Both the position numbers and the translations under genes were made by a program. From positions 62,001 to 126,000 of the forward strand of contig NZ_BBRH01000015.1 of assembly GCF_002090055.1 (NCBI RefSeq): DNA of 64,000 nucleotides, in the 5' to 3' direction. Under the pieces are notes generated by a model, which worked only from the letters and a program-made list of their open reading frames with translations, had not been told where the DNA came from and did not search any database. Below are positions 1 to 64,000 of the stretch, piece after piece (position 1 is the stretch's first letter; each line of letters opens with the position of its first letter). The DNA comes from Demequina sp. NBRC 110051. GTDB lineage: Bacteria > Actinomycetota > Actinomycetes > Actinomycetales > Demequinaceae.

Positions 1-4
1 CACG

Positions 5-373
5 ATGGCCGTGGCCTTCTCCGGCTACGAGATCGACCTTGAGCTCGCCGCGATCATCGCCCTCACCGCGGTGGGCGGCTGGCTGATCCTCTCGGCGGCG
101 CTCAGCAGCATCGGCCGCTCGCGCGAGGTGCGCGCGGCAACCGCACCCGTCGCGGAGGACACGTACTCCGCCCCCTCCGAGCCGACCCCCACCGAGGTGA
201 TCTTTGCGGAGGCATCGACCCCGAAAGCCCCCGCCACCGACAGTGCGAACCAGGACGAGCCCCGACACGCCGAGCCGACCGACGCATCGGCCACCGAGGA
301 CGGCGTGTCGGACGCGGATCCGGTTCAAAGTGTCGGCGAGGACCGCAAGGACCCGGACGCCAAGCGCGACTGA
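5..373 (+). CDS. Membrane-anchored protein, possibly the C-terminal part of a larger (PspC-like) protein
   Basis: This frame gives 122 residues from an ATG only 4 bases inside the window edge, so the true start may lie upstream. A single hydrophobic segment (about residues 12-35) is followed by a basic patch and a long Ala/Pro/Thr/Asp/Glu-rich tail that looks disordered. Residues about 79-110 are encoded by copy A of a 100-bp palindromic repeat and share the pattern RHAEP..ASA...GVS.A.PVQ.V with the ABC-F protein near 11.5 kb. In related actinobacteria a PspC-domain protein often lies near guaA, which is why a PspC tail is a possibility, but no PspC motif is visible here. The function is unknown. 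Confidence 0.6.
   Translation: MAVAFSGYEIDLELAAIIALTAVGGWLILSAALSSIGRSREVRAATAPVAEDTYSAPSEPTPTEVIFAEASTPKAPATDSANQDEPRHAEPTDASATEDGVSDADPVQSVGEDRKDPDAKRD
239..338. repeat. 100-bp nested palindromic repeat, copy A (in coding sequence)
   Basis: This copy aligns without gaps to copies at 11452-11551 and 25690-25789. The outer arms are near gacagtgcgaacc and ccggttcaaagtgtc; the inner arms are cgacacgccg and cggcgtgtcg, with gcatcggcc near the centre. It is read in frame as the protein tail of the gene at 5-373, in the same reading frame as copy B. Confidence 0.85.
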
Positions 374-383
374 CCACCGCTAT

Positions 384-483
384 CGGTTTGGCCCACGCCT
401 GAGACGCGTGAGGCGCGTGTGACAGTTCTCCACTGTCACACGCGCCTCACGCGTCCTACCCGTCACATCCGTGGGCCAAACCG
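384..483. terminator. Large nested hairpin between convergent genes (bidirectional terminator)
   Basis: A perfect 14-bp outer stem (384-397 with 470-483) encloses a perfect 23-bp inner stem (404-426 with 432-454) around a 5-base loop. It sits between the stop of the first gene on the plus strand and the guaA stop on the minus strand. There is no clear T-run. Its 100-bp nested architecture resembles the dispersed 100-bp repeat, but the sequence is different. Confidence 0.8.
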
Positions 484-502
484 GCGGCGGGACGGGGCGG
501 AA

Positions 503-2100
<1,598 letters not shown>

Positions 2101-2104
<4 letters not shown>

Positions 2105-2451
2105 GCGGCCTCCTTGGCGGGGTCGAGCTCGTCGGCGATGCGGCGCTCGATAACGAAGGACAGGAACGGGATGATGCCGCCCAAGAACATGGTGAAGAGC
2201 CGTCCGTAGCCCCACTTGGCCTGGAGCCACAGCTGCAGCACCGTGACCAGGTAGACCATGTAGACGAAACCGTGGATCTGGGCGAGCAGGAACATGGTGG
2301 GGTCGAGCGACGCCTCGAGGCTGTCGAGCCCGGGCAGGTAGCGCAGCATCCCGAGAAAAACGAGGATCAGCAGCGAGCCGGTCACGATCGCCATCACCTT
2401 GTAGCGCGTGAGGGCGCCGGGGGTGACGGCGGGGCGGGGGTCGGGGGTCAC
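2101..2451 (-). CDS. DUF3817 integral membrane protein
   Basis: This small membrane protein of 116 residues has about three hydrophobic segments and the sequence [20 protein letters not shown], typical of the actinobacterial DUF3817 family, whose function is unknown. The GTG start overlaps the SURF1 stop (GTGA) and its own stop overlaps the guaA start, so it is translated as part of the coupled diguanylate cyclase-SURF1-DUF3817-guaA operon. Linkage to guaA and SURF1 is common in related actinobacteria, but the reason is not known. Confidence 0.85.
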
Positions 2452-3260
2452 GGGCTTCCTTCCTTGACGGCGGCCGATGCCGTGGCGGCGTCCGTAGGCA
2501 CGTCCGGTGACGGCTCGTCACGGTCCGCGGTCTCCGGGGCAACGCGCCCATTGTCCCGTATCCACCGCACGGCGACGAACAGGAAGAAGGCGCCGAAGAG
2601 CCACCACTCGAACGCGTAGACGATGGAGCGGAAGTTCAGCTCAGTCTCCGGCTCGGGCGCGGGGATCGGGTTGAGGCCGTCCTCGGGGGTGTCGGCGACG
2701 AGCAGCGCCGAGTACATCGGGCTGTCCCAGTGCTGGGCGAAGACGGCGGGCGAGAGGGTGTCGGCCAGGAACGTGCCGGCGGGAGCACCCTCGGTGGTCG
2801 ACACGGACGCGCCCTCGGAGCCGCGCAGGTAGCCGGTGAGCTCGGTGGCGCCGGAAGGGCTGCCCACCCGCGAGAGGTCATCCGCGGGAACCCAGCCCAC
2901 CACCACGGGGAGCGTCGCCGTCTCCTCGGTGCCCGTGGCATCGGCCGCGACCGTGAAGGGCCGGACCACGAGGACCGCCTCCGTACCGTCGATCACGCGA
3001 CCGCCGCCCACGAGCGCGGCATCGGCCAGGGCGAACGCGCCGGACACGGTGACGGACTTGCCCACGCCGCCCTCGGCGGGGCTTGCGGGCGCGAGGACGT
3101 CGGCCAGCGGCACGGCGTCGGCGGCCTCGACGGGCTCGCCGCCGTGGGTGCCCACGCTCCATTGCCACGCTCCGAGTGAGCCACAGACGCCGAGCACCAC
3201 GAGCAGCGCCGCGACCACGCCGGCGATGGGACCCCAGCGCAGCGACCCGGGAGCGCTCAT
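2448..3260 (-). CDS. SURF1-family cytochrome c oxidase assembly protein
   Basis: The protein has 270 residues. An N-terminal membrane segment ending in GSLGAWQW and a C-terminal membrane segment preceded by [19 protein letters not shown] frame an extracytoplasmic domain, which is the SURF1 layout. Family members help insert haem a or mature cytochrome oxidase. The C-terminal tail contains one copy of the dispersed 14-mer (2472-2485), read as part of ATASAA. The ATG start overlaps the stop of the upstream GGDEF gene by four bases. Confidence 0.85.
2472..2485 (+). repeat. 14-mer GGCCGATGCCGTGG in the SURF1 coding tail
   Basis: An exact copy; the SURF1 protein reads the complement as ATASA, the same reading as in the two coding copies of the 100-bp repeat. 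Confidence 0.8.
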
Positions 3261-4435
3261 GCCTCGTCCCGCATGCGCGCCTCTGCGGCGCTCGAGGGCT
3301 CGCGTACCACCACCTGGTTACGTCCCTTCTTCTTCGCCTCATAGAGGGCGTCGTCGGCGCGCCGCAACGCGGCATGCGCGGCACCCGAGTGGTCGCCCTG
3401 CGTGAGCCCGATCGATGCCTTCACCGAGTGCGTGTGGCCGTCACACGCGATGGGCGCCTCAGCGATGGACTCGCGAATGCGGTCCATGGTGGCGGCGGCA
3501 TCGGCAGACGACGACCCCGGCAACACAAAGATGAACTCCTCGCCTCCCCATCGTCCCACGGAATCGGTAAGCCTCAGTTGAGCGCGCAGCAGGTCACCCA
3601 CCTCCGCGAGCACCCTGTCGCCGCACCCGTGGCCGTACTCGTCGTTGAGCGCCTTGAAGTGGTCCAGGTCGGCGATCGCGAGGCAGTAGTCGTCGCCGTC
3701 CGGGCTCGACAGCTCCACGAGCCGGTCGAGCACGGGCCGGCGAGTCGCCAGGCCGGTGAGCAGGTCGGTGTTGGCGATGCGTTCGGCACGCTCGGCGGCC
3801 TCGGCGGCGACCGCGCGCGCCTGCTCCACGCGGTAGTGCGACAGCGCGGCACCCATGAAGAGGATGAAGGCCGTGAGCACCGCGTTGATCGAGAACAGGG
3901 TTTGCAACAGAACGGGCGGCATCGAATAGAGCGCCCCGTCCGAGGGCAAGATGAACTGACAGACCAGGAACGCCGCGAGGGTGACGGTGACCCAGATCCA
4001 GCGCCACACCTTCTGGCGCTCGGTCAGCGTGATGTAGACCAACTGGCCGCCGGTCAGAAGATAGAGATGGGTGCCCGCCTCCCACCCGAGGTAGGCCGTC
4101 GCGGTCACGAGCTGCGCCGTGGGGACGGCGAAGGCGATGAGCGCAGCAGCCAGGTGACGCCCCAGCCGCGCGAGCAGCAGGCCCCCCACGTAGGCGGCGA
4201 TCCATACGATGTGCATGATGATCAGCCCGCCCAGGCCGATGATGTCGTACGTCATGTAGAACGCCGTGTACGCCATCGACACGATGAGGGCAAAGCCCAG
4301 GAACGAATGCGTGGTGGCGACGGCCCGGCCCGCATCCCCCGTGAGCGCGCCCACCCGACGGTCGAGCACGCGCACCACCATGCCGGTGAAGGTGGCGCGC
4401 GCACGCGCAGGAGTCTCGCTCACGGTTCTGCCCAT
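3257..4435 (-). CDS. Membrane-bound diguanylate cyclase (GGDEF)
   Basis: The protein has 392 residues: an N-terminal region with about six membrane segments, a short Ala/Glu/Arg-rich linker (about 215-235), and a GGDEF domain. The active-site motif is GGEEF, an active variant of the family. RLTD lies exactly five residues upstream, so the RxxD product-inhibition site is intact and synthesis of cyclic di-GMP from two GTP is expected. It heads a four-gene operon in which every junction overlaps by four bases and which ends with guaA. An internal GTG at 4423 is an alternative start. Confidence 0.88.
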   Translation of the reverse strand: MGRTVSETPARARATFTGMVVRVLDRRVGALTGDAGRAVATTHSFLGFALIVSMAYTAFYMTYDIIGLGGLIIMHIVWIAAYVGGLLLARLGRHLAAALIAFAVPTAQLVTATAYLGWEAGTHLYLLTGGQLVYITLTERQKVWRWIWVTVTLAAFLVCQFILPSDGALYSMPPVLLQTLFSINAVLTAFILFMGAALSHYRVEQARAVAAEAAERAERIANTDLLTGLATRRPVLDRLVELSSPDGDDYCLAIADLDHFKALNDEYGHGCGDRVLAEVGDLLRAQLRLTDSVGRWGGEEFIFVLPGSSSADAAATMDRIRESIAEAPIACDGHTHSVKASIGLTQGDHSGAAHAALRRADDALYEAKKKGRNQVVVREPSSAAEARMRDEA

Positions 4436-4596
4436 TCCTCGCGGCGTCCCATGCGCGCCGCGCGCATCTCAGACAGGGGCCCCGCGGCCTCAGCGCGTTC
4501 CAGCCTAGTCAGCGCCGCCGCGGCCCGCCACGGTTACCGGGTCATCGCAGGGACCAACCAGGCCCATCGTCATGCGCGCATCCCTCTCGCGCGTGA

Positions 4597-4602
4597 CAGG
4601 AT
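4597..4602 (+). promoter_or_regulatory. Candidate -10 hexamer for leaderless pta transcript
   Basis: CAGGAT lies 6 bases before the GTG start of pta, and no ribosome binding site is visible. It belongs to a set of 17 genes in this window with a TANNNT-like hexamer 6-7 bases from the start codon. Confidence 0.5.
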
Positions 4603-4608
4603 GGACGG

Positions 4609-6687
4609 GTGGCACGCTCCATTTACATCGCATCGGCCGAGGGAGACACGGGTAAGTCCACCGTGGCCCTGGGCATCACCAATCTGCTGACCCGCACCGT
4701 TGGCCGCGTGGGCATCTTCCGGCCCGTCGCGAGAGTCGCGGACGGCTCGGACTATGTCCTCGACCTGCTGACCGGTCAAGACGGCGTCGACACCGCGTAT
4801 GACGACGCGATCGGCGTCACCTACGCCGACGTGCACGCCGACCCGGACGCGGCGCTTGCGACCATCGTGGCGCGCTATCACGAGGTCGCGCGTGACTGCG
4901 ATGTCGTCGTGATCGTCGGCACCGACTACACCGACGTGTCGGGCGCCGCGGAATTCGCGTTCAATGCCCGCATCGCCGCGAACCTGGGCTCGCCCGTCGC
5001 GCTCGTGGTGCACGGACGCGACCGCTCCCCCGAGGACGTCGCACGTGTGGTCGAGCAGACTCGTCTTGAGCTCGAGGAGGACCACGCCCGCGTGGCCGCC
5101 GTCTTCGCCAACCGCTGTGAGCCGTCGCAGCTCGCCGCCGTGCGCGCGAGCCTGCCCGCCGACATCGGCATGGGCGCCCTGCCCGAGGACCCCATCCTCA
5201 CCGCACCGCTACTGAGCGCGCTCGTCGAGGCCGTCGACGGCACCGTCATTTCGGGCGACGAGGCGCTGTTGTCACGCGAGGTGCGCTCGGTCAACATCGG
5301 CGCCATGACCGCTGCCCACCTCCTCGAGCGCATCGACGAGGGAACCGTCGTCATCACCCCCGGCGACCGCTCCGACACCCTGCTCGCGCTGCTGTCCGCT
5401 CACGCCGCGGAAGGCTTCCCGGCGCTCACGGGCATCATCCTCAACGGCGGATTCGCGCCCGAGCCGTCGATCGCCCGCCTCATCGAGGGCCTGGGCTCGT
5501 CGTTGCCCGTCATCACCACCGAGATCGGTACCTACGGCACGGCCCGGCGCTGCTGGAACACCCGCGGCCGCGTGTCGCGCGAATCGACGGTCAAGGTCGA
5601 CACCGCGCTTGCGATGTTCGAGCGCTACGTCGACTCCGACGCCCTGCTCGCGCTACTCGACGTGGCGCGCACGGACGTCGTCACGCCGCTCATGTTCGAG
5701 TACGACCTGCTGGACCGCGCCCGCACGTCGCGCCAGCACATCGTGCTGCCCGAGGGCGGCGACGACCGTATCCTGCGCGCCGCCTCCACGCTGCTCACCC
5801 GCGACGTGGTCGACATCACCATCCTGGGTCCCGACAGCGCCATCCGCTCCCGCGCGAGCGAGCTGGGGCTCGACCTCGAGGCCGCCCGCATCGTGTCGCC
5901 CTCCGACCCCGAGCTCGTCGAGCGTTTCGCTAGCGAGTATGCGGAGCTGCGCAAGGCCAAGGGCGTCACGCTCGACCAGGCCAGGGACGTGGTCCAGGAC
6001 CTGTCGATGTTCGGCACCATGATGGTGCGTCAGGGCCTGGCCGACGGCATGGTCTCGGGCGCGGCCCACACCACCGCGCACACCATCACGCCCGCGTTCC
6101 AGGTCATCAAGACCCCGCCGGGTGTCTCGATCGTGTCCTCGGTATTCTTCATGTGTCTGCCCGACAAGGTGCTGGTGTACGGCGACTGCGCCGTCAACCC
6201 CGACCCGACCGCGGAGCAGCTCGCCGACATCGCGATCTCCTCTGCCGAGACCGCCGCACAGTTCCACATCGAGCCGCGCGTCGCAATGCTGTCGTACTCG
6301 ACGGGCGAATCCGGATCGGGCCAGGACGTCGACAAGGTGCGCGAGGCCACGCGCCTAGTCCGCGAGCGCCGTCCCGACCTGTTGGTCGATGGGCCCATGC
6401 AGTATGACGCTGCCGTAGAGCCGTCCGTGGCCGCCTCGAAGGCGCCCGACTCCCCCGTGGCGGGCCAGGCCACGGTGCTGGTCTTCCCCGACCTCAACAC
6501 GGGTAACAATACGTACAAGGCTGTTCAGCGCTCCGCTGGGGCCGTCGCCGTGGGCCCCGTCCTGCAGGGCCTGCGCAAGCCGGTCAACGACCTGTCGCGC
6601 GGAGCGCTGGTCCAGGACATCGTCAACACGGTCGCGATCACCGCGATTCAGGCACAGGGCCTCAAGGCCAAGGAGGGAGACGCGTGA
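4609..6687 (+). CDS. pta: Phosphate acetyltransferase, long form
   Basis: The enzyme interconverts acetyl-CoA and acetyl phosphate. The protein has 692 residues: an N-terminal P-loop-like domain (SAEGDTGKSTVALG), a central DRTGG domain, and a C-terminal PTA_PTB catalytic domain from about residue 360 (SRQHIVLPEGGDDRILRAA; DVDKVREATRLVRE). GTG 4609 is chosen because it gives the conserved N-terminus and sits just after a -10-like hexamer. The ackA start overlaps the stop by four bases, so the two enzymes are translationally coupled. With the phosphoketolase at 16.2 kb they complete a route from sugar phosphates to acetate and ATP. Confidence 0.96.
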   Translation: MARSIYIASAEGDTGKSTVALGITNLLTRTVGRVGIFRPVARVADGSDYVLDLLTGQDGVDTAYDDAIGVTYADVHADPDAALATIVARYHEVARDCDVVVIVGTDYTDVSGAAEFAFNARIAANLGSPVALVVHGRDRSPEDVARVVEQTRLELEEDHARVAAVFANRCEPSQLAAVRASLPADIGMGALPEDPILTAPLLSALVEAVDGTVISGDEALLSREVRSVNIGAMTAAHLLERIDEGTVVITPGDRSDTLLALLSAHAAEGFPALTGIILNGGFAPEPSIARLIEGLGSSLPVITTEIGTYGTARRCWNTRGRVSRESTVKVDTALAMFERYVDSDALLALLDVARTDVVTPLMFEYDLLDRARTSRQHIVLPEGGDDRILRAASTLLTRDVVDITILGPDSAIRSRASELGLDLEAARIVSPSDPELVERFASEYAELRKAKGVTLDQARDVVQDLSMFGTMMVRQGLADGMVSGAAHTTAHTITPAFQVIKTPPGVSIVSSVFFMCLPDKVLVYGDCAVNPDPTAEQLADIAISSAETAAQFHIEPRVAMLSYSTGESGSGQDVDKVREATRLVRERRPDLLVDGPMQYDAAVEPSVAASKAPDSPVAGQATVLVFPDLNTGNNTYKAVQRSAGAVAVGPVLQGLRKPVNDLSRGALVQDIVNTVAITAIQAQGLKAKEGDA

Positions 6688-7820
6688 GCGTCAACTACGT
6701 CGGGCTCGCGCTCGTCCTCAACTGCGGTTCCAGCTCGGTGAAGTACCAGGTGGTGGACACCACCCAGGACGAGCCGCTCGCGGTGGGCCTCGTCGAGCGC
6801 GTCGCCAACCACACGGAGGCGATCCAGGAGATCATCGCAACCCTGTCGGCCCCCGAGTCCGGCGTGGACCTCTCGAACCTCACCGTCGTGGGCCACCGCG
6901 TGGTCCAGGGCGGCGCGGAGTTCTCGGCGCCCACCATCGTGGACGACTCGGTCGAGCGCTCCATCGCGCAGTTGTCCGTGCTCGCGCCGCTTCACAACCC
7001 AGGCCACGTCCAGGGCATCGCGGCGGCCCGCGCAGCCTTCCCGCACATTCCGCACGTCGCGGTCTTCGACACCGCGTTCCACACCACGCTTCCCGAGGCC
7101 GCATACACGTACGCGCTCGAGAAGAACGTGGCCCAGGAACACGGCATCCGCAAGTACGGCTTCCACGGCACCTCGCACGCCTACGTCTCGCGCGAGTGCG
7201 CGCGCCTCATGGACCGCGACCCCCGCGACGTGAACATCATCACGCTGCACCTGGGCAACGGCGCCTCCGCCGACGCCGTCCAGGGCGGCCACGCGATCGA
7301 CACCTCGATGGGGCTTACTCCGCTCGATGGGCTCGTCATGGGCTCGCGCACCGGCACCATCGACCCCGCGGTCGTCTTCCACCTGCACCGCGCCGCCGGC
7401 ATGACGATCGACGAGATCGACACGCTGCTCAACAAGCAGTCCGGTGTGCTGGGCCTGTGCGGCTACTCGGACATGCGCGACGTGCACACCGCTATCGCCG
7501 AGGGATCGGCCGATGCGACCCTCGCCCTGGACGTCTATACCCGCCGGATCAAGGGTTACGTGGGTCAGTACATGGCGCTGCTGGGCACCACGGACGCGAT
7601 CGTCTTCACCGCGGGCGTGGGCGAGAACGACCACATTGTGCGCGAGCAGTCGCTGGCGGGCCTCGAGGGCTTCGGCATCGAGATCGACCCCGAGCGCAAC
7701 GAGGGACGCAAGAAGGAGGCGACCCTCATCAGCACCGACGCCTCGCGCGTGCAGGTGTGGGTGGTGCCCACCAACGAGGAGCGCGAGATCGCGCTGCAGT
7801 CGATCGCGGCCGTCTCCTAA
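6684..7820 (+). CDS. ackA: Acetate kinase
   Basis: The enzyme interconverts acetyl phosphate plus ADP with acetate plus ATP. The protein has 378 residues, slightly shorter than the usual 395-400. It has the N-terminal phosphate-binding LNCGSSSVKYQ, YGFHGTSHAYV, the family signature DTSMGLTPLDGLVMGSRTG, and FTAGVGEND near the C-terminus. The GTG start at 6684 overlaps the pta stop (GTGA). A 10-bp hairpin follows the stop. Confidence 0.97.
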   Translation: MSVNYVGLALVLNCGSSSVKYQVVDTTQDEPLAVGLVERVANHTEAIQEIIATLSAPESGVDLSNLTVVGHRVVQGGAEFSAPTIVDDSVERSIAQLSVLAPLHNPGHVQGIAAARAAFPHIPHVAVFDTAFHTTLPEAAYTYALEKNVAQEHGIRKYGFHGTSHAYVSRECARLMDRDPRDVNIITLHLGNGASADAVQGGHAIDTSMGLTPLDGLVMGSRTGTIDPAVVFHLHRAAGMTIDEIDTLLNKQSGVLGLCGYSDMRDVHTAIAEGSADATLALDVYTRRIKGYVGQYMALLGTTDAIVFTAGVGENDHIVREQSLAGLEGFGIEIDPERNEGRKKEATLISTDASRVQVWVVPTNEEREIALQSIAAVS

Positions 7821-7829
7821 GCTTGGCTC

Positions 7830-7859
7830 CCCGCAGTGTGATGTATCCCACTGCGGGGC
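7830..7859. terminator. Hairpin downstream of ackA
   Basis: A 10-bp perfect stem (ccccgcagtg with cactgcgggg) and a 10-base loop begin 10 bases after the ackA stop. There is no T-run. It is a likely terminator of pta-ackA. Confidence 0.65.
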
Positions 7860-7962
7860 ACGGCCCCTGATGCACCGTGGCGCCCACGCGCGCCCGTAGG
7901 GTGGCAGGACCGTCGCGGCATGTGCCGTCGGGGCGCGACGGCACACTCGAGGAGCACACACG

Positions 7963-8760
7963 ATGATCGACGTCTCGGCGTGGGTGACCCACGCCACGCG
8001 GGAGCCTAGCGAGGACTTCCTGCGGGCCTTTGACCGGCGCTGGCGCGACGGTATCGCCGTCGCCGCCAACGAGGCGTGCGCGCCTCTGGCCGACCCGCTG
8101 CGGTCGTTCGTCATTGCCCACGTCGACCGGGCCGCTCACAAGCGTCGCTGGCGCTGCGTGTTCATCCTGCCTGGCGCCGCCCACGATCACACCCACGGCT
8201 TCACCCCCATGTCGGATCTAGTCACGGGCGACTTGTTCGGGCCCCAGGTGCTCGAGGTGCTGCACTGCGGCGACGCCTCCGCCCTCGCGACCGCGCTCGA
8301 GCTGGCCAAGTCCGATCCTCACGTGCTCGCGGTGCCGGTGCTGACTGAGCGCCAGTTCGCGGACGTCGACGTCTTCGACTCGCACTCGGCGTCGCTGCTC
8401 AGGCCCGAATACCACGGCGTGGTACTGCCCTTCATGTATGCACCGCTCGACGAGCCCTTCGAGGAGACCGTCGAGCGCGAGGACCTGCTGCGAGCCTCGG
8501 GCTTCGGCACCTACACGATCGACGTCGACTTCACCGCGGAGGAGCCGGCGCTCATCCACCGCAATGTGGCCATCCTCCTCGAGGACCTGTGCGACGAGAT
8601 CTCGTCGAATAAGGCCGATGCCGCGGCGAGGGTCCTGCTCAGCGCTCCCCTGTGGCCGCTGGTCACCCTGCGCGCCCCCGAGACCTGGGACCCGGACCGT
8701 CATTTCAGCGCGGACGACGCCGCGCTGTCCGACGCTCCCGCGCGTCGCGAGCTCCCCTAG
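7963..8760 (+). CDS. Hypothetical protein, family not recognised
   Basis: The protein has 265 residues and is soluble, with no signal peptide or membrane segment. A gaggag ribosome site lies 9 bases before ATG 7963, so unlike many neighbours this gene has a leader. Visible motifs include the His-rich AAHDHTHGFTP (about residues 74-84) and an acidic middle. Codon use is like that of its neighbours. No catalytic signature could be assigned. It stands between ackA on the same strand and a convergent glutamine amidotransferase gene. Confidence 0.7.
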   Translation: MIDVSAWVTHATREPSEDFLRAFDRRWRDGIAVAANEACAPLADPLRSFVIAHVDRAAHKRRWRCVFILPGAAHDHTHGFTPMSDLVTGDLFGPQVLEVLHCGDASALATALELAKSDPHVLAVPVLTERQFADVDVFDSHSASLLRPEYHGVVLPFMYAPLDEPFEETVEREDLLRASGFGTYTIDVDFTAEEPALIHRNVAILLEDLCDEISSNKADAAARVLLSAPLWPLVTLRAPETWDPDRHFSADDAALSDAPARRELP

Positions 8761-8779
8761 TCCGGGCCCGCAGCGCCTC

Positions 8780-9460
8780 CTACCAGCGGGCGCGCAGGAA
8801 CTCGCGGATCATCAGCACGCCCGCGACGGCGGCCTCATCGGCGTGCGCCGCCGACTGGCCGCGCAGCTCGACCACGTCGATGCCCCGCGCCGCGAGCTCC
8901 ACGCTGTGGCCGATCAGCCAGCGCTCGATGGCCTCGCCGTCGACCTCGGGGTGGAACTGCAAGGCAAGCCCCGAGCCGGCCTCGAAGGCCTGATGGGGTG
9001 TCGCTTCCGTCGACGCGAGCAGCGTCGCCCCCTCGGGCAGGGCGAAGGTGTCCCCGTGCCAATGGAGAACCGGGGCCTCGGCGAGATGGCGCAGCGGCCC
9101 CGCCACGGCATCGGCCGTCAGAGCGACCGGAGCCCAGCCGATCTCGGCCACCCCGGGGCGCACCTCGGCGCCGAGCGCGGCCGCCATGAGCTGCGCTCCC
9201 AGGCACACGCCGATGGTCGCACGGCCAGCCTCGAGGCGGCCGCGAATGAGCGCGATCTCCTCGCTCAGCACGGGGTACGTGGCCACGTCTCCCACGCCCA
9301 CCGGGCCGCCGAGCACGACGGTGAGCTCGGCATCGGCCGCGCCGGCAAGATCGTCGACGCCCGCGTCAAGGTAGGTCACCTCGAATCCGTGCGCGAGGAT
9401 CTCCGCCTCCCACACCCCCAGGTCCTCGAACGCGACATGGCGGACCGCGACGCACCTCAT
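8780..9460 (-). CDS. Class I glutamine amidotransferase
   Basis: The protein has 226 residues and is a stand-alone glutaminase domain of the GuaA/TrpG fold. It has the oxyanion strand VVLGGPVG, the nucleophile elbow IGVCLGAQLMA with the catalytic Cys, and the His/Glu pair in LQFHPEVDGE. Such proteins are often called GMP synthase-like glutamine amidotransferases; the acceptor is unknown. ATG 9460 is chosen because it overlaps the stop of the upstream DUF3054 gene by four bases. One copy of the 14-mer (9103-9116) lies in frame as ADAVAG. Confidence 0.88.
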   Translation of the reverse strand: MRCVAVRHVAFEDLGVWEAEILAHGFEVTYLDAGVDDLAGAADAELTVVLGGPVGVGDVATYPVLSEEIALIRGRLEAGRATIGVCLGAQLMAAALGAEVRPGVAEIGWAPVALTADAVAGPLRHLAEAPVLHWHGDTFALPEGATLLASTEATPHQAFEAGSGLALQFHPEVDGEAIERWLIGHSVELAARGIDVVELRGQSAAHADEAAVAGVLMIREFLRARW

Positions 9461-9843
9461 GGCTTGAGCCCCCGCCGCTTGGCGACCGCGCCGGAGATCA
9501 GGCGCCAGCCCACCAGGCCCGCGCCCAGGAACGCGCCGGCGACGATGACGAACGAGGTCTGCACCCCCTGACCGGTCGCGGCGCGCAGCAGCATGCCGCC
9601 CACCAGGGTCGAGGCCCACACGATCGCGCCGGTGCGCTTGGCGTCGCACGGGCCCGTCCAGCCGCGCGCGATGACCCATCCCACCGCTGCCCCGGCCAGG
9701 AACGGCCACGCGGTGGTCGCGAGTCCCAGGCCGTTGTCGCCCAGCCCCCCCTCGTCGTGGCTGCGCCTGCCGATGGCAGAAAACAGCACAATCACACCGG
9801 CGTCGAGGGCGGCGGCACCCACGGCCGCCTCGCGAATCTTCAT
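9457..9843 (-). CDS. DUF3054 membrane protein
   Basis: The protein has 128 residues from ATG 9843, with about four membrane segments and the family motifs IGRRSHDEGG, TAWPFLAGAAVGW and GMLLRAATGQGVQTSF. Its function is unknown. A GTG at 9861 would add six residues (an MRHTDG prefix), and neither start has a convincing ribosome site. It is coupled by a four-base overlap to the glutamine amidotransferase gene and is divergent from the ABC-F gene. Confidence 0.8.
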   Translation of the reverse strand: MKIREAAVGAAALDAGVIVLFSAIGRRSHDEGGLGDNGLGLATTAWPFLAGAAVGWVIARGWTGPCDAKRTGAIVWASTLVGGMLLRAATGQGVQTSFVIVAGAFLGAGLVGWRLISGAVAKRRGLKP

Positions 9844-9870
9844 GCCGTCAGTGTGCCGCACTCACGCCCG

Positions 9871-9876
9871 TACCCT
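9871..9876 (+). promoter_or_regulatory. Candidate -10 hexamer for leaderless ABC-F transcript
   Basis: TACCCT lies exactly 6 bases before GTG 9883, and no Shine-Dalgarno sequence is present. Confidence 0.5.
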
Positions 9877-9882
9877 TGTCGG

Positions 9883-11774
<1,892 letters not shown>

Positions 11775-11778
<4 letters not shown>

Positions 11779-12716
11779 CCGAGCACCTCGACACCGAACC
11801 CGGCGACCACGGCCCTTACCTCCTCGAGGTAACGCCCCGCCTGCTCGGTGAGCGGGATGGCGGCGTGGCCGATCCAGCCGATCTCGATGCGCTCGTCCAC
11901 ATCGAGGGGGATCGCGGCGATCTCGGGGTCCAGCTCGCCGCTCACGATTCCCGTCGAGATCGTGTAGCCCCCCAGGCCGATCATCAGGTTGAAGATCGTG
12001 GCACGGTCGGACACCCGGATCTCCTGGGAGGCCGACAGTGTGGAGAGAATCTCCTCGGCAAAGTAGAACGAGTTGTTCGCCCCCTGGTCGAACGTCAGGC
12101 GAGGCAGGCCCTCGAGGTCGGCGAGGCTCGCGCGCTCCCGCGCGGCGAGCGGGTTGCTGCGCGCCACGAAGATGTGGGGCTCGGCCAAGAACAGGGTGTG
12201 GAAGGCGAGGCCGGCGTCGCGCAGCAGCTTGTCGATGACCTTGCGGTTGAAGTCGTTGCGGTACAGGATGCCGACCTCGCTACGCAGCGTGCGCACGTCC
12301 TCGATGATGTCCCACGTGCGGGTCTCGCGCAGGGCAAACTCGTACTGGGCGGCGGCGCTCGCCTTCACCATCCTCACGAAGGCGTCGACCGCGAAGGAAT
12401 AGTGCTGCGTGGAGACGCCGAGCAGCCGACGCGACGGGGGCCGGCCAAGGTAACGCTGTTCCAAGAGCGTGACCTGCTCGACGACCTGGCGCGCGTAGCC
12501 CAGGAACTCGGCTCCGTCGTCGGTGAGGCTCACGCCGCGCGCCGAGCGCACCAGGAGCGCACGGCCCACCCGCGACTCGAGGTCCTTCATCGCGGCCGAC
12601 ATCGTCGGCTGCGCGACGTAGAGGACGTCCGCCGCCGCCGAGATGGATCCCTCCGCGGCGACCTCGATGAAGTAGCGCAGTTGCTGCAGGGTAAGGCCGC
12701 TGGTTCCGTGTGCCAT
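11775..12716 (-). CDS. LysR-family regulator, CmbR/MtaR-like (sulfur amino acid control)
   Basis: The protein has 313 residues. An N-terminal winged helix-turn-helix (LTLQQLRYFIEVAAEGSISA, VAQPTMSAAMKDLE) is followed by a LysR substrate domain containing VSTQHYSFAVDAFVRM and EVGILYRNDFNRKVI. These features resemble the CmbR/FhuR/MtaR regulators of methionine and cysteine genes in Gram-positive bacteria. It is divergent from mesX-mesD-flavin reductase across a 122-base spacer, the classic arrangement for a regulator of that operon. Methionine control is an inference from family and context. Confidence 0.85.
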
Positions 12717-12721
12717 AGGTA

Positions 12722-12744
12722 GATCCTATACAAAAGCATAGATC
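12722..12744. promoter_or_regulatory. Candidate LysR operator in the divergent mes spacer
   Basis: An AT-rich interrupted palindrome built on gatcctat and atagatc lies just upstream of the LysR start, in an otherwise GC-rich spacer. It fits the T-N11-A type of LysR site. No SAM riboswitch-like structure was seen in the 122-base spacer. Confidence 0.45.
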
Positions 12745-12838
12745 GATCCAGTTACCCGATATCCGCGTTCTGCCTGCACCATGGAGCCATTCCATTTTCC
12801 AGGGCCGACCCCGGCCACCCCTGACCGGATGGGCGATC

Positions 12839-13843
12839 ATGTCGCACGACTTCACCTTCACCACGAGCACGACCCGCTTCGACGAGAACTACACCCCCTC
12901 GGCGAGCACGCGCGCGACCACCAACTTCGCGAACCTCGCGCGCGGCGAGCTGCGCGAGCAGAACCTGCGGAACACCCTGACGATGATCAACCGCCGCTTC
13001 AACGACCTGGCCGACTGGGACAACCCCACCGGCGATCGTTATGAGCTCGAGCTCGACATCGTGTCGGCCTCGGTCCAGGTGGACGCTGAGGCCAATGCCT
13101 TCCCACTGCTCGAGGTGCTCGACGTCACCATCGTCGATCGACGCACGGGCGAGCGCCGCCACGGCATCGTCGGCAACAACTTCTCGTCGTACGTGCGCGA
13201 CTACGACTTCAGCGTCCGCTTGCCCGCCTCGGTCGACGAATCGGGCAAGCCCGCCCTGCCCGCGGACTTCGGCGACCTGCACGGGAAGCTCTTCCAGGGT
13301 TTCGTCGGATCCGACGCCTACCGCGAGCGCTTCTCGCAGGCGCCGGTGATCTGCATCAGCGTGTCCACCAGCAAGACCTACGTGAGGACCGCGAACCACC
13401 ACCCCGTGCTGGGCGTCGAGTACACGCTGGAGCAGGAGGGCCTGTCGCTCACCGACGCGTACTTCGCGAAGATGGGCCTCCAGGTGCGCTACTTCATGCC
13501 GCGCGGCAGCGTCGCCCCGCTCGCCCTGTACTTCCGCGGCGACCTCGTGAACGACTACACGGACCTGCAACTCGCCGGCACGATCGCCACGATGGAGACC
13601 TTCCAGAAGATCTACCGTCCGGAGATCTACAACGCGAACTCGGCGGCTCCGGCCGTGTTCCGTCCCAGCCTCGAGTCGCAGGACTTCTCGCGCACCCAGA
13701 TCGACTACGACCGCGTGGAGCGCAGCCAGCTGGGAGCCTCGCAGGGCAAGTACACCGAGGAGCACTTCATCGAGCCCCACCGCGAGCTGCTCGAGCGGTG
13801 GGCCGCGGGCTACCTCGCCCCCGCCTCGTCACCGGCCGCCTGA
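12839..13843 (+). CDS. mesX: DUF1852 protein MesX, putative oxygenase partner of MesD
   Basis: The protein has 334 residues, is soluble, and matches the DUF1852 family over its whole length (SAPAVFRPSLESQDFSRTQI near the C-terminus). DUF1852 proteins are known as MesX, needed in aerobic bacteria for methionine synthesis by the folate-independent methionine synthase MesD. The biochemical step of MesX is not settled; an oxygen-dependent role has been proposed. The next gene, 15 bases on, is the mesD homologue, and a flavin reductase follows, which fits a reduced-flavin oxygenase. Confidence 0.85.
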   Translation: MSHDFTFTTSTTRFDENYTPSASTRATTNFANLARGELREQNLRNTLTMINRRFNDLADWDNPTGDRYELELDIVSASVQVDAEANAFPLLEVLDVTIVDRRTGERRHGIVGNNFSSYVRDYDFSVRLPASVDESGKPALPADFGDLHGKLFQGFVGSDAYRERFSQAPVICISVSTSKTYVRTANHHPVLGVEYTLEQEGLSLTDAYFAKMGLQVRYFMPRGSVAPLALYFRGDLVNDYTDLQLAGTIATMETFQKIYRPEIYNANSAAPAVFRPSLESQDFSRTQIDYDRVERSQLGASQGKYTEEHFIEPHRELLERWAAGYLAPASSPAA

Positions 13844-13858
13844 CCGACGGAGTCCCCC

Positions 13859-14932
13859 ATGACACACACCCTTCTTCCGACCTCGATCGTCGGCAGCCTG
13901 CCCAAGCCCTCCTGGCTCGCGGCGCCCGAAACCCTCTGGGCCCCGTGGTCACTCCAGGGCGACGCCTTGGTCGAGGGCAAGCAGGACGCCCTGCGCATCG
14001 CCGTGCACGAGCAGACGCGGCGCGGCATCGACATCGTCAGCGACGGCGAGCAGACCCGCCAGCACTTCGTCACCACCTTCATCGAGAACCTCAGCGGGGT
14101 GGACTTCGAGCGTCGCGAGACCGTCCGCATCCGCGACCGCTACGACGCCTCCGTGCCCACCGTCGTGGGCGCCGTGGGCCGCGAGCGCCCCGTGTTCGTG
14201 GAGGACGCCGCGTTCCTGCGCTCCACCACCGACGCACCCATCAAGTGGGCCCTGCCCGGGCCCATGACGATGGTCGACACGCTCTTTGACGCCCACTACC
14301 GCAGCCGCGAGCAGCTGGCGTGGGAGTTCGCCGGGCTCCTCAATCAGGAGGCGCGCGAACTCGAGGCCGCCGGCGTCGACATCATCCAGTTCGACGAGCC
14401 CGCGTTCAACGTGTTCTTCGACGAGGTCAAGGACTGGGGCGTGGCCGCGCTCGAGCGCGCGGTCGAGGGCCTCAGCGCTCAGACCGCCGTGCACATCTGC
14501 TACGGCTACGGGATCAAGGCGAACACCGACTGGAAGGCGACCCTGGGCTCGCAGTGGCGCCAGTACGAGGAGTCCTTCCCGCTGCTGCAGCGCTCCGCGA
14601 TCGACATCGTCTCGCTCGAGTCGCAGAACTCGCACGTGCCCATGGACCTCATCGAGATCCTGCGCGGCAAGAAGGTGATGCTCGGCGCCATCGACGTGGC
14701 GAACCACGCGATCGAGACCCCCGATGAGGTGGCGGACACCCTGCGCAAGGCCCTGCAGTTCGTGGACGCCGAGAACCTCATCCCCAGCACCAACTGCGGG
14801 CTGGCACCGTTCCCCCGCGACGTCGCGCTGGCCAAGCTCACCGCGCTCGGCGAGGGCGCCGCCATCCTCCGTGACGAGCTCACCGGCGCCGCGGACACCA
14901 GCGCGCCGGCGACGACCGCCGTCCCCGCCTAG
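13859..14932 (+). CDS. mesD: Folate-independent methionine synthase MesD (MetE C-terminal-like)
   Basis: The protein has 357 residues and corresponds only to the zinc-containing catalytic half of MetE, without the N-terminal folate-binding half. The zinc ligands are present: His212 and Cys214 in VHICYG, Glu254 in SLESQNS and Cys313 in STNCGLAPF. IQFDEPAF carries the acidic motif conserved in MetE. It should transfer a methyl group from a non-folate donor to homocysteine. The donor is unknown for this subfamily. Its place between mesX and a flavin reductase supports MesD over other MetE-like families. Confidence 0.87.
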   Translation: MTHTLLPTSIVGSLPKPSWLAAPETLWAPWSLQGDALVEGKQDALRIAVHEQTRRGIDIVSDGEQTRQHFVTTFIENLSGVDFERRETVRIRDRYDASVPTVVGAVGRERPVFVEDAAFLRSTTDAPIKWALPGPMTMVDTLFDAHYRSREQLAWEFAGLLNQEARELEAAGVDIIQFDEPAFNVFFDEVKDWGVAALERAVEGLSAQTAVHICYGYGIKANTDWKATLGSQWRQYEESFPLLQRSAIDIVSLESQNSHVPMDLIEILRGKKVMLGAIDVANHAIETPDEVADTLRKALQFVDAENLIPSTNCGLAPFPRDVALAKLTALGEGAAILRDELTGAADTSAPATTAVPA

Positions 14933-14942
14933 GAGCCAAGCC

Positions 14943-15506
14943 ATGACCTGCCTGTCCCCCGCCGTCACGCCCCTTGGCGCGGCACACGACCTTGCCCCGT
15001 CGCTGCCCGCCGACGACTTCAAGGCGCTGTTTCGCGGCCACCCCAATGGCGTCGCCGTCATCACGGCCGATGCCGGCGACGGCCCGGTCGCGCTGACCGC
15101 CTCGTCCGTCTCCTCGGTGAGCGCCGACCCGCCCCTGCTCGTGTTCTCGATCTCCGCGCAGTCGTCGGCAGCGGACGTCCTGTCCCGGGCCCAGACGGTC
15201 GTGGTGCACCTGCTGGACGCGAGCGACCTCGAGCTAGCGAAGCTAGGCGCCGCACGCGGCATCGACCGCTTCGCCTCGACGCACCAGTGGACGCGGCTGA
15301 CCAGCGGGGAGCCGGTCTACAGCGACGTCCGCGCCTGGGTACGTTGCGCCGTCATCGACCGCCTCAATGCGGGCTCGTCGACCGTCTTCGCCGCGCAGGC
15401 GCTCGAGTCTCACATCGCGCGCGACACGGACACCGACGGCCACGAAGGGGCGTTGGTCTACCACGACCGCGCCTGGCACCGCCTGGGCGAGCACTCGAAA
15501 ATCTAG
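14943..15506 (+). CDS. Flavin reductase (flavin reductase-like FMN-binding domain)
   Basis: The protein has 187 residues with the split-barrel FMN-binding fold: FRGHPNGVAVITAD, ALTASSVSSVSADPPLLVFS (the flavin-binding strand) and ALVYHDRAWHRLG near the end. Such proteins supply reduced FMN to oxygenases. ATG 14943 follows a taggagcc ribosome site and lies 10 bases after mesD, so it is in the same operon. The likely role is electron supply to MesX, inferred from context. Confidence 0.88.
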   Translation: MTCLSPAVTPLGAAHDLAPSLPADDFKALFRGHPNGVAVITADAGDGPVALTASSVSSVSADPPLLVFSISAQSSAADVLSRAQTVVVHLLDASDLELAKLGAARGIDRFASTHQWTRLTSGEPVYSDVRAWVRCAVIDRLNAGSSTVFAAQALESHIARDTDTDGHEGALVYHDRAWHRLGEHSKI

Positions 15507-15555
15507 GGACGCCCCGCCGGCCGGCCACCGCATCGGCCGCAGACACGCCCCAACG

Positions 15556-15594
15556 CCGCGAGGGCGGGCCGGGAACCCCGGCCCGCCCTCGCGG
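15556..15594. terminator. Strong hairpin between convergent mes operon and doxX
   Basis: A perfect 18-bp stem (15556-15573 with 15577-15594) with a 3-base loop. It lies after the flavin reductase stop and just after the doxX stop on the other strand, so it can serve both. Confidence 0.85.
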
Positions 15595-15605
15595 TCGTGT
15601 GCGTC

Positions 15606-16025
15606 TTAGCCGAGCGCGATCAGCGGCTCGGTGATGGTGAGGCCCATGTCCGCGCCGGTCACGGCGAACAGCAGGAACAGCGCGAGCGCGCCTCCGATGA
15701 GGCCCAGGTTCTTGTTGAAGCTGATCTGCTCCGCCTGCTTGGCCTGAGCGTCCGACTCCTTCCAGAACGCGTGCATGAAGAAGGTGACGGGGATGAGCGC
15801 GGCGGCGATGAGCAGCGCACCCAGGCCTCCCCACACACCCAACAGCACCATCAGGCCGCCCAGGCCCATCAGGACGCCGGAGGCGATGACGCCGAACTCA
15901 CCGCCGGGAGCGCCCTTGGCGGTGGCGTACTGCGCCATGCCCTTGGCCTGCGTGATGTGGCCGATGGCGGAGAAGATGAAGATGAGCGCGAACAGGATGC
16001 GCGCGATGAGGAAGACGATGTCCAT
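15606..16025 (-). CDS. DoxX-family membrane protein
   Basis: The protein has 139 residues with four membrane segments, starting with DIVFLIARILFALIFIFSAI and followed by the family motif GHITQAKGMAQYA. DoxX proteins are small quinol-associated membrane proteins linked in some bacteria to thiosulfate oxidation or redox stress; the exact role here is unknown. ATG 16025 follows a gaagga ribosome site. It is divergent from phosphoketolase across a 198-base spacer. Confidence 0.85.
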   Translation of the reverse strand: MDIVFLIARILFALIFIFSAIGHITQAKGMAQYATAKGAPGGEFGVIASGVLMGLGGLMVLLGVWGGLGALLIAAALIPVTFFMHAFWKESDAQAKQAEQISFNKNLGLIGGALALFLLFAVTGADMGLTITEPLIALG

Positions 16026-16223
16026 GATGATCCTTCGTGAAAGTGAGAAGGTGGCGGGGGCAACCGATCGTCACCCACGTTGAAGCCACAACTATTGACG
16101 GCGCAACTATATTCCATCGCCGCCATGCCCGCGACCACGCCCCATCGTTGGGACCTTTGCCCTCGCATCACGTGCCAGACGGTGACAGGCTGTAACCGGT
16201 CCCTACCAGCGACGGAGGTTTTG

Positions 16224-18680
16224 ATGAGCAGCACCCCTTGGTCCCCACGTAGTACTGATGCGGCCACGCCCGAGGAGATCGACGGCATTGACCGCTGGTG
16301 GCGCGCCACCAACTACCTCTCGGTGGGACAGATCTACCTGCTGGACAACCCCCTGCTCAGGGGCGGCCTCAAGCGCGACGACGTCAAGCCGCGCCTGGTG
16401 GGCCACTGGGGCACGACCCCCGGACTGAACTTCCTCTACGCGCACCTCAACCGCATGATCAAGGCGCGTCAGCAGCCGACGATGTACATCATCGGCCCCG
16501 GTCACGGCGGACCTGGCCTCGTGGCATCGAGCTTCCTCGACGGCACCTACACCGAGACCTACCCGGACATCTCGGAGGACGAGGCGGGCCTGAAGCGCCT
16601 GTTCAAGCAGTTCTCCTTCCCCGGCGGCATCCCCTCGCACGTCGCGCCCGAGACCCCCGGGTCAATCCACGAGGGCGGCGAGCTGGGCTACGCACTGAGC
16701 CACGCCTACGGCGCCGCGTTCGACAACCCCGACCTCCTGGTCGCCGCGATCGTGGGAGACGGCGAGGCCGAGACCGGGCCGCTGGCCACCAGCTGGCACT
16801 CCAACAAGTTCGTCAACCCCGCCACCGACGGCGTGGTCCTGCCGATCCTGCACCTCAACGGCTACAAGATCGCCAACCCCACGGTTCTCGCGCGCATCAG
16901 CGACGAGGAACTCGAGTCGCTCATGGTCGGTTACGGCCACAAGCCGCACGTCTTCGTCGCCGGCTTCGACGACGAGTCTCACGAGTCGATCCACGCTCGC
17001 TTCGCCGCGATCCTCGACGACGTCATGGACGAGATCGCCGCGATCAAGGCGCAGGCTGCCGAGAACCCCGACATGGACCGCCCCATGTGGCCCATGATCG
17101 TGTTCCGCACCCCCAAGGGCTGGACCTGCCCCGACCAGATCGACGGCAACGTCACCGAGGGCTCGTGGCGCTCGCACCAGGTGCCGCTGTCCAGCGCGCG
17201 CGACACCGAGGATCACCTCAAGACCCTCGAGTCCTGGATGCAGTCCTACGGCCCCGAGGACCTCTTCGACGAGGCCGGCGCGCCCAAGCCTGCGACCCGT
17301 GCCCTCGCGCCCGAGGGTCAGCTGCGCATGTCCGCCCGGCCCGAGGCCAACGGCGGCATCATCCTGCGCGACCTGAAGATGCCCGACTTCCGCGACTTCG
17401 CCGTCGACGTGCCCAACCCGGGTGCGGGACCAGCAGAGGCCACGCGCGCGCTCGGCGACTTCCTCAAGGCCGTCATGGCGAACAACGACGACAACTTCCG
17501 CATCTTCGCTCCCGACGAGCTCGCCTCGAACCGCATCCAGGCCGTGCTCGACGTCACCGACAAGGTGTGGCAGGGCACTCGCGAGGACGACGGTGCCCAC
17601 ACGGGACCGTCCGGCCGCGTGGTCGAGATGCTCTCCGAGCACCAGTGCCAGGGCTGGCTCGAGGGCTACCTCCTGACTGGCCGCCACGGCCTGTTTACCA
17701 GCTACGAGGCGTTCATCCACATCGTCGACTCGATGTTCAACCAGCACGCCAAGTGGCTCAAGGTGTCGCGCGAGCTGCCGTGGCGCCAGCCCATCGCGTC
17801 GCTGAACTACCTGCTGTCCAGCCACGTGTGGCGCCAGGACCACAACGGCTTCTCGCACCAGGACCCGGGCTTCATCGACCACGTGGTCAACAAGAAGGCC
17901 GAGGTGGTGCGGGTGTACCTGCCCGCCGACGCCAACACGCTGCTGAGCACCTACGACCACTGCCTGCGCTCGCGCGACTACGTCAACGTCGTGGTCGCAG
18001 GCAAGCAGCCCGCTCCGCAGTGGCTCACCATGGACCAGGCCATCGACCACTGCACCCGCGGCCTGGGAATCTGGGAGTTCGCGTCCAACGTGCCGCTGGG
18101 CGAGGAGCCCGATGTCGTCATGGCGGCCGCGGGCGACGTGCCCACGCTCGAGATCCTCGCGGCGATCGACATCCTGCGTCGCGAGCTGCCCGACCTCAAG
18201 ATCCGCATGGTCAACGTGGTCGACCTGATGCGCCTGCAGCCCGAGAAGGAGCACCCGCACGGCATTTCGGATCGCGACTTCGACCAGCTGTTCACCACGG
18301 ACAAGCCGATCATCTTCAACTACCACGGCTACCCGTGGCTGATCCACCGCCTCACCTACCGCCGCAACGGCCACGCCAACCTCCACGTGCGCGGCTTCAA
18401 GGAGGAGGGCACCACCACCACGCCGTTCGACATGGCGATGCTCAACGACATCGACCGCTACCACCTGGCGATGGACGTCATCGACCGTGTGCCGCACCTG
18501 GGCACCCGCGCCGCGCAGCTGCGCCAGGACCTCCACGACAAGCGTCTGGAGGCCCGCCGCTACGCCCGCGAGCACGGCGCCGACCTGCCCGAGGTGGCCG
18601 ACTGGGTGTGGCCCGACGCCGGCGCCGAAACCCGCGAGGCCATGGCGGGAGTGTCCGACACGGGCGGCGACAACGACTAA
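16224..18680 (+). CDS. xfp: Phosphoketolase (xylulose-5-phosphate/fructose-6-phosphate)
   Basis: This thiamine diphosphate enzyme cleaves xylulose 5-phosphate or fructose 6-phosphate with phosphate to give acetyl phosphate. The protein has 818 residues, full family length, with the phosphoketolase motifs [39 protein letters not shown] and a C-terminal transketolase-like region ([20 protein letters not shown]). ATG 16224 follows ggaggttttg. Acetyl phosphate made here can be used by AckA and Pta, 8 kb upstream. Two hairpin-forming repeats follow the stop. Confidence 0.96.
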
Positions 18681-18691
18681 CCCCCACCCTC

Positions 18692-18762
18692 CCCTCGTGG
18701 CGCACATGAGGGCATTTGCGCCACGACACGGGGGTTCGTGGCGGACCTAGGGACACCAGGAG
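18692..18762. repeat. 71-bp intergenic repeat, copy 1
   Basis: This copy matches 22197-22267 without gaps at 53 of 71 positions by hand count. It contains a 10-bp hairpin (18695-18704 with 18717-18726) and ends in caccaggag. A paired 14-mer palindrome follows 8 bases later, as also happens after copy 2. Confidence 0.75.
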
Positions 18763-18770
18763 ACAAGGTC

Positions 18771-18805
18771 AGGGCCGATGCCGTGGTCGCCACGGCATCG
18801 GCCCT
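18771..18805. repeat. Paired 14-mer palindrome, likely terminator of the alcohol dehydrogenase gene
   Basis: A perfect 16-bp stem (18771-18786 with 18790-18805) with a 3-base loop, made of two head-to-head copies of GGCCGATGCCGTGG. It lies just past the stop of the minus-strand alcohol dehydrogenase gene and also faces the end of xfp. Confidence 0.85.
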
Positions 18806-18819
18806 CACCCATTCTGGGG

Positions 18820-19869
18820 TTACGCGTGCGGCACCACGACCGCGCGGCCCAGCACCGAGCCCTCGATGAGCTTGTCGTAGGCCTCGAGTGCCTCATCCAT
18901 CGTGAAACGGGTCACGTCCATCTCGATCTTGCCCGCGCGGTATAGCGCGGCGACCTCGTAGAGGTCCTCGATGGTGCCCCAATAGGTGTTGGTGAGGGTC
19001 GACTCGTACGGGGTCGACATGAAGTTCCACTCGACCGTGCCGTTGGCGATGCCGGCGATCGTGATCGCACCCTGGACGGCGACCACGGCGCGCGAGAGCT
19101 CGATCGTGGGCTTCACGCCCACGAAGTCGAACACGGCGTCGACGCCCTTGCCGCCCGTGATCTCGCGGATCCGCTCGGCCTGACCCTCGCCGCCCTCCAC
19201 GGTGACCGCGCCGCGCTTGGCCGCCATCTCCATGGCGTCCGCCTTGTTGTCGGTGGCGATGACGGTGGCGCCCGTGATGGCCTGCAGGATCTGCACGGCC
19301 ACCTGACCCAGGCCTCCCAGGCCGATGACCAGCGCGTACTTGCCGCCGCCCACCAGCACATGGGCGGAGTTCTTGATCGCGTGATACGGCGTGAGGCCGG
19401 CGTCGGCAAGCGGAGCGGCGGCGACAGGGTCGGCGTCACCCAGCGGCACAAGATTGCGCACGGGCACCGTCATGTACTCGGCCATGCCGCCGTCGCGGCC
19501 CAGGCCGATCGCGGCATAGGGGTTGGTGGCCTGGTTCTCGCAGTACGTGTCCTGTCCGCGCGAGCATGCGCGGCAGTGGCCGCAACCAATGGGCCCATAC
19601 GCCAGGTACGCGTCGCCCACGTTGATGCCGTCGACCCCCTCGCCGAGCTCCTCGACCCAGCCCGACGACTCGTGGCCCAGCGTGAACGGCGGCTGCAGCA
19701 TGCGGCTGATCGGCAGCGACTCGTCGTAGTCCTGAAACACGGACACATCCGAGTGGCAGGCGCCGGCGCCTGCCACCTTCAACAGCACCTCGCCGGGGCC
19801 CGGGACGGGCTTGTCGATGTCTCGCAGCGCGGGTGGGGTGTGCCACGCCTCGAAACGGACAGCCTTCAT
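18820..19869 (-). CDS. Zinc-dependent NAD(P) alcohol dehydrogenase (MDR family)
   Basis: The protein has 349 residues. The catalytic zinc site is GACHSDVSV and GHESSGWV; the structural zinc Cys set is CGHCRACSRGQDTYC; the Rossmann motif is GLGGLGQVAVQ. It should oxidise a primary or secondary alcohol or reduce the aldehyde; the substrate is not known. It stands alone between two 14-mer palindromes, with the hairpin at 18771-18805 after its stop. Confidence 0.92.
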   Translation of the reverse strand: MKAVRFEAWHTPPALRDIDKPVPGPGEVLLKVAGAGACHSDVSVFQDYDESLPISRMLQPPFTLGHESSGWVEELGEGVDGINVGDAYLAYGPIGCGHCRACSRGQDTYCENQATNPYAAIGLGRDGGMAEYMTVPVRNLVPLGDADPVAAAPLADAGLTPYHAIKNSAHVLVGGGKYALVIGLGGLGQVAVQILQAITGATVIATDNKADAMEMAAKRGAVTVEGGEGQAERIREITGGKGVDAVFDFVGVKPTIELSRAVVAVQGAITIAGIANGTVEWNFMSTPYESTLTNTYWGTIEDLYEVAALYRAGKIEMDVTRFTMDEALEAYDKLIEGSVLGRAVVVPHA

Positions 19870-19988
19870 GGTGCATCTCCATTCCCACGATGGCTGCCGC
19901 CAGTGGCCCAGCGCCCCCGGGCGGGCATCGTGGACCTTTCACGTTACCCCTGTCGCGAGCGTCCAGGTTGTGACCGCCGGTCGGGAAC

Positions 19989-20019
19989 GGCCGATGCCGT
20001 GGTGACCACGGCATCGGCC
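19989..20019. repeat. Paired 14-mer palindrome, likely terminator of the ABC exporter operon
   Basis: Two head-to-head copies of GGCCGATGCCGTGG separated by 3 bases (19989-20002 and 20006-20019). The hairpin lies 15 bases past the stop of the minus-strand permease gene. Confidence 0.85.
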
Positions 20020-20034
20020 CTCGCCCCGGGGGGC

Positions 20035-21210
20035 TTACGAGCGCGCGAGCGCGTCCCTGAGCTTCATGCGGCCGCCCGTGTTGAGCACCGCGCCGGCGTA
20101 GACGCGGCCGGCAATCCAGGTCAGTAGCGGGATGGTCGCGAGGCAGATGCCGATCGCGAGGGCGATCTCCCATCCGGCGATGGTGCCGAAGGCAGCACGC
20201 ATGGGCACCATGAACGGCGCGAAGAACGGCACCTGGGTGAGGACCGCGGTCGCCGCACCGTCGGGGTTGTTGGGCACCAGATAGATCGACAGGTACAGCG
20301 GCACCATCATGAGCAGCATCATGGGAGTCGAGACGGCGCCGATGTCCTCTTGACGCGACACGAGCGCCGCGAGCCCGCCAAAGAACACGGTGAAGATCGC
20401 GAAGCCCAGCACGAACCACACGGCGAGGTTGGTCAGCAGCGGCCCCAGCGGAATCTCGAACTGCTCCAAGAGGCCCAGGTACCAGGCGGCGAATACCGCA
20501 GGCACGACCATCGCGGCCGCCTGGACGAGGGCGTAGAGTCCCACGCCCAGCACCTTGCCGCCCAGCAGCGTGGCGGGCCTGACCGTGGCGAGCAGGATCT
20601 CGACCACCCTCGAGGCCTTCTCCTCGACCACGCCCATCATGATCACCGACGAGCTCTGGATGAGCACAAAGAACAGAATGAAGATGACGGCGAAGCCCGC
20701 GAAGAAGGCGCCGGAATCGAAGTCGCCCGCGTCGTCCCCGAGCATCTGAACCGTCGGCACGGCGCCCGCGAGCGCCGTCGCCACCTCGGTCGGATCGCCG
20801 CCCAGGTCCTCGACCGCCGCGCTGAGGGCCGCCTGCTGAGTGGCGACCTGGACGATGCCGGTGAGGGTCTCGTCGCCGCCGTCCAGATAGAGCGTGGGGG
20901 CGTCGGCGGGGCCGACCACCAGCCCCGCGGTGTCCTCGGCGACGGCGGGCTCGGCGGGCGCGTCGATCTCGGCGAACACGTACGCCGCGTCCTGAGCCTC
21001 AGCGGCGGCATCGAGGTACGGCACCAGGTCGCCCGCCGTGGCGGTATCGACCTGCACCGTCGCCGGCTCGTCGTCGCCGGTGAGGAACGGCTTCGCGATG
21101 AGCGAGCCGATCACGATGATCGCGATCATGATGCCCGAGGAGATGAGGCTCGCCTTGGACAGGGTGCGCACGCGGAACTCGCGGCGCGCGATCAGCCACA
21201 CGGTGCTCAC
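20035..21210 (-). CDS. ABC-2 type exporter permease (NatB-like)
   Basis: The protein has 391 residues. An N-terminal membrane segment follows TVWLIARREFRVRTLSKASL, a typical NatB-like opening. A large extracytoplasmic loop (about residues 45-220) comes next, and then five or six membrane segments beginning at GFAVIFILFFVLIQSSSVIM with VEEKASRVVEILLATVRP. GTG 21210 overlaps the stop of the ATPase gene (GTGA), so the two subunits are coupled. The substrate is unknown; NatAB relatives export sodium or drugs. Confidence 0.88.
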   Translation of the reverse strand: MSTVWLIARREFRVRTLSKASLISSGIMIAIIVIGSLIAKPFLTGDDEPATVQVDTATAGDLVPYLDAAAEAQDAAYVFAEIDAPAEPAVAEDTAGLVVGPADAPTLYLDGGDETLTGIVQVATQQAALSAAVEDLGGDPTEVATALAGAVPTVQMLGDDAGDFDSGAFFAGFAVIFILFFVLIQSSSVIMMGVVEEKASRVVEILLATVRPATLLGGKVLGVGLYALVQAAAMVVPAVFAAWYLGLLEQFEIPLGPLLTNLAVWFVLGFAIFTVFFGGLAALVSRQEDIGAVSTPMMLLMMVPLYLSIYLVPNNPDGAATAVLTQVPFFAPFMVPMRAAFGTIAGWEIALAIGICLATIPLLTWIAGRVYAGAVLNTGGRMKLRDALARS

Positions 21211-22106
21211 GCGGACACCTCCTCGGACACGACGCCCTGGAACAGCTCGCTCAGTGTGGGGCGCACCTCGGCGAACGACGTCACCGTGCCGGCCTTCACG
21301 GCCGATGCGAGGGCCGCCTGGGCGGCCGCTGCGTCGGCGGCCTCCACTCGCCACACTCCTGGGCTGGCCTCGGTGACCGAGCCGGCCACGGCATCGGCCC
21401 ATCCAGCCGGAAGGCTGCCCGTCAGCTCCCACACGGGACGCTCGGTGGCGCGCAGCTCGTCGATAGTGCCCTGCGCGACCATCCGGCCGGCGCGGACGAT
21501 GCCCACGCGGTCGCACAGCCGCTCGACCAGCTCGAGCTGGTGCGACGAGAAGATCACCGGCACGCCGCGCGCTGCCTGCTCGCGCAGCACGCCGCTCATC
21601 ACCTCGACGGCGACGGGGTCGAGGCCGGAGAACGGCTCGTCGAGGACGAGCACCTCGGGGCCGTGGACCAGCGCGGAGGCGAGCTGCACGCGTTGCTGGT
21701 TTCCCAGCGACAGCTTCTCGACCTCGGTGTCGCGGCGCTCGGCCACCCCTAAGACCTCGGTCCAGTGCTCCATGGCTGCGGCAGCGTCGGCGGCGCTGAG
21801 TCCGTGCAGTCGTGCCAGGTAGATCAGCTGCTCGCCCACCTTCATGCGCGGGTAGAGGCCGCGCTCCTCTGGCATGTAGCCGATGCGGCGGCGCGCCTCG
21901 AGGTCGAGCGGCGCCTCGTTCCAGGTGACGGTGCCGGCGTCGGCTCGCAGCACGCCCAGGATGATCCGCATCGTGGTGGTCTTGCCCGCGCCGTTGGAGC
22001 CGACGAAGCCGAAGAGCTCACCGCCGCGCACCGTGAACGACACGTCGTCGAGCGCCCTGAGCTCGCCGTAGGACTTGGTCAGGTGGTCGATACGTAGGTC
22101 CGGCAC
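21207..22106 (-). CDS. ABC transporter ATPase (NatA-like)
   Basis: The protein has 299 residues with one ABC domain: Walker A GSNGAGKTT, signature LSLGNQQRV (a G-to-N variant of the usual LSGGQ, common in NatA relatives) and Walker B VLVLDEPFSGLDP. A C-terminal regulatory part follows and contains an in-frame 14-mer copy (21386-21399, read as ADAVAG). It pairs with the downstream permease. Confidence 0.92.
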   Translation of the reverse strand: MPDLRIDHLTKSYGELRALDDVSFTVRGGELFGFVGSNGAGKTTTMRIILGVLRADAGTVTWNEAPLDLEARRRIGYMPEERGLYPRMKVGEQLIYLARLHGLSAADAAAAMEHWTEVLGVAERRDTEVEKLSLGNQQRVQLASALVHGPEVLVLDEPFSGLDPVAVEVMSGVLREQAARGVPVIFSSHQLELVERLCDRVGIVRAGRMVAQGTIDELRATERPVWELTGSLPAGWADAVAGSVTEASPGVWRVEAADAAAAQAALASAVKAGTVTSFAEVRPTLSELFQGVVSEEVSA

Positions 22107-22196
22107 GCACGTCTCCTGGTCGATGAGGGGGACCAGCCGAGCCTAACCAGGAGCGACGCCGCGCGTCGTCATCCGCGCGAACGACCTGCTCCCCCT

Positions 22197-22267
22197 CCCC
22201 CCTGGCGCAAATGTGGACATGCGCGCCACAAAACGCCGTCTCGTGGCGCGCATCGGGCCACCAGGAG
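22197..22267. repeat. 71-bp intergenic repeat, copy 2
   Basis: A partner of 18692-18762, ungapped, about 75% identical. It lies between the ABC ATPase start and the guaB3 stop, and is again followed by a paired 14-mer palindrome. Confidence 0.75.
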
Positions 22268-22293
22268 CAAGCGGAGCGCCCATCCAAAGGAAA

Positions 22294-22327
22294 GGGCCGA
22301 TGCCGTGGTCACCCACGGCATCGGCCC
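22294..22327. repeat. Paired 14-mer palindrome, likely terminator of guaB3
   Basis: A perfect 15-bp stem (22294-22308 with 22313-22327) with a 4-base loop, made of two 14-mer copies head to head. It ends 16 bases from the guaB3 stop on the minus strand. Confidence 0.85.
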
Positions 22328-22343
22328 CTGTCTGTCGAACGGG

Positions 22344-23468
22344 TCAGCTGGGGTGGTACGGCGAGACCACCACGTCGATGCGCTGGAACTCCTTGAGGTC
22401 CGAGTAGCCCGTGGTGGCCATCGAGCGGCGCAGGGCCCCCATGATGTTGGTGGTGCCGTCGGCGAGGTGGCCGGGGCCGTGGAGGATCTCCTCGAGCGGG
22501 GCGACGGTGCCGACCTCGACGCGCTCGCCGCGCGGCAGCTCGGCGTGGTACGCCTCCTGGCCCCAGTGGTAGCCGCGGCCCGGGGCCTCCTCCGAGCGGG
22601 CCAGCGCGGAGCCGAGCATGACGGCGTCGGCACCACACGCGAAGGCCTTCACGAGGTCGCCCGACCGGCCCAGGCCGCCGTCGGCGATGACGTGCACGTA
22701 GCGGCCGCCGGACTCGTCGAGGTAGTCGCGGCGGGCGGCGGCGACGTCGGACACGGCGGTCGCCATGGGGGCGTGAATACCCAGCGTGGCGCGCGTGCGC
22801 TGCGCCGAGCCACCGCCGAAGCCCACGAGCACGCCCGCGGCACCGGTGCGCATGAGGTGAAGTCCGGCCTGGTAGGTCGAGGCGCCGCCGACGATGACGG
22901 GCACGTCCAGGTCGTAGATGAACTTCTTGAGGTTGAGCGGCTCCACCTCGGGCGAGACGTGTTCGGCGGACACGGTGGTGCCGCGGATAACGAACAGGTC
23001 GACGCCGGCCTTCAGGACCGTCTCGTAGTGCTCCTGCGTGCGCTGAGGGCTGAGCGCGCCGGCCACGGTGACGTCGGCCGCACGGATCTCACGCAGGCGC
23101 TCGGCGATCAGCTCGCCCTTGACCGGCTCGCGGTAGATCTCCTGCATGCGCGCGGTCGCGGCGACGCCATCGAGCGCGGCGATCTCCTCGAGCAGCGAGG
23201 TGGGGTCCTCGTAACGCGTCCACAGGCCCTCGAGGTCCAGCACCCCGAGCCCGCCCAGGCGACCCAACGCGATCGCGGTCGCGGGGCTCATCACGGAGTC
23301 CATGGGCGCGGCGATCACGGGGATGTCGAACTGGAAGGCATCGATCTGCCAACTCAGCGACACCTGCTGCGGGTCGCGCGTGCGGCGCGAGGGCACCACG
23401 GCGATGTCGTCGAAGGAGTAGGCACGGCGTCCGCGCTTGCCGCGGCCGATCTCGGTCTCGTAACTCAC
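22344..23468 (-). CDS. guaB3: GuaB3-family IMP dehydrogenase-related protein
   Basis: The protein has 374 residues: a TIM barrel like that of IMP dehydrogenase but without CBS domains. It has the phosphate-binding region VIADGGLGRSGDLVKAFACG and the N-terminal FDIPVIAAPMDSVMSP. The loop that holds the catalytic Cys in IMP dehydrogenase (GSICTTR) reads GSAQRTR here, so the nucleophile is missing and normal IMP dehydrogenase activity is unlikely. Some GuaB3 proteins have been reported to act on GMP. GTG 23468 lies 6 bases after a TAGGCT hexamer, suggesting a leaderless transcript. Confidence 0.9.
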   Translation of the reverse strand: MSYETEIGRGKRGRRAYSFDDIAVVPSRRTRDPQQVSLSWQIDAFQFDIPVIAAPMDSVMSPATAIALGRLGGLGVLDLEGLWTRYEDPTSLLEEIAALDGVAATARMQEIYREPVKGELIAERLREIRAADVTVAGALSPQRTQEHYETVLKAGVDLFVIRGTTVSAEHVSPEVEPLNLKKFIYDLDVPVIVGGASTYQAGLHLMRTGAAGVLVGFGGGSAQRTRATLGIHAPMATAVSDVAAARRDYLDESGGRYVHVIADGGLGRSGDLVKAFACGADAVMLGSALARSEEAPGRGYHWGQEAYHAELPRGERVEVGTVAPLEEILHGPGHLADGTTNIMGALRRSMATTGYSDLKEFQRIDVVVSPYHPS

Positions 23469-23474
23469 CGGTCC

Positions 23475-23480
23475 AGCCTA
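23475..23480 (-). promoter_or_regulatory. Candidate -10 hexamer for leaderless guaB3 transcript
   Basis: TAGGCT on the minus strand, 6 bases before the GTG start. Confidence 0.5.
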
Positions 23481-23512
23481 TCGGGCGCACGCGGCTTGCG
23501 GGCCAGGCGGGC

Positions 23513-23526
23513 GGCCGATGCCGTGG
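23513..23526 (+). repeat. 14-mer GGCCGATGCCGTGG in the guaB3/exonuclease spacer
   Basis: A single exact copy between two divergent genes. Confidence 0.8.
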
Positions 23527-23566
23527 CTGGGGCGGCGATGTCGGTCCCCCGTGGGAGAGTGTCACC

Positions 23567-24319
23567 ATGAGCTGGCTAGACGAGACCATGGTGGGCTTCG
23601 ACACCGAGACGACGGGTGTGTCGACGGATCACGACCGCATCGTGACCGCCGCAGTGATCACGCGCACGGGGTCCGACGTGAGCACGCGGACGTGGCTCAT
23701 CGACCCCGGCGTCGAAATCCCCGCCCGCGCCACCGAGGTGCACGGAATCACCACCGCGCATGCACGCGAGCACGGGGTGGCGCCCGCTGAGGCGCTCGAG
23801 GAGATCGCCGAGATCCTCGCCTCCGCGCTGTCGGCCGGCTTCCCCGTCGTCGCCTTCAACGCCCAGTTCGACCTGTCGCTACTGGAATCGGAACTCGCGC
23901 GCCACGGGTTGGTCTCGCTCGCCGCGCGCATTCCCGGCGGGCAGGTGTCGCCGGTCGTGGACCCGCTCGTGCTCGACCGCCACCTGGACCGCTACCGCCG
24001 CGGCAAGCGCAAGCTCATCGACCTGTGCACGCTGTACGCGGTGCCCGTCGTCGCCGACGACCTGCACGCGGCGGATGCGGACGTGCTCGCCACCTTGGAG
24101 CTGGTGCACGCGCTCGCGGCGGCCTTCCCCGCGATGGGAACGTCGGAGCTTGCCGACCTGCACAGCCAGCAGATCGAGGCACACCGCGCCTGGGCCACGC
24201 ACTTCGCAGCCTTCCTCAAGTCCAAGGGCACGGTCGACGACCTCCCGCGCCCCGAGTGGCCCGTCGCCGCACCCGCGCGTGCCGAGGCGAGCGCGGAAGG
24301 CGCCGACGCGCTGTTCTAG
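23567..24319 (+). CDS. 3'-5' exonuclease (DnaQ-like DEDD fold)
   Basis: The protein has 250 residues. Exo I FDTETTG, Exo II FNAQFDLSLLE and Exo III HAADADVLATLEL give the metal-binding acidic residues of the DnaQ family (DEDDh type). There is no polymerase or GIY-YIG domain, so it is a stand-alone proofreading-like or nucleic acid turnover enzyme. ATG 23567 lies 6 bases after GAGAGT, another leaderless-type start. Confidence 0.9.
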   Translation: MSWLDETMVGFDTETTGVSTDHDRIVTAAVITRTGSDVSTRTWLIDPGVEIPARATEVHGITTAHAREHGVAPAEALEEIAEILASALSAGFPVVAFNAQFDLSLLESELARHGLVSLAARIPGGQVSPVVDPLVLDRHLDRYRRGKRKLIDLCTLYAVPVVADDLHAADADVLATLELVHALAAAFPAMGTSELADLHSQQIEAHRAWATHFAAFLKSKGTVDDLPRPEWPVAAPARAEASAEGADALF

Positions 24320-24392
24320 CGGCCGCGCGCCGCGTGCGCCGCGCGGGAGAAACCGGGCATTAGAGTCGAGGTAACTCGATGAGGAGGCCCGG

Positions 24393-25667
24393 ATGAACCC
24401 ATCCACCGGCGTCCAGAGCACCCTGACCCGGGGCCCGCTCGACGACGCGAAGGCACAGTTAGCGCAGGCGGCCGATCTCCTGGGGGTGAGCGACGGCGTC
24501 CACGCCATGCTTGCCACTCCCCGGCGCGAGATGGCGGTCGCGGTGCCGCTCAGGCGCGACGACGGCTCAATCGCCGTCTACGAGGGCTTCCGCGTCCAGC
24601 ACAACTTCTCACGTGGACCCGCCAAGGGCGGGCTGCGATTCTCCACCGCCGTCGACCTCGACGAGGTCCGCGCGCTCGCCATGTGGATGACGTGGAAGTG
24701 TGCGCTCGTCGACGTGCCCTACGGCGGCGCGAAGGGCGGCGTGGCCCTCGAGCCCCGCGAGCATTCCACCGCGGAGTTGGAGCGCGTCACGCGCCGGTAC
24801 ACGGCGGAGATCCTGCCGATCATCGGCCCCGAGGTGGACATCCCCGCGCCCGACATGGGCACCGACGAGCAGACCATGGCGTGGATCATGGACACCTACT
24901 CCGTCAGCCAGGGCCACACCGTGCCCGGTGTCGTCACCGGCAAGCCCATCTCTCTGGGAGGATCGCTTGGCCGCGCGAGCGCCACATCCCGCGGCGTCGC
25001 GCATGTGGCGCTCATGGCGATGAAGGCCCGCGGCATCGACCCGACGACGGCGACGGCCGCCGTGCAGGGCTTCGGCAAGGTGGGCCGGGGCGCCGCTCGC
25101 TTCCTCGCCGAGGCGGGAGTGCGCGTCCAGGCCGTCAGCGACGTCGACGGCGCCATCTGGCTCGAGGAGGGGCTCGACATCGCCCGGCTCGGCGAGCACT
25201 CCGACGCGACGGGCTCCGTCGCCGGCTTCGACTCGAGCGAGCAGATCGACCCGGGCTCGCTGCTCACGTTGCCCGTAGACGTGCTCGTCCCGGCTGCAGT
25301 CGAGGGAGTCCTCACCGAGCACAACGCACCCCACGTCGAGGCCCGCATTGTGGTCGAGGGCGCCAACGGCCCCACCACGCAGGCGGCCGACGCCATCCTC
25401 GCCGACCGCGACGTGCTGGTGGTGCCGGACATCCTCGCCAACGCGGGCGGCGTCATCGTGTCCTACTTCGAGTGGGTGCAGTCCAACCAGGCGTACACGT
25501 GGCGCGAGTCCGAGGTGAACGACCGCCTGGCCGAGCGCATGACCAATGCGTGGCACGCCGTCGTCGAGCAGGCCGGCGCACGTGGCATCACCTACCGCGA
25601 GGCTGCGACGGCGCTCGCCGTCAGGCGCGTGATCGAGGCCCACGAGCTGCGCGGCCTCTACCCCTGA
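24393..25667 (+). CDS. Glu/Leu/Phe/Val dehydrogenase (glutamate dehydrogenase type)
   Basis: The enzyme interconverts 2-oxoglutarate plus ammonia with glutamate. The protein has 424 residues: an N-terminal dimerisation domain with the active-site Lys region (KGGLRFST, VPYGGAKGG), and a C-terminal Rossmann domain (VQGFGKVGRGAARFLAEAG) with IVVEGANGPTT. A gaggagg ribosome site precedes ATG 24393. Its length and motifs fit catabolic-type glutamate dehydrogenases of actinobacteria; cofactor preference cannot be read with confidence. Confidence 0.93.
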   Translation: MNPSTGVQSTLTRGPLDDAKAQLAQAADLLGVSDGVHAMLATPRREMAVAVPLRRDDGSIAVYEGFRVQHNFSRGPAKGGLRFSTAVDLDEVRALAMWMTWKCALVDVPYGGAKGGVALEPREHSTAELERVTRRYTAEILPIIGPEVDIPAPDMGTDEQTMAWIMDTYSVSQGHTVPGVVTGKPISLGGSLGRASATSRGVAHVALMAMKARGIDPTTATAAVQGFGKVGRGAARFLAEAGVRVQAVSDVDGAIWLEEGLDIARLGEHSDATGSVAGFDSSEQIDPGSLLTLPVDVLVPAAVEGVLTEHNAPHVEARIVVEGANGPTTQAADAILADRDVLVVPDILANAGGVIVSYFEWVQSNQAYTWRESEVNDRLAERMTNAWHAVVEQAGARGITYREAATALAVRRVIEAHELRGLYP

Positions 25668-25689
25668 CCCGCCCGGCCCGCCCCCGCCA

Positions 25690-25789
25690 GACGGTTTGAA
25701 CCGGATTCGAGGCCGCCACGCCGACCACGGCCCTCTCACGGGACCGTGACGCGGGGTGTCGCGCCCCGGTCCGGTTCACAGTGTCTGGG
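25690..25789. repeat. 100-bp nested palindromic repeat, copy C (intergenic)
   Basis: The third copy lies between the convergent glutamate dehydrogenase and TSUP genes. The ends form an inverted repeat (ccagacggtttgaaccgga with tccggttcacagtgtctgg, with a few mismatches). It aligns without gaps to the two coding copies over 100 bp. It may act as a terminator for both genes. Confidence 0.85.
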
Positions 25790-25802
25790 TAGGGCGGGCG
25801 AG

Positions 25803-26552
25803 TTAGGCGACGAGGACCCGCACCAGCATGCCCAGCGACACCACGACGATGAGCACGCGCAGCACCAGCGGGTTGACGCGCAGCAGGATGTGCGAGCCCA
25901 GGTAGGCACCGATGAGCTGGCCCACGATCATCACTCCACCGATGGCCCACACCATCTTGCCCGCCACCGCGAACACCAGCAGGGACGCGATATTGGTGGC
26001 GAAATTCAGCGTCTTCGCGACGGCCGTGGAGCGCCTCAGCGGCAGCGCCCTGAGCGCCACCCCCGACAGCGCGAAGAGCGACCCGGTGCCGGGCCCAAAC
26101 GCCCCGTCGTAGGCGCCGATGACGGGCACCACCGCGCCCTCGAACCCGCGTTCGGAGATCCGCGGCGCGGGCGGCGGCTCGTGGGACTTGGGCACGAACA
26201 AGAAGTAGGCCGCGATGAGTGCGAGGACGATCGGGATGACGACCTCGAGCGCGTCCGGCGCGACAAACAGGACGCCGACGGAACCGGCTGCCGATCCCAG
26301 AAAGGCCCACAGCATCGGCCGTCTGACGTCGACCCAGCGCACCCCGTGACGGCGAATCACCTGGGTCGTGGCCATGAAGGTGCCCGCCGTGCCCTGGAGC
26401 TTGTTGGTGCCCAGGGCCTGCAGCGGAGGCACACCGGCGAGCAAGAGCGCGGGCACGGTGATGAGCCCGCCGCCGCCGGCCAAGGTGTCGAGGCACCCCG
26501 CGAGGAGCGCGACGAGACCGAGGACGAGCAGCAGCTGCCAGGTGATCTCCAC
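25803..26552 (-). CDS. TSUP family (TauE/SafE) membrane transporter
   Basis: The protein has 249 residues with about eight membrane segments and the TSUP signature GCLDTLAGGGGLITVPALLLAG near the N-terminus (GGGGL, LQALGTNKLQGT). Family members move sulfite, sulfoacetate or related anions, usually outward. The GTG start lies 6 bases after the guaB stop, so it is probably cotranscribed with guaB. The substrate is unknown. Confidence 0.88.
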   Translation of the reverse strand: MEITWQLLLVLGLVALLAGCLDTLAGGGGLITVPALLLAGVPPLQALGTNKLQGTAGTFMATTQVIRRHGVRWVDVRRPMLWAFLGSAAGSVGVLFVAPDALEVVIPIVLALIAAYFLFVPKSHEPPPAPRISERGFEGAVVPVIGAYDGAFGPGTGSLFALSGVALRALPLRRSTAVAKTLNFATNIASLLVFAVAGKMVWAIGGVMIVGQLIGAYLGSHILLRVNPLVLRVLIVVVSLGMLVRVLVA

Positions 26553-26558
26553 CTGGGG

Positions 26559-28393
<1,835 letters not shown>

Positions 28394-28684
28394 ATGGAAA
28401 GCATTGCCAGGCTTCCCGCACCGACGCAGGACCAGTGGGAGTGGCAGTACGAGGGGGCATGCCGTGACGCCGACCCCGATCTGTTCTTTCATCCCGAGGG
28501 CGAGCGTGGCGCCGCACGCCGCCGCCGGGCCGAGGCAGCGAAGCAATACTGCGCCAGGTGCCCCGTGCTCGACATGTGCCGCGAGCGCTCGCTCGACGCC
28601 CGCGAACCGTTCGGCGTGTGGGGCGGCATGAGCGAGGACGAGCGTCACGCGATGCTCGCCGGCCGTCTGCGCCAGGCGAGCTAG
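28394..28684 (+). CDS. whiB: WhiB-family iron-sulfur regulator, WhiB3/WhiD-like
   Basis: The protein has 96 residues. Four Cys residues bind a 4Fe-4S cluster: one in GACRDADPDLFFHP, then CARCPVLDMC. GVWGG is the Wbl turn that contacts the sigma factor. The WEWQ..GAC and FFHPEGERG patterns and the position next to groES and guaB match mycobacterial WhiB3. ATG 28394 is preferred over GTG 28388 because of its spacing from gaggag. It should sense redox state and modulate transcription. Confidence 0.92.
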   Translation: MESIARLPAPTQDQWEWQYEGACRDADPDLFFHPEGERGAARRRRAEAAKQYCARCPVLDMCRERSLDAREPFGVWGGMSEDERHAMLAGRLRQAS

Positions 28685-28696
28685 GAACGCCGCCCG

Positions 28697-28710
28697 CCAC
28701 GGCATCGGCC
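28697..28710 (-). repeat. 14-mer (minus orientation) after whiB
   Basis: An exact copy 12 bases past the whiB stop, unpaired. Confidence 0.8.
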
Positions 28711-28733
28711 GCCCCAAGCCCGCAGAAACGACA

Positions 28734-28766
28734 GAACCCCGGAAGGCCTGAGGCCTTCCGGGGTTC
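28734..28766. terminator. Bidirectional terminator between whiB and groES
   Basis: A perfect 15-bp stem (gaaccccggaaggcc with ggccttccggggttc) with a 3-base loop. T-rich bases follow on the minus-strand side (ctgtcgttt). It lies 17 bases from the groES stop. Confidence 0.88.
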
Positions 28767-28783
28767 TTGCGCGTGCAGCAGCG

Positions 28784-29077
28784 TTACTGCAGAACGCCAA
28801 GCAGGTCGCGCGCCGAGAGGATGAGCAGCTCCTGGCCGCCGTACTTCACCTCGGTGCCGCCGTACTTCGAGTAGATGACCTTGTCACCCACCGCGACGTC
28901 GAGCGGGACGCGGTTGCCGTTGTCGTCGACGCGACCGGGGCCCACCGCCAGGACCTCGCCCTCCTGGGGCTTCTCCTTGGCGGTGTCGGGGATGACGAGG
29001 CCGGACGCGGTGGTCTGCTCGGCGGCAGAGGGCTTCACCACGACCTTGTCCTCAAGAGGCTTGATAGAGACCGACAC
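28784..29077 (-). CDS. groES: Co-chaperonin GroES
   Basis: The protein has 97 residues and forms the heptameric lid of the GroEL chamber. It has [13 protein letters not shown] at the start, the mobile loop region [19 protein letters not shown], and [19 protein letters not shown] 29077 is chosen because it gives the conserved N-terminus and has an aggtgagg ribosome site. No groEL follows; a terminator and convergent whiB come next, so GroEL must be encoded elsewhere. A perfect CIRCE element lies upstream. Confidence 0.96.
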
Positions 29078-29200
29078 AGCGGACCTCACCTTCCGTGATC
29101 CAGACAGATGTGTGTATCGCGGCTCATCGTCCGGCCTGCCGTCGCGGGGGTCAGGGCGGCCGATGCGGCCACGTGTCCCGTCGCCGGGACGATCCTCAAT

Positions 29201-29227
29201 TTAGCACTCACCCACTGAGAGTGCTAA
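29201..29227. promoter_or_regulatory. CIRCE operator (HrcA site) of groES
   Basis: TTAGCACTC, 9 bases, GAGTGCTAA: a perfect match to the CIRCE consensus, 124 bases before the groES start. HrcA repression of groES under non-stress conditions is expected. Confidence 0.95.
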
Positions 29228-29279
29228 CCGAATGCCGGATGTTCACCGCGCGCGAAGCGGGCCGTGCGAGGATCCTCGT

Positions 29280-30455
29280 ATGGACGCCGTGACCGCCCGC
29301 CTGCTGCTCACGCCCGACGGCCTCGCGCTCGTGGACGCCCTGCCACCGTACGACGAGAAGCGCTCCCTCGCGATGGGCGAATCCATGCGCGCCCAGGGCG
29401 TGGACCCGAGGCTCGTGGCGGCGGCGCTCACCCAGTCGCGGCTGAGGGCCGATGCCGTGGGCAAGCTGGGGGACTTCGCCGGCGGCATGCTACTCACCCA
29501 GGACGGGTTGGAGCAGGCGACCCGGCTCACCGTGGCGGCGCGCCATGCGGCGCGCTATCGCGACGCCGGGGTGACGTCCGTGGCGGACCTCACCGCCGGG
29601 ATCGGGGCCGATGCCATGGCGCTCGCCGCGCTCGGCCTCGACGTGACGGCGATCGAGCGTGATGAGGCGACCGCGCTGCTGGCCGATCACAACCTGCGCC
29701 ACTGGGCGTCGGCGCGGGTGGTGCACGGGGACTCGATGTCGCTCGCTGCATCGCTCGACGTGGACGGACTCTTCGCGGACCCCGCCCGCCGCACCGCACG
29801 CGGGCGCCGGCACGACCCCCAGGACTACTCCCCCGCGCTCGACGACGTGCTGGCGCTGCGCTCATCACACCCGGCGCTGGGCGTGAAGGTGGGGCCGGCG
29901 ATTCCTCACGAGGCGATCCCGGCCGATGCCGAGGCCGAGTGGGTCTCCGTCGACGGCTCGGTGGTGGAGGCGGCCCTGTGGCACGGGCCGCTCGCGACCG
30001 CGCCTGGGCACGCCGCGCTCGTGGTACGAGGGGACACGGCGCATCGCCTGACGGGCTCGACGGACCGCGCCGATGCGGGTGAGTTGACTGACTATCTCTA
30101 CGAACCCGATGGCGCGGTCATCCGTGCGGGACTGGTGGGCGAGGTCGCCGCGCGCTTGGACGGCCACCTGGTGGACCCGATGATCGCGTACATCGCCGCG
30201 CCCACGCCGGTCGAGACCCCCTTCGCACGCGGGTACCAGGTGCTCGAGACCGTCCCGCTCAAGCCCAAGGCTCTCGCCGCTGCACTGCGTGCGCGCGGCG
30301 TCGGCACGGTCGATATCAAGAAGCGGGGCGTCGACATCACGCCCGAGCAGCTGCGTCCTCACCTGAAGCTCAAGGGCGACGAGCGTCTCACAGTCATCCT
30401 CACACGCATGGGCAACCGCCGGCTCGCGATCCTCGCCGAGCCGCTACCCGCCTGA
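29280..30455 (+). CDS. Class I SAM methyltransferase with C-terminal THUMP-like domain
   Basis: The protein has 391 residues. A helical N-terminal part is followed by the SAM-binding motif VADLTAGIGADAMALAALG, the acidic end of motif II (AIERDE), and FADPARRTARGRR, resembling the DPPR/DPAR catalytic loop of nucleic acid methyltransferases. The C-terminal end (KPKALAAALRARGVGTVDIK, KRGVDITPEQLR) is the THUMP-like domain. An RNA substrate is likely but unproven. ATG 29280 lies 6 bases after GAGGAT. Its start lies close to CIRCE but on the opposite strand from groES. Confidence 0.85.
   Translation: MDAVTARLLLTPDGLALVDALPPYDEKRSLAMGESMRAQGVDPRLVAAALTQSRLRADAVGKLGDFAGGMLLTQDGLEQATRLTVAARHAARYRDAGVTSVADLTAGIGADAMALAALGLDVTAIERDEATALLADHNLRHWASARVVHGDSMSLAASLDVDGLFADPARRTARGRRHDPQDYSPALDDVLALRSSHPALGVKVGPAIPHEAIPADAEAEWVSVDGSVVEAALWHGPLATAPGHAALVVRGDTAHRLTGSTDRADAGELTDYLYEPDGAVIRAGLVGEVAARLDGHLVDPMIAYIAAPTPVETPFARGYQVLETVPLKPKALAAALRARGVGTVDIKKRGVDITPEQLRPHLKLKGDERLTVILTRMGNRRLAILAEPLPA
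29447..29460 (+). repeat. 14-mer GGCCGATGCCGTGG in the methyltransferase gene
   Basis: An exact copy read in frame as ADAVG in the N-terminal helical part of the protein. Confidence 0.8.
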
Positions 30456-30462
30456 CGGCGGG
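30447..30462. terminator. Short hairpin spanning the methyltransferase stop
   Basis: cccgcc and ggcggg with a 4-base loop that contains the stop codon TGA. It lies between convergent genes and may be a weak terminator. Confidence 0.45.
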
Positions 30463-30463
30463 C

Positions 30464-30967
30464 TCAGGTGCCAGCGCGCAGCACCTTGCTCACCATCTGC
30501 TGACTGGTCCCCTCGGCACGGGCGATCGCGCTCTGCGACTGCCCTGCGGCGTGGGCGGCACGGATGCGCGCGCGAGCCGCGTCGTCGAGCGCGCCCGCAC
30601 GGGTTGAGGTGGCGCCGCCCCGGCGACCCGACATGATGGAGTCGACGCTCGCCTTGGAGATCCCGAGCGCCGCCGCCACCTCGGCGCGGCCCTCGCCTGC
30701 ACCCACACGCTCGCGCACCTCGGCCACGACGGCGTCGGTAAGGCGGTTGCGGGCACTGGCGCTCCGGGTCGATGTCGCCTGCGGGCGCTGAGCGCGAGGC
30801 GAGCGCGCGGCGATCGGTCCGCCAGCATCGGCCCGCGTGCGTCCCGAGACGATCGCGGACACGCTGGTCTGGGCGACGCCAAACACGGCGGCGAGGTCCG
30901 TCTGGCGCTCGCCGGCGGCGTAGCGCTCGCGCAGCCTCACCACGTCCGCGTCGGTCAGCCTTGCCAT
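30464..30967 (-). CDS. Protein made of three tandem helix-turn-helix units
   Basis: The protein has 167 residues. Three similar units of about 40 residues can be aligned: LTDADVVRLRERYAAGERQT (with FGVAQTSVSAIVSGR), LTDAVVAEVRERVGAGEGRA (with LGISKASVDSIMSGR), and LDDAARARIRAAHAAGQSQS (with EGTSQQMVSKVLRAG). Each looks like a resolvase/MarR-like HTH ending in a recognition helix. Low-complexity Arg/Ala/Ser linkers join them. There is no catalytic domain, so it is probably a small DNA-binding protein. ATG 30967 lies 6 bases after TAGGGT. The target is unknown. Confidence 0.78.
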   Translation of the reverse strand: MARLTDADVVRLRERYAAGERQTDLAAVFGVAQTSVSAIVSGRTRADAGGPIAARSPRAQRPQATSTRSASARNRLTDAVVAEVRERVGAGEGRAEVAAALGISKASVDSIMSGRRGGATSTRAGALDDAARARIRAAHAAGQSQSAIARAEGTSQQMVSKVLRAGT

Positions 30968-30976
30968 GGCCCCACC

Positions 30977-31585
30977 CTAGGCTCCCAGCACGAGCGTGAA
31001 GGCAAGCCCCGCCATCACGCATGCCACGAAGCCGTCGAGCACGCGCCACGCTCCCGGACGGGCGAGGACGCCGGACAGCAGCCGCGCCCCATATCCCAGG
31101 GCCGTGAACCATGCGAGCGATCCGACCATCGCCCCGGCGGCGAAGGCCCACCGCGCGTCGCCATAGGTCCCGGCGACCGAGCCGAGGAGCACCACGGTGT
31201 CGAGGTACACGTGCGGGTTGAGCCAGGTGATCGCCAGGGTGGTGCCGACCACGGCCCACATTCTCGGTCCGGCGACAGGAGCATCGGCCGCCTGGAGCCC
31301 CGCCTCGCTGCCCCGCCACGCGCGCCTGGCCGAGAAGACCGCGTAGGTGGCAAGAAAGAGTGCGCCACCCACGCGCGCCGCGGTCTCGATCCACGGATGC
31401 GCGGAGATCAGCGCCCCCAGGCCCGCGGTGCCGACGCTGATGAGGATCGCGTCCGAGCCCGCACACACCAGAACCACCGCAAGCACGTGCTCGCGGCGCA
31501 TGCCCTGGCGCAGCACGAACACGTTCTGGGCGCCGATGGCGGCAATAAGGGACAGGCCCAGGCCGAGTCCCGCAAGGAAGATCAT
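30977..31585 (-). CDS. lysE: LysE/ArgO-family basic amino acid exporter
   Basis: The protein has 202 residues with about five or six membrane segments, the family opening GLGLGLSLIAAIGAQNVFVLRQG and the central TWLNPHVYLDTVVLLG. LysE and ArgO export lysine and arginine. It is divergent from a LysG/ArgP-like regulator across 69 bases, the known lysE-lysG arrangement of actinobacteria. ATG 31585 is 6 bases after TAGCGT (31592-31597). Confidence 0.92.
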   Translation of the reverse strand: MIFLAGLGLGLSLIAAIGAQNVFVLRQGMRREHVLAVVLVCAGSDAILISVGTAGLGALISAHPWIETAARVGGALFLATYAVFSARRAWRGSEAGLQAADAPVAGPRMWAVVGTTLAITWLNPHVYLDTVVLLGSVAGTYGDARWAFAAGAMVGSLAWFTALGYGARLLSGVLARPGAWRVLDGFVACVMAGLAFTLVLGA

Positions 31586-31654
31586 GCGCCGACGCTAGCC
31601 GCGCCCGATCATCAGCGCCACCAAGGATTTCTCAAGTTGTATTAACTTTGCTTC

Positions 31655-32584
31655 ATGAAGGTACCGGCCGACCTCGCCCTCACACTTGCCGCCGCGGTCG
31701 ACGCGGGCTCACTCGACGCGGCTGCCCGGCGTCTGCACCTCACCCAATCCGCGGTGAGCCAGCGCCTCGCCACGCTCGAGCGCCTCACCGGCCAGGTGCT
31801 GCTGGTGCGCTCGCGCCCCGTACGGGCGACCGCCGCGGGCGAGAGCGTCATCCGCTATGCCCGCCAGGTGGCGCACCTCGACGACGCGCTGGCGTCCGAG
31901 CTGGGCGTCGCCGACGGCGCTACCGCCCTCGCGCTCGCGGTCAACGCGGACTCGCTCGCCACCTGGATCCTCGCCCCGCTCGCGGCGGCCGCGAACGAGC
32001 ATGGAGTCCTGCTCCACCTGCATCGCGAGGACGAGGGCCACACCGCGGCCCTGCTCGCCAATGGCACCGTGGCTGCGGCGGTCACGACGGTTGCCACCCC
32101 GGTGCCGGGCTGCACCGTCACGCCGCTCGGGGTGCTCACCTATCGAGCCGTGGCCGCGCCTGCTTTCGCGACGCGGTGGTTCCCCGACGGGGCCACCCCG
32201 GCCGCGCTGACGACTGCCCCCGTCCTCGACTTCGACGACCGCGACACCATCCAGAGCCGCTACCTCGAGTCGCGTGGGATCGAGGCATCGGCACCGCCGC
32301 GCCACTACGTGCCGTCATCGACGGAGTTCGCGCGTGCGATTGGGCTCGGGCTCGGCTGGGCGCTGCTGCCCGGCGTTCAGCGCGACGGCCTCGACCTTGT
32401 CGAGCTAGGGGGGCCGGAGGTGCGCGTCGCCCTGTACTGGCAGCAGTGGCGCACTCACGCGCCGTCGCTCGTGGCGATGGCCGATGCCGTGAAGGCCGCC
32501 GCTCGTGACTCGCTTGAACCCGTGGCACCCGGCCCGACACTGGGCTCCGCGCCTCGCTCGACGCCTACGCGACGACGCGCGTGA
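31655..32584 (+). CDS. lysG: LysR-family regulator, LysG/ArgP-like
   Basis: The protein has 309 residues with an N-terminal winged HTH ([40 protein letters not shown]) and a LysR effector domain. Relatives (ArgP, LysG) bind lysine or arginine and activate the divergent exporter gene. ATG 31655 is 6 bases after TAACTT (31643-31648), so both divergent genes appear leaderless and their -10 boxes lie 45 bases apart. The 3' end overlaps the tsaD stop by 20 bases. Confidence 0.9.
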
Positions 32585-33605
32585 GAGGCATCGACGAGTC
32601 GACGCCGTAGCCCAGGTCCGAGGGCGCCAGGCCGCGTCGCACCACGGCCGCGCCGAGCGCCGCGATCATCGCGCCGTTGTCGGTGCAGTAGCGGATGGGC
32701 GGGATCCGCACGTCGATCCCGGCCTCCTCACCGCGGCGCGTCGCCATCTCGCGCAGCTGCGAGTTCGCCGAGAACCCACCGCCGATGACCAGGGTGTCGA
32801 TGCCGTGCTCGCGGCACGCGTTCAGAGTCTTCATCACGAGGACGTCGGCGACGGCATCTGCGAAGGACGCTGCGACATCGTTGATGGGAATCTCGCGCCC
32901 GGCATCGCGCTCGCGCTCCACCCAGCGGGCCACGGCGGTCTTGAGGCCGGAGAAGGAGAAGTCGTACGCGTGCTTCTCCTGGAACTTGGCCGCGGTGAGC
33001 GCGCGCGGGAAGGGGATGGCTGTGGGGTCTCCCTCGCGGGCGAGGCGGTCGATGTGCGGGCCGCCCGGGTACGGGAGCTCGAGCAGACGCCCCACCTTGT
33101 CGAAGGCCTCTCCGGCGGCGTCGTCCAACGTGTGGCCCAGCTCGGTGACCTCGGTGGCGACATCGTCAATCTTCAGCAGCGAGGTGTGGCCACCCGAGAC
33201 CACCAGCGCCATGACCTTCTCGGGAAACTCGCCGTGCACCAGCTCGTCCACGGCGGCGTGGCCGATGACGTGGTTCACCCCATGCAGCGGCTTGCCAAGA
33301 GCGACGGCGAGGGACTTCGCGGCGGCGTTGCCGACGGTCAGCGATCCGACGAGGCCGGGACCGGCGGCGACGGCGATCGCGTCGACGTCCGCCAAGGTCT
33401 TGCCCGCGCGGCTCAGCGCCTCCTCGAGGGTCGGCACGAAGGCCTCGAGGTGGGCGCGGCTCGCCACCTCGGGGACGATTCCACCAAATCGCGCGTGCTC
33501 GTCCATCGACGACGCCGTGACGTCGACGAGGAGCTCGCCGCCTTGCACGAGCGCCACGCCCGTCTCGTCGCAGGTGCTCTCGATGCCCAGTACCAACGGA
33601 TCCAC
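32565..33605 (-). CDS. tsaD: tRNA N6-threonylcarbamoyladenosine transferase
   Basis: This enzyme of t6A synthesis at A37 of ANN-decoding tRNAs works with TsaB and TsaE. The protein has 346 residues with [14 protein letters not shown], the metal-binding [20 protein letters not shown] and [14 protein letters not shown] 33605 gives the conserved start and lies 7 bases after TAGACT. It is separated from the rimI-tsaB-tsaE operon by about 3 kb of unrelated genes, whereas they are contiguous in Mycobacterium. Confidence 0.96.
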
Positions 33606-33612
33606 GGGCTTG

Positions 33613-33618
33613 AGTCTA
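33613..33618 (-). promoter_or_regulatory. Candidate -10 hexamer for leaderless tsaD transcript
   Basis: TAGACT on the minus strand, 7 bases before GTG 33605. Confidence 0.5.
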
Positions 33619-33635
33619 GTTCGCTTCGCGCGGGC

Positions 33636-33649
33636 GGCCGATGCCGTGG
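33636..33649 (+). repeat. 14-mer GGCCGATGCCGTGG in the tsaD spacer
   Basis: A single exact copy in the spacer between the divergent tsaD and RutE-like genes. Confidence 0.8.
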
Positions 33650-33698
33650 TCGGCTCTCGTGGTCCGCACGCCACCCGTATCGCGCGACAATGGTTGAC

Positions 33699-34298
33699 AT
33701 GTCTACAAACTTCGCGATCGATGCCGCTGCCCGCGCCACCCTCTTCACCGATGCCCGCTCGGCTCTGCAGTGGGATGAGCGCCCCGTCTCCATGGAGGTG
33801 GTGCGCGAGGTGTGGGATCTCATCAAGTGGGGCCCGACCGCGAACAACACCGTCCCCCTGCGCGTGCTCGCCGCCGCCTCCGAGGACGCCCGCGCGGCCG
33901 TGCTCGGCGCCGCCGCCGCAGGCAACCGAGACAAGGTCACGGCGGCACCGCTGGTGCTGGTGGCCGCCCGCGACGAGCGCTTCCACGACGCCTTCGGTGT
34001 CACCGGGGGTTCGGAGAGCGCGGCGGCGCGCTTCGAGGCCGACCCCGAGGCCCGCACCACGTTCTCGCACACCAACACCATGCTGCAGACGGGCTACCTC
34101 ATCCTGGGCCTGCGGGCAGCGGGTCTCGCGGTGCGCCCCGTGGGCGGGTTCGACCGCGCCGCACTGGACTCCGCCCTGCTCGGGGACTCGTCCTGGCGCT
34201 CGGAGCTCCTGCTGCTGGTCGGCTACCCCGCCGAAAGCCACGGCGCGGGCGAGCGCAAGGGCCGTATGAGCGCGGACCAGGCCATCCGGGAGCTGTAG
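33699..34298 (+). CDS. Nitroreductase-fold malonic semialdehyde reductase (RutE/HadB-like)
   Basis: The protein has 199 residues and an FMN-dependent nitroreductase fold. It aligns with RutE along its length: [52 protein letters not shown] and [15 protein letters not shown]. RutE reduces malonic semialdehyde in pyrimidine breakdown; no other rut genes are here, so a general detoxifying role is possible. ATG 33699 lies 7 bases after GACAAT; an ATG at 33690 would add three residues. Confidence 0.88.
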
Positions 34299-34308
34299 CC
34301 CGGCCGGC

Positions 34309-35850
34309 CTAGTGCCCGGCGCCCAGGTTCCCCGACAGGCGCCCGTGCCGCGCCGCCGAGTCCTCATTGAGCCCCACGATCTCCACGGACTTGCCGCGCG
34401 CCTCGTACTTGGTGCGCACCGCGTCGAGCGTCGCGACGGTGGACGCGTCCCACACGTGCGCGCCGGACATGTCGATGACGATCCGCGAGGGGTCGCCCGA
34501 GTAGTCAAACTGGTACACGAGGTCGTTTGACGAGGCGAAGAACAGCTCGCCGCTCACGGCGTAGACCCGCTCATCGTCGTCGTCGGAGGCGTCGAGCCGC
34601 GTCACCGTCGTGAGGTGCGCCACGCGCCGGGCGAAGAGGACCATCGCCGTCACGACGCCCACCAGCACGCCGTACGCGAGGTTGTGCGTCCACACCGTCA
34701 CGGCGACCGTGGCGATCATGACGAGCGTCTCGGAGCGCGGCATGCGACGCAGGGTGGACGGGCGGATCGAGTGCCAGTCGAACGTCCCCACGGACACCAT
34801 GATCATCACGGCGACGAGCGCGCCCATCGGCATGAGCGCCACCACGTCGCCCAGGCCCACCACGAGGATCAGCAGGAACACGCCCGCGAGGAACGTCGAG
34901 ATCCGGGTGCGCGCGCCCGAGGCCTTCACGTTGATCATGGTCTGGCCAATCATCGCGCAGCCACCCATGCCGCCAAAGAAGCCGGTGATGATGTTCGCCG
35001 CGCCCTGGCCCCACGCCTCGCGGGTCTTGTTGGAGTGGGTGTCGGTGACGTCGTCGACCAGCTTCGCGGTCATGAGCGACTCGAGCAGTCCCACGAGCGC
35101 CATGGCGAGCGCATACGGCGCGATGATCTGCAGCGTCTCGAACGTCAGCGGCACGTCCGGGAACAGCAGGGACGGCAGCGACTCGGGCAGCGCGCCCTCG
35201 TCACCGACGGTCGGCACGGAGATGCCCCCGATCACCGCGGCGGCGGTGAGCAGCACGATCGCGACGAGCGGCGCAGGCACCACAGAGGTCCACCGCGGCA
35301 GGAACACCATGATCGCGATGCCGATCGCCACCATCGGGTACACGGTCCACGGCACGTCGATGAGGTGCGGCAGCTGCGAGGTGAAGATCAGGATCGCGAG
35401 CGCGTTGACGAAGCCCACCATGACGGAACGAGGGATGAAGCGCATGAGCTTCGCCACACCGAGCAGGCCCAGCCCGACCTGAATGACACCGGCCAGAATC
35501 ACCGTCGCAACCAGGTAATCCAGCCCGTGCGACTCCACCAGCGGCGCGATCACGAGCGCCACGGCACCGGTGGCGGCCGAGATCATCGCGGGGCGCCCGC
35601 CGAGGAACGCGATCGAGACGGCCATCGTGAAGGACGCGAAGAGCCCCACGCGCGGGTCCACACCCGCGATGATCGAGAATGCGATCGCCTCGGGGATCAG
35701 CGCGAGCGCGACCACCAGTCCTGCGAGTACCTCCGTCTTGAGGCGCCGTGGCGAGCGCAGCGCCGCGCGCACGGAGTACGAGGCATCCGCCTCGGGCGCG
35801 CCGGTGACGGGCGCGGGCTCGGGCAGGCGGTCGGAGGGCAGGGCAGGCAC
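34309..35850 (-). CDS. SulP family anion transporter with STAS domain
   Basis: The protein has 513 residues: a cytosolic N-terminus, about 12-14 membrane segments beginning at [20 protein letters not shown] (a SulP signature), and a C-terminal STAS domain ([37 protein letters not shown]). Substrates in the family include sulfate and bicarbonate; the one here is unknown. GTG 35850 follows gtgagg at suitable spacing. It is divergent from a MerR gene across 150 bases that hold a 14-mer variant (35881-35894, one mismatch). Confidence 0.9.
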
Positions 35851-35988
35851 AGGGGTGTCCTCACGTCGGGGATGGCGGGTGGCCGATGCTGTGGCCGGCT
35901 TTCGGCACCGCCCCGCTTTCGGCGGGGCCGAGCCGCGCAGAACTCTACCGCAACGTGAGGTTTTCGCCTCGGCTCCATGGGCACCCGG

Positions 35989-35994
35989 GATAAT
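35989..35994 (+). promoter_or_regulatory. Candidate -10 hexamer for leaderless merR transcript
   Basis: GATAAT lies 6 bases before ATG 36001. Confidence 0.5.
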
Positions 35995-36000
35995 GGGGCC

Positions 36001-36396
36001 ATGCCCGTCGACCCCGCTACCACCCACCACATCGGCGCCGTCGCCGAGCGCACCGGACTGTCACTGAGGTCCCTGCGCCACTGGGAAGAGGTGGGCCTCA
36101 TCACCCCGTCCGCTCGCACCGACGGGGGCTTCCGGCTCTACACCGAGGACGACATCGACCGCATCCTGCTGGTGCGCCGCATGAAGCCGCTGGGCTACGC
36201 GCTCGAGGAGATGGGGGCGCTGCTCGAGCTGTCGGAGACCATCGCCGAGGGCGCCGACGCGGACGCGATCGCCCAACTCGACGCGCTGCTCGAGGACGCC
36301 CAGGCGCGTCGCGACAAGCTCGCCGAGCGGCTCGCGATGGCCGACGAGTTCATCGCGATCCTCGAGCGCCGTCGCACCACGGCAACGAGGGCCTGA
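36001..36396 (+). CDS. MerR-family transcriptional regulator
   Basis: The protein has 131 residues. The N-terminal HTH is IGAVAERTGLSLRSLRHWEE and the wing is GLITPSARTDGGFRLYTEDD; a coiled-coil dimerisation helix follows (LEDAQARRDKLAERLAMADE). No Cys-rich metal site is visible at the C-terminus, so a non-metal signal is more likely. It is divergent from sulP and may control it. Its TGA stop directly abuts the rimI stop on the other strand. Confidence 0.9.
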   Translation: MPVDPATTHHIGAVAERTGLSLRSLRHWEEVGLITPSARTDGGFRLYTEDDIDRILLVRRMKPLGYALEEMGALLELSETIAEGADADAIAQLDALLEDAQARRDKLAERLAMADEFIAILERRRTTATRA

Positions 36397-36891
36397 CTAG
36401 GACGTGAGGCGCAGCCGCATCACGAGCGCGTCGAGCCCCTCGGGCTGGTAGTACCGGGGACGGACGCGCACATCCTCGAAGCCATAAGCGCGATAGAGCG
36501 CCAGCGCGGCGGCGTTCGTCGTGGCGACCTCGAGCCACGCGTCGGGCGCGCCCAGCCGGCGCGCCTCCGCCAGGAAGTCGTCCATCACCGCGCGCGCGAT
36601 CCCTCGCCGGCGTGCCTCAGGCGCCACGGCGAGGTTCATGAGGTGGAAGGCGTCGCCCTCGAAGCCGTAGACCGCATAGCCCGCGAGCGCGCCGTCGAAT
36701 TCGACCCCGCGCCAGCGCGAGAAGCCGTGCAGGAAGTCGTCGCGAATCAGCGACGGCGACCAGGCGGAGCGCCCGAAGATCTCGCGCTCACGCTCGGCCA
36801 CCCAGTCGAGATCGGCCTCGGTCAGGTCGCGCAGCACGATCCCCGACGCCGCCGGCGGAATCGGCGAGCCGGATTCAGGCAGGGACGCCAT
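36397..36891 (-). CDS. rimI: Ribosomal protein alanine N-acetyltransferase
   Basis: The protein has 164 residues with a GNAT fold and acetyl-CoA motif LAVAPEARRRGIARAVMDDF and NAAALALYRAYGFEDVRVRPRY (in parts). RimI acetylates uS18 and probably other N-termini. ATG 36891 is chosen inside the tsaB end (17-base overlap), as last gene of the glmS-acpS-alr-tsaE-tsaB-rimI operon. Confidence 0.9.
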   Translation of the reverse strand: MASLPESGSPIPPAASGIVLRDLTEADLDWVAEREREIFGRSAWSPSLIRDDFLHGFSRWRGVEFDGALAGYAVYGFEGDAFHLMNLAVAPEARRRGIARAVMDDFLAEARRLGAPDAWLEVATTNAAALALYRAYGFEDVRVRPRYYQPEGLDALVMRLRLTS

Positions 36892-37486
36892 GCACGTCGG
36901 GGCGACGCAGATACATCGGCTCCACGGGGAAGTCCGTCTCGCCGGCGGCCTCACGCCTCACCGCCACGCGCGCGAGCCATGCCGGGTCCACGTCGCCGCC
37001 CTCGGCCGCGGAGAACACTTCGGGGTAGAGCAGCGCGCCGCGCCCCACGACCGTGCCGACCGTCGCGACCGCGTCTGGCGCGGCCACGGCAGGACCCTCG
37101 ACCCTCACTCCGTCGCGATAGGTGGCCCAATAGACCTCCTTGCGTCGCGCATCGGCCACCACGGTGACCTCGCCGCCGTGGGCGGCCGCGAGCGCGTCGA
37201 GCGAGCACACGCCCATGACCGGCACGCCCCAGGCGAATCCCAGGGTCCGCGCCGAGACGAGGCCCACACGCAGGCCCGTGAAGGGCGCCGGGCCCGTGCC
37301 CACCACGATGCGGGAGACGTCGGCGCCGGTGACGCCGGCATCGGCCAGCACGTGCTCGACAAAGCCCGAGAGCAACTCGGCGTGCCCGCGAGGGGCGAAC
37401 TCGGCGCGCTCGGACAGCACCGTCTCGGCGGCGTCGTCGAGCAGCGCCACGGAGACGGACGCGGAGGTGTCGATGGCCAGAATCAT
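36875..37486 (-). CDS. tsaB: tRNA threonylcarbamoyladenosine biosynthesis protein TsaB
   Basis: The protein has 203 residues with an ASKHA fold that pairs with TsaD: ILAIDTSASVSVALLDDA at the start, then IVVGTGPAPFTGLRVGLVSA. ATG 37486 lies 7 bases after TAGGCT, a hexamer that includes the TAG stop of tsaE, so a promoter inside the operon is possible. It is needed for t6A synthesis. Confidence 0.95.
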   Translation of the reverse strand: MILAIDTSASVSVALLDDAAETVLSERAEFAPRGHAELLSGFVEHVLADAGVTGADVSRIVVGTGPAPFTGLRVGLVSARTLGFAWGVPVMGVCSLDALAAAHGGEVTVVADARRKEVYWATYRDGVRVEGPAVAAPDAVATVGTVVGRGALLYPEVFSAAEGGDVDPAWLARVAVRREAAGETDFPVEPMYLRRPDVHGVPA

Positions 37487-37496
37487 GAGGTCAAGC

Positions 37497-37994
37497 CTAG
37501 TTCGCGGGCAGTTCGACGTCCGACCAGCGATAGCCGTGGGCGACGATGCGCACCTCGCGCACGCCCACGTCCGGGTTCGCGAGGTCCACGTCGCCGCCGC
37601 GCTCGCGCGTGAGCGTGAGGTGCAGACGGTCGTCGGCGAGCTGCTCGGCCTTGTCTTCTCCCCACTCGACGACAGTGATGGAGTCCTCGAGGGTCGAGTC
37701 GAGGTCGAGGTCGTCGAGCTCGGCGAGCGAGCCCAGGCGGTAGGCGTCGACGTGAATCAGTCCCGGCCCGCCCACCTCGGACGGATGGGTACGCGCGATG
37801 ATGAACGTGGGGCTCGCGACGGGCCCGCGCACGCCGATGGCCTCACCCAGGCCTTGCGTGAAGGTGGTCTTGCCCGCGCCAAGGTCTCCGCTGAGGATGA
37901 GCAGATCACCGGGGCGCAGCAAGGGTGCGACCACGTCTGCCGCGAAGGCGCGCATCGCGTCGGCATCGGGGATGGTGACGGTCGCGTCGATCAT
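37497..37994 (-). CDS. tsaE: tRNA threonylcarbamoyladenosine biosynthesis ATPase TsaE
   Basis: The protein has 165 residues. Walker A is SGDLGAGKTTFTQGLG, followed by VASPTFIIARTH and the acidic HVDAYRLGSLAELDDL, typical of TsaE. It hydrolyses ATP to reset the TsaB-TsaD complex. The ATG start overlaps the alr stop by four bases. Confidence 0.95.
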   Translation of the reverse strand: MIDATVTIPDADAMRAFAADVVAPLLRPGDLLILSGDLGAGKTTFTQGLGEAIGVRGPVASPTFIIARTHPSEVGGPGLIHVDAYRLGSLAELDDLDLDSTLEDSITVVEWGEDKAEQLADDRLHLTLTRERGGDVDLANPDVGVREVRIVAHGYRWSDVELPAN

Positions 37995-39100
37995 GCGTCC
38001 TCCTTGGGCCTGAGTCCACCGAAGCGGCAGACGACCTCATAGTCGATGGTGCCGATGGCATCGGCCCAGTCCGTGGCGCTGGGACCGCCGGGGCCGATGA
38101 GGGTCACGACGTCCCCCTCGCTCACCTCGGTGGCCGGCCCCAGGTCGACGACGAACTGGTCCATGCACACGCGTCCGGCGATCGTGTAGCGGCGCCCGCG
38201 GATCTCCACCTCGGCGCGGCCTCCCGCGGCGCGGAACACGCCGTCGGCGTAGCCGGCGCTGATGAGGCCGAGGGTGGTCGCGTAGGGCGTGACGTACTCG
38301 TGGCCGTAACTCACGCCCTGGCCCGCGGGCACGTCCTTGACGAGCACCACCCGCGAGCGCACCGACATGGCAGGGCGCAGGCCGAAGCCAACGCCCGCGG
38401 GATCGGAGATGGGCGGCAACCCGTACATCGCGATGCCGGGGCGCACCAGGTCGAAGTGGAGATCGGGTCGGGTCAACGTGCAGGCCGAATTGGCGAGGTG
38501 ACGCACCTCGAGCTCGATGTCACGCTCCGCCACAGCGACCAGTGCCGCGCGGAAGTTCTCCGCCTGCAGGTCGATGGTCTCATGCCCAGGCTGGTCGGCC
38601 CACGCGAGGTGCGACCACATGCCGACCACGCGGACGTGCCCGGCCTCCTGGGCGGCGACGGCGGCATCGAGCAGCGCGGGGAGGTCGTGGAGCGTGACGC
38701 CCTCGCGCCCCAGCCCGGTGTCCACGCACACGTGGATGCGCGCAGGCTGGGTGAGGTCGCGCGCGGCGTCCACGATCGTCTCGAGCACCGCGAGGGAGGA
38801 GACGGACATGTCGACGTCGGCGGCGATGAGCGCACGGGCGGGCACCTCGGTGCCATACAGCCACGTGAACACCCGCTCGGTGTCGCCTGCGGCGCGCAGG
38901 GCGAGCGCCTCGCCCGGCTGCGCCACGCCCAGCCACGCGGCTCCCCCGGCGCGCGCGGCGACCGCCGCACCCACCAGGCCGTGACCATAGGCATCTGCCT
39001 TCACGACGGCCATGACCGCGGCGTCGCCGGCCATCGCGCGCAGCACGCCAACGTTGTGGGTGATCGCGGCGTGGTCGATGGTGATCTCGAGCGCGCTCAT
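37991..39100 (-). CDS. alr: Alanine racemase
   Basis: This pyridoxal phosphate enzyme makes D-alanine for peptidoglycan. The protein has 369 residues with the PLP Lys in VVKADAYGHGLVGAA and SAGYADGVFR and MYGLPPIS in the expected places. ATG 39100 overlaps the acpS stop (TGATG). It lies in a cell-wall precursor context with glmS. Confidence 0.96.
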   Translation of the reverse strand: MSALEITIDHAAITHNVGVLRAMAGDAAVMAVVKADAYGHGLVGAAVAARAGGAAWLGVAQPGEALALRAAGDTERVFTWLYGTEVPARALIAADVDMSVSSLAVLETIVDAARDLTQPARIHVCVDTGLGREGVTLHDLPALLDAAVAAQEAGHVRVVGMWSHLAWADQPGHETIDLQAENFRAALVAVAERDIELEVRHLANSACTLTRPDLHFDLVRPGIAMYGLPPISDPAGVGFGLRPAMSVRSRVVLVKDVPAGQGVSYGHEYVTPYATTLGLISAGYADGVFRAAGGRAEVEIRGRRYTIAGRVCMDQFVVDLGPATEVSEGDVVTLIGPGGPSATDWADAIGTIDYEVVCRFGGLRPKEDA

Positions 39101-39456
39101 CAGGCTCCTTCGGCGACGACGACGGCGGAGGCGATCCCGGCGTCGTGGGACAGCGACACGTGCAGGTGGGTGATGCCCAGCTCGGCGGCGCGGGCAGCGA
39201 CGGTACCGCGCATGGTCATCACGGGCCGGCCCGAGACCTCTCGCAGTACCTCGGCGTCATGCCAGTGCAGCCCGGCGGGGGCGCCCAGCGCCTTCGCCAG
39301 CGCCTCCTTCGCGGCCCACCTGGCGGCGAGCGAGTGGGTGCCGAGCTCCCGCTCGCCCGAGGTGAAGATGCGCTCCGCGAACGACGGCGACTTCTCGAGC
39401 GTCGCCTCGAAGCGAGCGATCTCGACCACGTCGATGCCCACGCCCAGCACCGCCAT
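39100..39456 (-). CDS. acpS: Holo-[acyl-carrier-protein] synthase
   Basis: The protein has 118 residues. It transfers phosphopantetheine from CoA to acyl carrier protein. Motifs are [13 protein letters not shown] with the metal-binding Asp and [13 protein letters not shown] with the metal-binding Glu. ATG 39456 overlaps the glmS stop (TAATG). The nnrD gene often found between acpS and alr in actinobacteria is absent. Confidence 0.95.
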
Positions 39457-41321
39457 TACTCAACCGTGACGGACTTCGCGAGGTTGCGCGGCTGGTCCAC
39501 GTCGTAGCCCTTCGCGGACGCGAGTTCGTGAGCGAAGATCTGCAGCGGGATGACCGACAGCAGCGGCGTCATGAGCACGGGGGCGCTGGGCACGTAGAAC
39601 GTGTGTGCGGCGTGCGAGGCGGCGACGGTGTCACCCTCCTCCGCGATGACCAGCGTGCGGGCGCCGCGAGCACGGACCTCCTGCACATTGGACAGCACCT
39701 TGGCGTGCAGCGACTCGCGCCCGCGGGGGCTGGGCACCACGACGAACACGGGCTGGTCCTGCTCGACGAGCGCGATGGGGCCGTGCTTGAGCTCGCCGGC
39801 GGCGAAGCCCTCGGCGTGGATATACGCGAGCTCCTTGAGCTTGAGCGCGCCCTCGAGCGCCACGGGGAAACCCACGTGACGGCCGAGGAATAGCACCGTG
39901 CGCTCGTTCGCCATGGACCGGGCCACCTCGCGGATGGGCTCGGACGTGTCCAGCACGCGCTGGATCTTCGCGGGCATCGCGTCGAGGTCCGCCAGCAGCG
40001 CGTCGATCTCGTCGGGAAACTTGTTGCCGCGCAGCTCCGCGAGGTAGATCCCCAGCAGGTAGCCCGCGGTGATCTGCGCGAGGAACGCCTTGGTGGAGGC
40101 CACCGCGATCTCGGGTCCGGCGCGGGTGTACAGCACCGCATCGGCCTCGCGCGCGATGGTGGAGCCTTGCGCGTTGACGATGCCGATGACGGTCGCGCCC
40201 TGCTGCTGCGCGTGACGCACGGCCATGATGGTGTCCATGGTCTCGCCCGACTGGCTCACGGCCACCACGAGGGTCTTCACCGACACGATGGGGTCGCGGT
40301 AGCGGAACTCGTGCGACAGCTCCACCTCGACGGGGATGCGGGTCCAGTGCTCGATCGCGTAGCGCGCCACCTGGCCCGCGTAGGACGCGGTGCCGCACGC
40401 GATCACGATGATCTTGTCGATGGACTTGAGGATGTACTCGTCGACCATGCCCTCGTCGAGCTTGAGGCGGCCCTTCTCGTCGAGCCGGCCGCGCAGGGTG
40501 TCGGCGACGGCGGCAGGCTGGTCGTAGATCTCCTTCTCCATGAAGGTCGCGAAGCCGCCCTTTTCGGCCGCCGAGGCGTCCCAGTCCACGTGGTACGGCT
40601 CGCGCTCCACGACGGCGCCGCTCGCGTCGGTGACCACCACGGCATCGGGCGTGATCTCGACGACCTCGTCCTGGCCCAGCTCGAGCGCCGTACGGGTGTG
40701 TTCGATGAACGCGACCACGTCGGAGCCCAGGAAGTTCTCGCCCTCGCCCAGGCCCACCACGAGCGGGGAGTTACGCCGGGCGCCCACCACGACGTGAGGC
40801 TCGTGGGAGTCGACCGCGAGCAGCGTGAAGGCCCCCTCGAGCCGGCGTGCGGCCGCACGCATCGCATCGGCCAGACTCAGGCCGGACTCGACCAGCGAGC
40901 CCAGCAGGTGCCCCGCGACCTCGGTGTCCGTGTCGGACAGGAAGTCAATGCCCTGAGCCGCGAGCTCGGCGCGCAGCTCGCCATGGTTTTCGATGATGCC
41001 GTTGTGGATGATCGCGATGCGACCACCCAGCGCGAGGTGGGGGTGGGCGTTGGCATCGGTGGGCGCGCCGTGGGTCGCCCAGCGGGTGTGCCCGATCGCG
41101 GCCGATCCCGTCGGTAGCGGGTTCTCCGCGAGCGCCTTGGCGAGCCGCTCGAGCTTGCCGGCCTTCTTCGCGGTGGCGACACGCTCGGCCTCGTCGGCGA
41201 CCAGCGCGATGCCCGCCGAGTCGTAGCCGCGGTACTCGAGCCTCGCGAGGCCGCCCATCACCACGCCCTGCGGGCGGTCAGACGGCGCCCCCGCTCCTAC
41301 GTATCCGACGATTCCGCACAT
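39456..41321 (-). CDS. glmS: Glutamine-fructose-6-phosphate aminotransferase (isomerising)
   Basis: The enzyme makes glucosamine 6-phosphate from fructose 6-phosphate and glutamine. The protein has 621 residues: an N-terminal Ntn glutaminase domain with Cys2 (MCGIVGYVG), then two SIS domains ([38 protein letters not shown]), ending in the conserved [11 protein letters not shown] 41321 lies 7 bases after TAGACT. It heads the glmS-acpS-alr-tsaE-tsaB-rimI operon. glmM, the next pathway step, is at 45.3 kb. Confidence 0.97.
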
Positions 41322-41328
41322 GCGCACG

Positions 41329-41334
41329 AGTCTA
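41329..41334 (-). promoter_or_regulatory. Candidate -10 hexamer for leaderless glmS transcript
   Basis: TAGACT on the minus strand, 7 bases before ATG 41321. No glmS ribozyme can fit in the short spacer. Confidence 0.5.
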
Positions 41335-41388
41335 CGGCGGCAACCCGTGCGCTCCGCGCGGCGCGCACGATGCGGAACAATGGCTCCC

Positions 41389-42345
41389 GTGAGTCCCCGT
41401 ACCGCCACGGTCCCCGACGGCCCGTTCACCACGTTCTCGCGCGACCAGTGGGCCGCGCTAGCCGACACCACCCCGCTACCGCTGACGCAGGACGACATCG
41501 GGCGCGTGCGAGGCCTGGGCGACCCGATCGACCTGGCAGAGGTCGACAAGATCTACCGGCCGCTGTCCAGGCTGCTCGACCTGTACTCGGGCGCCATTGG
41601 CGGCCTGCACTCCGCGACGAGCGCGTTCCTGGGCGAGTCCACGGGGCGCACGCCGTACGTGATCGGCATCGCGGGGTCCGTCGCCGTCGGCAAGTCCACG
41701 ACCGCGCGCGTGCTGCGCGAGCTCATGGCACGGTGGCCCCACTCGCCGCGCGTGGAACTCATCACCACCGACGGCTTCCTGCACCCCAACGCGGTGCTCG
41801 CCGAGCGCGGCCTGCTGCAGCGTAAGGGCTTCCCCGAGTCGTACGACCGCCGCGCCCTGCGCCAGTTCATCGCGGACGTGAAGTCAGGCGTGGACGAGGT
41901 CAGCGCGCCGGTCTACTCGCACATCACCTATGACATCGTGCCCGGCGAGCGCGCCGTGGTGCGCCGCCCGGACATCCTCATCGTCGAGGGCCTCAACGTG
42001 CTCCAGCCAGCGAGCCCGCGCGACCTCGACGAGACCGCGCTCGCGGTGTCCGACTACTTCGACGTGTCGATCTACGTCGACGCCGAGCCCACCGACGTGC
42101 GCCGCTGGTACATCGACCGCTTCCTGTCGCTGCGCTCCACGGCGTTCTCGCGGCCGGACTCCTACTTCCTCAACTACGCGAGCCTCACCGACGAGGAGGC
42201 CGTCGAGAGGGCCGGCCACATCTGGGACTCGATCAACGCTCCCAACCTTGCGCGCAACATCGCGCCCACGCGCTCGCGCGCGACCATCATCCTGTCCAAG
42301 GGGGCTGACCACCAGGTTCAGTCCGTCCACATGCGCAAGCTCTAG
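41389..42345 (+). CDS. coaA: Pantothenate kinase type I
   Basis: The enzyme phosphorylates pantothenate, the first step to CoA. The protein has 318 residues from GTG 41389, which lies 7 bases after AACAAT; an ATG at 41380 would add three residues. The P-loop is [20 protein letters not shown]; other motifs are [22 protein letters not shown] and the C-terminal [10 protein letters not shown]. Its stop codon is part of the target duplication of the IS element inserted directly after it. Confidence 0.96.
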
Positions 42346-42346
42346 G

Positions 42347-43440
42347 TGTACTCGGCCGTCACGTTGGTGACAGGCGGCTGGTGGGAGGTAGTCCTCCGAG
42401 TGCGGTGTGGCGTCGGTCAGTGTTGTAAAACTCGAGCCAGGGTGCAAGGGCTGCGGCGCGGTCGTCGTTGGTGAGGAAGACCTCGCGGTATGCCCATTCG
42501 GTGGCCAGGGTGCGGTTGTAGCGTTCGACTTTGCCGTTTTGCCAGGGGCAGTGGGGCTTGATGAACAGGTGCTTGGCGCCGAGACCTTCAATCACCTCAC
42601 GAACATCGGCGGACTTGGCGTAGCTGAAGTGGTTGTCAGTGATGACCTCACGGATGTGGGTGATGCCGTGAGCGCAGAAGTAGGTCGCTGCGCGGGCCAA
42701 GAAGCCTGCACACGTGTCGCCTTTTTCGTCAGGCAGGATTTCGGAGTAGGCCAGCCTGGAGTGGTCGTCCACCAGTGAATGGACGTAGTCGTATCCGATG
42801 CGGGCGCGCTTCTTCGCGCCGGTCGATCCCATCTGGCGGCCGTGGGCCTTCCAGCCACCGCCATCAGGGATCTTGCCGATCTTCTTGACGTCCATGTGGA
42901 CCAGACCGCCAGGATCATCACGTTCGTAGCGCACCGCGGTGATCTTGGAGGAGCGAATCACCTCGCCGGTAAGCGGGTCGCACTCACGCAGATAGGGGAC
43001 GTGGTGGCGGCGCAGGATCCGTGACACGGTGCGTGGCGCGATGCCCAGTTCAGGCCCGATCCAGTCTTGGCCGCGGCGGCTGTCACGGCGGGCAGTCAGG
43101 ACACGTTGCTCGACGTCTTCAGGGGTGCGGTGGCGGCACGAGCGCGGGCGTGAGGAACGATCCGCCAGTGCGGCAATGCCGTGTTCGTCGAAGCGTGCCA
43201 GCCAGCGATGAGCGCATTGACGAGACACTCATTGAGCTTTCGCGGCATGAGCGACAGCCCACCCCTCGATGCGGACACGCTGCACGAGGAGCTGACGGCC
43301 ACGCTCGTTCAAGCGCGCGTTACGGTGGGACACGAGGACCTCCGGTCGGTAGGCGACTTAGACATCACCCACCGCATCCGGAGGTCCTCCTTTGCGTCAA
43401 CTACCCAGCCGGAGTGTCACCAACCTCCCGGCCGAGTACA
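42347..43440 (-). mobile_element. IS481-family insertion sequence, 1094 bp
   Basis: The left end (42347-42372) and right end (43415-43440) are 26-bp inverted repeats agreeing at 22 of 26 positions: TGTACTCGGCCG, four variable bases, GTTGGTGACA. The element is flanked by a 6-bp direct duplication TCTAGG (42341-42346 and 43441-43446), which includes the coaA TAG stop. Removing the element restores a direct junction from coaA to a 14-mer copy. The intact duplication suggests a recent insertion. The single transposase frame has a nonsense codon. Confidence 0.93.
42359..43333 (-). pseudogene. IS481-family transposase interrupted by an in-frame TGA
   Basis: Translation from GTG 43333 gives an HTH start (SHRNARLNERGRQLLVQRV, then VAHAAKAQ), a TGA at 43229-43231, then VSRQCAHRWLARFDEHG and the whole DDE core: HMDVKKIGK, a second Asp in ITDNHFSYAK, and Glu in NGKVERYNRT. 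Family members read through this point inside the HTH, so a single base change from a sense codon (for example GGA) would explain it. A 289-residue product from GTG 43228 is possible but would lack half of the first HTH. The frame stops inside the left terminal repeat. Confidence 0.85.
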
Positions 43441-43447
43441 TCTAGGC

Positions 43448-43461
43448 GGCCGATGCCGTGG
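43448..43461 (+). repeat. 14-mer GGCCGATGCCGTGG next to the IS and methyltransferase stop
   Basis: An exact copy immediately after the minus-strand methyltransferase stop; before the IS insertion it also followed coaA. Confidence 0.8.
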
Positions 43462-44322
43462 TCACGCGGGTTTGCGAGCCACCAGCGTGAAGGTGGTGGG
43501 GATGCGCGACCGTAGCGGTTCCGGGTACGCGTAGTCCCCGCCGGGCAGCCCCTCCATCAGGTCCGAGAACTTCCACGGCAGCGTCGTTCCCTCGTCGAAG
43601 GCCTCCAAGGCGAGGCCGGAACTCAGCAGCGCCGTCACGGTCTCGGACAGCGCATGCGGATATTCGAGCGTGCGCGGGCTCGTCACGGTGCCGTCGCCGG
43701 CGTAGGTCGACTCGTCGTTCCACTCGATCGCGTCGCCGTTGGCGAAGTACCGGTAGCGGGTCACCAGGCCGTCCGCGGTCTCGTCGAGCGAGTAGAGCGC
43801 GGGATGGCCATCGCGGAGGTAGAAGACGCCTCCGGGACGCAGGAGCGCCGCCACCTGCGCGGCCCATCGATCGAGGTCACGCAGCCACGTGATGGCACCG
43901 ATGGAGGTGTACACGAGGTCGAAGTCGCCCACCACGGCGGCCCTCGCGTCGAGGACGTCCGTCTCCACCCAGGTGGCGGCAAGCCCGAGCTCGGCGGCCA
44001 GTGCCCGAGCGGCCGCGAGCGCCGACGGTGAAAAGTCCACCCCCGTCACACGCGCTCCCGCACGCGCGAGCGAGAGGGTGTCGGTGCCGATGTGGCACTG
44101 CAGGTGGCAGACGTCGAGCCCCGCGATGCCGGCGGGCAGAGAGCGACCGAGCGCCTCGAGGTCGTGGGCCACGACGGCGCTCATGGCGGCCGGGTCGGCG
44201 CGCAGCGCGGCCACCTCGGGATACGCGTCGACATGCAGCGGCACGCGCGCCTCCCAGTTGGCGAGGTTGACGGACCTCGCCTCCTCCCAACTCACGGTGG
44301 CGTCGGCGCCCAGTTCACTCAT
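43462..44322 (-). CDS. Class I SAM-dependent methyltransferase (small molecule type)
   Basis: The protein has 286 residues with the SAM-binding motif VCHLQCHIGTDTLSLARAGA and the following VTGVDFSPSALAAAR. A C-terminal part rich in aromatic residues (PWKFSDLMEGLPGGDYAYPE) may form the substrate cap. There is no rRNA-type target motif, so a small-molecule substrate is more likely. ATG 44322 lies 6 bases after TAGGTT (44329-44334). Confidence 0.85.
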   Translation of the reverse strand: MSELGADATVSWEEARSVNLANWEARVPLHVDAYPEVAALRADPAAMSAVVAHDLEALGRSLPAGIAGLDVCHLQCHIGTDTLSLARAGARVTGVDFSPSALAAARALAAELGLAATWVETDVLDARAAVVGDFDLVYTSIGAITWLRDLDRWAAQVAALLRPGGVFYLRDGHPALYSLDETADGLVTRYRYFANGDAIEWNDESTYAGDGTVTSPRTLEYPHALSETVTALLSSGLALEAFDEGTTLPWKFSDLMEGLPGGDYAYPEPLRSRIPTTFTLVARKPA

Positions 44323-44331
44323 GGACCGAAC

Positions 44332-45198
44332 CTAGTCCTGTGAGTCCTCCCCCGGTGCGGTGGGCTCATTGCCCTCGGGATCGGCCGTGCGGCGCCGGCG
44401 CGCCAGCGGGATCTGACCGGTGAAACTTTCGCGCCGCTCCGCGCGGTGTTCCGCGCGGTGCTCGCGCCGCTCGAGGCGCTGCCGCTCGGCCTCGGCCGCC
44501 CGTTCGCGCTCCTCGGGCGTGAGGCTCGCCTCGATGTCGCTGACGAGGTCGGGAAGGTCGGGCGACGTCAGGCCGAACCAGCCCAAGATCCGGTCGACGA
44601 AGAAGCCGAACACCACGCCGGCGATCACCCCAATGACGATCGACAGCACCAGGTTGTCCTCGGGGAAGATCGCGCCCGCGATGGTGCCCAGCGCGACGCT
44701 CCAGATCGCCCACATGCCGGCACCGATCGCGTCGACGCCCATGAAGCGGCTGTGGGGGAACCGCAGCGCGCCAGCGGCCAGGTTGACCACGACCCTGCCG
44801 CCCGGCACGAACCTCGCGGCGATGATGAACGTCGTGCCCCGACGCTCGAGCTGCGTCTCTGCCCAGTCGAGCGAGCGGCGCCAACGGTCGCGCTTGAATA
44901 GGCGCCACTGGGCGATGTTTGCCTTCGCGCCGATGAGGTACGCGATCTGGTCGCCGAGCCATGCGCCCAGTGCCGCGCACACGAGGATCAGCAGCAGGAT
45001 GGGCGAGCCGGTCTGGTACGAGGTGGTCGAGGTCGCGATCACCACGGACTCGCTCGGCACCACGGGGAAAAAGCCGTCCACCATGGACACGCCGACGATG
45101 CCGGGGTAGATCCACAGGGACTCTGACAGCTCCAGCACCCATTCCTCGACGGTCGAGGAGAAGTGAAGAATCCAGTCGGTGAAACTACGGTCGGTCAC
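44332..45198 (-). CDS. DedA-family membrane protein
   Basis: The protein has 288 residues with about five or six hydrophobic segments and DedA motifs: GFFPVVPSESVVIATS near the N-terminus and FIIAARFVPGGRVVVNLAAG in the middle. DedA proteins are flippase-like membrane proteins involved in envelope homeostasis and polyprenyl-phosphate or phospholipid recycling. The C-terminus is a charged Glu/Arg-rich tail (residues about 225-288). GTG 45198 lies 6 bases after AACACT (45205-45210). Confidence 0.9.
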   Translation of the reverse strand: MTDRSFTDWILHFSSTVEEWVLELSESLWIYPGIVGVSMVDGFFPVVPSESVVIATSTTSYQTGSPILLLILVCAALGAWLGDQIAYLIGAKANIAQWRLFKRDRWRRSLDWAETQLERRGTTFIIAARFVPGGRVVVNLAAGALRFPHSRFMGVDAIGAGMWAIWSVALGTIAGAIFPEDNLVLSIVIGVIAGVVFGFFVDRILGWFGLTSPDLPDLVSDIEASLTPEERERAAEAERQRLERREHRAEHRAERRESFTGQIPLARRRRTADPEGNEPTAPGEDSQD

Positions 45199-45292
45199 GG
45201 CATCAGTGTTTCAGTCCCTGGGGTTGCCCGCGATGGGGAACCCCCCTGATCCGCGGCCGCTGAGGGATGACTCTCCCCCGCCCACTGGTGGC

Positions 45293-46657
45293 TCAGGAAA
45301 GCGCCAGCCGCTCGGTCACCACAGCGGCCAGCGCCTGCGCGTGACGCTGCGCGTCGGCCGGCGTCGAGGCCTCGACCATGACGCGCACCAGGGGCTCCGT
45401 GCCCGAGGGACGCAGGAGTACGCGCCCGGACTTGCCCAGCTCGCGGCGCGCCGCGCTCACGGCGCTCTGCACACCCGCGTCGGTGTGGACGCGGCTGCGA
45501 TCCACGCCCGAGACGTTGACGAGAATCTGCGGCAGCGTCTCGATCGTGGCGCACTGGTCACGCAGCGGGCCCGACTCGCGCACGCGCGCGCCAATTAGCA
45601 GGCTCGTGAGCACGCCGTCGCCCGTCGTGGCGTAGTCGGACACGATCACGTGGCCCGACTGCTCGCCGCCCAGGCTGTAGCCACCCTCGCGCATGGCCTC
45701 AAGCACGTAGCGGTCACCCACCGCGGACTCGATGATGGTGATGCCCGCGGCATCCATGGCGCGGTGGAGGCCCAGGTTGCTCATCACGGTCGCGACGAGC
45801 GTGTCGTGGTACAGGCTGCCGGCGTCCTTCATCGCGATCGCGAGCAGGCCCATGATCTGGTCGCCGTTGACGAGCGCGCCGGTGTGGTCCGCGGCGAGGC
45901 AGCGGTCAGCGTCGCCGTCATACGCGATGCCAAAGTCCGCACCCTCGGCGACCACGCGGTCCTGCAGGGCGCCCATGTGGGTCGAGCCGGCGCCGTCGTT
46001 GATGTTGAGGCCGTCGGGCTGGTCGTGGATCGCGATCACGGTGGCGCCGGCGGCGGCGAGCGCCTGCGGGCCCACGGTGGACGCGGCGCCGTGTGCGGTG
46101 TCGACCACGATCGTGAGGCCCGTGAGGGGCTCCTCTGCACCGGCGAACGAGCGCACGGCCGCGACGGAGTGGTCGACAAAGTCGCTCGCGAGGTGGGACG
46201 CGTCCTGGATGGAACCCACGGCGGCGCCGGTGGGACGTTGCCACGGCTCGCGCAGGCGCTCCTCGATGAGGTCCTCGACGGCGTCGTCGAGCTTGTGCCC
46301 GCCGCGGGAGAAGAACTTGATGCCGTTGTCGGGCATGGGGTTGTGGGATGCGGAGATCACGACACCGAGGTCGGCCTCGACGGCATCCGTCAGGTAGGCG
46401 ACGCCTGGCGTGGGGAGGACACCCACGTCGAGGACGTCCACGCCGGCGGACGCGAGGCCCGCCGCCACGGCGTGAGAGAGGAATTGGCCGGACACGCGAG
46501 TGTCGCGGCCCAGCACGGCCTTGGGGCGGTGCCCGGAGAACTCTCCGCGCTCCGCCAGGACCCTGGCCGCAGACACGGCGAGGTCCACGGCCAGCTCTGC
46601 CGTGACATCACGGTTAGCCAGGCCGCGGACCCCGTCCGTGCCGAAAAGTCGCGCCAT
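45293..46657 (-). CDS. glmM: Phosphoglucosamine mutase
   Basis: The enzyme converts glucosamine 6-phosphate to glucosamine 1-phosphate for UDP-GlcNAc. The protein has 454 residues with the N-terminal GTDGVRGLAN, the active phosphoserine loop VVISASHNPMPDNG, the metal loop YDGDADRCL and the C-terminal RPSGTEPLVRVMVEA. It lies 13 bases after rpsI and is cotranscribed with rplM-rpsI. Confidence 0.97.
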   Translation of the reverse strand: MARLFGTDGVRGLANRDVTAELAVDLAVSAARVLAERGEFSGHRPKAVLGRDTRVSGQFLSHAVAAGLASAGVDVLDVGVLPTPGVAYLTDAVEADLGVVISASHNPMPDNGIKFFSRGGHKLDDAVEDLIEERLREPWQRPTGAAVGSIQDASHLASDFVDHSVAAVRSFAGAEEPLTGLTIVVDTAHGAASTVGPQALAAAGATVIAIHDQPDGLNINDGAGSTHMGALQDRVVAEGADFGIAYDGDADRCLAADHTGALVNGDQIMGLLAIAMKDAGSLYHDTLVATVMSNLGLHRAMDAAGITIIESAVGDRYVLEAMREGGYSLGGEQSGHVIVSDYATTGDGVLTSLLIGARVRESGPLRDQCATIETLPQILVNVSGVDRSRVHTDAGVQSAVSAARRELGKSGRVLLRPSGTEPLVRVMVEASTPADAQRHAQALAAVVTERLALS

Positions 46658-46670
46658 GCGCGGTTTCTGC

Positions 46671-47150
46671 TTAGCGCTTCGAGTACTGCGGAGCGCGGCG
46701 GGCCTTCTTGAGACCGGCCTTCTTGCGCTCGACCACGCGAGCGTCGCGGGTGAGGAAGCCGGCCTTCTTCAGGGCCGGACGGTTGGTCTCCTCGTCGATC
46801 TCGTTCAGCGCACGCGAGACGCCCAGGCGCAGCGCGCCGGCCTGACCCGAGGGGCCACCGCCGGTGATGCGGGCGTGCACGTCGAACTTGCCCTCGATGT
46901 CGAGGAGCGAGAACGGGTCGTTCACGAGCTGCTGGTGCACCTTGTTGGGGAAGTAATCCTCAAGGGTGCGGCCGTTGATCTTCCACTGACCCGAGCCGGG
47001 GACCAGGCGCACGCGCGCGATGGCCTCCTTGCGACGGCCGAGGCCGGCGCCGGGAGCAATGGCCGAGGTGCCCTTGCCGCGCTCGGGCGCGGACTCGGAG
47101 GTGTACTCGGTGGGGGTGTCGTTCTCGACGGTGTCAGTCACGTCTGCCAC
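46671..47150 (-). CDS. rpsI: 30S ribosomal protein S9 (uS9)
   Basis: The protein has 159 residues. A 37-residue non-conserved N-terminal extension precedes the core [17 protein letters not shown]; the protein ends in the conserved APQYSKR that reaches the ribosomal P site. The GTG start lies 29 bases after the rplM stop. Confidence 0.97.
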
Positions 47151-47179
47151 TTCAATCAGTCCTTGTGTCCGTCGGCGCG

Positions 47180-47623
47180 TTACTGCGCGACCTGGGTAAT
47201 CTCGAACGCCTGCGGCTGCTGCGCGGCGTGGGGGTGCTCAGAGCCGGCGTAGACCTTGAGCTTGGTCAGCTGGGCACGGCCAAGCTTGGTGCGGGGAAGC
47301 ATGCCCTTGACAGCGTTCTCGATGACGCGCTGGGGGTTCTTCTCGAGCAGCTCGCCGATCGGCACGGCCTTGAGCCCGCCCGGGTGACCCGAGTGACGGT
47401 AGACCATCTTGTCGGTGGACTTGTTGCCGGACAGCGAAATCTTGTCGGCGTTGATGACGATGACGAAGTCACCGCCGTCGACGTGGGGGGCGAAGGTCGC
47501 CTTGTGCTTGCCGCGGAGCAGCGAAGCGGCCTGGGAGGCCAGACGACCGAGAACCACGTCAGTAGCGTCGATGACGTACCAGTTCTTGGTGACGTCACCC
47601 GGCTTGGGAGAATACGTACGCAC
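47180..47623 (-). CDS. rplM: 50S ribosomal protein L13 (uL13)
   Basis: The protein has 147 residues of standard length with [20 protein letters not shown] and [16 protein letters not shown]. The GTG start has an agaagg ribosome site. It is first gene of rplM-rpsI-glmM, with a strong promoter 118 bases upstream. Confidence 0.97.
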
Positions 47624-47740
47624 TGTGAAGCCTTCTTACTTGTTAACGATGGGCGCTGCGGGTGCAACGCGAGGTTCGGTCGGCGGGTCCTGCGGAGGCG
47701 AGTGGGAGGCACTTCCAGCCGGAACGCACAACGACAGACG

Positions 47741-47770
47741 ATTGTACCGGCGTGGTGGCTTGACGGTCAA
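47741..47770 (-). promoter_or_regulatory. Promoter of rplM-rpsI-glmM
   Basis: On the minus strand, -35 TTGACC (47765-47770) and -10 TACAAT (47741-47746) with an 18-base spacer. This is the best housekeeping-type promoter in the window apart from that of infA, and it leaves a leader of about 110 bases. Confidence 0.8.
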
Positions 47771-47834
47771 TTCGTAGCGAGTCCGGGCTCCGGCGGTTGT
47801 ACTGTCGCCCCATCATCATCTCCCGGAGGCCCCT

Positions 47835-48527
47835 GTGACGTCCACGCGATCCCTGCTTGTCCTCCATGTCAGTGACGAGCGTCCCCACGCGCCGGGCTAT
47901 CAGCGGCTCCTCGACGAGCTCAACCGAGCGACCCTGGCCGGCGTGAGGGCGGCCGGCTGGGAGCCGACGCTGGTAGCGACGGATACGGCCGATGTCGACG
48001 AGGTCCTCACCCTCGCCCGGACGGCCGATGCCGTGGTCATCATGGGCGGCGAGGACGTCACCCCGGCGCTGTACGGCGGGGCCGAAGAGTATCCCGATGG
48101 CGGGCATCATGTGCCGCACTCCGACGACGTGCTGCTGGCGGTCATCCGCGACGCGATCGCACGCCGCTCTCCCCTGCTGGGCATCTGTCGGGGCCAGCAG
48201 CTGCTCAACGTCGCGTGCGGGGGCACCCTGGTGCAGCACATGGAGGGCCACCGTCTCACCGGCGACCAGGTGTGGGTGCGCACGCGCCTGAGCGAGGACG
48301 CGGCGCTCTCCCCCGGCGCACACGTCTGGTGCACTCACCATCAGGCGGTCGCAGAGGTCGGCAAGAACCTCACCGTGGTAGCCCGTGCCGCCGATGGTGT
48401 GATCGAGGCCCTCGCCCACGATCACGCTCCGGTCCTCGGCGTGCAGTGGCACCCCGAGCATCCAGCCGTCGCGGCGGTCGAGGTCCCCGCGCTGCTCGCG
48501 CGGGTGACGGAGAAGGTTCCCGCCTAG
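47835..48527 (+). CDS. Peptidase C26 family gamma-glutamyl hydrolase (PuuD-like)
   Basis: The protein has 230 residues with a class I glutamine amidotransferase-like fold. The catalytic Cys is in LLGICRGQQLLNVACGG and the His/Glu pair is in GVQWHPEHP. Relatives cleave gamma-glutamyl-GABA or similar conjugates in polyamine breakdown; no other puu genes are nearby. A ggagg site precedes GTG 47835. One in-frame 14-mer (48023-48036) is read as ADAVV. The stop overlaps the truA stop by four bases. Confidence 0.88.
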   Translation: MTSTRSLLVLHVSDERPHAPGYQRLLDELNRATLAGVRAAGWEPTLVATDTADVDEVLTLARTADAVVIMGGEDVTPALYGGAEEYPDGGHHVPHSDDVLLAVIRDAIARRSPLLGICRGQQLLNVACGGTLVQHMEGHRLTGDQVWVRTRLSEDAALSPGAHVWCTHHQAVAEVGKNLTVVARAADGVIEALAHDHAPVLGVQWHPEHPAVAAVEVPALLARVTEKVPA

Positions 48528-49411
48528 TCGAGCGGCTCTCGGCGCGCCCGTGTGAGCTCCGCGCGGGCGGCAAGGTCGGCATCGGCCGGATACGACACCT
48601 GCTCGAGCGTAAGACCGTGCGCCGGCGCCACGGCGACCGCCTGGGACCGCGCGGCGGAGCCCGCCACCGCGGCGAGCCACTGTCCATCGCGCCTACCCTG
48701 GCCGAGCGGAAGCACCGCGCCCACCAGGGAGCGCACCATGGAGTGGCAGAACGCGTCCGCGCGGACGGTGGCGACTACCAGGCCCGTGTCGGGGCCGGCC
48801 GTGACGCGCTCCCACGAGAACTCGGTGAGATCGCGAATGGTGGTCGCGCCGGGACGCGCCTTACAGAAGGCGGCGAAATCCCTCAGCCCCGTGAGGGTCG
48901 CGGCGGCGTCGTTGAGCGCGTCCACATGGAGTTCACCGTCGACGTGCAGCACGTGGCGGCGCGTGAGCGGATCGCGCAGGTCGAGCCGGTCGCAGATGCG
49001 ATACGCGTAGCGCCTCTCGGTGGCCGAGAAACGGGCGTCAAACCCCTCGGGAGCCTCTCGCACGTCGAGGATCACGATGTCGTCGGGGGTCGTCCCGTCG
49101 AGACGTGCTCGTAGCCCCTCGGCCGGTGTGCGGCCGGAGCGACCGGGCATGGCCTGCCACGCATGGAGCGGCACGTCCACGTGGGCGACCTGGTGGCGCG
49201 CGTGCACCCCCGCGTCGGTGCGTCCGGCCACGGTGAGACGAGCGCCCAGGCCCTCGCCGGTCACGGGATCACGGATGATACGCGCGAGCGCACCCTCCAT
49301 CTCTCCCTGCACGGTCCTGAGGCCCGGTTGAACGGCCCAGCCCGCGAAGTCGGTGCCGTCGTAGGAAAACGCGAGACGGGCCCGCACGACCTGGCTGGAT
49401 AGCTCGGTCAT
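48524..49411 (-). CDS. truA: tRNA pseudouridine synthase A (positions 38-40)
   Basis: The protein has 295 residues with the catalytic Asp in VAGRTDAGVHARHQVAHVD and FSYDGTDFAGWAVQPGLRT at the N-terminus. An internal stretch of 'RMVRSLVG'-type sequence (HSMVRSLVGAVLPLGQGRR) closes the active site. It is the last gene of the infA-rpmJ-rpsM-rpsK-rpoA-rplQ-truA group. Confidence 0.95.
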   Translation of the reverse strand: MTELSSQVVRARLAFSYDGTDFAGWAVQPGLRTVQGEMEGALARIIRDPVTGEGLGARLTVAGRTDAGVHARHQVAHVDVPLHAWQAMPGRSGRTPAEGLRARLDGTTPDDIVILDVREAPEGFDARFSATERRYAYRICDRLDLRDPLTRRHVLHVDGELHVDALNDAAATLTGLRDFAAFCKARPGATTIRDLTEFSWERVTAGPDTGLVVATVRADAFCHSMVRSLVGAVLPLGQGRRDGQWLAAVAGSAARSQAVAVAPAHGLTLEQVSYPADADLAARAELTRARREPLD

Positions 49412-49470
49412 GCGGGCCCGTCTCGTGAGTGGCGCGCTACGCGGGGTGACCCGCGCATCGGCCGTCTGTC

Positions 49471-50004
49471 TTACTTGTCGTCGCCCTCGGCGGGAGCCTC
49501 GGCGGCAGCCTCAGCCTCGACGGCCTCGGTCTCGGTGGCCTCGGCCTCGACGGCGGGCTCCTCAACCTTCTCGGCCTTCGCCTTCTTGGGGGCGGCCTTC
49601 TTGGTGGCCTTCTCGGCCTCCTTGGCGACAGCCTTCTTGGCGGGGGCACCGAACTCGACGAGCTCGATCACGGCCATGGGGGCGTTGTCGCCCTTGCGGT
49701 TGCCGATCTTGGTGATGCGGGTGTAGCCGCCATCACGCTCAGCGAAGCCGGGGCCGATCTCGGTGAACAGGGTGTGCACGACGCCCTTGTCCGAGAGGAT
49801 GCCGAGCACGCGACGGCGCGACGCGAGGTCGCCACGCTTGGCGAACGTCACCAGACGCTCGGCGTAGGGACGCAGGCGCTTGGCCTTGGTGACGGTGGTG
49901 GTGATGCGGCCGTGCTCGAACAGGCTCTGCGCGAGGTTGGCGAGCATCTGACGCTCGTGCGCAGGACCGCCGCCGAGACGGGCTCCCTTGGTGGGGGTAG
50001 GCAT
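49471..50004 (-). CDS. rplQ: 50S ribosomal protein L17 (bL17) with C-terminal extension
   Basis: The protein has 177 residues. The core (residues 1-120; [20 protein letters not shown]) is followed by a roughly 55-residue extension, first Lys/Ala-rich and then Ala/Glu-rich, ending in GDDK. Extensions on L17 are common in actinobacteria; this one belongs to a set of low-complexity tails in this cluster. It lies 18 bases after rpoA. Confidence 0.96.
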
Positions 50005-50022
50005 GGTTCTTCGTTCTCCTAG

Positions 50023-51012
50023 TTACTCTTCGCTGCCCGAGAAGTACACGCCCTGGGCGTTGGCGCCGTACTCGACGCCACCGTCCTTGAGCGAGAAGCC
50101 CAGCTCCGCGAGCTTCTCCTTGACCTCGGTGATCGACTTCTGCCCGAAGTTGCGGATATCCATCAGGTCCGCCTCCGAGCGGGCGGTCAGCTCGCCCACG
50201 GTGTGAATGCCCTCGCGCTTGAGGCAGTTGTACGAGCGCTGGGTGAGGTTCAGCTCCTCGATGGGCTGGTTGTAGTCCTCTTCGAGCGACTCGTCGGTGT
50301 CCGACGGGCCGATCTCGATGCCCTCGGCGGCCTCGTTGAGGCCACGGGCGAGCGAGAACAACTCAACCAGCGTCGAACCGGCCGAGGCCAGCGCGTCGCG
50401 AGCGGAGATCGAGTTCTTGGTCTCGACGTCGATGATCAGCTCGTCAAAGTCGGTGCGCTGCGCGACACGGGTCGCCTGCACCTTGTAGGTGACCTTGAGC
50501 ACCGGCGAGTAGATCGAGTCGACGGGGATCTGGCCGATCTCGGCGTCGTAGCTCTTGTTCATCGAGGCGGGCACGTAGCCGCGGCCGCGCTCGACGGTCA
50601 GCTCGACCTCGAAGCGGGCCTTCGAGTTGAGGGTCGCGACGTGCAGGTCGGGGTTGTGGATCTCCACACCGGCCGGCGGCGCGATGTCGGCGGCCGTGAC
50701 GGCGCCGGCACCCGACTTGCGCAGGTACATCACGACGGGCTCGTCGTGCTCCGAGGAGACGACCAGGTTCTTGAGGTTCAGCAGGATCTCGGTGACATCC
50801 TCCTTCACGCCCTCGATCGTCGAGAACTCGTGGAGGACGCCCTCGAAACGCACCGACGTCACGGCCGCGCCCGGGATGGACGACAGCAGCGTGCGGCGCA
50901 GCGAGTTGCCGAGCGTGTAGCCGAAGCCAGGCTCGAGCGGCTTGAGGGAGAACTGCGAACGGTTGTCCGAAATGACCTTCTCGGTCAGCGTGGGACGCTG
51001 TGCGATGAGCAC
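50023..51012 (-). CDS. rpoA: RNA polymerase alpha subunit
   Basis: The protein has 329 residues. The N-terminal assembly domain includes [20 protein letters not shown]; an acidic linker ([16 protein letters not shown]) leads to the C-terminal DNA-binding domain with [16 protein letters not shown] and [23 protein letters not shown] 51012 has an aaagga ribosome site. rpsD, which often precedes rpoA in actinobacteria, is not here. Confidence 0.97.
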
Positions 51013-51112
51013 TGTTCATTTCCTTTCCGAGCACCCGCTATTTGATGCTCGCAAGTCCTGCCGGATCGGTCCGACAGGGTGGAGGTTCTTCAGTTGAAAG
51101 GATCTTGGGTGC

Positions 51113-51178
51113 GGCCGATGCCGTGGGCACCGGCCGCCTCCAAGGAGGCGGGGTCGCGAGGCGGGCTTCGTAGCCCGC
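51113..51178. other. Spacer hairpins between rpsK and rpoA
   Basis: The 183-base gap holds one 14-mer (51113-51126), a 7-bp hairpin ccgcctc/gaggcgg (51134-51151) and a 7-bp hairpin gcgggct/agcccgc (51161-51178). They could attenuate or process the transcript before rpoA; no promoter was recognised. Confidence 0.5.
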
Positions 51179-51195
51179 GCCGCGGCCCCCGTTCG

Positions 51196-51585
51196 CTAGT
51201 TGCGGCGACGCTTGGGCGGACGGCAGCCGTTGTGCGCCTGCGGGGTGACGTCCTTGATGGAGGTCACCTCGAGGCCGGCGGCGGTGAGCGAACGGATCGC
51301 GGTGTCGCGACCGGAGCCCGGGCCCTTGACGAAGACGTCGACCTTGCTCATGCCGGCGTCCTGCGCACGGCGAGCGGCAGCCTCCGCGGCCATCTGGGCG
51401 GCGTAGGGGGTCGACTTACGCGAACCCTTAAAGCCCACCTGGCCGGAGGACGACCACGACACCACGGCGCCCGAGGGGTCCGTGATGGAGATGATCGTGT
51501 TGTTGAACGTCGACTTGATGTGCGCCTGACCGTGCGCGACGGTCTTCTTGATCTTCTTGCGCGGCTTACGAGTGGGAGCGGCCAT
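51196..51585 (-). CDS. rpsK: 30S ribosomal protein S11 (uS11)
   Basis: The protein has 129 residues with [39 protein letters not shown] and the conserved end [11 protein letters not shown]. Only 3 bases separate it from rpsM. Confidence 0.97.
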
Positions 51586-51588
51586 GGG

Positions 51589-51957
51589 TTACTTCTTCTT
51601 TCCGGCGACGGTCTTCTTGCGGCCCTTGCGGGTACGCGCATTGGTCTTGGTGCGCTGTCCGCGGACAGGCATGCCGCGGCGGTGACGAAGACCCTGGTAG
51701 TTGCCGATCTCGACCTTGCGGCGGATGTCGGCCTGCACCTCGCGGCGGAGGTCGCCCTCGACGGTGAAGTTGGCCTCGATGTAGTCACGGAGCGCGACGA
51801 GCTGCTCGTCGTTCGCCTCCTTGACACGCAGGTCCTCGCTGATGCCGGTGGCGGCGAGGATCTGCTGGGCGCGGGTACGGCCGATGCCGTAGATGTACGT
51901 GAGTGCGATCACCATGCGCTTTTCGCGCGGGATGTCGACACCAACAATGCGTGCCAT
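51589..51957 (-). CDS. rpsM: 30S ribosomal protein S13 (uS13)
   Basis: The protein has 122 residues with [36 protein letters not shown] and the basic tail [11 protein letters not shown] that contacts tRNA. A 135-base gap separates it from rpmJ; nothing beyond short GC hairpins was seen there. Confidence 0.97.
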
Positions 51958-52092
51958 TGTCTTGTTTCTACTCCTGAGTAGTCGGAGGTCTGACGCTCAC
52001 ACGTCCCGCGGGGGGTTTCTTGGTGCGGGCCCCGGCCTCCGAGCCGAGGGATTGCCGTGCTGGCTGTGTGAGCGCGGTCTGTCTTGAGTTGT

Positions 52093-52206
52093 CTAGCCCT
52101 GACGCTGCTTGTGGCGCAGGTTGTCGCAAATGACCATGACACGGCCGTTACGACGGATGACCTTGCACTTATCGCAGATGGGCTTGACGCTGGGCTTAAC
52201 CTTCAT
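52093..52206 (-). CDS. rpmJ: 50S ribosomal protein L36 (bL36), zinc-binding form
   Basis: The protein has 37 residues: [15 protein letters not shown], then a basic stretch and [13 protein letters not shown]. Cys11, Cys14, Cys27 and His32 form the zinc ribbon, so this is the zinc-containing paralogue. It lies 51 bases after infA and 135 bases before rpsM. Confidence 0.95.
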
Positions 52207-52257
52207 GATTCCTTCTTCGCCTCGAGGCGTCCGGACGCGGACGCACCGGGACGACGA

Positions 52258-52479
52258 TCACTTGTAGCGGTAGACGATGCGGCCGCGGGACAGGTCATAC
52301 GGGCTCAACTCGACGACCACACGGTCCTCAGGGAGGATCCTGATGTAGTGCTGACGCATTTTGCCCGAGATGTGCGCGAGGACGAGGTGCCCGTTGGTCA
52401 GTTCCACTCGGAACGACGCATTGGGCAGCGCCTCGACCACGGTGCCTTCGACCTCGATGACTCCGTCTTTCTTGGCCAT
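52258..52479 (-). CDS. infA: Translation initiation factor IF-1
   Basis: The protein has 73 residues with an OB fold: [39 protein letters not shown] and the conserved end [12 protein letters not shown] 52479 gives the standard start; an upstream ATG at 52488 would add MES. It heads the infA-rpmJ-rpsM-rpsK-rpoA-rplQ-truA unit. Confidence 0.97.
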
Positions 52480-52536
52480 GGACTCCACTCACGTTGGTTG
52501 ACTGGTGTGAGGGCGCGCTAAAACGCCCGAGGATCT

Positions 52537-52565
52537 ACTATACGCGAGTGTCGCGCTTGACTCAA
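52537..52565 (-). promoter_or_regulatory. Promoter of infA operon
   Basis: On the minus strand, -35 TTGAGT (52560-52565) and -10 TATAGT (52537-52542) with a 17-base spacer. The -35 lies inside a 19-base palindrome (52552-52570: cgcgcttga, one base, tcaagcgcg), a possible operator that also sits just past the LRV gene stop. Confidence 0.82.
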
Positions 52566-52580
52566 GCGCGAACGGCTAAC

Positions 52581-52889
52581 TCAGCGGTAACCGTTACGCA
52601 GCCGCTGAACGGCGGCATCGGCCAACGCGGCGTTGCGGTGGTCCGAAAGCTTTCGCACTACCGAGGACGGGGTGCGCGGATTGCCCAGCAGGGCGTGGAG
52701 GACGTCCAGGGAAGGATCGTACCCGAGCGACATGAGCACGGCCATCGGCGCGTCGGATCGCGCGGCCACCGTCGCACGCACACGCGGATCGCGATGCGTA
52801 GCGAGGGTGAGCAGCGCAGAAGGCTCGAGCGCGGGGTCCTGGGCAAGCGACACATCGTCTGCGGTCTCTCGCATGGGCGACATACTCAC
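52581..52889 (-). CDS. Leucine-rich repeat variant (LRV) protein 1
   Basis: The protein has 102 residues and contains about two and a half LRV-type helical repeats: LATHRDPRVRATVAARSDAP, then LGYDPSLDVLHALLGNPRTP and KLSDHRN. It has no signal peptide or catalytic motif and no Cys cluster. GTG 52889 is chosen for its spacing from ggaggaa; an ATG at 52883 is an alternative. It is the first of three related genes in a row between infA and map. LRV domains are predicted protein-binding scaffolds; the function here is unknown. Confidence 0.78.
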   Translation of the reverse strand: MSMSPMRETADDVSLAQDPALEPSALLTLATHRDPRVRATVAARSDAPMAVLMSLGYDPSLDVLHALLGNPRTPSSVVRKLSDHRNAALADAAVQRLRNGYR

Positions 52890-53013
52890 GCGACTTCCTC
52901 CCTCACCTCGGCGTGCCCCACATTCTATGGCGCTGCGACCGCCGTCGCCCAGGCACCTGTGAAGAACTCCACGCGCACCGCGCGGTGTGTCCGCCCCTGC
53001 GCCGACCGCTCGG

Positions 53014-53652
53014 CTAGGCCGGGCGGGGCATCCCCGTGCCGTCCCGGCCGACTCGCGGTCGGGGCGCGAGCGTCTGGGGCTGCACCTTCCGCGATGGATG
53101 GGTGGGTGCCTGCGCCACCTGCTCGACGGCGCCATGCAAGCTCAGCGACGGGCGGCCACCTCGGGCGAAGAGGAGCGCCTCGTCCTCCTGGGTGCCGGCG
53201 GTGATCATGGCGGCCCGCTCTTCAAGCATGCGTCCGGCGAGGTGGCGCACCTCCTCGCGCCGGTGGTGCGCGAGCTTCTCGACGATGTCGAGCGGAGCCT
53301 CGATGTTGCGCGTCACCGCCTTGACGACGTGGGGATCGCGATCGGCGGCGAGATGTGTCAGTACGGTACGGCCGGCTCGAGGGTGCGCAGCGACGGCAAT
53401 TCTCACCTGCGCGCGAGAATCATGCGCCAAGGCTGCGAGGACACCGAAGGGGCAATCCTCGCGCCGTGCGATCGCCTCCCGCACGGCCGGATCCTTGTGT
53501 TGCGCGAGGCCCGAAATGCGCTGGCGGGGCAGGTCGGCGGCACTGGCCAGGCTGAGGTCCGCGGACATCGAGCGCCCGCGCGTGTGGAGGGCGAGTCCCG
53601 AACTCGCCATATATGCCCGCGACCACGAGCCCTCGTCATCCCTTGCGTCCAC
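53014..53652 (-). CDS. Leucine-rich repeat variant (LRV) protein 2
   Basis: The protein has 212 residues. Three 26-residue repeats can be read, beginning LAQHKDPAVREAIARREDCP, LAHDSRAQVRIAVAAHPRAG and LAADRDPHVVKAVTRNIEAP, followed by KLAHHRREEVRHLAGRML and a variable tail rich in Arg, Pro and Gln. GTG 53652 is chosen because of a gaggag site 8 bases upstream; internal Met starts at 53610 and 53568 lack one. It aligns unit by unit with the flanking LRV proteins. Confidence 0.78.
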   Translation of the reverse strand: MDARDDEGSWSRAYMASSGLALHTRGRSMSADLSLASAADLPRQRISGLAQHKDPAVREAIARREDCPFGVLAALAHDSRAQVRIAVAAHPRAGRTVLTHLAADRDPHVVKAVTRNIEAPLDIVEKLAHHRREEVRHLAGRMLEERAAMITAGTQEDEALLFARGGRPSLSLHGAVEQVAQAPTHPSRKVQPQTLAPRPRVGRDGTGMPRPA

Positions 53653-53794
53653 CGGGACACCTCCTCAGCCTGGAAGGCCCGACCTTACGTCTCCGAGGTG
53701 ACGGCAAGGTGGCCTATACCAGGTGCGTCGGTGAACGTTCGGTGAAGGTCAGCGCGGTGGGTGACGCACCCGTCACGCCGAGCGTGGGCGGGCC

Positions 53795-54379
53795 CTACCG
53801 GGAGATCCGGAAGCCCCGGACGGGAGCGGTGCGCGTGGGGCGCGCGGCCTCCTCGTCGGGTGAGCCCTCGGGCGCCTGCTGCACCGGCTCCCCCGAGGGG
53901 AAGTCGAGGACCACCGAGTCGCCGACGACGGCGACGTGTTCCTGGATCTCGGGGGCGCCGAGCGTCGACAGGGGCACGGACGCCGGTGTGGAGACAGGCT
54001 CGTTGAGCCGCGCTGCGGCGGCCGCACGGACCTCGCTCTTGCGATGGAAGGCCAGCTTCTCGACCAACGCGGGCGACAGCGCCGGGTTGCCGAGCAGCGC
54101 CTCGAGGACGGGGATGTGCCTATCCGCCACCAGATGCTCCAGGATCGTCTGCGCGGCGGTCGCGTTGGCGGCAATGGCCGCTCGCACCTCGGTCGCCTTG
54201 TCGTGGGCAAGGGTGACCATGAGCCCCAGTGGCAGGTCCGCCCTGCCCGCGATCGCCTCGCGCACCAAGGTGTTCTTGCTGGACGCCAGTACCGTCACCT
54301 GGGTGCGGTGTAATCCCGGCTCCTGCGCCTGCGCGACCTCTTCACTCGCACCGGGCGCGTAATTGAATCCGCGTGCCAT
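53795..54379 (-). CDS. Leucine-rich repeat variant (LRV) protein 3
   Basis: The protein has 194 residues. Repeats begin LASSKNTLVREAIAGRADLP, LAHDKATEVRAAIAANATAA and LVADRHIPVLEALLGNPALS, then KLAFHRKSEVRAAAAARL, matching LRV protein 2 closely. The tail (about 125-194) is acidic/Pro-rich and unrelated to that of protein 2. ATG 54379 has a gggaggggt ribosome site. Spacers of 124-150 bases around each LRV gene suggest separate expression, unlike the tightly packed ribosomal genes. Confidence 0.78.
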   Translation of the reverse strand: MARGFNYAPGASEEVAQAQEPGLHRTQVTVLASSKNTLVREAIAGRADLPLGLMVTLAHDKATEVRAAIAANATAAQTILEHLVADRHIPVLEALLGNPALSPALVEKLAFHRKSEVRAAAAARLNEPVSTPASVPLSTLGAPEIQEHVAVVGDSVVLDFPSGEPVQQAPEGSPDEEAARPTRTAPVRGFRISR

Positions 54380-54529
54380 GACCCCTCCCTCAGCGCGGAC
54401 CGACGAAGGATGTGCTATGGCCCGCAGCGACCACGCTAGACACGCAGGTTTGCCCCTGCATGGCGTCCGTGTCACAGTCGCATTTCACCGCGTGCAATAC
54501 GTCACACTCGGGGTGTCTGAGCGGGGACG

Positions 54530-55336
54530 TTAAGGCGCGACGGGGGTCACTCCGTGCGACGCGAGGCCCGCGCGACCACCGTCCGAGGCCGTGAGGACCC
54601 AGATGCCGTCGTCGTGGATCGCGACGGAGTGCTCCCAGTGGGCACCCCTGCTGCCGTCCGCGGACACCACGGTCCAGTCGTCCTCCAGCACACGGGAGTC
54701 ACCCGTGCCACGCACGAACATCGGCTCGATCGCGAGACACATCCCCGCCTTGACGCGAGGATGGCGGCCACGAGTGCGGTAGTTCTGGACATCGGGAGCC
54801 TGGTGCATGGCGGTTCCGATGCCGTGCCCCACATAACCCTCGAGCGGATACACGCCAGCGGCATCGGCGACGTCCTCGATCGCAGCCGAGACCTCGTCGA
54901 GACGGGAGGCGGAGGCCAGAGCGGCAATGCCCGCCCACATCGACCGTCGGGTCGCCTCGACGAGACGGGCGTCGGCATCGCCCGCGGTGCCGACAATGAA
55001 CGACAGCGCCGAGTCGCCATGCCAGCCCTCGACGATCGCGCCGCAGTCGATCGACACCACATCGCCGTCCTGGAGCACCCGATCGCCTGGGATGCCGTGG
55101 ACGATCTCGTCGTTGATCGAGACGCACGCCACGGCGGGAAAGCCGTGGTAGCCCAGGAAGTTCGACGTCGCGCCCTCAGCGGAGATCACCGCGGCGGCCG
55201 CATCGTTGATGTCGCCCGTCGTGGCACCCACCACGGCCGCGGACTTGGCGGCCGCAAGGGCCTTCTCGACGACGAGTCCCGCGCGGGCCATGACCCGCAT
55301 CTGCTCGCGGGTCTTGTATTCGATGCGGGACGACAC
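54530..55336 (-). CDS. map: Methionine aminopeptidase type I
   Basis: The enzyme removes the initiator methionine. The protein has 268 residues. Metal ligands lie in VSIDCGAIVEGWHGDSALSF (two Asp), GYVGHGIGTAMHQAP (His), AIEPMF (Glu) and a final Glu in GAHWEHSVAIH. The start lies 1 base after the adk stop. Confidence 0.96.
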   Translation of the reverse strand: MSSRIEYKTREQMRVMARAGLVVEKALAAAKSAAVVGATTGDINDAAAAVISAEGATSNFLGYHGFPAVACVSINDEIVHGIPGDRVLQDGDVVSIDCGAIVEGWHGDSALSFIVGTAGDADARLVEATRRSMWAGIAALASASRLDEVSAAIEDVADAAGVYPLEGYVGHGIGTAMHQAPDVQNYRTRGRHPRVKAGMCLAIEPMFVRGTGDSRVLEDDWTVVSADGSRGAHWEHSVAIHDDGIWVLTASDGGRAGLASHGVTPVAP

Positions 55337-55337
55337 C

Positions 55338-55904
55338 TTAGTGAGACTCGACCGCAGCGACGATGCGGTCGGTCACCTCGCCGACCTCGCCGAGACCGTC
55401 GACCTGGACGAGCAGCCCGCGACCCTCGTAGAACGCGGTCAGCGGCGCGGTCTGGGTCGCGTAGACCTCGAGACGCTTGCGGATCACCGGCTCGGTGTCG
55501 TCGGCACGGCCTTCGATCTCGGCACGCTTGAGGAGGCGCTTGGTGACGGCATCCGAGTCGGCGGTGATCTCGATCGCCACGTCGAGTGTGACACCGAGGT
55601 CGTTCAGCATGCTGTCGAGCTCGACGGCCTGCTCGGGGTTGCGCGGGTAGCCGTCGAGCAGGAAGCCGTCGGCCACGTCGTCCTGCGCCAGGCGGTCACG
55701 CACCATGGCGTTGGTGACCTCGTCGGGCACCAGTGCGCCGGCGGACATGTACTCCTGAGCCTTGCGGCCCAGGGCGGTCTCGCCCTTGACGTTGGCGCGG
55801 AAGATGTCGCCAGTGGAGATCGCGGGGATGCCATAGCGCTCGGCGAGCAATGCCGCCTGAGTGCCCTTGCCGGCACCGGGAGGGCCGAGGAGAACGGTAC
55901 GCAT
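55338..55904 (-). CDS. adk: Adenylate kinase
   Basis: The protein has 188 residues, the short form without the zinc-binding lid insertion. The P-loop is LLGPPGAGKGTQAALLAERY, AMP binding is GIPAISTGDIFRANVKG, and GFLLDGYPRNPEQA follows. ATG overlaps the secY stop (TAATG), so adk is coupled to secY. Confidence 0.97.
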   Translation of the reverse strand: MRTVLLGPPGAGKGTQAALLAERYGIPAISTGDIFRANVKGETALGRKAQEYMSAGALVPDEVTNAMVRDRLAQDDVADGFLLDGYPRNPEQAVELDSMLNDLGVTLDVAIEITADSDAVTKRLLKRAEIEGRADDTEPVIRKRLEVYATQTAPLTAFYEGRGLLVQVDGLGEVGEVTDRIVAAVESH

Positions 55905-57202
55905 TATCGGAGGAACCCTTCGTAGCTGTGCTGCTCAAGCTGCGACTGGATGCGCTTGACGGTGTCAAGACCGACACCCACGAGGATCAGCACCGACGCC
56001 CCACCGAAGGGGATCGACGTGCCCAGCCCCAGGGCGACGAACACGATCGTCGGCAGCAGCGCCACCAGCGCGAGGTAAATCGACCCCGCAGCGGTAATGC
56101 GCGACAGCACATAGGACAGGAAGTCGGCGGTCGGCTGGCCCGGACGGATGCCGGGGATGAAGCCGCCGTACTTCTTCATGTTGTCGGCCACGTCGTCCGG
56201 GTTGAACGTGATGGCCGTGTAGAAGTACGCGAAGAAGATGATCAACGTCACGTACAGCGCGATGTTCAGGGGGGAGCCGGGGTTCGCCACGTGGTTTTGG
56301 AGCCACACCACCCAGTCGGCGGGGTCGTTGCCGGAGAACTGCACGATCACCGTGGGCAACGTCAGCAGCGACGAGGCGAAGATGACGGGGATGATGCCCG
56401 CCATGTTGATCTTCATCGGAATGTAGGTCGACGAACCGCCCAGAGTGCGACGGCCCACCACACGCTTGGCGTACTGCACCGGGATGCGGCGCTGGGACTG
56501 TTCGACGAACACGACGGCGGCGATGATCGCGAGCACCAGGATCGCCACCAGCACGGTGTTGCGCACGCCGTCCGACGAGTTCCAGATGGTCGACACTGCG
56601 CCGGGGAACGACGCGGCGATCGACGTGAAGATCAGCAGCGACATGCCGTTGCCGACGCCGCGCTCCGTGATGCGTTCACCGAGCCACATGACCAGGACCG
56701 TACCGGTGGTCATCGTGAGGATCATGACGGCGATCGTGTACCACGAGTCATTCGGGATGATCGGGACGGCGCAGCCGGGGAAGAACACGTCGTTGCGCGC
56801 GAGCGTGATGTACGAGGCGGACTGCAACGCTGCGAATCCGACCGTGATGTAGCGCGTGTACTGCGTGAGCTTCGCCTGGCCCTCCGGGCCCTCCTTGTAG
56901 AGGGTCTCGAAGCGCGGGATGAGCACGCGCAGCAACTGCACCATGATCGACGCGGTGATGTACGGCATGATGCCGAGCGCGAAGATCGAAAGTTGGAGTA
57001 GGGCTCCGCCTGAGAACAGGTCGAGGATCTGGAAGGCGCTGTTCGTGGTCGTCTGATTCGCGCACAGCTGCACGTTCTCGTAGTTGATTCCCGGCGTCGG
57101 GATGGCCACGCCCGCACGATAAATCGCGATGATTCCGAGCGTGATCAGGAGCTTCTTGCGCAGATCCGGCGTACGGAACGCGTTGAGGAAGCCTCTCAGC
57201 AT
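55904..57202 (-). CDS. secY: Protein translocase subunit SecY
   Basis: The central channel of the Sec system, 432 residues with ten membrane segments. Motifs are LGIIAIYRAGVAIPTPGI at the first segment, LFSGGALLQLSIFALGIMPY and the cytosolic loop PGIRPGQPTADFLSYVLSRI used by SecA and ribosomes. The ATG start has a ggaggatca site. Confidence 0.97.
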   Translation of the reverse strand: MLRGFLNAFRTPDLRKKLLITLGIIAIYRAGVAIPTPGINYENVQLCANQTTTNSAFQILDLFSGGALLQLSIFALGIMPYITASIMVQLLRVLIPRFETLYKEGPEGQAKLTQYTRYITVGFAALQSASYITLARNDVFFPGCAVPIIPNDSWYTIAVMILTMTTGTVLVMWLGERITERGVGNGMSLLIFTSIAASFPGAVSTIWNSSDGVRNTVLVAILVLAIIAAVVFVEQSQRRIPVQYAKRVVGRRTLGGSSTYIPMKINMAGIIPVIFASSLLTLPTVIVQFSGNDPADWVVWLQNHVANPGSPLNIALYVTLIIFFAYFYTAITFNPDDVADNMKKYGGFIPGIRPGQPTADFLSYVLSRITAAGSIYLALVALLPTIVFVALGLGTSIPFGGASVLILVGVGLDTVKRIQSQLEQHSYEGFLR

Positions 57203-57247
57203 TGATCCTCCACTAGTGGGGTCCGGGACGATGCCCGGGTGAGCGTA

Positions 57248-57277
57248 GGGCGGGCCGCACCGTGGTGCGGCCCGCCC
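57248..57277. terminator. 13-bp hairpin between rplO and secY
   Basis: Perfect stem gggcgggccgcac with gtgcggcccgccc around a 4-base loop, in the 82-base gap inside the spc operon, 7 bases after the rplO stop. There is no T-run. It may be an attenuator or processing site that lowers secY-adk-map expression relative to the ribosomal genes. Confidence 0.65.
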
Positions 57278-57284
57278 CTAGACT

Positions 57285-57953
57285 CTAGCCCTCGTTGACC
57301 GAGCCGCCTGCGGCCTCGATCTTGGTCTTCGCGGACTGCGAAACCTTATCCGCGTCCACGACCGTCACCTTGACGGAGATCTCGCCCTCGCCCAGCACCT
57401 TGACGGGCTGGTTCTTGCGGACGGCTCCCTTGGCGACGAGCTCGGCCTTGGTGATCTCTCCACCCTTGGGGAAGAGCTCGCCGAGCTGACCCACGTTGAC
57501 GACCTGGAAGGTCACCTTGTTGGGGTTCTTGAAGCCGGGCAGCTTCGGAATGCGCATGTGGATGGGCGTCTGACCACCCTCGAAGCGCTCCGGAACCTGG
57601 TAGCGAGCGCCGGTGCCCTTGGTACCGCGACCGGCGGTCTTACCCTTCGATGCCTCACCACGACCCACGCGGGTCTTCTTGGTGTGTGCACCCTGCGCGG
57701 GGCGCAGGTGGTGCATCTTCAGGGTCGTCACCTTGGCGACGGGCTCGGCGTCGGCCTTCTTCGCGGCCGCCTTCTTGGCGGTCGCCTTCACGGTCGGCTT
57801 GTCCTCCGCGGCAGCCTTGGAAGCGGTCGCCTTCTTGGCAGCCGGCTTCTTCTCAGCGGCGGCCTTGGTGGCGGGCTTCTTCGCAGCCGGCTTCTTGGCG
57901 GCCGGCTTCTTCTCCTCGGCAGCCTCGGCAGGAGTGTTCTTCTCCTCAGCCAT
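57285..57953 (-). CDS. rplO: 50S ribosomal protein L15 (uL15) with long N-terminal extension
   Basis: The protein has 222 residues against about 145 usually. The first 75 or so residues are an Ala/Lys/Pro repeat region ([19 protein letters not shown]) before the normal L15 start [20 protein letters not shown]. The conserved [20 protein letters not shown] follows. The ATG overlaps the rpmD stop (TGATG). Confidence 0.96.
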
Positions 57954-58135
57954 CACTCAACCTCCTCGACGGACACCAGGTGGTTGACCGCCTTGACCAT
58001 CCCGCGAATTTCGGGACGGTCTTCCTTAACGACGATGTCGCCGATGCGCTTCAGGCCAAGCGACCGCAGGGTCTCGCGGTGCTGGGGCTTGATGCCGATC
58101 GTCGACTTCTTCTGCTGAACCTTGAGGCGTGCCAT
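57953..58135 (-). CDS. rpmD: 50S ribosomal protein L30 (uL30)
   Basis: The protein has 60 residues, standard length: [20 protein letters not shown] and [20 protein letters not shown]. It overlaps both neighbours by one base. Confidence 0.96.
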
Positions 58136-58698
58136 TACTTCACTCCCGCTGCCTGCGCACGGAGCATCGCGGCCGGGGCCACGTCCTCGACGGCCTTGCC
58201 GCGACGTGCGGCCACCGCCTCGGGCTGCTCAAGCGACTTCAGGGCCGCCACGGTCGCGTGCACGATGTTGATCGCGTTCGACGAACCGAGCGACTTGGAC
58301 AGGATGTCGTGGACGCCGGCGCACTCGAGCACGGCGCGCACGGGACCACCCGCGATCACACCGGTACCCGGCGACGCGGGACGCAGGAACACGACGCCCG
58401 CAGCGGCCTCACCCTGCACAGCGTGCGGGATGGTGCCCTGGATGCGGGGAACGCGGAAGAAGTTGCGCTTGGCCTCTTCGACACCCTTGGAAATCGCCGC
58501 GGGCACCTCCTTGGCCTTGCCGTAACCCACGCCCACGTTGCCTTCGCCATCGCCGACGATCACGAGGGCGGTGAAGCTGAAGCGACGACCACCCTTCACG
58601 ACCTTGGAGACGCGGTTGATCGTGACGACACGCTCGATGAACTTGTTGTCGGGCTCGTTGCCGCGACGGTTGTCGCGACGGTTGCTGTTGTCAGCCAT
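58135..58698 (-). CDS. rpsE: 30S ribosomal protein S5 (uS5)
   Basis: The protein has 187 residues with [40 protein letters not shown] in part and [21 protein letters not shown] short Asn/Arg-rich N-terminus precedes the core. Confidence 0.97.
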
Positions 58699-58721
58699 AC
58701 GAATACCTCCTGGACCCGGCC

Positions 58722-59093
58722 CTACAGGGCCAGGCCACCCTCTCGTGCGCCGTCCGCGACCGCGGCCACGCGACCGTGGTACTTGTTGCCTCCGCGGTCG
58801 AACACCACGGTGTCGATGCCGGCGGCCTTGGCACGCTCGGCGACCAGGGCGCCCACCTTCGAGGCCTTGGCGGTCTTGTCGCCCTCGTACGCGCGGACAT
58901 CGGCCTCGAGGGTCGAAGCCGACACGAGCGTCTTGCCGATCGTGTCGTCCACAATCTGCGCCACCATGTGACGCGAGGAGCGAGTGACGACCAGACGGGG
59001 ACGAGCAGTCGTGCCCGAGATCTTCTTGCGCAGGCGGAAGTGGCGGCGCTTGCGCTGAACCTGCTTCCCCTTGCCCTTGATGCTAATAGCCAT
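58722..59093 (-). CDS. rplR: 50S ribosomal protein L18 (uL18)
   Basis: The protein has 123 residues with [35 protein letters not shown] and the C-terminal [20 protein letters not shown]. It binds 5S rRNA. It lies 2 bases after rplF. Confidence 0.97.
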
Positions 59094-59095
59094 GG

Positions 59096-59632
59096 CTACT
59101 TACCCGTCTTTCCGGCCTTGCGGCGAACCTGCTCGCCCGCGTAGCGCACACCCTTGCCCTTGTACGGCTCGGGCTTACGAATCTTGCGGATGTTGGCGGC
59201 GACTTCGCCGACCTGCTGCTTGTCGATGCCCGCGACCGAGAACTTGGTCGGGCCCTCGACGGTGAACGTGATGCCAGCCGGCGGCGCGACCACGACGGGG
59301 TGCGAGAAGCCGAGCGCGAACTCGAGGTCCGAACCCTTGAGCGCGACGCGGTAACCCGTGCCGACAATCTCGAGCTTCTTCTCGTAACCCTTGGTGACGC
59401 CCTCGACCATGTTGGCGATCAGCGTGCGGGTGAGGCCGTGCAGCGACTTCGACAGACGCTCGTCATCGGGGCGCTTGACCTCGATGCCGGTCTCGCCCTG
59501 CTCGACGGAAATCGGGGCTGCGACGGTGTGCGACAGGGTGCCCTTGGGGCCCTTCACGCTCACCACGGCGCCGTCGATGGTGACGTCCACTCCGGCGGGA
59601 ACCGGAACGGGGTACTTGCCAATACGTGACAT
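59096..59632 (-). CDS. rplF: 50S ribosomal protein L6 (uL6)
   Basis: The protein has 178 residues with [20 protein letters not shown] and the C-terminal [20 protein letters not shown], standard for L6. Confidence 0.97.
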
Positions 59633-59650
59633 AAGAGTGCTCCTTTCCGG

Positions 59651-60049
59651 TTACCAGACGAACGCGACGACTTCGCCGCCGACGCCCTTCTTTTCGGCCT
59701 CACGGTCGGTCAGCAGACCGGAGGAGGTGGACAGGATTGCGACACCCAGTCCGCCGAGAACCTTGGGGAGGTTCGTCGACTTCGCGTACACGCGCAGGCC
59801 CGGCTTGGACACGCGGCGCACGCCCGCGAGCGAACGCTCACGGTTGGGGCCGTACTTGAGGGTCAGGGTGAGGGTCTTGCCCACCTCGGCGTCGGTGGTC
59901 TCCGAGCCGATGATGTAGCCCTCCTGCTCCAGGATCGAGGCGATGCTCGCCTTGAGCTTGGAGTGCGGCATTGCCACGGTCTCGTGGTACGCCGCATTCG
60001 CGTTGCGCAGACGCGTCAGCATGTCTGCGATGGGGTCAGTCATCGTCAT
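59651..60049 (-). CDS. rpsH: 30S ribosomal protein S8 (uS8)
   Basis: The protein has 132 residues with [20 protein letters not shown] and the C-terminal [20 protein letters not shown] plus [10 protein letters not shown] second ATG at 60043 would remove two residues; neither start has a clear ribosome site. Confidence 0.97.
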
Positions 60050-60112
60050 GAGTTTTGAACTCTTCCTCGCCGTGGTTTCCGCTCATCGGAGCGGACCTGT
60101 GGCGTAGTGGTT

Positions 60113-60298
60113 TTACCAGCTGCTCTTGGTGATGCCGGGAAGCTCACCTGCGTGAGCCATCTCGCGGAAGCACACGCGGCAGAGGCCGAACTTGCGGTAC
60201 ACCGAGTGCGGACGACCGCACTTCTGGCACCGGGTGTAGGCGCGGACGGCGAACTTCTGCTTGCCGGCGGCCTTGTTCTTCAGGGCAGTCTTCGCCAT
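60113..60298 (-). CDS. rpsN: 30S ribosomal protein S14, zinc-binding type (uS14)
   Basis: The protein has 61 residues, the short type Z form, with two CxxC pairs ([20 protein letters not shown]) for zinc. It sits in the spc operon position. It lies 2 bases after rplE. Confidence 0.97.
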
Positions 60299-60300
60299 GG

Positions 60301-60861
60301 TTACTTCTCCTTGAACGGGAAGCCCAGCTGCGTCAGCAGCGAGCGGCCCTCGGCGTCGGTCGTCGCGGTGGTCACCACAGTGATGTCCATGCCGCGGACG
60401 CGGTCGATCTTGTCCTGATCGATCTCGTGGAACATCGACTGCTCCGTGAGGCCGAACGTGTAGTTGCCGTTGCCGTCGAACTGCTTCGCGCTGAGTCCAC
60501 GGAAGTCGCGGATACGCGGCAGGGCGATCGAGATCAGGCGGTCAAGGAACTCCCACATGCGGTCGCCGCGCAGCGTGACGTGGGCGCCGATGGGCTGACC
60601 CTCACGCAGCTTGAACTGGGCGATCGACTTGCGGGCAGCGGTCACGGTCGGCTTCTGGCCGGTGATCGCGGTGAGGTCAGCGACGGCACCCTCGATGAGC
60701 TTCGAGTCCTTCGCAGCGTCACCGACACCCATGTTGACGACGACCTTGGTCAGTCCGGCAACCTGGTTGATGTTCTCGTGACCGAACTCCTCGCGGAGCT
60801 TCGCGATGATCTCGGAGCGGTACTTCTCCTTGAGGCGCGGCTGGGCCGTTGCGGTGGTCAT
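60301..60861 (-). CDS. rplE: 50S ribosomal protein L5 (uL5)
   Basis: The protein has 186 residues with [40 protein letters not shown] and the conserved [20 protein letters not shown]. It binds 5S rRNA. The start overlaps rplX by four bases. Confidence 0.97.
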
Positions 60862-61199
60862 TCGACGTCCTTACCCGAGCGCTTGGCGACACGCACGCGC
60901 TTGGTGCGGGTGCGGCCATCCTGCTCGACCTGCTCCGTGCGGAAGCCCACACGGGTGCCCTTCTTGGTCTCCGGGTCGACGAGCATCACGTTCGAGACGT
61001 GCAGCGACGCCTCGGTCTGAACGATGCCGCCCTGCTGCTGGTCGCGGCGGGTGCCCGGCTTGATGTGCTTGGTCACACGGTTGACGCCCTCGACGACCAC
61101 GCGGTCGTTCTCGACGTCGACGGTGAGCACGCGGCCCTGCTGGCCACGGTCACGACCGGTGATGACGACCACGAGGTCGCCCTTCTTGATCTTCGCCAT
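60858..61199 (-). CDS. rplX: 50S ribosomal protein L24 (uL24)
   Basis: The protein has 113 residues with the KOW motif [20 protein letters not shown], then [13 protein letters not shown]. The ATG overlaps the rplN stop by one base. Confidence 0.97.
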
Positions 61200-61573
61200 C
61201 AGATGACCTCCGGTGCCAGCGAAATGATCTTCATGAACTTGCGGTCACGCAGCTCACGGCCCACGGGGCCGAAGATGCGGGTTCCACGGGGCTCGCCCGA
61301 CTCCGCGTTCTTGAGGATCACCGCAGCGTTCTCGTCGAACTTGATGTACGAACCGTCGGGACGGCGGCGCTCCTTAGCGGTGCGCACCACCACGGCCTTG
61401 ACGACATCGCCCTTCTTGACGTTGCCGCCGGGGATGGCGTCCTTGACGGTGGCGACGATGGTGTCGCCAATGCCGGCGTAGCGGCGCTTCGAACCACCGA
61501 GCACGCGGATGACAAGGATCTCCTTGGCACCCGTGTTGTCGGCGACTCGCAGCCGCGACTCCTGCTGAATCAT
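61199..61573 (-). CDS. rplN: 50S ribosomal protein L14 (uL14)
   Basis: The protein has 124 residues with [20 protein letters not shown] and [20 protein letters not shown]. It is full length. Confidence 0.97.
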
Positions 61574-61634
61574 GTGTGTCTCCTGTCGTCTGGTTCTCGA
61601 CCGGTCTTACCCGGCGAGCCTGGTCGAACGTTAG

Positions 61635-61922
61635 TTACTTGGCCTTCTCGACGATCTCGACCAGACGCCACCGCTTGGACGCGGACAGCGGGCGGGTCTC
61701 CATCACGACAACGAGGTCGCCGATACCGGCGGTGTTGAGCTCGTCGTGGGCCTTGATCTTGCTGTTACGACGGATGACCTTGCCGTAGAGGGGGTGCTTG
61801 ACGCGGTCCTCAACCTCAACGGTGATGGTCTTGTCCATCTTGTCGCTCACCACGTAACCGCGACGCGTCTTGCGGTACGCGCGGTGCTCGGCGGTGGCCG
61901 TGCTGTGCTTCTTGGTAGCCAT
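61635..61922 (-). CDS. rpsQ: 30S ribosomal protein S17 (uS17)
   Basis: The protein has 95 residues from ATG 61922, chosen because it gives the normal start length; a longer frame to 61988 would overlap rpmC. Motifs are [20 protein letters not shown] and [20 protein letters not shown]. Confidence 0.96.
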
Positions 61923-61938
61923 GTGTCCTCGAACTTCC

Positions 61939-62181
61939 TTACTCGGCCGACGCCGACGGGGCGGTGCGGATGCCGAGCTCGCGCTCACGCAGGATCGTGT
62001 AGATGCGGGCGATGTCGCGCTTCACGGCCTTGAGGCGGCCGTGGTTCTCGAGCTGGCCAGTGGCCGACTGGAAGCGCAGGTTGAACAGCTCTTCCTTGGC
62101 CTTACGCAGCTCCTCCACGAGGCGCTCGTCCTCCATGGCGTCGAGCTCACCGGGCATCAGGCTCTTGGTGCCGATAGCCAT
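61939..62181 (-). CDS. rpmC: 50S ribosomal protein L29 (uL29)
   Basis: The protein has 80 residues with [20 protein letters not shown] and a short Ala/Ser tail. The ATG overlaps the rplP stop by one base. Confidence 0.97.
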
Positions 62182-62600
62182 CAGATGTCACCACCCTCAC
62201 GGGTCACGAAACGGGTCTTCATGGGCAGCTTGTGCTGCGCACGGCGCATGGCCTCGCGGGCCAGCTCCTCCGGCACGCCGGCGAGCTCGAACATCACGCG
62301 TCCGGGCTTCACGTTGGCCACCCACCACTCGGGCGAACCCTTACCGGAGCCCATGCGGACCTCGGCAGGCTTCTTGGTCAGCGGACGGTCGGGGTAGATG
62401 TTGATCCACACCTTTCCACCACGCTTGATGTGACGGGTCATGGCGATACGAGCCGCCTCGATCTGGCGGTTCGTGACATACGCGGGCTCGAGAGCCTGGA
62501 TGCCGAAGTCGCCGAACGTCACCTGGGTACCGCCGGTCGCCATACCCGAACGCTTCGGGTGGTGCTGCTTGCGGTACTTCACACGACGGGGAATAAGCAT
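62181..62600 (-). CDS. rplP: 50S ribosomal protein L16 (uL16)
   Basis: The protein has 139 residues with [20 protein letters not shown] and [20 protein letters not shown]. It lies near the peptidyl transferase centre in the ribosome. Confidence 0.97.
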
Positions 62601-62605
62601 GCTGC

Positions 62606-63409
62606 TTAAGCCTCCTTCTTCGCCTCGGCCGGAGCCTCGGCTGCGGGAGCCTCGGACGAGCCGGAGGCGGACTGCTGCTGGCGCGGGCCACCGTCACGAC
62701 GGGGGCCGCGGCCGTCACGGCGGCCACGCTGGGGACGGGGGGCCTTCGCCTGCTCGGCGGCCCACTCCTTCTCCGTCATGTCGCCCTTGTAGATCCACAC
62801 CTTGACACCGATGATGCCGAAGGTGGTCTTGGCCTCGAAGAAGCCGTAGTCGATGTTCGCGCGGAGCGTGTGCAGGGGCACACGGCCCTCGCGGTAGAAC
62901 TCCGAGCGCGACATTTCGGCGCCACCGAGACGGCCCGAGCACTGGACACGGATGCCCTTGGCACCGGCGCGCAGCGCGGACTGGATGCCCTTGCGCATGG
63001 CGCGACGGAACGCGACACGCGACGCGAGCTGCTCGGCAATGCCCTGGGCGACGAGCTGGGCGTCGACCTCGGCGTTCTTCACCTCGAGGATGTTGAGCTG
63101 GACCTGCTTGCCGGTCAGCTTCTCGAGGTTGGAGCGCAGCTTGTCGGCCTCCGCACCGCGACGGCCGATGACGATGCCCGGACGGGCGGTGTGCAGGTCG
63201 ACACGGACACGCTCACGCGTGCGCTCGATCTCGACCTTGGACACGCCGGCGCGCTCGAGGCCCTGCGACATGAGCTTGCGGATCTTGACGTCCTCGTCCA
63301 CGTAGTCGCGGTAGCGCTCGCCCTTCTTGGTCGAGTCCGCGAACCAGCGCGAGCGGTGGTCGGTGGTGATCCCCAGGCGGTAGCCGTGCGGGTTGATCTT
63401 CTGACCCAT
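62606..63409 (-). CDS. rpsC: 30S ribosomal protein S3 (uS3) with C-terminal extension
   Basis: The protein has 267 residues. The KH-like N-terminal part ([20 protein letters not shown]) and core are standard; about 45 C-terminal residues are Arg/Gly/Pro-rich and then Ala/Glu-rich ([17 protein letters not shown]). The ATG overlaps the rplV stop. Confidence 0.97.
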
Positions 63410-63780
63410 TACTTGGCCCCTTCCTTGACGGCGGCGGGCTGAGCGACGACCACGGTGATGTGGCTCGTGCGCTTCAGGATCCGGTTGGCACGACCCTGAG
63501 CGCGCGGCTGAATGCGCTTCATGGTCGGACCCTCGTCCACCGTGATCGACTGGATAACGAGCTCACGCTCGTCGAAACGCTCACCAGCGGCTTCGGCCTT
63601 GACCCGCGCATTGGCGATCGCCGAAGCGATGAGCTTGCGCACATCCTCGGCGACGGCCTGGGGCTGGAACTTCAGCGAGGCGATGGCCTCGACTGCGTTC
63701 ATCCCGCGGACCAGGTTCACGACGCGGCGAGCCTTCTGGGCGGTCACGCGAACGTATCGCGTCTGCGCCTTGGCTTCCAT
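63409..63780 (-). CDS. rplV: 50S ribosomal protein L22 (uL22)
   Basis: The protein has 123 residues with [20 protein letters not shown] and the exit-tunnel loop [20 protein letters not shown]. It lies 31 bases after rpsS. Confidence 0.97.
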
Positions 63781-63811
63781 CAGTAACTCCTCTTACCTAC
63801 GCTCGGGCGCC

Positions 63812-64000
63812 TTAGCGGCGGCCCTTGCGGTCGTCCTTCACGTGGCCCTTGAACGTGCGGGTCGGGGCGAACTCGCCCAGCTTGTGACCGACCATCGACT
63901 CGGTGACGAACACCGGGACGTGCTTGCGGCCGTCGTGCACGGCAAAGGTGTGACCCAGGAAGTCCGGCGTGATAACGCTACGGCGCGACCAGGTCTTGAT
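63812..64000 (-). CDS. rpsS: 30S ribosomal protein S19 (uS19), 5' end outside the window
   Basis: The last 62 codons are present: [38 protein letters not shown] and the basic end KDDRKGRR. The N-terminal third or so lies beyond the right edge. It continues the S10 operon order. Confidence 0.96.

Follow-up and report, generated by a model that had tools for sequence, protein, structure and literature searches.

A DNA-uptake-signal-like word in the genus Demequina whose facing copies probably form transcription terminators

DNA-uptake words have been described as unique to Neisseria and the Pasteurellaceae (PMC3630211). The words of the Neisseriaceae, called DUS (e.g. ATGCCGTCTGAA), occur in many strand-neutral copies both inside and between genes, and they vary as species dialects around a fixed core (PMC2397512, PMC3630211). 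In Neisseria, DUS requires a conserved CTG core (PMC3630211), its inverted pairs are associated with terminators (PMC2397512, PMC3630211), and its receptor, ComP, is electropositive on its surface (PMC4906244). The words of the Pasteurellaceae, called USS (AAGTGCGGT or ACAAGCGGT), have a 9-base core that is present roughly once per 1-2 kb, carry a weaker extended flank, and are under-represented in ORFs (65% versus 86%, as quoted in PMC2346458). An actinobacterial example of natural transformation is known from Micrococcus luteus, where ComEA, ComEC and Flp pili take part, and the consulted passages of two reports make no mention of an uptake word in this species (PMC8467076, PMC6370729). The open-library literature yielded no earlier uptake sequence in Actinobacteria or in Demequina, and no earlier account of the word described here.

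The 14-mer GGCCGATGCCGTGG has 444 copies in the whole 2.75-Mb genome of the Demequina species under study (G000), with 239 on one strand and 205 on the other, and its letter-reversed control has a single copy genome-wide. Copy counts given here refer to the whole genome. Positional statistics come from a 744-kb sample, which is 27% of the same genome and whose genes were predicted by a simple codon-usage caller written for this analysis and not taken from curated annotation. This sample includes 125 exact 14-mers, where a third-order Markov model leads one to expect 0.14 (an 890-fold excess). The comparison with the model and with the reversed control rules out chance or base composition as the source of the word. 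Because positions 10-12 of the 14-mer are the main ones to tolerate single-base changes, its hard core is the 9-base sequence GGCCGATGC, which is found in 1687 copies or about one per 1.6 kb. The tail that follows the core in this species is CGTGG, and the 14-mer is in turn followed by a weaker flank that reads roughly YCGGC and in some copies has CGTACG at a constant distance.

The 9-base core, its density and the weaker extended flank are like those of USS, and the abundance of the word is near that of both DUS and USS. However, its sequence does not fit the definition of either system, and thus the word is a member of neither. GGCCGATGCCGTGG and its complement are devoid of the CTG that marks DUS, whereas the Demequina core GGCCGATGC is neither AAGTGCGGT nor ACAAGCGGT and has a flank that, unlike that of USS, is G+C-rich. 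The word also differs from DUS in belonging to a Gram-positive phylum. Its copies are spaced no more evenly than random (CV 1.14). Two low-GC islands of cell-wall-glycan genes carry 2 cores per 20 kb compared with about 12 (744-kb sample), as expected for recently acquired DNA. One of these islands adjoins a transposase-like gene.

The window, which is the whole 64-kb stretch of DNA analyzed, contains 18 exact 14-mers. The first-pass annotation had recognized three head-to-head pairs of GGCCGATGCCGTGG after minus-strand genes, and all of these copies prove to be exact, with gaps of 3, 3 and 4 bases. The first pair (18773-18786 on the plus strand and 18790-18803 on the minus strand) makes a predicted minus-strand hairpin at 18773..18803 with a loop of 3. 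It is located 16 bases 3' of the stop of a zinc-dependent alcohol dehydrogenase gene (18820..19869, minus strand; PF08240, PF00107) and 92 bases past a convergent phosphoketolase gene. The second pair (19989-20002, plus; 20006-20019, minus) makes a predicted hairpin at 19989..20019, likewise on the minus strand with a loop of 3, 15 bases 3' of the stop of an ABC-2 family permease gene (20035..21210, minus strand; PF12698). The third (22295-22308, plus; 22313-22326, minus) makes a predicted minus-strand hairpin at 22295..22326 with a loop of 4, 17 bases 3' of the stop of guaB3, an IMP dehydrogenase (IMPDH) family gene (22344..23468, minus strand; PF00478). Thus, the distance of 15-16 bases originally proposed for all three holds for the first two and has to be corrected for the guaB3 pair.

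Folding energies computed for the mRNA strand are -43, -36 and -38 kcal/mol for the first, second and third pair, respectively, and so one characteristic of an intrinsic terminator, a stable hairpin shortly 3' of the stop, is present. No T-run follows the stem on the coding strand of any of the three window hairpins, and an Rfam search at these hairpins gave zero matches. A strong stem-loop at 15-17 bases from the stop is also what is seen in those intrinsic terminators of G+C-rich bacteria that lack a U-tract, but the Demequina stems differ from these in that each consists of two copies of a word present throughout the genome.

The other copies in the window are single. Those within genes are at 2472..2485 (plus; one base differs in the Demequina genome G029, without an indel), 9103..9116 (minus), 10227..10240 (plus), 11492..11505 (minus), 21386..21399 (minus; within an ABC ATPase gene at 21207-22106), 29447..29460 (plus) and 48023..48036 (plus; one substitution in G029). 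Except for the first and last, all of these are kept in G029, and the copy at 10227..10240 is kept in G031 as well. Another copy lies between two gene starts (23513..23526, plus; kept in G029) and one directly adjoins a stop codon (43448..43461, plus). The remainder are intergenic, at 28697..28710 (minus; 12 bases past a stop), 33636..33649 (plus) and 51113..51126 (plus; kept in G029).

Across 44 Demequina genomes the number of GGCCGATGC cores ranges from 68 to 2018 per genome, and in 297 sampled genomes from other genera of the order the core is mostly near background. Strand totals for 19 word-rich genomes are 10848 and 10753, which are equal within 1%. What follows the core varies from one species group to another in a dialect-like manner: CGTGG in G000 and G029, a mix of C and G in G031, GGG preceded by T or C in G005, GG preceded by C in G007, and G in the group formed by G001, G002, G016, G027 and G030. 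Post-core bases show no enrichment in the word-poor G004, and a search of 140 kb from this species revealed no clear alternative word. On a guaB3 tree of 30 species, the word-rich species are distributed over three supported groups, and a fourth group contains the word-poor species together with species of intermediate counts. The many strand-neutral copies in and between genes, and the dialects around a fixed core, are traits that the Demequina word has in common with DUS.

Genes for competence and pilus machinery are widespread. ComEC is encoded by 43 of 43 good genomes of the family, comEA adjoins comEC in this genome (M. luteus has both), and a pilus ATPase is present in all genomes searched. 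The type IV pilus operon of G000 and G004 comprises pilB, pilC, pilins, pilD and pilM. A further, stand-alone pilin has orthologs throughout the genus, including word-poor species, and in all species it is acidic (net charge -2 to -17), unlike the electropositive ComP. Since it has this charge and is carried by word-poor species too, we refrain from naming it as the receptor. Five word-poor species (G004, G019, G024, G028 and G034) have retained comEC along with the pilus operon and this pilin, and hence the machinery does not track word abundance. Differences in word abundance are not explained by which genomes carry competence and pilus genes, since nearly all of them do. We know of no experiment that demonstrates natural transformation of Demequina or a preference for the word. 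Word-poor relatives with the same machinery leave room for another role.

Such a role defines the main rival to the uptake reading, in which the word is a strand-neutral site for chromosome or repair functions. It would be bound by a chromosome-organizing, repair or recombination protein, serving the nucleoid, segregation or a recombination hotspot, and the terminators would have borrowed it. This explanation predicts the same hyperabundance and conservation, and machinery that does not track word abundance favors it. However, Chi- and KOPS-like sites are strand-biased, whereas the Demequina strands are balanced as noted above, with replichores unassigned in the draft genome. Strand bias in local windows is inconsistent and whole-genome strand counts are equal, although in a draft genome such equality could also result from a bias that changes sign at the origin. 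We know of no chromosome or repair factor that binds such a word. In addition, the density, the tolerant reading frames, the dialects and the paired terminators closely match DUS and USS, and we regard this rival as unlikely. Much of the same genomic picture could also come from any DNA-binding factor that is strand-neutral and whose specificity drifts. Machinery that does not track abundance, an acidic pilin, the lack of a clear U-tract and spacing no more even than random are observations that speak against the reading as an uptake word with terminator pairs.

The first-pass annotation had asked for a test of where paired copies lie relative to stop codons. Among intergenic head-to-head core pairs in the sample, 12 of 13 are within 25 bp of a stop, compared with 10% of non-coding positions drawn at random (P = 1.2e-11). 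Pairs in G005 and G007 behave similarly, with 15 of 20 no more than 50 bp from a stop. Genome-wide, head-to-head pairs outnumber tail-to-tail pairs by 36 to 13 in G000 and by 27 to 6 in G007, and the order is reversed in G001 (7 versus 12). The five inner bases of each arm match their own partner at 80% of positions, and the figure drops to 70% when partners are exchanged among the pairs of one genome (P < 0.0004). The guaB3 hairpin is identical in G029 and is replaced by a compensated GGTGG/CCACC variant in G031. At the orthologous site the word-poor G010, G015 and G020 have word-free, ordinary hairpins like those of G+C-rich intrinsic terminators. Judged by position and covariation, the Demequina pairs are placed as terminators would be, like the inverted DUS pairs of Neisseria. 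Facing copies probably form hairpins that end transcripts, a function that we infer from their position, their stability and the Neisseria precedent (PMC2397512).

The clustering of pairs past stops and the covarying stems would also suit a word that is solely a transcription-terminator or regulatory element, as would the finding that 42% of single intergenic cores in the sample are within 30 bp of a stop. Yet 75 of 125 exact 14-mers and 349 of 450 cores in the sample are intragenic (60% and 78%, versus 88% coding sequence), on both strands and mostly unpaired. Moreover, the core occupies both arms in only 16 (about 8%) of the 212 strong hairpins that follow stops. These numbers disfavor a purely terminator role, which we judge to be very improbable. 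The shortfall inside genes parallels that of USS in ORFs.

The intragenic copies also reveal how the word accumulated. In an alignment of G000 and G029, which are 88% identical, 83% of cores are identical compared with 39% of nearby 9-mers. Synonymous codons within cores are kept at 90% versus 63% in G029 (P = 0.001) and at 87% versus 46% in G007 (P = 0.002), and at 8% in the word-poor G004. Judged by these comparisons and by the codon use described below, selection inside genes acts at the level of DNA. The intragenic cores of G000 and G029 differ by substitutions only, with gaps in 0 of 30 aligned cores. Insertion was judged on intragenic cores only because the alignments of intergenic orthologs are gap-rich. 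Substitutions without gaps, together with conservation in word-using relatives, indicate that the copies arose mostly from point changes and are kept where relatives share the word. An origin as remnants of a small mobile palindromic element of the REP or MITE type would be in keeping with the inverted intergenic pairs and with a recurring long form that has a CGTACG centre. The gap-free differences disfavor this origin, the inner stems vary freely where the 9-mer is constant, and we find it scarcely credible.

Of the 75 intragenic 14-mers, 46 are read as ADAV and 28 as TASA, which are tolerant frames with non-preferred codons. The sample contains 94 ADAV peptides against 25.5 expected. The exact codons of the word are used in 57 of these 94, where 1.5 are expected (about a 37-fold excess), and in 30 of 45 TASA peptides, where 0.2 are expected (over 100-fold). 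The confinement of nearly all intragenic 14-mers to two frames would suit a bias in codons or amino acids (Ala-Asp-Ala-Val) in a genome rich in G+C, but these excesses, the use of the rare GAT (only 15% of Asp codons) and intergenic copies that are even denser than intragenic ones refute it, leaving it a negligible probability.

The first-pass annotation had proposed that the terminators derive from an uptake-like word and are a solution convergent with Neisseria. This proposal is supported in part. What can be read from the genomes is borne out by the post-stop pairs with their covarying stems, by the hyperabundance and strand symmetry of the word, by intragenic copies that arose through substitution, by dialects, and by competence and pilus genes. 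Uptake as the driving force, a receptor and termination itself are what we infer beyond this. Abundance like that of DUS and USS, symmetry, dialects, tolerant frames, an origin by substitution and paired terminators together make up the profile of an uptake word. We consider it fairly probable that the Demequina word is an uptake-signal-like mark of the species' own core DNA, independent of Neisseria DUS and Haemophilus USS, and that its facing copies are terminators. Under this uptake reading, GGCCGATGC plus a species-specific tail would be the DNA-uptake-signal-like word of Demequina, which would have accumulated mostly through point substitution to its present density. Through this mark, the competence and type IV pilus machinery would preferentially bind or take up the core DNA of the species. 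Two facing copies with a complementary inner stem would form a hairpin that most likely ends the transcript, like paired DUS in Neisseria. If this reading is right, the word works as DUS and USS do.

With moderate confidence, we propose that this is a third independent origin of self-recognition in DNA uptake, in a Gram-positive actinobacterial genus, with dialects, paired terminators, and gain or loss of the word within one genus against constant machinery. If this is true, then uptake words extend beyond two Gram-negative families, Neisseria and its relatives and the Pasteurellaceae, to a Gram-positive genus, and paired-word terminators arise repeatedly. The graded series from word-rich to word-poor species would let the origin of such words be tested, by setting receptor preference and molecular drive against selection for exchange among kin. 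A further prediction of the uptake reading is natural transformability in word-rich Demequina species.

Head-to-head pairs of the uptake-signal-like word also occur in a long form, with a total length of 48-50 nucleotides and CGTACG in the middle, that is found repeatedly in several species. The genome of this Demequina strain (G000) carries it in stretch L027, at positions 207991-208040 and 219156-219205 of contig C6, and pairs of this form are located in stretches L183, L185, L193 and L194 of two other Demequina genomes, G005 and G007. CGTACG also accompanies some unpaired copies of the word, where it lies at a fixed distance of +13 after the 9-base core.

Directly past two of the three hairpins in the window is a second small palindromic motif, resembling TGGCGCAAATG...CATTTGCGCCA (18692-18740 and 22200-22260), which was found at two further places in the 744 kb sample of G000. 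Another motif, GTGGGCCAAACC(GAT), has about 17 intergenic copies in this sample versus about 0.1 expected, and is possibly a regulator site. Its two copies in the window lie on opposite strands with about 75 bp between them (385-396, minus; 471-482, plus).

Two islands with a low GC content, which hold genes for glycosyltransferases and wall glycans (L024, 1503-15000; L049, 2500-15000), contain almost no copies of the word; a transposase-like gene (HTH_38/rve) adjoins the first. The final 4 kb of the window (60000-64000) carries no core copies versus about 2.5 expected at genome density.

A stand-alone type IV pilin gene (L036, 4697-5131; G000:C7:44697-45131) has orthologs across Demequina. 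The C-terminal part of the protein is conserved and includes two cysteines, and a separate variant is peculiar to the group of G000, G029 and G031. This actinobacterium also carries a type IV pilus operon, with pilB, pilT, pilC, pilins, pilD, pilM and a pilN-like gene (L143, 8228-20000, contig C10). Further T2SSE ATPases are encoded outside this operon, which suggests that Flp/Tad systems are present as well.
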